NCBI RefSeq assembly: GCF_000003605.2
Contig: NW_003129855.1
Coordinates: forward strand, 219,911 to 253,313
Source: Saccoglossus kowalevskii
Lineage: Eukaryota > Hemichordata > Enteropneusta > Harrimaniidae
Direction of reading: 5' to 3'
Length of the DNA: 33,403 nt
Shown here: one piece after another, positions 1 to 33,403 of the stretch
Numbering within the stretch: the first letter of the stretch is position 1
How the letters are laid out: each line of letters begins with the position of its first letter
Program-made: the position numbers and the translations under genes
The notes under the pieces: generated by a model
The model's input: the letters and a program-made list of their open reading frames with translations, nothing else
Database searches by the model: none
Told to the model about the DNA's origin: nothing

Positions 1-656
1 GTTCTTAACACCAAACCACCACTCTGTATTCCCTTTAAAACATTTTTTTTACAATCATCAATCAATTTCCATGCACTTATTAGTATCGATTGCTATATAT
101 TGGCAACATGACTATGACTTTCCTACCGTTTATACTCACTATTATGTCAATTTGTTTGTTTTCTACAACAAGATGTTTTACCCAAAACACGCTTATCTCA
201 CCCCTAATGAATGTGTACCTTTCAAGCAGGTATCTCTTTGAAAGTTTGCGTGACTCTAAATCGTAATCATGTCATCCTGTATCCACATGTATTTGTCTAT
301 ACATGTTTGTATTATGATAATGTTACCAACGGTAACCCCTTGATTATTTATACGCACACAAAGGATTCAATTACCAAGTTTTACATGCAGTTTTTCCATG
401 TGGCCACGTGGCGAGTATATTTACATCACGGTCAATTGAGATAGTGGGTTCAACCATACTTACATAGATACGCATATCTACCCTCGCATTTCATTTCGAG
501 TTTTTCACCTCTTTGATAAAAGTACAATGTAAACTGACCATTCAGGACAAACAAAGCCTCCTAATCCAAAGTTTTTGTTGTTCACAAATTTAACTTAATT
601 TGCGAGAAGCACTTAAATTCCGATTCTGCACCAAATGTCTCGGCAACAGTTCCTTA

Positions 657-669
657 TGACCTTTGACCC
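657..669 (-). promoter_or_regulatory. Perfect DR1 nuclear-receptor-type site
   Basis: The bases TGACCTTTGACCC read on the minus strand as GGGTCA-A-AGGTCA, two hexamer half-sites in direct repeat with one-base spacing. This is the classic RXR/HNF4/PPAR-type layout. It lies about 670 bases upstream of the gene A start codon. It could equally be part of an old dispersed repeat, since a telomere-like stretch lies 40 bases away. Confidence 0.3.
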
Positions 670-709
670 ATAATTTGATGGGCGAACACAATTACAATGC
701 GACTCGGGA

Positions 710-731
710 GGGTTAGAGTTAAGGTTAGGGG
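710..731 (+). repeat. Degenerate telomere-like hexamer repeat
   Basis: Three to four consecutive units resembling TTAGGG (GGTTAG, AGTTAA, GGTTAG, followed by GGG). Such short interstitial telomere-like tracts occur in many animal genomes as repeat debris; nothing indicates a real telomere. Confidence 0.45.
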
Positions 732-1341
732 CTTTAAAAAACCCAATTTTCATCAATTTTCATTGTCTATTTCTATAAACATGAGAAATCAAGGTCTACT
801 ACGACTGAATCATGTGACAAACCTCAGGTAAAAGATCTGAGAAGATTGTATTTTCCACACATTTTCAAAATGGAATCATATTATAATACAGTCACGCACA
901 TGTGTTTAAAGTATGCATTACCTCATTATTTCATATATACAAGTATGTATAATATTAGTCGCTAATGGTTGAACATAGACATACTGGTGATGGTCCGTGA
1001 ACAGTACTCTAAAACTGTTGCTACTCGTAATATACATTGTAATGCAATGCGACAGTTATGTGATTTAACAGGTAGTTCCCCATCGATTATTATGCGCCAC
1101 CGTTTGAAAACAAGTAAAAAACATATATTTCATTAAGGAAGCTGTAACTGATGGTTTTACACCTGTATACAAAAGTTTACCCTGCTTCACCTGAAGATCA
1201 CACGATTTGGAAGATCCCTATTTGTTTTCTGATTCCATTTATAATGACGCTAAAAATTACGCCTAAAATACGCTTAGTCTAAGTGGTTGTTGTCAACGGT
1301 TTATATCTATGTGAACTCAAAGGTCGATTCGCAGTTCAAAA

Positions 1342-4300
1342 ATGGCGACTTTATTGATTGTACACACAATTTATGTGGTATTGACCAGAGTAGAACTTGT
1401 AGCTGCGGAGGAACTATTGTCAGCTGGGGTATGTATTTGTATTGTATTTCATGTATGTAGATTAGAATACTAGCCGAGAAGTTGAGAAGTGGGTAAGTCA
1501 TGCTGCATGGAGCCCAGTACCCGTGAACTCTGCTTTCAACTTCTATCAATGACACTGATTCTGACGAGATACCTTCAATAATTCATGTGAATTTAGAATA
1601 ACCTTAAGGCTGGTGATTTTGCATTAAATTGACTATTGACTACAATAAAAGAGTGTACAAAGCCATGTGTCACTTCATATGAAACGTACCTTAGGCAGCA
1701 ACATATATTGTTCCTGTTATTCATTCATTTTGCAATTAAATAAACCCAGGAGCGATAAAGGCGACAGAAAAAGTCAGAAACTGTTTTATGGTACAAGATA
1801 TAGTGAAACAAAACATGACATTGTCGCTTTTTATACCCCTAATGGCTTTGTTATGTCTTATTTGGTCTGTACTTCCGGTGATCTTTGAAACCTGAGGTCT
1901 CGACCAAACAGGTGACTGCTACATACATATAACTAGAGGGTTGCGACAGAAACACAAACATTTATATTGAAAAATTTAAACATCTTTATTGTCAAGTGCA
2001 CACAAATCTTACACACTATTTCGAAATCACGTTGGATTATTGTACAGTCCAAAGTATACACACACACCAACCAGTTTAGATACACATTGCGTGGAAAAAT
2101 ATAGAGTAGTTCAAATAGAGTTTAAAACCAGTTCATTCAGTAAAGGGTACTCACAAATCCAACAGCAGAAAACGTCGCACTTGTTGACTACTGCAACAAA
2201 AGTGGTGTGGCCGATTTTGAGAAGATGACAGTGTTCTTGGCTGACAACCAGGCACGAATAAATCAAGATGGAAACTACTAATTCGTCGCTAACCTTGTTG
2301 ACGGCGAACGTAGTTTTAAGACTCTAGAACTAGCAAAATGTCATACTACAGCTAGAAATATGTCACACTCAGGTCCGGACAAAGTGTGTTGTTGTTGTTG
2401 TTGTTGTTGTTGTAGTTGTTGTTCGAATCGCTGACGAACAAGTCGGGTGACTGTGGTCATATATGCAAAACCAGCATGACACCCTAAGTCAATGGTAATA
2501 ACTATCGTCGTGGATAGCTTGTATGGATATATACGACCACGCCACCCATAGCAATAAATTACAAAGGTATGTACAGAATATATGCCATAGTGGCAGTATC
2601 ATCTGAGATCATCTGTATGGTAATATTATTATCATGGGGGTCTCTCAAGTATGCACGGACGGCAATAATTACTCTGTCATGACTTTCACGGCGGATTCTG
2701 GCAATTATCGATAGTCTTACGAAAATATACTTTTAGCTGACCTTGAATTTGTAAAAGAATGATGGCCGCATAGGATTTCATAGTCAGTGAAGCGATTTCT
2801 TCATTTTCTGATTTTAAATCAGACCATTTGGTCATGTTGACAATCTAAGATGGCCACGAAAACCATTCTAAAGTCTTTTTTTGTTATCCGATATAACATA
2901 TGTTGACATAACTCAATATAGTTGGGCAATTGAAATATTAAGCAATAAATCTAGCTTGATATTGTGTTTTATGGTGTTTGGTTAGAACTATATTATGCGT
3001 AGGTAGGTCATTAATTTTCTGTGTTGCTTTCAAGGAATATTACTATTATTTCCAGTAAGTTAGTGCATCATAATAACATGAGGTTATTACGAGGATACCT
3101 CAAAGTATGCACGAAGACTGTACAGCGGGAGTATCGCCCGACGCACAGCGGAGGTCGATGCGACGGCGTACCGTCTGATGAATTCGCATTTCCGTTTATG
3201 TTAGGATGAAAATACTCCGTAAAATACCGCAAAATTACGGCACGCTGTAACTTATGGCGTTACGGTGACAGATGTATAATAATACGTCTTACCAAGACAA
3301 TCTTTATTATTGAAAGGTTTGCTCTCAAGAAAAATATTTTTACACTTTAGTGTACCATAGTCTTTTGTACCCGATACTTTTCTCAAGAAACGGTCAGTTT
3401 GATGTTTTTTTATTAATAATAACTTTATTCGTATTTAGGCCTCTTGCCCATGTACGCAAATAATAATAAATCATTGAAAATTTGAAAATAAAGTATAAAA
3501 GACTTAAATTACAATTTCTATTTAATTTTAAATACATAAAAACAAAATAAAGCAACACTTTCAATATCAGTCGGGTAGTCTGATGCCATTTTTTTGTGAA
3601 AATCATGCAAGGTATTTGCTGTATGGTCCTGAGAGACTGGGGGAGAAATGTTTGCCCGAATGTGTTAAGTTTTGGGCATTTTAGATGAAAATGGAACTCG
3701 TCTTCAATTTTAGACAAACACAGATCGCAAATTCTATACTCTCTGGCGATACATCTGTGTCTTCCGACTTCTATAGCTGACAACAATCACAAAAAACTGA
3801 CAAGTATATTACATTTAACACAGTTAAATCAGTAAGAGATAATTAATGTACATGAAGAGATTTTATTTGTTTCAAAAAGAGGGCGCACATCTTGACGCTC
3901 GTCATATATCTGTCTAAGTCATTACCAAATAGTTTCTGTTTAAAACCTAAACTTTTTACATCAGACAAGTGACATTGGCGCCCTCTGAGGTCATCTGTGT
4001 GACAGTATTATTGTATTTAACCACATGCTTATTGTATCTGTCATTATTTTTTTTTACATTATGGATAAATAACTCCGTTATTGTTTCCTCCATCCTAAAA
4101 ATATACTACCTGCATCGTACACTAAACTCACATGGCGAGAGTTTAAATAGAATTTACCGTACATAAATGTGTATCTTCCACAGGCTGAATGTTGTTATGA
4201 TAAACATGGAAATTATTGTTGTGAAGACTGTATTTGTAAATCTGTTTATCATCTAGGCACGGGTGAGTATGACGTCAAAATTATTTTGTTTACATTATTG

Positions 4301-5689
4301 TGTTTTAATTTATTTGGAATCAAAATTGGGCATATCATACACATGCTGGTATTGACAGCGTTTGCGTTAAAGCGTGCGGTTTTTTCAGATCCCACACCTG
4401 TGAATGAAGATACGACATATGAAGTCTTATTACGAACAGCAAAATAATTAATACGCACAATTCGAACCACCACAATTCATATCGTCAATTAATGTACGCA
4501 GACATACAACTCAATACGCTAAATAACAAAACCTAATTATACACTTCGAATTCTTACCTATCTGTGACCAGGTCATGTTTTTTATCTTTACAGAAGCATG
4601 GTTGGCCGTCATACTAGGCATACTCATATTCATAGCATTATTCGTATCTGTCATTTATTGTCTTTGCTGTAAGCACCATTCTTTCACTAATGGCAGGCCT
4701 ATAACAATATTTAACACATCTTTCAATACTTCTGAATATGGAACACTTGGAAATCCAGAACCATGCGACCCAAGTATAAACTCGGGCAAAGTGGAAACAC
4801 CTAGTCAGATCTATACTCAGCAACATGGCGAAAATCAACAGGTATTTTATGCTTATGTGTATAAACATAATGAAATTGTACTTTGTAGTTGTCATTTGTG
4901 TCAAATCACATGACACAAAACTGGCAAATTCAAGTGCAGATATGACGTTCCAAAACTTGTGTTGTGTTTTTCAACAACTGGTATTGGTCTTATTTTCGCA
5001 CATAATTATACACCGACCCATTAACATTTAACTATACACTTTACTATTTTACACTTATCTATTTACAGTACTTACATGTACAGTCACAGTTACCACCTTA
5101 CACGGTAAGATAAATTAGTGGAAATGTGCGTTTATGATAAAAGTTTATTCTCACTTCAAGTTAGTATACAGTGAATTCAACAAACAGATCACCTACACCA
5201 TTTTTCAAGTCTTATAATTAGGGAGCGTATCCACCCACAAATTCTAAAAAAATTAAATGCTCTCACGAATGAAAACACTCTTAATATATTCAGTTTATAC
5301 AATGCAATGTACAATGTCTTTCACTAATTTATGTTTTGAAAAATGACGATTGTTTGTTATGATCAATGTTATATTGCGTTTATCACTAGTTACTATGGCG
5401 GAGACATAATGCCAAATCTGAAATTTTAGCTTGGTGAAGTGAACACATTCGATAAACTGTCTAAGGAGGTTATTTCATAATTCACACAAGTAGAAAATGT
5501 ATTCTGCAAATTATTTTCTCAGCACACGGCCCTGTAACACAACAAATAATGCCATTTCATATTTCCAAGAAAATATAGCTCAATGATTATACAATTTACA
5601 TATTTATATTTTATAATTATTTGCAGTCTCAAGTAACTCCAATTGATGAAACGTGTACCATACAGAGACCAATACAACCAGCAAGCTAA
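1342..5689 (+). CDS. Gene A: Cys/Tyr-rich single-pass membrane protein, Shisa/CYYR1-like (5 exons)
   Basis: Coding exons 1342-1428, 4184-4262, 4594-4841, 5069-5104 and 5627-5689 join with phases 0,1,0,0 to give about 170 residues. All introns are GT-AG (donors gtatgt, gtgagt, gtattt, gtaaga). Exon 1 is a hydrophobic leader with an internal Arg-Val-Glu, a weaker signal peptide than in B or C. Exon 2 gives AECC, then YCCEDCIC (CC-x7-CC-x2-C-x-C). Exon 3 gives a transmembrane helix (residues ~58-77), juxtamembrane CLCC (possible palmitoylation), then YGTLGNP (Tyr104) and a tail ending ENQQ. Exon 4 gives LHVQSQLPPYT; exon 5 ends PIQPAS. The start was chosen because it aligns codon for codon in length (29) with exon 1 of gene C and shares a TCAAA(A/C)ATG context. 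It is the first of three tandem paralogues. The layout fits Shisa-like adaptors; the exact family is inference. Intron 1 carries an antisense LINE remnant. Confidence 0.72.
2388..2423. repeat. (GTT)n microsatellite in gene A intron 1
   Basis: About twelve GTT units with one interruption (GTA). Confidence 0.9.
3095..3270. other. CpG-rich patch within AT-rich intron
   Basis: An abrupt GC- and CpG-rich stretch (many CG dinucleotides between 3111 and 3270) inside otherwise AT-rich intron 1 of gene A. A 62-codon frame crosses part of it but matches nothing I recognise. It may be a remnant of a mobile element or a small unmethylated regulatory patch. Confidence 0.35.
3394..3790 (-). mobile_element. 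5'-truncated non-LTR retrotransposon (LINE) 3' end
   Basis: The minus strand encodes the last part of a LINE ORF2 from about 3786 to 3394. The conserved C-terminal block VGRHRCIAREYRICDLC, then IEDEFHFHLKCP, has a C-x2-C-x8-H-x4-C arrangement typical of CR1/RTE-like ORF2 C-termini in marine invertebrates. It ends in the familiar tail with 'CAAGAGGCCT' and an AATAAA followed by ATT/A-rich repeats. A stop lies immediately upstream in frame (3787-3789), so the reverse transcriptase is absent. It is a dead 5'-truncated insertion antisense to gene A, in its first intron. Confidence 0.8.
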
Positions 5690-6899
5690 GCCATTGTTTG
5701 GATTCACAGTGCGATTTCAAATATGTGTCCACAGTACCTAGGGACAGTACTGTGTCTATTAATATCATCACCGTGTAGATGCCCCCTGCACAAAATTGAG
5801 TTCGAAAATAACTTAACGTTTTGCACAAATTGTTAACTTACTTGTTATTCACTTCACTCTGTAAGTGTTTATACCGTATCCAAGATGTGTATGCATATGT
5901 TATATTGTTTCTTTAGTAATGTCCTGCAACTCTAAATTTACTAGCAATGTCTGAAACAAGCGAAAGGTCGTTGGTCTCTTTGACTGCGACACAAAAATCG
6001 TTCACACTTCATCGTGGATTTGTTTTCATACACTACTTTTACTTTTAATAACTGTTGTCGATTGGTGGTGTCCGTGGATTTAAGCACAATATCTATCGTC
6101 CTGTTTTCCAGCTCAAAATACAAATTAGGCCGACTGAAAAATATGAAACATCGGGTCGCGTTTTTTCTTCAATAGACTCAAATATTAAAAAACAAGCAGT
6201 AAAAAAATTGTTTCCTCTATAAATTAAGGATCCCGAAGTGGCGACTTTGAACCTCGGGTTGATCTGTATTTCTCTGACATGTTCCGAATACTATGAAGTC
6301 CATATACCTTGGCTATTTACGATAATTTTAGTTTTCACTAAAAAAAAATTCAACCGACCAACCCAATTTTTAAATGTTTCGACTTGAGGGTAACATAAGT
6401 TTTTGTTTGGCCTTATAGAAGGTTTACCAGTACATGCTTGTGTAATCATTCGGTGTATTGCTTCATACATCATCTGCTTAGCCAAGTTTCTACTTCAAAA
6501 GCGTGGCTGGTCAAAAGAAACGTGGTTCAGGCAAATCGTTGTTGAATGCTACATGTAGGTCACTATGTATGTGCATAATTCAGGTGTAATTTCTACAGGT
6601 CCACTGTTTTTCTATGGGTTGCGTAACACACGTACATCATGACAACACACAACTAGAAATGGGGCTTAAAAAGTACGGCGTTAACCGTGACCCCCCCCCC
6701 CCAAAGAAAGGTTTACTACCGTCAACATCCTCGTAGCCGTTCTTTAACTACCGGTTAGCGTTCTCATACCCGACTTATGCTGCAGGCCTAACAATGCACG
6801 ACACACTTGAATAACAATGTAGCACCATAATACGAGACGTATTCAAGTGCTTGGTTTATTTCCGTGTCAACGTAAACGTTCTTGACGCGCTGTTCAAAC
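5690..6899. other. Spacer between genes A and B
   Basis: About 1.2 kb of AT-rich sequence. It must hold the 3' UTR of A and the promoter of B. No canonical AATAAA close to the A stop was found; an ATTAAA variant occurs near 6183. A run of 12 C lies at 6691-6702. No other gene is supported. Confidence 0.5.
6691..6702. repeat. Poly-C tract
   Basis: Twelve consecutive C residues, striking in AT-rich surroundings and about 200 bases upstream of the gene B start. Confidence 0.9.
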
Positions 6900-9441
6900 A
6901 TGACTTACTCAAATCGTGTGATATTAACTACAGTAGCACTTGCAGTTGCCATGGTAATAATGCAAGTTAAGGTATGTACGTGTGTGTGTATATACGTATG
7001 TGTGTATGAGTGTTTTATAGCGAGTTAAAATGAAATTTTGCAATTAAACAAAACACTTCCTGCTACACCCTGTGTCACGCCTCTGGAATGCATTGCGTGC
7101 GATTGAGTGTAGGTAGGTAGATTCATTCAGGGGTTTCGGTTCGTTGCTGTTTACATGCAAATGGCTTTATTTTGAGTACATCAGGTGATATGTGGATGTT
7201 TGCTTTTGATCTTGCAACGAACCTTGACGGGTCTCCATATTTCCTCTTGTACGAAAGTGATGTTATATAAGTAAATTCGTTTAGATTGAGTTCGAAATGG
7301 TTCTGATTGGATTGCATTGTTTCAAGTATGCATTGATTGCACTAGATTTGGAATAGATTTGATTTTTTGAACCGGTTTGAATTGGATTCAAATTGGATTT
7401 AGATTGTTAACAATTGAAATTGGTTCGAATTTGAATTACTTTAGATTCGAAACTGGTCAGACTTAAATTTGAATTGAATTTGGCTTTGATTTCGGTTGGT
7501 TTTAATATAGTTAGATTGATGTTGGTTGGGTTTTCCGATTTGATTTGAATTATATTTTGATTAGAATTGAATTGTATTGTATTTAACGATTTAAATTAGA
7601 TTAGAATCGATCAGATTTGATTAGGATATGTTTGGATTAAATGAGATTAGATTGAGTTTGGATGATGTTTTTATTTAATTTGTTAGGGTTATATGGGTTT
7701 TAATCCGGTTTGTATTCAGTCTGGAAGAAGTTAGTATGGGTTGCTGTGGTTCTGGTAGGTTTGTGTTGGTTGGTTTATGGCATAGCAATTCAGTGACGTT
7801 AATGAAAGAGATACCGTTTTATAGTATTATATATTCATAATACTTAATCTTATTACCCGACAATTCGGACATTACGCTGAAACTAGGAACACCTGTAGCA
7901 GTACAACTTTGCTCGGAATTACTTTTTTTATTTGTTAAATATATACTATTGCATTCCATACTTTTCATAGGCTGACTGTTGCTATGACGACAATATGTAT
8001 TACTGCTGTGGATATGGTTGTGATTGTGATAATACTAATGATGACAACGGTGAGGGAGATGGTGTTGATGATATCCTAGGATGGTGTAAGTGCGATATTC
8101 AGCATTATGTGTATAATAACTCGGAGAGGTCAAATAGGTAAAGCACCAACGTTAACCATGGTAGACATGGATCTAGAGAATGGATAGATTGACCCAGAGA
8201 CTGGATGCAGGTCACCCAAGATAAATGCTATGCGAAAAAATGGCAAAACGTCTACTGTGCCACCTATGACCTTTAGTATGTAGGACTATATGCTAGCCAC
8301 TGTACAAAGCAGATTACTCCGCCGTTAATGGGGCACACATGGAGAGACTAGCAATATTACTCCCAGTGTATTATATCTCAAATGAATTGGTAAAAAGTGA
8401 GGTAGAGTGAGTGAACGAATTTGTGGAGACGATGATGAAACACATATCGCTTAATATCATGAGATTAATACTATGTGAACAATTTGTAAGTCATTTTGGA
8501 CGGAATTCAAACAATTATAATAAACATAATAAAAAAGTACATTGAGTATAGTTCAAAACTAATCTGATATAGTTGTTTATCCTCTAGTGTGAGTAAACGC
8601 ATTGCTATTTATTTCTACGTGTACAGGGATATACTTAGTCATCGCGCTAGGCCTCGGCTTACTGATCTTCATAGGTGTGTGTGTGGAGTGTTGGAAATGC
8701 CAAAGAAGATATAACAGAAGTCTCGAAAATGATAGGCGAGTCAGGGAAAGTACCGCAGTAATTGTTCCACCTCCAAATACGTCTGGATATGGAACTATGG
8801 GGAATCCTGGAGCTAACGTTGCTAGTGCCACCTCAAACACCTTGGAGGCAACTGGACCTTTATATTCTTGGCAGCATTATGGCTACAATCAACAGGTAAT
8901 TTTAAATTTACTAGAGAATCTTTGTTTCGCGAGCACATTACCTGACGTACTGTATTGGAGGCTATACTGCAATAATTTGCATGAGCTTAGCTATTCGCCA
9001 ATTTATCATACACCAAATTGAGTGTATATTGTGTTTTTTCCACGGATTTGCAGACGGATTGTTTTTTAAATAATTTCAGTTTGAGATGTTAGTGTACTGT
9101 ACATGTATTAACTTGCATTGTATTGTATTATTTTTCTACGTAGCAATACTTACACGTGCAATCACAGATACCGCCATTTACAGTAAGTTAAATAAACGTT
9201 TTTGAAATTGTTACCAAAATAGATGGGCAAAAAATACTCCACAGTATCAAGGTAGATCGAGAACAAAAGTAGCTCATGCTCTACTTACATACGTGTATCT
9301 TAAACAACATCAACTATGTGGCTAACAAAAAAGTGGAAAAGTAACTCATAGTACGTTGTTTGTGTTTATTTACAGTCACAATTGCCTGCAGTCAACGTAG
9401 TACAGCAGCAGAGCCAAGTAAATCCTGGGCAACAGTTTTGA
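6900..9441 (+). CDS. Gene B: Cys/Tyr-rich single-pass membrane protein, Shisa/CYYR1-like (5 exons)
   Basis: Coding exons 6900-6971, 7971-8085 (or 8049), 8627-8895, 9144-9182 and 9376-9441 give about 186 residues (174 with the shorter exon 2). Exon 1 encodes a clean signal-like helix (RVILTTVALAVAMVIM). Exon 2 carries ADCC, then YYCCGYGCDC (CC-x7-CC-x3-C-x-C) and an acidic Asp/Asn/Gly run. Exon 3 holds the transmembrane helix (residues ~64-82), juxtamembrane CWKC, a basic segment with QRRY and DRRVR, a PPP, and YGTMGNP at Tyr117, ending YNQQ. Exon 4 gives QSQIPPFT; exon 5 is Gln-rich and ends NPGQQF. Introns are GT-AG (donors gtatgt, gtaagt or gtgagg, gtaatt, gtaagt). It lies head to tail with A and C and is the most complete copy. 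The type I orientation and adaptor-like role are inferred from layout, not from a family match. Confidence 0.78.
7270..7780. repeat. Degenerate short-period AT-rich repeat in gene B intron 1
   Basis: About 500 bases built from diverged variants of GATTTGAATT / TTGGATT, strongly strand-asymmetric (G and T rich, few C). It looks like a decayed minisatellite or cryptically simple sequence. A shorter similar tract lies in intron 1 of gene C at about 13143-13260. Confidence 0.65.
8050..8087 (+). other. Two in-frame alternative splice donors, gene B exon 2
   Basis: A donor at 8050 (AACG|gtgagg) gives a 79-base exon, the same length as gene A exon 2. A second at 8086 (TGGT|gtaagt) gives 115 bases and matches the donor context of gene C. 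They are 36 bases apart, so the reading frame is kept. The difference is 12 residues of acidic linker just outside the membrane. Confidence 0.6.
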
Positions 9442-11863
9442 CAAGAATTCAACACTATTCCTCAATGTATGCTCTCACTATCGGCATGGGGTTGCCTGCT
9501 GTTTCTGTAATGTGTGAAGTATCAATACAATATGATAATATATACTATATTATCTATACTTGCTCATAACATTTTGCCAACGAAATCGTTATGTGTATTT
9601 TTTTCTTCGTTGGTGGTTTAAAATTTTCCATTCCAAATGATTTAAAATGAGTAAATGAATATGTATGTTTATTCCGAAAGAAATAATAAGTTAGAAAGTA
9701 AATAATAATATTGTCAAGAGCTAATAGAGAGAACAAAAAAAGTAATTGTCAATTAATCCACCAATCAATAATAATAACAAGTATTAATAGTTTCAAGTTT
9801 TAATGGGGTAAGGAATGACAGTTCGAGTTACGCATTCACGAGATATATTCTCGAAACATATCGTCACTGCATGCACTTGAGTTTGTCATTAAAACACACT
9901 TTTATTATGAAACATCATTATTTTCTAACAGTAGTATTTCAGTATTTTTGAAAAAGTGTTTGTCGAATTAATTAAAACACATTTTGATAAAAATTAATCA
10001 CATTGTAAACACAAAAGTACCATATCCTAAGCACCTAGTTGTGGACGAATTAATTGTATGTATGGCCTTACTAATCAATAAGTACAATTAGAAAGTGGCC
10101 AAGTACCCCTTGACCTGATGAGATTTGATACTGCGCATTTGGTGAGCTGTGGAGGTTGTGGTGATTCGTATCACACCTGCGAATTATGTCCTGTTCTTTG
10201 ATTAAATGTGTGTTTGGTGGGAACACTTTACATAAGAATAAAAGTCGAGTTGCTGTAACATTTGCACATGATCTTTGTGTTTTAAAGTGTTTTCTGTGTC
10301 TGAAGTTGGTATACTACTATAGAATAATAGAGGTGTGTATTCCATACCTTGGCCAGTTCAAATAAAACACACACTACACAGTGTAATAAAAAGATGTTAT
10401 TAAAGTGTATTAAGTATGTATTGGTGTGATGTGAAATTATGTTGAACGCATCAATCGACGTAAGGCTTGAGAAAGATATACAATATTTTGTGTTCCAATG
10501 TCTATTTGATACTGGTAAATACATTTCCATAATATCACGATTGTCGCGCAACCCTGCTTTTGAGATATGGATGATGGAAAATGCACTAGACTTAGCGACG
10601 GTACATGATATTTGTCTTTTTAAATCAATCAGAGTAGAAAACACTATGAATACATACCTTCCACGGGCCATGTATAGAGTGCCAGAGTCCACGTGCATGT
10701 ACTATTTTATACACAAAAGGAGCATACAGTGATAAAGTATTGTTATTGATATTTCTATATGATTACGGAGGTTTGCTGAAACATATACATTTTTACCTGA
10801 GCACGTGGTTTATTAAAATATGCTTTTAAGTCTCTACCAGCGTATACATATTATTTTCTGAAAGATGGGATAATTCAGAAATGTGTCGACACAGTCGTAC
10901 AAAAAGTGAACGCCATATTCAAGTAGTGTAATATAAATTAATAGTTTTACAGTTCGCAATTTACTGTCATCAATCAAATTATTTTTCTTCTTAAACATGG
11001 CAGTTATTTAAGTATAAAGCAATATTTATATGCCATGTTTGATCTATTTTGCATTATAGGTGTGAAGGAGGTTTAGAATAGTATGTAAATTACCAGACAC
11101 TGTGACAATCCACGTTAAATGTGCATATATCTGTACCAGTGGCACACGCGGTGGATGATTTCATTTCAATCATGAAGAATGTGTAAACCATAAAGCCTTT
11201 ATAAATCAGCTTTAAACTTACTTTCAAAGAATATTAACCTATAAATAAGATGATCGTTGTTAATAATTGCGGTCAAAAAATGCGAAGTTTGTATTGAAGA
11301 AATTATTTTCAGTTTCAGTATTCACAGCCTGCGGTGGGGTCACTACACCTCCGGTCTATCAGAACGCACGGGAAATGATATAGAGAAATGTATTTAAAAC
11401 ATTGAATGATCAAAATCAATTACTTTATCAAGCAGTAATTCAGATTATTATCTTATTTTTTAATTTATTCAGTTATTTTATCTTATTTTTTGCAGTCAAA
11501 TCAGTTAGAGATTATTGCTACATTTCCACCAATCTAATAATCAAAAACACCTCGACTGTGGTATCCTCGTAAAATTAATCATTGTAAAGTGGCATTATGT
11601 GTAATTTTAACTTTGACTAGAATATCAAAGCCCTTTAATATTACACTCATATTTTCTATTTTCCAATATTGTGTTACTAACTGTCAACACTGTAGACATT
11701 TAAATTAGATAGATGTAGCTGCTATATTGTTTATTGGCCCCACTGTATGTGAACTCCGAACAATTTGCAGCGCCCCCACCGACAAAGTGTAGTACGGTTT
11801 GAGGGAACTCGGAACAGGTCAATTATAAGTCAACTTGAAAGTCCTTTTACCCATAGTCCAAAC
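9442..11863. other. Spacer between genes B and C
   Basis: About 2.4 kb. It contains overlapping open frames on both strands at 10282-10732 with no recognisable domain (judged chance), an AATAAA at 10237-10242, and a 14-base direct repeat at 11448 and 11478. Just upstream of C is an 11-base block (11746-11756) shared with the gene A 5' flank. Confidence 0.45.
11448..11491. repeat. 14-base direct repeat
   Basis: TTATCTTATTTTTT occurs at 11448-11461 and again at 11478-11491. Confidence 0.85.
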
Positions 11864-14800
11864 ATGGCGGCTTCTATGATATTCTACACAAATAATGTGA
11901 TATTATCTACAGTAACACTTATAGTTGCGACGGTGATTGTTCAAGTAAAGGTATGTACGTTTGTGTGTATGTTATATATGTGGATTACCATGACAACCAG
12001 TTGAGGAGTTAAACTAACATCGTACTCATCATCGGTGAATAATGAATTCAAACCATATATGGTATTCAACATCAAAGGAGAGATATTGAAAGTAATCAAT
12101 AAGAATTTGGAAGATCTGTGGTCAGGTATACGCTTTTAATTGTTCATTAGGATTTTTCAATAATTTTTAATGGGGAATTACCTTGTAGTCTTCTAATGAC
12201 TCCCAAATACGGTATCAGTGGCGATATATGTACTCTTGGCAACACTTTGCAGTTAAAACAAAACCGATAAGACAGTAGAGTCACAGTGAAAGTGGCAATG
12301 CACAAACTTGTTTTTCAAAATTTGTTTTCATTTTCACGCGGAAATAGTAATGCATTATTCGATATGTACTTCCTGGTGTAGTGTGTCACGTGTTTCTATT
12401 ATATAGTGTCCATTCAGCGTCAGCGGTTTGTTGTTTATATTCAAGATGTTTGTTCGAAAACATCGAATGCAATATGAAATGTATAGCTTGGACATGTCCA
12501 GACCAGCGTGCTTTACACACCAGGCAGTAGCGTCGCCTACATAAATGTCACTTATCCAACCAATTACTAATTTAAATATATAACTGTTATTTGTCCATGT
12601 ATAACAGTTGGTAAAACCACAATATACTGCACATATCATCATAAGTGTACTGAAATTACAAATTCTGTGGGGTTATTAAAACTCATAAGGGGCATTTCAT
12701 TTTTGTCAAAACATACAGTTTTATATTCAATTTAAAGAATTTATATACACATTTTCTTAAGTTCTTCATTTGATAGATTAATTTACTAGCGCATTGTCGA
12801 CGAGCACCTTTACTTTGTCCTGGCTAATCACGATCATTTGATTATGTTGGTATACTATTCTGTGTTTTGTTTCAATTGTTCGCATAACATTTACAAATTA
12901 GAGGCAATATTACACTCCATGATTAGCTCATGATTATGTATGACTGCACTTTAGGCTTGACAAGGTTCAAAAGCCGGTCAATGACATCGAATATCAACGA
13001 ACATGTGTTTGAGCTGGAATTTGTGAATTCGCACCCAAGCGTGCACGTTGCTTCTAGTTGATTATATATTGTATTAAATATAAACTTTACAATACAGTCT
13101 CTGTCTTTAAAATTGACACGAGTCTCGACTCTGAAATGCTCGCGGACTGATATTATATATTGGATTGATTTCATTGGCTTTCAATTAAAGTTCTATTGGT
13201 TTGGAGTGAATTTAAATTTGTTTTGATTTAAATTAGTTTAGTTCAGTTTAGATTGGACTTGACAGATTCGCTGTTGTAATTAATTTTGAATAATGATAAT
13301 ATAATTAGTTATAATTCAAATTAATATATACGCAAATTAACACGATAAATCACATGATACTCATAGTAACATACAGTAAAATATTATGCATCTATTTTAT
13401 TTTCACTGCGCCATAGAATATACGTTAAGAATATAATTAGATCAATGCCAGTCTCATTTGGTAGACGTACCAAATGCAAGAATTAAGTGACGGGAGTTGT
13501 GGAAACCACGGTCGCATTGGCCATTTCTGATACATTAATATGATATTGGTGACCGTGTAGTCGCGTTCGACACGTAGAAAGGTCAACGTTCGGGCATGAT
13601 ATTAACACTGCGTCCCTTACATAGGCGTGAGATGCGCTTATTGTCAGAAATCGAAGTTACAAACGTATCTATCAGCACCAATCCCGTGATAAATAGTCTA
13701 TTTGCCATCATCGACCATGCTAGCGCTGTTTTTTCAATCCAGTGGCGGTGGCACAAGAGAGGGGCAGGGGGCGCTCGCCCCCTCGCAAAAATGTTGTCGC
13801 CCCCTAAAAATCAAGCTGAAACCCATTGTGTCAGCAAAATCCCCCCCCCCCATGCAGGAAATAGCGTTTCAGAGAGTCTAGATTTCAAAACTTTCCGACG
13901 AGCATGCCCCCGGACCCTCTAGTAAATTTACATCACTACTCAAGCCTTGTCTCGANNNNNNNNNNNNNNNNNNNNNNNNNNNNNNNNNNNNNNNNNNNNN
14001 NNNNNTCAATGACTATTAACCCTTTTCTTCAATCCGGTGAAGTGCCAGCACTATTCAAGTCTGCAATCGTCACCCCTCTACTTAAGAAGACCTCACTTGA
14101 TCGCAATACACTCAAGAACTATCGTCCTGTTTCAAACTTGCCGTTTCTCTCCAAAGTCTTGGAGAAGATTGTTGCTTCTCAACTGACGGACTATCTTACT
14201 GAAAACTCACTCCTAGAACCACTACAATTTGCATATAGAAAGTACCACAGCACTGAAACAGCTCTTCTGAAAATCCATAATGACATTTGTTCTTTTATCG
14301 ACTCTGGTAACTACGTATTACTCTCGCTCCCACTCTCTCAAACAAATTACCCCATACCATGCAGTGTTATGCAGAGCTCTTTATTGTTTAATACGTATGA
14401 ATGAATCACCCTATGCTCATGGCCATAGGGTTCGATGTAACGTGTAACGCGCCTTACGAAAGTAATACAATTATTTATACACTAATATATGAACATTTTC
14501 CTCAGGCTGACTGCTGCTATAACGTCTATGATGACACTGGATTGGATTGGTGTAAGTGTAACATTATGTACATATATTTTAGTGTAACTTTCTATAATTG
14601 GTTATCAAGTTACATTATTTGAGTATTTATGTTGGACGCACATCATGCCCCAAATGAAATATTATTCAATGAAGAATAATGATAATATAAAATAAACCTG
14701 TCTATACAAAACACTATATTTACCCGTCTAAATTGAGTTGCCTTTACAAAGGAACTCTGTAAACCGAATATGCACAAAAGACTAGACGTTATACATAAAT

Positions 14801-16099
14801 ATATAATACTATAGTGTAAGTAAAAAGGAACATCGTGTGAATATATCGCTATATCGCATATTTAAATAATAATACATTGAACAAATTGAAACGTTGCTTT
14901 TGGTCAAAACAAATTCCACAACATAGCCACACGTTTAGACACACAAGTAGTGCATAATTTAATAATTGGTAATTGTAATTAATTCTAATTATTGTCGCTT
15001 CTAAAACTGTGATTGGAATGTACACTATATGTGCACTGACATATTTGATATGTGTTGTTCAGGGCAATGGTTTCTCATCGCTTTATGTGCATTTCTGTTT
15101 ATGATACTATGGGTGTGGGCGTGTTATCGACGATGCCAAGCTATAGACAGTTACCACCAATCACGAGAAGATGCCAGGCGGCGCATAGTAATAATTCAAT
15201 CTTGTGATTCGTCTGATTATGGAACAATTGGCAATCCAGAGCAATACGATCCTAGCAACAGCTCCGGAATAGTAGAAACACCTGGACATATCTATACTCA
15301 GCCATACGGTCACAACCAACAGGTATTTAAAAAAACTCACATCTATATTGTTATTTATGTTGTTTGCTTGTTATTTGCAATTACACGTAAAGCTGTAATT
15401 TCAGATTTCGATGCATATCAAAACTAGTGTGTGCGTTGAATGAAGACACACATATCTAATTCAAATGCAGATATACATCTAACCTTTAACTAAAGCGAAA
15501 TAGTTTCAGTTGTGTAATTTACATCATCATTTCTTATTTGCATTTTATTATACACTTTCATCCAAGTTAAACATATATAATATATGTCAGGATGTTTGTA
15601 TATTTTGGTAGTCATGTGTCAATATTTGTATTTTCATTTTATGTTTTCATTTGTGACACAATGCAAACATGGCTGTTTTTTAGTTTGTTTGGATACATTT
15701 ACATGTATATATATATATAAGTATTGTTTGTACTATATTATATTGCTTGGTATTACAATTTACTTTGCATTTATTCTGCATGTCCACCTGTATTCGTAGC
15801 AGCACCTGCATGTGCAGTCACAGCTTCCAGCATACACGGTAAGCTAAGTAACGTCTGCCCTCAGTGTTTAAATGCATGACAACTTTAACGTTACATTTAC
15901 ATTCAGTAATTCGAGTACACCAACGGCCATTAGTAACGCGGGAAAGGTAGAATGCCTTTTAACAAACAACAATGGCCACTCGTTACGTCACAGACAATTA
16001 CAATGAAACAGTGATAACTGACAGTAGACGAGTAGTTTTGCATATATTTATGTGTTTAATTAATATTCACAGACTCAAGTACCTACATATGATCGATGA
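11864..16099 (+). CDS. Gene C: single-pass membrane protein, paralogue of A and B with reduced Cys exon (5 exons)
   Basis: Coding exons 11864-11950, 14506-14551, 15063-15322, 15800-15838 (or from 15803) and 16073-16099 give about 152 residues. Exon 1 ends with a signal-like helix (NVILSTVTLIVATVIVQVK) very close to gene B. Exon 2 is only 46 bases: ADCCYNVYDDTGLDW, with just one CC pair. Exon 3 gives the transmembrane helix (residues ~46-64), juxtamembrane CYRRC, an Arg-rich segment and YGTIGNP at Tyr97, ending HNQQ; its second half is closest to gene A. Exon 4 gives LHVQSQLPAYT. Exon 5 is short (TQVPTYDR, stop). Donors are gtatgt, gtaagt, gtattt, gtaagc. ATG 11864 is chosen over upstream non-ATG extension because it aligns with exon 1 of A. 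Intron 1 contains transposon debris and an assembly gap, so an exon hidden in the gap cannot be excluded. Confidence 0.7.
13740..13955. mobile_element. hAT-like DNA transposon terminus or MITE fragment
   Basis: It begins CAGTGGCGG, continues into G-rich then C-rich blocks (GGGGGCGCTCGCCCCC around 13767-13782), then 'CGCCCCCTAAAAATCAAG', and later 'GAGCATGCCCCCGGACCC'. This reads as the terminal sequence of hAT-like elements common in marine invertebrate genomes. The stretch runs into the assembly gap, so the other end is not seen. The assignment is from memory of the terminal pattern, not a database match. Confidence 0.55.
13956..14005. other. Assembly gap (50 N)
   Basis: Exactly 50 N, a typical placeholder or estimated-size gap, located between a hAT-like end and a LINE fragment. 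The true length is unknown. Confidence 0.98.
14006..14323 (+). mobile_element. LINE reverse-transcriptase fragment (CR1/L2/Jockey-like)
   Basis: Open frame of 106 codons with the early reverse-transcriptase blocks: AIVTPLLKK, LKNYRPVSNLPFLSKVLEKIV, LLEPLQFAYRKYHSTETALL and a final GNYVLL. It breaks off where the AFD-containing block should start; the catalytic YADD region is absent. The 5' part is lost in the assembly gap. It is a dead fragment in intron 1 of gene C, about 180 bases before exon 2. It comes from a different part of ORF2 than the antisense piece in gene A, so they cannot be compared directly. Confidence 0.85.
15706..15719. repeat. (TA)n run in gene C intron 3
   Basis: Seven TA units. 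Confidence 0.85.
15797..15803 (+). other. Tandem NAGNAG-type splice acceptor, gene C exon 4
   Basis: The sequence TAGCAG offers two acceptors three bases apart. Using the first (exon from 15800) gives an extra Gln, as in gene B exon 4 (Gln-Tyr-Leu-His). Using the second (from 15803) matches gene A, which starts directly with Tyr-Leu-His. Confidence 0.5.
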
Positions 16100-16472
16100 T
16101 TTACGCACTACTCGGAGACCAGTACTGTCAGGAACAGCGACGAACGTAACAAGATAGATGATATCTGCAATTTGCATATACTATATTGTATATTGTTTCT
16201 CTGCTATTTTTATTCTGCTGTTTCAATAATTCGTTATAGAAATGGTTTTTACTTTACTGTAAGTAATTATGAATAATATGCCAACTGTTGGTTGATGTTG
16301 TTAATTTTCAAAGCTTTAATGAAACAAGTTATTTATACGCATATATTGATGTGAACTGGTATTTTTATAACTGCACACACAGATTTTTTATAATTAAATT
16401 GTCTGTGATTATATACCATTTAGCCTTACACACATACAGAAACTGAATTGAAAAATATGCTTTTATATGCTA

Positions 16473-16530
16473 AATAAAATTGCGATGAACACTGCCACCT
16501 CAACACACTCTCGACCTATTGCTTAATAAA
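16473..16530 (+). terminator. Candidate polyadenylation signals of gene C
   Basis: AATAAA occurs at 16473-16478 and at 16525-16530, about 375-430 bases after the gene C stop codon. This is a plausible 3' UTR length, but the hexamer is common in AT-rich DNA. Confidence 0.3.
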
Positions 16531-17510
16531 TCATGCTTCAATTGCCATGCTGATCTCAACGCAGAATTGTGCAAATTAACACAGCAAATTTCACACCTGA
16601 AAATACAACTGTATCTCTGATAATTTAGAACAACAGGAAGAATTAACATTATGTTTGCTTTGTAAATTGAGCTCTGCCCAAGACAACGACTGTATATAAG
16701 TTTGATAAGTTTAATTTCTCATACCAATGATAGATTGAAACGTGGTAGTCTTACAAATGCATTGATTCTGTACAAAACACACCTGTAAATATAGTGCGCC
16801 CTCATTTCTAGAGTGTTGACAGTTATTTCGTACGACCGTTGAGGGAGCAAGCTGAATAGTGTAGTATGGTAAACAAATTTCAAATTATGTAACTCGCCGT
16901 GGGTAGTTTGTTGGTCTACTAGCAATATATTTTATGTTCACGAAATCTCACAAGAACATGAAAATACGATCGAATTGTGCCAATTTTAAAATAAAAGTGT
17001 AACTTTCACTTCCAGAGACTAGGGCTACGTCTGATTACGTGACTCCGCGTCAACGCAATCCTTGTCTTTAAAGTGATAATTTGGCGATTACTGAAGCATA
17101 TCTGAATCCCGAACAAATAATATAAACGCAGCATTTGAGCGGAAATATGCGATGACTAATGAGAACTCTGCTACACTACATCCGTAGGATATAGTATGCG
17201 TATCTACCTCATCAGCGCTATTCACTCGGTGAGTGATTATTACACACACAAGACTACTCTAATTTGCAGTTACCACCGCAATCTACGGCTTTTTAATTCA
17301 TTATAATTTATGCTTCGGCATATCATGTTTCAGTGGTGCGTTATACCATACGCCATTTGTCAAGAGTCAATATATGACACAGAATTTATCTTCGTCACAA
17401 TTATTGCATTTTTAATTATATTACGTGACAATAGTCAGTTTGCATTGAGTAGAAATAAACGTTTGTCAAAATTGATAATAAATGTATAGTATGTATAATT
17501 TCTTATTAAT

Positions 17511-17528
17511 TGTTTGTTTGTTTGTTTG
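17511..17528. repeat. (TGTT)n microsatellite
   Basis: Four to five TGTT units. Confidence 0.85.
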
Positions 17529-19393
17529 CGTAGATCAGCTATAAGGGTACAATCGCCTGCTACCTGGAAGGTATATTTGTCATGACCAGCGCCCCCACAA
17601 GGCAATGTTATGAATTATTTAACACATTATCAGCATCATCGTAATTTGCTCAGCTGTTATTACAACTGACTAGCTTACGAAGTACCGAAGAACGCGAGCA
17701 CACAATTCACATCTTGAGTACATCGCTTGTATTTATTCCCAGCCACAAGTACATATAGAATCATTGAAGCGCAATGCAAATAAGGGAGAATGTGCTATAT
17801 TGCCATTTAAATATGCAAACTGTTCACGTGGAGGCATTTTACCTTCTCTGATTGGCCACCATTGCCTCGTTTCATACATTATTCAAAATATATGCATGGT
17901 TCCTTTTAGTGGATGACTGTTCTGTAATTACTTGTCAGTGATTCAAGCTCGTTATCATGTTTTTATCACCGCAGGCGGCGCCGTTCAAGCCCATATAGTT
18001 ATAGGCTAAACACTCTTTTATTCATGAGATTATATTACACAATCGTATATAGAATCAATAGTTGTAACTAGAATTTATGTTCATTGCGATTGTGTTATGC
18101 GTAATCCTACCAGCCTTTCTAATACCTTTCCTATAATTAAGCGCCCTATATTCACAGAGTTAATGCAAAGGTACTTTGATTGTATCTGATTGGCTGCCGA
18201 ACCCTGACACTTCAACCCTGACATCAGTCAGACAGAGAATCACTGAGAAGCTTGTTTGTCGACAGTTTTTTTTTTTGTCGTATCAAATTTTACTTTGTGT
18301 ATGCCTCGGCTCAACTGTAGTCACGCGGCGCTTCTGTAACGCAGATGGATGACGACACAAAACGTCATATCTGTAGTGGTCCAATAAACAGCTGTCGTCT
18401 TGAAAAACACTGGCTCGTACGCCATTGTTCACGTCATAGAAGCTTGTATTCACTAGAGGACGCGATTTTTTTAAATGGTGTATTCTGGGATATCATCAAG
18501 GATTAACATTCTAAAGAATTGTTGACATAGTTTTACGAACTTTCACTAATAAACAGTATGTCACTATTTAAACAGATGATATCAATGTCTGGTGAATAAC
18601 TCAGTTTTATATAAAATACATTTGATTATGTCTTCATACTGATTTTATTTTGATGTACTTGTCAGTTATTTTACCGTTGTTGATTGATCGTCTAACAGTC
18701 ATTTGTGTTGGGTGCTTGAAATTCTCCTCCAATATTGGCTTATCATTTCGATGTGTAGTTGTTCTACTCACCCCTACTTTAGACAAGAGGAATTGTTGCG
18801 TTCATATAACCTGATATTGGTCGGCATTTAATGATCGGTTGCATCTCCAACACACTCGAACCAATAATTTAAATCATACTGCTATATTGTACGTGAAATA
18901 AACCTTTCTAAAATAATTATTCATTGGTTGTGTTTTGAATAACATTACTAATTTGCATGAATTAAAAACAAAATACTCTTATAATAAAATATTCTAGCTC
19001 ACTCATATATGTTATGTATCACATTGGATACAGATCTAATAAACGAGTTCCTTAGAATAGAGTTTTCACCGATTGCGAGATTTTATTGAAAACAGAACTG
19101 TCGTAACCATAACAGTGTGTGAAATAGATAAAATGCTGGCAGCAGACGTTAACGATTATTTCAACCCCAACTGTGACACTCGTGACGTTTTCGTGATTTG
19201 TATGTCAATCACAAGACATTTTTATTTCCTCGAGAAATTTACCTTATAGCATTTCGAAATTATGTTAACGACACAACAGCTATAACACGCATGTCACTGT
19301 TTTGCGTTTACCGTTTCGTTTGTCTGACTCAAAAACGCGTAATTAAGCACATTATAGTACTTTTAATTTTAAAACACATTTTATTTAAAACAA

Positions 19394-19414
19394 ATGCCAT
19401 TATGCAAATGGCAT
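19394..19414. repeat. Perfect 8-bp inverted repeat containing an octamer site
   Basis: ATGCCATT and AATGGCAT flank a five-base loop ATGCA. The loop and right arm form ATGCAAAT (19402-19409), the POU-domain octamer. Its function is unknown. Confidence 0.4.
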
Positions 19415-22400
19415 ACTGTATTTTTGAAAGAATTTAGAATGCAGTTTCTAAAGAAAAAGTCGTAATTACTTTAGTTGCGAATACGATTTTAAAGACATGA
19501 ATATATCATCTGTTGAATTTAGAGATATATATTTTTAATTTTGTGGTTGATAATTAAAACCCTCAGCAATTATAATCTCAACAGTTATGCAATATGCAAA
19601 TCCCTCCTCGTAACGATCATCCGAAAGCGCTACGCGATTTTGGCGATTCTTGTGCACGGTAATTTAAACCACCTAAGCCCCTCCCAAACCTAAACGAAGC
19701 AATTTAATCATCCACGGCCGAGTGTTTTTAAATTAAGTTTAAACAAACAGATCTTAAATACAACCCGGGTGTATTTGCGGTATTTCGAAATAGATCCAGT
19801 CAGTGCAACATTTCAAACATCAGATTGAATGTACAATCGCGTGCCAGGCTAGGCAGATTATTAATACCAAGGGAATTTACTGGAAACTATCTAATAATGG
19901 TACTCCGTGATTCAATTAAACCAAGCATGTCATCCCTGTGTTCAATTTAAACAGCATTGATGGTATGCGCATTTCAAGTATAGGAATAGAGTGTTTTCTA
20001 TGCATTAGAGAGCGGCCATACGTTATTTGTTATGGAAAACGGTGAATTTTATAGTAATATAAGTGAAAATTAAAAAAAAAGGTTTATGATAGTATATTAA
20101 ACTATACGATTTGAACCAAAAAGTGGCCAAATGTATATCTGAAATGTTGTACCATTTTACGTAATACATGTGTTACCAATCGCTGCATTGCTGTCTGAAA
20201 TTGTGATTTTCACTCTTTTAATTGTTAGAAATATCATTGTTTTACATACATCCCAGCATGCCATTGTATGTATTCACACTCTGAATGTAATAACTATATT
20301 TTATTTATCTGCTACATTATTACCAGCATCTATCATTTTGATATGTCCTACCGCCACGTGCGGGCAATATAACATTGTTATCCATTACCGCAGCTGGGGT
20401 GCTCGTCACGCGTCGTTTAATTCGCGTCTGTCAGTTGCAACTTTAAACATCATGTTTTTGCTAACCATTAGCCTGATTTGTTTATATTAGGCGGCCCCTG
20501 TCAGCTTTGTTTCTCCAAGTTAAATGAACATGTTGTTTTCATTAAAAAAATGTATTTTTGGCTTTAGTCATTGGATACTTCATATCAGATTTGTTAATTT
20601 CGTTAAATGTAAATCAGGAGAAAAATGCTCTTGTTTCATACTCTCATTCTGATTGATTCGTTACCTAATGTATAGATGTGGTCAAAATTGTGTATGGCTT
20701 AATCAGCGACGTATAACACAAGGCCAGTCAGAACTACTCATTTCCACGTGTCGATTTCAATAAATATGCATGCCTATTTTGAGTCAAGTGGCCCGGGATC
20801 TAGTATGCCATGATATAGAAACACCAGATTCTGTCTTGTGACCACATTAATTATTCACAAAAATAATAACACGAACACCATTTAACAAAAGTCGAAACAA
20901 ATGATAATGATCTTGGTGGATAAACTGAGCATTTTAGGAGATTCATACTAATTCATCTACTATCCCATCGAGGATAAATTATACAAAATATGTGCCGAGA
21001 CGATAGCCGTGACTCTATGGTTGATTGGTGTCTGTACAGTATGCATATGTATTCATTTGTTCCTTGCGTGAGTCTCGATTTTGATTTTGGACCATGCCTA
21101 GAAAATCTGTATTTATGTCATACTTCGAATACTAAACACTGTAATGATTACATTTTTATGGGAAAGACTGTCTAATTTGGTGGAAGTGTTTGTTTAAAAA
21201 AAAAACTGCTATTAATTTTACCCTTGGGAGTGGCAATCCAATTTAATTGTGTTTCTAAAAAAAAAACAGACATCATTTTCTCAAGCAATGTGTTACTATA
21301 GCCCTTGGGAATCAATACATCATACTTATCATCATGCTCATCTATTTTGAATATTTACTCATTAGTTACTACAACCTACAAGTTATAGCTGTTCCCGTTT
21401 AAATATATAAACGCATTGCGTACCAAGCTATAGGTTGATATATCAGTGATAAACACACATTCGAGTAGAAAAAAATCAAATAATTAATTCATACACAGTT
21501 TATTTGGAGAGAAATCTAAATTTTTGTGTAAAATATACCAGGTATCTGTTTGAATCCCGCAACTAATATTTGCTTATGTTGCACCATTACGATTGCGGTT
21601 ATCTGGCAGAGTCAGCTGAATAGCACCGTGACGAGTAACAGTCGGGTAGATGAACTGAGAACAGGAAGATCATTGGTGTGAAATATTTATTATACGTCAC
21701 TAATTTATCTGTATGACAATTTACATAAACTCTCAACACTATAGTCCTAAAATCACGGCGATTGTACCAGATATAAACTGCTGTGAATACAGGTGGATCG
21801 TAGGCCGATACTCAGTATCCGATGTATCTTTTGATAACCACCACCCTCTCACGACAGCGCAATTAATAACTAATTCCTAATTGATAGTGTATAACTCATT
21901 GACAATCCATTTTAGTTTACATCCGGGAACAAGAGGTCTTCTCCATGTTTATACGATGTACATGCTAATAATTAATAATGCCTCCTAGGTTAACCAGTCC
22001 TGTATCTAGTATTCACTGTCACGAACGGCATTATATCGACGTGTGGGCATATTGGAATTAATCATATCAACTGCGTCTGAATAATGAATAGTTAATATCC
22101 TTTAGAAATAGGACAGTTAATTGGCGTAGTCGCCGGTCAAATCTAGTTCGCCTGGGCATGAGGAAAGCAGTTAACATTAAAGAAGTACGTCCACTGTTAT
22201 GCATGTATGCAATCACCGGATTTAGAACAATCAGCATTACTGGCAAGTGAGGTTGGCGAGGGGTTTTGTACTCGCAGGCTACGTGTAGACAGCCGACTTG
22301 CTGTGCAATAATGTCCTGGACGTGACAGTAGAGAAGAACGTGAGAGGTATCTTGATGACCCGATCTCGGGTTGTGTATTGATTCAAAGTCTACCCAAGCC

Positions 22401-22522
22401 GTTAACAGTCAGTCGTCAACAGTAGCCGGTCGCAGCACGTATTCGGCATAGTCGCTTCATTCCAGAGGCTTTCCCGCTGAAGGGTGGACATAAATCACGG
22501 GTTTGGCGGTTTGTATGTAACC

Positions 22523-22805
22523 ATGGCAATGAGTCAAAGTGTCAGCACCCAAATAGTAGACTCTGAAATGAATGCTCTGGCTAAAAATTGCTACCGGTTA
22601 GTGATGCTGGGAACCGCTAAAGTGGGAAAAACTGCTATTGTGAATCGCTTTCTAGAAAACAGGTTCGACGAATCTTATACGCCGACAATAGAAGACTTCC
22701 ATCGAAAGATTTATAAAATCAAAGGAGAAGTATATCGTCTGGATATTTTAGACACTTCCGGAAATAATCCTTTTCCAGCGATGGAAAGGCTGTCCTTATT
22801 GACGG
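22523..22805 (+). CDS. RASD1: RASD1/RASD2 (Dexras1/Rhes) orthologue, first coding exon
   Basis: Ninety-four codons plus one base, ending at the consensus donor ACGG|gtaagt (phase 1). It encodes the N-terminal half of a Ras-family GTPase: P-loop GTAKVGKT (residues 30-37), effector region YTPTIEDFHRK with the switch-I Thr at 55, and G3 motif DTSG (77-80) followed by Asn where classical Ras has catalytic Gln61. The string NNPFPAMERLSLLTG is diagnostic of the RASD subfamily. These are small G proteins that modulate G-protein, adenylyl cyclase and NO-linked signalling in vertebrates. ATG 22523 sits in a strong context (accATGG); a second ATG follows at 22529, and the frame is open upstream only through non-ATG codons. 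The N-terminus lacks an obvious myristoylation site. The exon encoding the G4/G5 motifs and C-terminal CaaX-type tail is not in the window. The symbol covers the RASD1/2 pro-orthologue; which vertebrate copy it equals cannot be told. Confidence 0.9.
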
Positions 22806-24766
22806 GTAAGTGTGTTTGCATCGACAAATTCATTGAGTATTGTGGTCAGGAACTGGGAATTGTCTCGCTAATTTCATCATCCTTTGCGGTCATTGAACTA
22901 TATTTTTGCATGACATGTAAAACACAAGTCTGTTTAAGCTATCATATCATATCAGTATCGGCTTTTCGTTTTCGTAACCAAAAACACCCTCTCTTTCCGT
23001 AGAAGTCATGTGTTTGTTGCAGCGTAACTAGCTATGTAACCTCGTGTGAACCCTCAGCGATAGGCTTTTCAAAAAAACCTTGTCCACAGAGAGCTTTCTC
23101 AGCTACGTTATATTGACAGCTAATACTATTAGAATGAATTGTGGACTCAGAATGGTTCCATCGATGGAAACGTAATTGGTCCACTGAGCATTTGATCGAT
23201 ATTTGAGATGTGCATGTTAGGTGTAATTTAAATATGTATTCACCGTACTATTTTAATATTCAAACCGAGTAGGTGCATTGAGATATATGCAAGATTCGGT
23301 CGTGGGATATTCTATACCTTTTCAACGTACGCAAGCGATTATATTGAATACACTTATATCACACGCGCACAGTCACTCTCCGGGAGTTGTACAACCGATA
23401 TAGAGTGCTACTTGCCACACGTCTCAGTCGGCAATTTTTATTCATCTTACTCGAAATTGCACGTATTTATGTCCGCTAGAAAATTTTGCGCTCAGACAGC
23501 GAGTATAATGGACTCATGCTTTGACATATACACTACTCACGTGTTGAACCTTCAGCGCGAATACCTCGTAATGTAACATTTAATTAGACATACCGATAGT
23601 ATAAGTGGTGCCATTACTATGGAAAATAATGCACTTTACAATGAAGTGATATTACCAGTGTACAAGGTGTCTAGTTATATCGAATAAATTGCACCGAATG
23701 GTGAATATATCTGCACACCTTTAATAATACCTACCCAACATGTAACATGTATTTAACATCAAGGCAATACGCTCTCCGTTAGCTCTGACATGCCCTGCGC
23801 AATGAAATATAGGTCGTATCAATATACATTAGGTGTGTGTAATTGTAAAGCAGGCATAGACGGTTATTATGTCGCACTGGGTGCCTAATAGCAGTTACGT
23901 TCTAGTGGTTTTAATATAGGTTTTCTGCACAAATGGTATGATTTATCTAAGCTGATGCATTATATGCATTATCATTAAGGTGTATTATCAAAAGCTCGGA
24001 ATTTGGATGAGGTCAGTCATGAGTCATCCACACATATTGTGAAGATCTTTGAATATGGCAGCTAACGCGCCAATGGATGGAGTCATGAGCCTGTTATAAA
24101 CATATTTCCCCACGGCATAAAGAGTAGGATGTGACATTACTATATGACTGCGTACCTTGCATACATACGTGAAAATAAATTGTCATTCTAAACACCTCCA
24201 CTGTATTCGGGGAATTGTGGCATCGATTACTTTGGGTTGGATAAAACTGTTCGTCCTATGTGTATCTAATATATTCGTCAAAGGTTATAGTCAAACACCG
24301 CCTTCGTGTAACTTGTCTTAGGTTTGTTATTGTAGATTACAGCAATCCCAGTAGCATTCTTGTCAATGCCTACGAACGGTTCCAACCGATCGACTAAGAT
24401 ATCTCTATTAACATGCTGATGTCCATCGCGGCTGAATATAATAGACTACACGGCAACTAACTTAAAACGTATTCGTCAACACGTGGTACTAGTGCTCCTT
24501 CTCTGAGAAGATTATTTGTTATCTGATGACCGGGGGAGCTTTTCTCAGGTCCATGACACAGACCCCACATCCATGACACACTGACGGAGAAAATGTCGGG
24601 AAAACCGCGTTTGACTCAATAGCACACACATGTGTATTTGTAAAATGTACTATTCACTCCCAGTTGCCTCATACATTATACACATATCATCAGAACGTAA
24701 ATCCCTTACTTTTCCGAGTTATTAATTTGTAGTCCTTCACTCACATCGTATGCACCCTATCTGGAA

Positions 24767-24774
24767 TGACGTCA
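24767..24774. promoter_or_regulatory. Palindromic CRE (TGACGTCA)
   Basis: Full eight-base cAMP response element consensus in RASD intron 1, bound by CREB/ATF family factors in animals. It is one of three in this intron. Confidence 0.4.
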
Positions 24775-27263
24775 CAGAAAACACAAAAACACACAGAATT
24801 CAACCGAATAACGACCCTACAGGTAATCATAAATATTAATAATATAAAATTAGTTAAACACAATCCACAGAGGGAAATATATATAGGCGCGTAGCAACAA
24901 TCGAGGCGAACCTGTACTACCTGAGTGGCTATTTTGCGGTATTCTCCGCATTAACGTCACAGTCACTGAGACAAAATAGTGAACATTATTGAAAATTTGT
25001 AGGTATGAACTTCGTTTTTGAAAAAAAGTTCGCCATTTGCGAATGCCAAGTAATCGTTCACTGTTTAAAAATTGCATTTTTTTAATGAAAGGAAGCGAAC
25101 AAGATGTAACTCATCATAGCAGATGTTTTAGCTCTTACCTGCAAGCATTTTCAGGGCATTGTATCTTATTAATGCCTGCACTGGCCCCATCTATAGTACC
25201 TATCTCGAGTAACATGTATACCTATTAAAAATACTGCACATAACATGTGTCTTCTAATAGCATAGTTATTGACAAGCTGATTCTTATCTTGTATGATGTC
25301 ATTTTAAGTCAGTTTCCAAATCACGTCTACATGTTTCTACATCAGCTAGTGGTTAGATATATGTATAATATATAGAACAGACCGCTCTTTAACCATTGCC
25401 ATGGTATTTTGTACACCACATTATTGTTTTGGTAAGATATGTACCATTTTTTTCGTAATCAACCATTGTATTCATCCATTGTAAAAAAAAACACGTTATA
25501 GCATAGCATAGCATGATGTATTCTGTCCCACACTGATGAGATAAAGTCAATACCCAAGATATAAATACAGCAGATGAGACACCTCCAAATGCAAACGAAT
25601 GAGACCCCCTTAATTCAATCAACACAACGCCTTGTTGTCTTGCTAGAACAGAAGTTTAAGTCAGTAACACCTCAAATGGTGAACGGTCTGTGGAATGAAA
25701 TTCCTCTTAAATCCGTATATCATACCAACACATACACTTGCAGTAGTTCTAATCTCTTTGTATGGTCAAGTGTAATTTACTGGAAACAAGTTTCGATAGT
25801 GATCATAAAGCACTTTACCTTGGCTAGCGCAATTTGAATAAATGTAAAAAATAAAGACAATTATAACAAATAACGTGTTTCGTTAAACCTACCTCTTCTG
25901 AATGTTTGAGCGTGGGGTCTAAGGTTCAGCTGGAAAGTTTATTGAATATGATTTAAGTCACCTTGCGTCACACGTTAATAATTAGTTTTCAAGTAAGACA
26001 TTGTCTAATGATAATGCTGCAGGCATTATCTGTAGCAACGTATTTCTTTCCAGAAAAATCGGGTGCGAAAAACCGATCGGTACACAGTTCGCAACAAGAC
26101 AATGTTGTCCAAAACTGCCTAGCGTTTAGTCTAAACACATAACGGAACTTCATAGGGATAACGACAAACATATAATTACGTATTGGATTTCTTGATATAT
26201 AGATTATGAAAAGACGTTTTCATAGAATCAATGCCTTATGATGTTGATGCTGATAAATACAGTTGCCTTGTCGCTATTTGTGCACGTATTCGTTCATTTT
26301 CATAAGTTCTATATCAAACTACATTATTAATATTTAGCGAATAAATTACGACACACTGCCCATCATTGCGTGATAACAATTCAAGGACACGATGTGACTC
26401 TGTCGAACCAATTATTTAAACAATTATTCCCGGCCCTGTTATCACGTGATTAGTTGTATTATCTCGAAATGTCGAAAACTCAAAAATATGCACAGGGACA
26501 GGCTTTAAAAGAAGGAAATCGACCGTGTGGTTAACGTGTCGGGAGTCGACAACGCTGAACAAACAAATGCCAGATGTAATATTTGTAAATAAGAATTGTC
26601 TAAACTTCTTAACATGAACAAAACATACTCGGTTGGATGTTTTAAACGATCCTTACTAATGCCTACAAGCATTGGATTCTCTCGCAATATTGATTGCGTT
26701 GTCCCAAAGTGCTCGGCCCCAGTAGTATGATGATTAGAGAAGCACGTGGTACCGTTCAATCAAAGGGAACATGCCATTTTGGTACATGGTTCTATAATTT
26801 AATGTCTACAGCAACACTTTAAATCTATATGACAATCTATGTCCTTGCCTGAAATTGTTTACGTGAGTGAAAATAAGAAAGAGTTCAATTATGACGTACG
26901 AGGATGGGGAGTGTGAAAATACTTTAAAACGTTAGCCGACTGCAAACAGGAATATCCTTCGCTGTTGTTGAATACGGTTCACGATAAATTGTTTCCTCAG
27001 CTAGAGTTGCAAAAGAAGTTTCTGAATTTACAGAATTGAAAGCGTCGCAGATTTTTTGTTTCCAATAGAATTCGCCGTATAGTATTTTGATTTCATACAT
27101 GATCATTTATGTTGTATTGCGAATCTTTTCGCAAAGTATTGGCTCATTTCTTAAAATGTATTGAAACTATATTGACTGACCGTAATGGTATCATGTATAC
27201 ATGTTTTAGTTTTGGTATAGGCATTAAAATATTTTGAATCAATTCAATTTTAAACCGAAGTTT

Positions 27264-27330
27264 ATAAATTATTAATACCACAGGACAGATGGGGTATACT
27301 CCCTAATGTCCGGTGGTATTAGCTATTTAT
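27264..27330. other. 67-base imperfect hairpin
   Basis: The arms AATACCACAGGACA (27274-27287) and TGTCCGGTGGTATT (27307-27320) pair with one mismatch. Next to them T27273 pairs with A27321. Outward, a 3x3 internal loop is followed by six more pairs (ATAAAT 27264-27269 with ATTTAT 27325-27330). Inward, a 3x3 loop is followed by GGGG/TCCC pairs and a five-base terminal loop. The size and layout resemble a microRNA precursor, but a small palindromic transposon is also possible. I recognise no known mature microRNA. Confidence 0.4.
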
Positions 27331-27763
27331 TCACCGGCTGTTTTAATTAAATTTAAAGTACTTTTAAAGTCAAGATAATTCCCCAATCTACAAATCATTG
27401 TTTATTTCGCACTATATGTTGACACTGACCACGCCAAGACCGCTTATTGCTGTATGCTGTTAGTTCCGGGGTTGATGAAAAGAACTAACTTCTGAGCTAT
27501 CGCGGAGTACTTCCTTTCATCAATACACTTTTAACGCAATCAAATAATGACTTCAATTTGATGGTGACATTATTGAATTGCTGATCACCGAATAACAATG
27601 CGAAATAACCCTTTTGTGTTTATGCAAATTTACTGCGCTCACTATCGTCAGTGTCAGAGTTAGACGAGTCGTTTTGTCTGCTTTGTAGTTCTATAAATAG
27701 AGGGTAAATATACGATTTTAAGTTGGTTTAAAATTAACATCGCTGTTGGTATATTTGTGTAAA

Positions 27764-27775
27764 CGTCACGTGACG
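27764..27775. promoter_or_regulatory. 12-bp perfect palindrome with CACGTG core
   Basis: CGTCACGTGACG is a perfect palindrome. Its central GTCACGTGAC is the extended E-box bound by MITF/TFE and USF-type bHLH-ZIP factors. It lies in RASD intron 1. Confidence 0.4.
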
Positions 27776-27898
27776 GAAATACTGTTAATGTTGTGAATGT
27801 GTGCATTGGGTTTGTGTATATTTTTGTATATCGTAATTGTTCGTCTTTTTATAATTTTAATATTTTGCAAAATTTGTTATTAGCAGGCTGAGAAATCA

Positions 27899-27911
27899 TA
27901 TATATATATAT
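27899..27911. repeat. (TA)n run
   Basis: About six TA units in RASD intron 1. Confidence 0.8.
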
Positions 27912-28515
27912 GACAATTATATATTTTTGATGTCTTGGCCGGCTTAGGAAAACGTTACTTTAAATATCCACGGAGGTCAAATAAAATAACATAACAATAT
28001 ATGCTGATGAATGTAAGTTGTAATTAATCTAGTGAAGGGGCTGTTTATCGATGGCTGTCGAGAGGGTGAAATGAAACATGAGAAAGTAATTCTTAGCACT
28101 AAGCTTTAATAAATCCTGACTCACATTGTCATGTTTCAACAGGTGAAATTAGTACAGAATTACACGTATACACGTATTAAGCGGCTATGTCGACGCCTCA
28201 ACTGAACCTTATTACCACTGAGCGTGTGCTAAGACCAATATTCAATTATATTGTCACTCAAGGCACTCAGTCACGCTTAAATATGAATGCAGCTTTACAT
28301 AGTGTAATTTAATGTAGATACTGTTTTTGCGAGTACGAGCCTGCCGTTTCTACGTGCAACAATGCTACGTATTATTGAGAATGGATACGTACATTTAATT
28401 TAAATGTAGTTGTGTTAGTTTGTTGCGCATCATTGAATCTTATCAATAGTATAGATCTAGGTCATCTCGTCCATTAATGGATAGTAATTTCTGAAAACTC
28501 ACTGCATATCAGCCA

Positions 28516-28523
28516 TGACGTCA
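28516..28523. promoter_or_regulatory. Palindromic CRE (TGACGTCA)
   Basis: Second full CRE consensus in RASD intron 1, in the context CCATGACGTCATTATC. Confidence 0.4.
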
Positions 28524-31230
28524 TTATCCCAGTCTTGACTGAATCCTATTCATTGTATGCTCGGTCGAAATTAGAATCATTGATTTTCGTCATCATGCTA
28601 AAAGTTGTATAGCGTGAACTATAACCTCTAATATTGTGTGGTACAATAATCTTTGTATATATTATGGAATGTGTTCAGAAGGTTTGTCTTATATGTTGCG
28701 CGGAAGTGCAAAGAATTTGCAAAGAATATACAATCTAATGGTGTTCGGGTCACTTATAAGGCAAAGCATGCTTATGCAAACAAAAAACTAGGCAAATCGG
28801 TTAAGTAATTAGGCAGCATATGGTTTTTATTTCACAAATATGTATTTTTTGTAGCTGATATCCAAAATCTCCCCCAAAATAGAAAAGAAAAGATGTAGGT
28901 ATAGATATGATGCTTTTTGAATGATGCGTTGCTATGCACATCATCAATGTTGCCGACGCCGCCATGCCCTACGTCATTGTAGTTTAGTGATTGCCATTCA
29001 CATTGCCACATTCCTTTTCCTATTCCTCATTTATTGTGGCTACTGATGCTGTACATAAAATAATTAATTGTCGTCAATGCAATTGCCCAGCATTCCCTTA
29101 TAAACTACCAATCTGTTGTGATTGTTCCAGTCCGGAGAATAATTATACTACGATTTCTATTTTTAAATACAAAAAACGTATCGTTAATTATTTCGGGATA
29201 TGTCGATTCTCTCGAGACACGATTTTAAAATGCAAAGTCAAATAAAAAAGAATGATCTGTACTATTATAAAAGAGGCGACAACCAATTGGTATAACAAAT
29301 TTCAGTTTACGCATGCGTCGAACCCAAAACAGCAAGTTTGATTCATGATTTTCCTCTGCTGGGTATAGCAAGTAGACACGAATTACACACAAACGTTAAG
29401 ACGATATTGTAATCATGAACGATCACGATTGCTTCAAATCTAATTGCAAAGAAATCTAACTACCATAAAACGTGTACTATAACGTGTACAAATAGCTGCA
29501 TGTAAGTCAGTAGGTCAGTTAAGCTACACATTTTACTACGAGGTATGGATATTATAGGCTTTAAACAAGGTCATAATGTGGGGAAACGGTTGTTAGCTGT
29601 CAGAAGTAGTATTCTACACAGTAAACCGTCATGCTATAATTCCACAAAAGTAATGTATTCTATGCGGGATCTGTGAACATGTACATTGTTGATAAGTGAG
29701 AAATCTCATTAAAATTGTCAACGAAATAAATGTATATTTGAAAAATGTACTTTTCCAGTTGGTTGCAATGTAATTTGTTTTGGTTTTTAACTCTTCCCCT
29801 ATCAATGTTCTTCATACTCCAGGAGGATTCATTTAAGTTTATTTTTGAGGTCGATAACACCGACGATGCCAGCTGTACCCAATTTTCTTCAGTGTGGTAG
29901 GTTATGTGACGGAAGAACAACATTTCCTTTGTCTGACCTGAGTACACGGCATATTGGAAAATCATGATGTTCCCGCATTTCAATGAAGACAATTTATTCA
30001 TTAATTTTTAATGATTTAAATATCTGGGTGAAAGCATAAAATCGCAATATCTGCCTGAAACATTTACTGATTAAGTTCAGACTGGTGAAATGAACCATTC
30101 ATGGGTCACAAGGCATTATAATGAGTGTCAATGCTGCATGTTCCAGAACCTACTAGCGGGACAACTAATAATTCCTAGTCAAATCGATTGTATTGGGTAT
30201 CTGATCGTATCACGTGCATTGGGTGCGTGTCACCATAGTGTGACGTAATACAGGACATATCGAAAATGAATAACATATATGCCACCTACTTATTGTACAC
30301 GCTACCAAAATATAGCCAAAGAGTTTAGATTCATGTTGTCATATTGTGTTTATTGTCCAGTCGCTCTGAAATCAGTCGAAAGTAGAGAAAAACCTATGTG
30401 AATTGATGCAAATATCACGGTAGGGGAGAATTGCAAAGTACGCCATGACGTCGACTCAATTAGCATAATATGCGCGCGCAATATATAAATATAAATATTG
30501 ATAGTTTTTTTTTTATATAAATGTTTGTTCATGATATCCCGAATAAACGAGAACCGCGGTACAACCTTATGATAGTTTTACATAGTTTTAGTCATTCAAA
30601 TCTGTATAGCTATAGTTATGTAATTTACATATGTTCGTTAGATTAAATACTTAGGTATCATAGAATAATATAAAGAATTTATGGCATGCAAGTAAGTGAT
30701 AAGCCATGGATATCTAACGTGAAGGTTGAAGAAACTGAGTCTGCAAAATAACCGCTCATTTCATTTTGCTGTGGTCGCGTTAAAAAAAGCTTACAATACG
30801 CGCGTTTTGTAATTTTGATTGCGGTGATATATAACGCGGTTTTAACATATTTACCATTCATTGCGGTTTTATAAATTTGTTACGGTTTAAATAAATGCAC
30901 CAAGTTATGTGTAAATAACTTTTCCTATACAAATAATCATACAAGTGCATTGACCGATGTTGACAAAGCGAGGAACCAGATGTACAACTACTCTAATTTA
31001 AGGTCCAGAAATTTATCCCTAAAACCGTGAATTAAAACAGAAGAGTTCCTTGTGTTGTCTATTTTACAAATAAAGAATTATCATATTCATTAACATATTC
31101 AAAGATTACACTATTCACATATTTTCTATTCTCCGAACATGTCAAGTCCTCTTATCTCACATCCGCACACATATGTCTGCAACGGACAACATTAGTTCCC
31201 GTGATACGATGCCACGTGCTTGACACTTGT

Positions 31231-32323
31231 TAATTAGGGTTCCTAGATAATTAGGTTTGAGCAATTACCTTGCCTGAAACTTTTGGAAAATCGCTTGTAT
31301 GTGAACTGTTGCGTCGTTATAATACTGCAACTGTTGATGTGCTGAAGGGAAGACGATCGTTTGTGTACCGTATAGACCATCGAGCTACTGATGATCAATT
31401 AGCGCTGTGCAGACTCTAGTTAGCAACTGTGTACATGTAACTCTGACAAGATATACATATTCTAAAAGCTCGATATATTTTTCCTATTAGGCGCGTAGGA
31501 GTAATGCGTCAACAATACTATAGGAAAACGGCTTTAACGCATATATGCAGTGCATTCCAATGAGGTCGTTGAAATTTCCACAGTTGTTTCACACTATAGC
31601 AAATTAACAAATTATACAGCGCCTGTATATAGTATGTAATAAACATGGGCACACAGCGGCAAATTGCCAACTCAATTTGCAGACAAGCAAACAAGTTACA
31701 ACATCCATTTAATTTCTTCTGTGTCGGAGATGAAATAGAATTGAGTAACAGACAGTTGCTAATTTAATTATACACTAATTCATCGGGGGATTTTCCCTGG
31801 ATGCTACTCATAGTAATTAGGCAGAAAGTCAGATGGTAAAATTCTCATTTGAGGATAATTTACTTACTTACGCGTGCGGTTTCTATGAGAAAGGATGTCT
31901 GTTTTAATCACGTTTATACAAAAGTGTGCCAATTAGATGGCCGTGGTGTACGTAGGCATTTTGCAGGCTAATTGGAGGTTTCCTGGTGAAGTGTTTGTTT
32001 TATTTCTTATGAAAATATAATTATGTTTACCCTCCGTCTGTAAAGTATTCGTTAGTGTTATGAATCCCTATTCAATACATCAGCAGTAAATTTATTGGAT
32101 TATTTCATAGCAAAGGGCGGGTAGACTTATGGGTATCTGATATGAATCCACATCGAGGTAATTACTTTGGCATTCACATCATGTGACCTATTACGCGACC
32201 TAATTAGGTATTCATAAACTCAATTTCCAAGATATGTTGTGAGTAGATCGAGAAGCTGCACTGTAACTGATGAGATCACATATTAGGTAGTGATGTAGGC
32301 AACACATGTGACGTCATTAATTA
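31231..32323. promoter_or_regulatory. Cluster of homeodomain-type TAATTA sites
   Basis: TAATTA occurs seven times, starting at 31231, 31248, 31765, 31814, 32018, 32201 and 32318; the first, second, fourth and sixth extend to TAATTAG. With about 31% each of A and T, roughly one would be expected in this length. It is a candidate developmental enhancer within RASD intron 1. Confidence 0.35.
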
Positions 32324-32328
32324 TGCAT
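32309..32328. promoter_or_regulatory. Composite CRE / TAATTA / ATGCAT site
   Basis: TGACGTCA (32309-32316), TAATTA (32318-32323) and ATGCAT (32323-32328) lie within 20 bases, immediately preceded by ACATGTG. This is the densest motif juxtaposition seen in the window. Confidence 0.4.
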
Positions 32329-33403
32329 TCATACAAGAATGAGAAAATATTGGACATATAAATGTCAAAACAACATGGATGATTGCAACCCAATTGACTA
32401 TGCATAATGAAAATTGAAGATAGTCAGATTACACCGTGAGCACATCGGAGACAAATTTCGCTAAACATCTGCCCAGACTAATCAAATTTCCAACTTTCAT
32501 CGAAAATTTTTAATTTGTAGTTAGTGCTTTCAGCTATATTTAGAATTACTGTTGCTACATTGTTGGAGAATACATGTCATCACAAATTTATAATTGTCAC
32601 TTTTACAGGAAGTTCTAATGCATTGATATGTAGTTGTACATTTCCTTGAAGTGGGTGGGTGAAAGTTGTTCATCTGCGCAATTACCATAATCTGCCTGGC
32701 AGGTATTATACAACTCTTGATTATAACGCTAAAGAATAATTTAATCCTTCTAGAAAAAAATCGAGATCAACTTAGAAAAAATCTTAGTAAATGGGAGCGT
32801 GGTGCTTTGACCCGACTCGTAAATATCCAATTTCTGTAAGAATTCACCAATGTATAATAAACACGACTTCTGTTCTTTGCCAAGACCTCTGCCCCACTAA
32901 AATCATCTATATAATTAAAAAAACATTGATAACTACGTGTGTGATATATATAGTTAATGACAGGCGTAGTGCATTGACAGGCCGGTGTCAAAGGTCAAAT
33001 GAGAGTGAGGTTCTATCAGGTGTAACTCATGTAGCAGATACCCGCCAGAATCTGTTTTTTTTAGACAGACCCCTTTTAAACAGTATAAAGACTTTATTAA
33101 TAGAAACATCCAAATACGGGAAGAAATTCTAATTGGATTATCTGAGCCACGTATCCACCCTTTTTGCCACGAGTTATTAGGTGGCTAACATCGTAATTCG
33201 TCTTTCCCCGAGTCCCGTAAATTCTTTGGATAGGATAGTGTAGCTAATGAATACGATATTTGACTTGATGCAAATTGTCCTAATTATTGCCCAGTTTTCA
33301 TTTTCTTGAAAAGGCCCCGTTGAGACGCTGTCACTTTTGTAATGTAGTGACCATCCGAATTAAAGTCATCCATTTCTGTCAACGTAACACGCGAGTCTCC
33401 TTG

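Follow-up and report, generated by a model that had tools for sequence, protein, structure and literature searches.

The window analyzed here (the whole stretch of 33,403 nucleotides) contains three head-to-tail genes, rebuilt from the sequence, with five exons per copy and 15 exons in total (Table 1). Their coding spans are 1342 to 5689 (copy 1), 6900 to 9441 (copy 2), and 11864 to 16099 (copy 3), such that the array is delimited by a first ATG at 1342 and a last stop codon ending at 16099, the same limits as were given in an earlier note on this DNA. All 12 introns are of the GT-AG type, with phases 0, 1, 0, and 0 in every copy, and each copy is read in one uninterrupted frame, yielding predicted proteins of 170, 186, and 152 amino acids, respectively. 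These models bear out the note's claim of three tandem five-exon genes with a common exon order and common phases, as well as its statement that no exon exceeds 270 bases, the longest measuring 269. A reverse-transcriptase fragment adjoining an assembly gap lies in intron 1 of copy 3.

Table 1. Exons of the three-gene array, in positions of the window
Feature	Position	Strand	Evidence
Copy 1 exon 1, probable signal peptide, 29 codons	1342..1428	+	gene model, DNA match, hydropathy
Copy 1 exon 2, six-Cys segment CCx7CCx2CxC	4184..4262	+	gene model, simulated windows
Copy 1 exon 3, predicted TM helix and tail including YGTL	4594..4841	+	gene model, simulated windows, hydropathy
Copy 1 exon 4, YLHVQSQLPPYT (LPxY)	5069..5104	+	gene model, simulated windows, tail-exon pattern
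Copy 1 exon 5 and stop	5627..5689	+	gene model, three-copy profile
Copy 2 exon 1, probable signal peptide	6900..6971	+	gene model, profile, simulated windows
Copy 2 exon 2, CCx7CCx3CxC and Asp/Asn/Gly-rich stretch	7971..8085	+	gene model, simulated windows
Copy 2 exon 3, predicted TM helix and tail including YGTM	8627..8895	+	gene model, simulated windows, hydropathy
Copy 2 exon 4, QYLHVQSQIPPFT	9144..9182	+	gene model, simulated windows, tail-exon pattern
Copy 2 exon 5 and stop	9376..9441	+	gene model, three-copy profile
Copy 3 exon 1, probable signal peptide	11864..11950	+	gene model, profile, simulated windows
Copy 3 exon 2, shortened, CC alone kept (ADCCYNVYDDTGLDW)	14506..14551	+	gene model, DNA match; protein score within chance
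Copy 3 exon 3, predicted TM helix and tail including YGTI	15063..15322	+	gene model, simulated windows, hydropathy
Copy 3 exon 4, QHLHVQSQLPAYT (LPxY)	15800..15838	+	gene model, simulated windows, tail-exon pattern
Copy 3 exon 5, TQVPTYDR and stop	16073..16099	+	position, splice site, phase only

The chance baseline for matches between copies consisted of 200 first-order Markov windows and covered exons 1 to 4, other than exon 1 of copy 1. Within that scope, the cross-copy matches exceeded all simulated windows and a chance origin was ruled out, with exon 2 of copy 3 as the only exception. Exon 3 of copy 1 scored 67.4 bits to copy 3 and 44.7 bits to copy 2 (best by chance, 27.7), its exon 4 scored 28.1 and 25.4 bits to the other copies (chance, 20.4), and its exon 2 scored 26.6 bits to copy 2 (chance, 23.5) and 21.9 bits, within the chance range, to copy 3; exon 1 of copy 2 scored 31.2 bits to copy 3 (chance, 20.4). 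For exon 2 of copy 3, the call is based on agreement in 14 of 15 bases with the start of copy 2 exon 2 (the runner-up in that intron reaches 11 of 15), on a 29-base DNA match at that place (86%; E = 0.016), and further on splice sites and phase. Exon 1 of copy 1 had no counterpart in the other first exons among the 80 matches listed and was called from an 86-base DNA match to copy 2 (71%; E = 0.002), hydropathy, and its donor. Finally, a three-copy profile recovered exon 5 of copy 1 (E = 0.0023) and of copy 2 (E = 0.0006), two stretches that form part of the profile, and listed no match for exon 5 of copy 3.

At E <0.02, DNA similarity between the copies was confined to exons and a few adjoining bases, apart from one 390-base self-overlap of the queried flanks; weaker short matches (E above 0.02) also occurred outside exons. 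Since the introns share no DNA at E <0.02 and direct repeats of ≥40 bases are absent, we rejected a recent segmental duplication. The copies are best read as probable paralogues, diverged tandem duplicates that would each encode a small single-pass membrane protein.

No further convincing copy was found in the 572-Mb genome by three protein searches, run exon by exon and giving counts that are lower bounds, and a tail-exon pattern. Because copies 2 and 3 matched the array alone and copy 1 added just two doubtful loci, L024 (E = 0.028) and L025 (E = 0.10), we rejected a larger expansion. The reading frame of L024, judged by eye, looks like that of an EGF-type receptor. The tail of L025 aligns with that of copy 1 without gaps (13 of 24 residues; score, 68, reached by 1 of 2,000 shuffles), and its scores against copies 2 and 3 were not outstanding, being reached by 221 and 305 of 2,000 shuffles; since L025 was picked out of a whole genome and is unremarkable against copies 2 and 3, we regard it as a lead only.

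Each predicted protein has two hydropathy peaks. Copies 1 and 2 have six ectodomain cysteines in the order CC*CC*C*C; four of these are gone from copy 3, which keeps CC alone in an exon of about 15 residues. At its outer edge, the putative transmembrane (TM) helix has WWIY in copy 2, WWQWF in copy 3, and a lone W in copy 1, and all three proteins carry cysteines at or just inside its inner end. The tails are rich in Gln, Pro, Ser, and Thr and contain YGT[LMI] in all three proteins, together with one [LI]P[PA][YF] motif per protein, which is LPxY except in copy 2, where it reads IPPF. The layout proposed in the earlier note was recovered as an N-terminal hydrophobic segment, a short exon 2, one putative TM helix, and a tail of this composition, and the note's label of a Cys exon suits copies 1 and 2 but not copy 3, where only two cysteines are left.

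The earlier note had also proposed a Shisa-like/CYYR1-like reading. A likeness in layout and tail motifs stands; membership was not supported. In a Pfam search (E limit of 10, with HMMER filters discarding most matches above about 0.1), Shisa_N (PF13908) was not listed for any of the three proteins, and neither the CYYR1 (PF10873) nor the WBP-1 (PF11669) profile matched the array. Across the same genome, Shisa_N found 15 places (12 over the cutoff, none in the array), including an eight-gene tandem cluster; the CYYR1 and WBP-1 profiles found three and two places, respectively, all below the cutoff, none in the array, and both profiles lacking a positive control there, the best CYYR1 place (27.4 bits versus a cutoff of 31) lying in that Shisa cluster. 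The top Pfam matches of the array proteins (E = 0.011 to 0.22, all under their cutoffs) were to viral, transport, and other membrane families. An NCBIfam search gave two families (best E = 0.029) and no adaptor family, a PDB profile search two matches only (E = 2.1 and 3), and an Rfam search none; a pattern search of viral contigs gave 106 stretches, none confirmed. As a side observation, a mitochondrial contig carries AAA where Lys is read, and its COX1, COX2, and ND1 genes contain no AGG. Intron phases around the Cys exon also differ from those of Shisa genes in this genome, in which Cys and TM exons are likewise separate: among eight loci examined of the 12 over the cutoff, the donor of the Cys exon was in phase 2 in all six in which one was found (two gave none), and a phase 1 acceptor candidate was present in seven (four of these also offer other phases; the eighth locus has none), i.e., phases 1/2 versus 0/1 in the array.

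In layout, tail motifs, and inner-edge cysteines, the array nonetheless resembles the Shisa-like adaptor style; the tandem cluster in the same genome is a further likeness to Shisa. CYYR1 shares with the predicted proteins a signal peptide, a Cys-rich segment, one TM helix, a tail with WW-ligand motifs, and small size (at least 154 residues, K154 having been mutated in PMC11399591). WBP1/WBP1L (PMC6991692) and VOPP1, the last grouped with WBP1-type proteins (PMC5578492, PMC6125347, and PMC11399591), share a short luminal Cys peptide, a single TM helix, an [L/P]PXY tail, and palmitoylation, which is putative in the array. However, the array order CC*CC*C*C sets it apart from these families and from the zebrafish Shisa pattern C*C*CC*C*CC*C (PMC10531659), and its one variant motif per protein contrasts with three PPxY motifs in CYYR1 (PMC11399591) and three [L/P]PXY motifs in WBP1L (PMC6991692). 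Commissureless and PRRG proteins are likewise small TM proteins whose tails carry LPxY or PPxY (PMC5578492), but Commissureless is described there as having no ectodomain cysteines, and no Gla domain was listed for the array proteins in the Pfam search.

On these grounds (profiles, Cys order, and, for Shisa, phases), we rejected membership in the Shisa, CYYR1, or WBP-1 families. It is conceivable, if rather doubtful, that the array represents true but very divergent STMC6 members (the group of Shisa-like proteins, CYYR1, WBP1, VOPP1, and TMEM92) with rearranged cysteines and altered phases. As judged by hydropathy, the STMC6 part order (signal peptide, N-terminal Cys segment, one TM helix, and tail) is present, the Cys segment is complete in two of three copies, and the aromatic TM starts of copies 2 and 3 are of a kind described as typical of STMC6 (PMC6125347 and PMC5578492); moreover, TMEM207, which has no Cys domain, is described as still related (PMC6125347). 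Another STMC6 trait is a proline-rich tail with [L/P]PxY, for which the array offers its one LPxY per protein (IPPF in copy 2) in a tail where Pro is accompanied by Gln, Ser, and Thr. Scotin is among the proteins described as STMC6 (PMC5037681). Against membership speak the missing profile matches, the phases (compared with Shisa genes only), and an STMC6 order, reported second-hand in passages of PMC5578492 and PMC6991692, of C*C*CC*CC, from which both the order in copies 1 and 2 and the CC of copy 3 depart.

The clearest sign of purifying selection comes from the cytoplasmic tail (copy 1 residues 102 to 152), with dN/dS values of 0.28, 0.21, and 0.22 and Fisher P values of <3e-4 in all three pairs. 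The corresponding values were 1.01, 0.56, and 0.42 for the TM part (P = 1.0, 0.16, and 0.04) and 2.6, 1.3, and 0.74 for exon 1 (P = 0.10, 0.80, and 0.54). Exon 2 departed from neutrality in two of three pairs (P = 0.014 and 0.0004, over 12 and 15 aligned codons); therefore, a restriction of selection to the tail is not proven. Over the whole gene, purifying selection, as expected from the earlier note, was found for pairs 1-3 and 2-3 but not for pair 1-2 (dN/dS = 0.74; P = 0.13), a value that by itself does not reject neutrality.

The strong variation in ectodomain and TM part, with an Asp/Asn/Gly-rich insertion in copy 2 and a shortened exon 2 in copy 3, might instead point to a fast-evolving surface family in which the ectodomain recognizes ligands or pathogens and the tail has a generic sorting role; we consider this improbable, given that only three copies were found in the genome, that no excess of replacement changes was significant in the four segments tested (the top ratio being that of exon 1), and that so little ectodomain is encoded by copy 3 exon 2. 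Decay into pseudogenes, of copy 3 first, would fit its lost cysteines and the reverse-transcriptase fragment by the gap but is very unlikely, with a frame open over five exons, every splice site intact, and tail constraint relative to each of the other two copies (dN/dS = 0.21 and 0.22).

Since the tails are more strictly conserved than the other parts, the proteins look like Shisa-style ubiquitin-ligase adaptors. The best explanation, to which we assign a probability of roughly 0.5 jointly with the paralogy proposed above, is a tail-driven WW-ligand adaptor recruiting a NEDD4-type ligase. From the predicted features we infer that the signal peptide would probably be cleaved immediately ahead of the conserved [ED]CC, leaving a tiny, probably disulfide-bonded peptide outside or in the lumen and one helix across the membrane. 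The tail would be the working part: YGT[LMI] might direct the protein through the endocytic pathway, and the [LI]P[PA][YF]T site might be bound by a protein with WW domains, a NEDD4-type ubiquitin ligase being the likeliest, whereupon membrane cargo or the ligase itself would be ubiquitinated and degraded. Such behavior has precedents: CYYR1 binds WWP1 via its PPxY motifs and delivers it to late endosomes and to degradation in lysosomes (PMC11399591), and the palmitoylated WBP1L binds NEDD4-family ligases, carries [L/P]PXY motifs, and regulates CXCR4 (PMC6991692). The first WW domain of WWOX accepts LPXY and LPXF besides PPXY (PMC6125347). Counted against the adaptor mechanism are the lack of an adaptor-family match, the single variant WW site per protein, with the IPPF of copy 2 falling outside [LP]Px[YF], and the short, common nature of YxxPhi motifs; the whole-gene value of pair 1-2 and the departure of exon 2 from neutrality, given above, count against it as well.

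More tentatively, we speculate that these are independently evolved, lineage-restricted single-pass WW-ligand adaptors whose layout came to resemble that of Shisa-like proteins and CYYR1 by convergence, with selection having moved to the tail and one paralogue shedding its disulfide ectodomain. If so, ligase-recruiting membrane adaptors would arise repeatedly from one simple kit, and three paralogues, one nearly without an ectodomain, would allow a direct test of whether an ectodomain is needed; otherwise, this is an ordinary finding, a tandem family of few genes in a single animal genome. Either way, single-frame gene finding and profile libraries miss small, multi-exon adaptor genes like these. 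The literature searched showed no invertebrate family like the array; on invertebrate Shisa, it reports the Shisa Pfam term as over-represented in mussel gills (PMC5549309) and CG15760 as a candidate in Drosophila (PMC5578492).

The three five-exon genes with intron phases 0,1,0,0 proposed in the earlier note were borne out: all 12 introns of the array are GT-AG, the phases recur in copies 1, 2, and 3, and the predicted products are 170, 186, and 152 amino acids long, respectively, with 36% (copy 2) and 45% (copy 3) identity to copy 1. In a chance test with 200 simulated windows, which covered copy 1 exons 2, 3, and 4 as well as copy 2 exon 1, cross-copy matches scored 67.4 and 44.7 bits versus a simulated best of 27.7 for copy 1 exon 3, 28.1 and 25.4 versus 20.4 for exon 4, 26.6 and 21.9 versus 23.5 for exon 2, and 31.2 versus 20.4 for copy 2 exon 1. 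Among the exons simulated, only copy 3 exon 2 (21.9 bits) fell inside the chance range; it is backed beyond its protein score, because its start matched at 14 of 15 bases (runner-up in that intron, 11) and because of a 29-base DNA match. LHVQSQxP, a degenerate pattern built on the tail exons of the three copies, is present three times in the 572-Mb genome, always inside the array, with no occurrence on the reverse strand or in a reversed control. We conclude that the array represents real gene structures and a real small family.

Coordinates of array exons and of related or neighboring features
Feature	Location	Strand	Basis or members
Copy 1 exons	1342-1428, 4184-4262, 4594-4841, 5069-5104, 5627-5689		Sequence reading, splice-site test
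Copy 2 exons	6900-6971, 7971-8085, 8627-8895, 9144-9182, 9376-9441		Sequence reading, splice-site test
Copy 3 exons	11864-11950, 14506-14551, 15063-15322, 15800-15838, 16073-16099		Sequence reading, splice-site test
KAP_NTPase frame	L009 2906-4723	-	Pfam match
KAP_NTPase frame	L016 2249-4021	-	Pfam match
Long frame upstream of array, similar in look to KAP_NTPase frames	L017 8108-9931	+	Without Pfam match
Shisa cluster places	C286:673155-717985	one strand	L028, L029, L030, L032, L033, and three places without locus

Between copies 2 and 3, window 11496-11537 (SNQLEIIATFPPI and a stop, preceded by a polypyrimidine-AG) is a possible terminal exon that may be either a relic or an alternative to exon 5. 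In the same interval, CGGCGDSYHTCELC, a short open segment at ~10120-10202, has two CxxC pairs. Intron 1 of copy 3 holds a reverse-transcriptase fragment (14006-14311; RVT_1, E 1.9e-7), adjoined by a 50-N assembly gap (13956-14005).

Each protein has two hydrophobic peaks in hydropathy, one N-terminal and one internal, and cysteines located either at the inner end of the transmembrane helix or immediately inside it. The ectodomain carries six cysteines in copies 1 (CCx7CCx2CxC) and 2 (CCx7CCx3CxC) and two in copy 3. Exon 4 encodes LPPYT, IPPFT, and LPAYT, and the tail contains YGTL, YGTM, and YGTI (copies 1, 2, and 3, respectively). YxxPhi motifs direct endocytic sorting.

The earlier note would have fallen had the predicted exons lacked purifying selection between copies; such selection was found, though unevenly across segments and pairs. 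For pairs 1-2, 1-3, and 2-3, whole-gene dN/dS (Nei-Gojobori count) was 0.74, 0.51, and 0.33 (Fisher P = 0.13, 0.0016, and 2e-7, uncorrected across 15 tests), with Biopython NG86 components (dN/dS) of 0.58/0.93, 0.42/0.93, and 0.37/1.36. With segment bounds set after the alignment was viewed and P values likewise uncorrected, constraint was clearest in the tail, taken as residues 102-152 of copy 1 (0.28, 0.21, and 0.22; every P < 3e-4); the transmembrane part (1.01, 0.56, and 0.42; P = 1.0, 0.16, and 0.04) departed from neutrality, weakly, only in pair 2-3, exon 2 did so in pairs 1-3 (P = 0.014, 12 aligned codons) and 2-3 (P = 0.0004, 15 aligned codons) but not in pair 1-2 (0.82, P = 0.57, 26 codons), and exon 1 did so in none of the three pairs (2.6, 1.3, and 0.74; P = 0.10, 0.80, and 0.54).

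Published accounts describe CYYR1 PPxY motifs that recruit WWP1 to late endosomes, causing its degradation (PMC11399591), WBP1L binding to NEDD4-family ligases and increased surface CXCR4 upon WBP1L loss (PMC6991692), and, for WWOX, LPxY and LPxF as further WW ligands (PMC6125347). A putative WW-ligand-type site in the tail would give the array proteins a tail-borne adaptor role, which we favor because the site-bearing tail is strictly conserved while other parts of the three proteins drifted more; putative tail-borne adaptors are our best guess from sequence.

The likeness to Shisa-like/CYYR1-like adaptors suggested earlier stood as regards adaptor-like look but not as regards filing under Shisa. 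The Shisa_N profile found 15 places genome-wide, 12 over the cut-off, eight of these in tandem within 45 kb of contig C286; the animal therefore has Shisa genes, including a tandem cluster, and the profile works. A simple motif scan at eight loci among the 12 placed the donor of the Shisa Cys exon in phase 2 at all six loci where one was found (two gave none), with a phase-1 acceptor candidate upstream at seven of eight (four also offer other phases), whereas the introns on either side of the array's Cys exon are in phases 0 and 1. Since these phases differ and the cysteine order is unlike the C*C*CC*CC that PMC5578492 gives for STMC6, the superfamily including Shisa-like proteins and CYYR1, both features argue against Shisa, and we would not file the array there. 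Profiles for CYYR1 (three places) and WBP-1 (two), each without a positive control here, gave genome-wide only below-cut-off places, none in the array; no Pfam family reached the cut-off for the three proteins, the weak matches listed being non-adaptor families. By the sequence tests run, the array appears to lie outside the named families, as a modest new variant of adaptor-like proteins rather than a new kind.

Genome-wide, all places matched by copies 2 (seven) and 3 (five) lie in the array, as do six of eight for copy 1, the others being doubtful (E 0.028 and 0.10); tblastn of the window plus 50 kb of flanks (C2157:189911-219910, 253314-273313) gave no further convincing copy. One doubtful match, L025 (C2731:563719-563997, minus), encodes a Cys-rich membrane protein of a different sort, although its tail, YTEMHGDNQGYLVSQQQPPP, is similar to YTQQHGENQQYLHVQSQLPP of copy 1. 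By eye, window ~3076-3290 in intron 1 of copy 1 (TCAAAGTATGCACGAAGAC ... ACTTATGGCGTTACGGTGACA) recurs at L025 ~345-515; this shared stretch is probably a repeat dispersed in the genome and may be a small transposon.

Upstream of the array lie two KAP-type P-loop genes (L009 and L016). Downstream lies a Ras-family gene, which we take to be RASD1/Dexras-like, with a first exon from 22523 (to ~22805) and a later exon (L014 5802-6368) ~36 kb apart. In a mitochondrial locus, L042 (contig C4830), AGG is absent from ND1, COX2, and COX1, AAA stands at Lys positions, and ND1 and COX2, which share a strand, flank COX1, which is on the opposite one.
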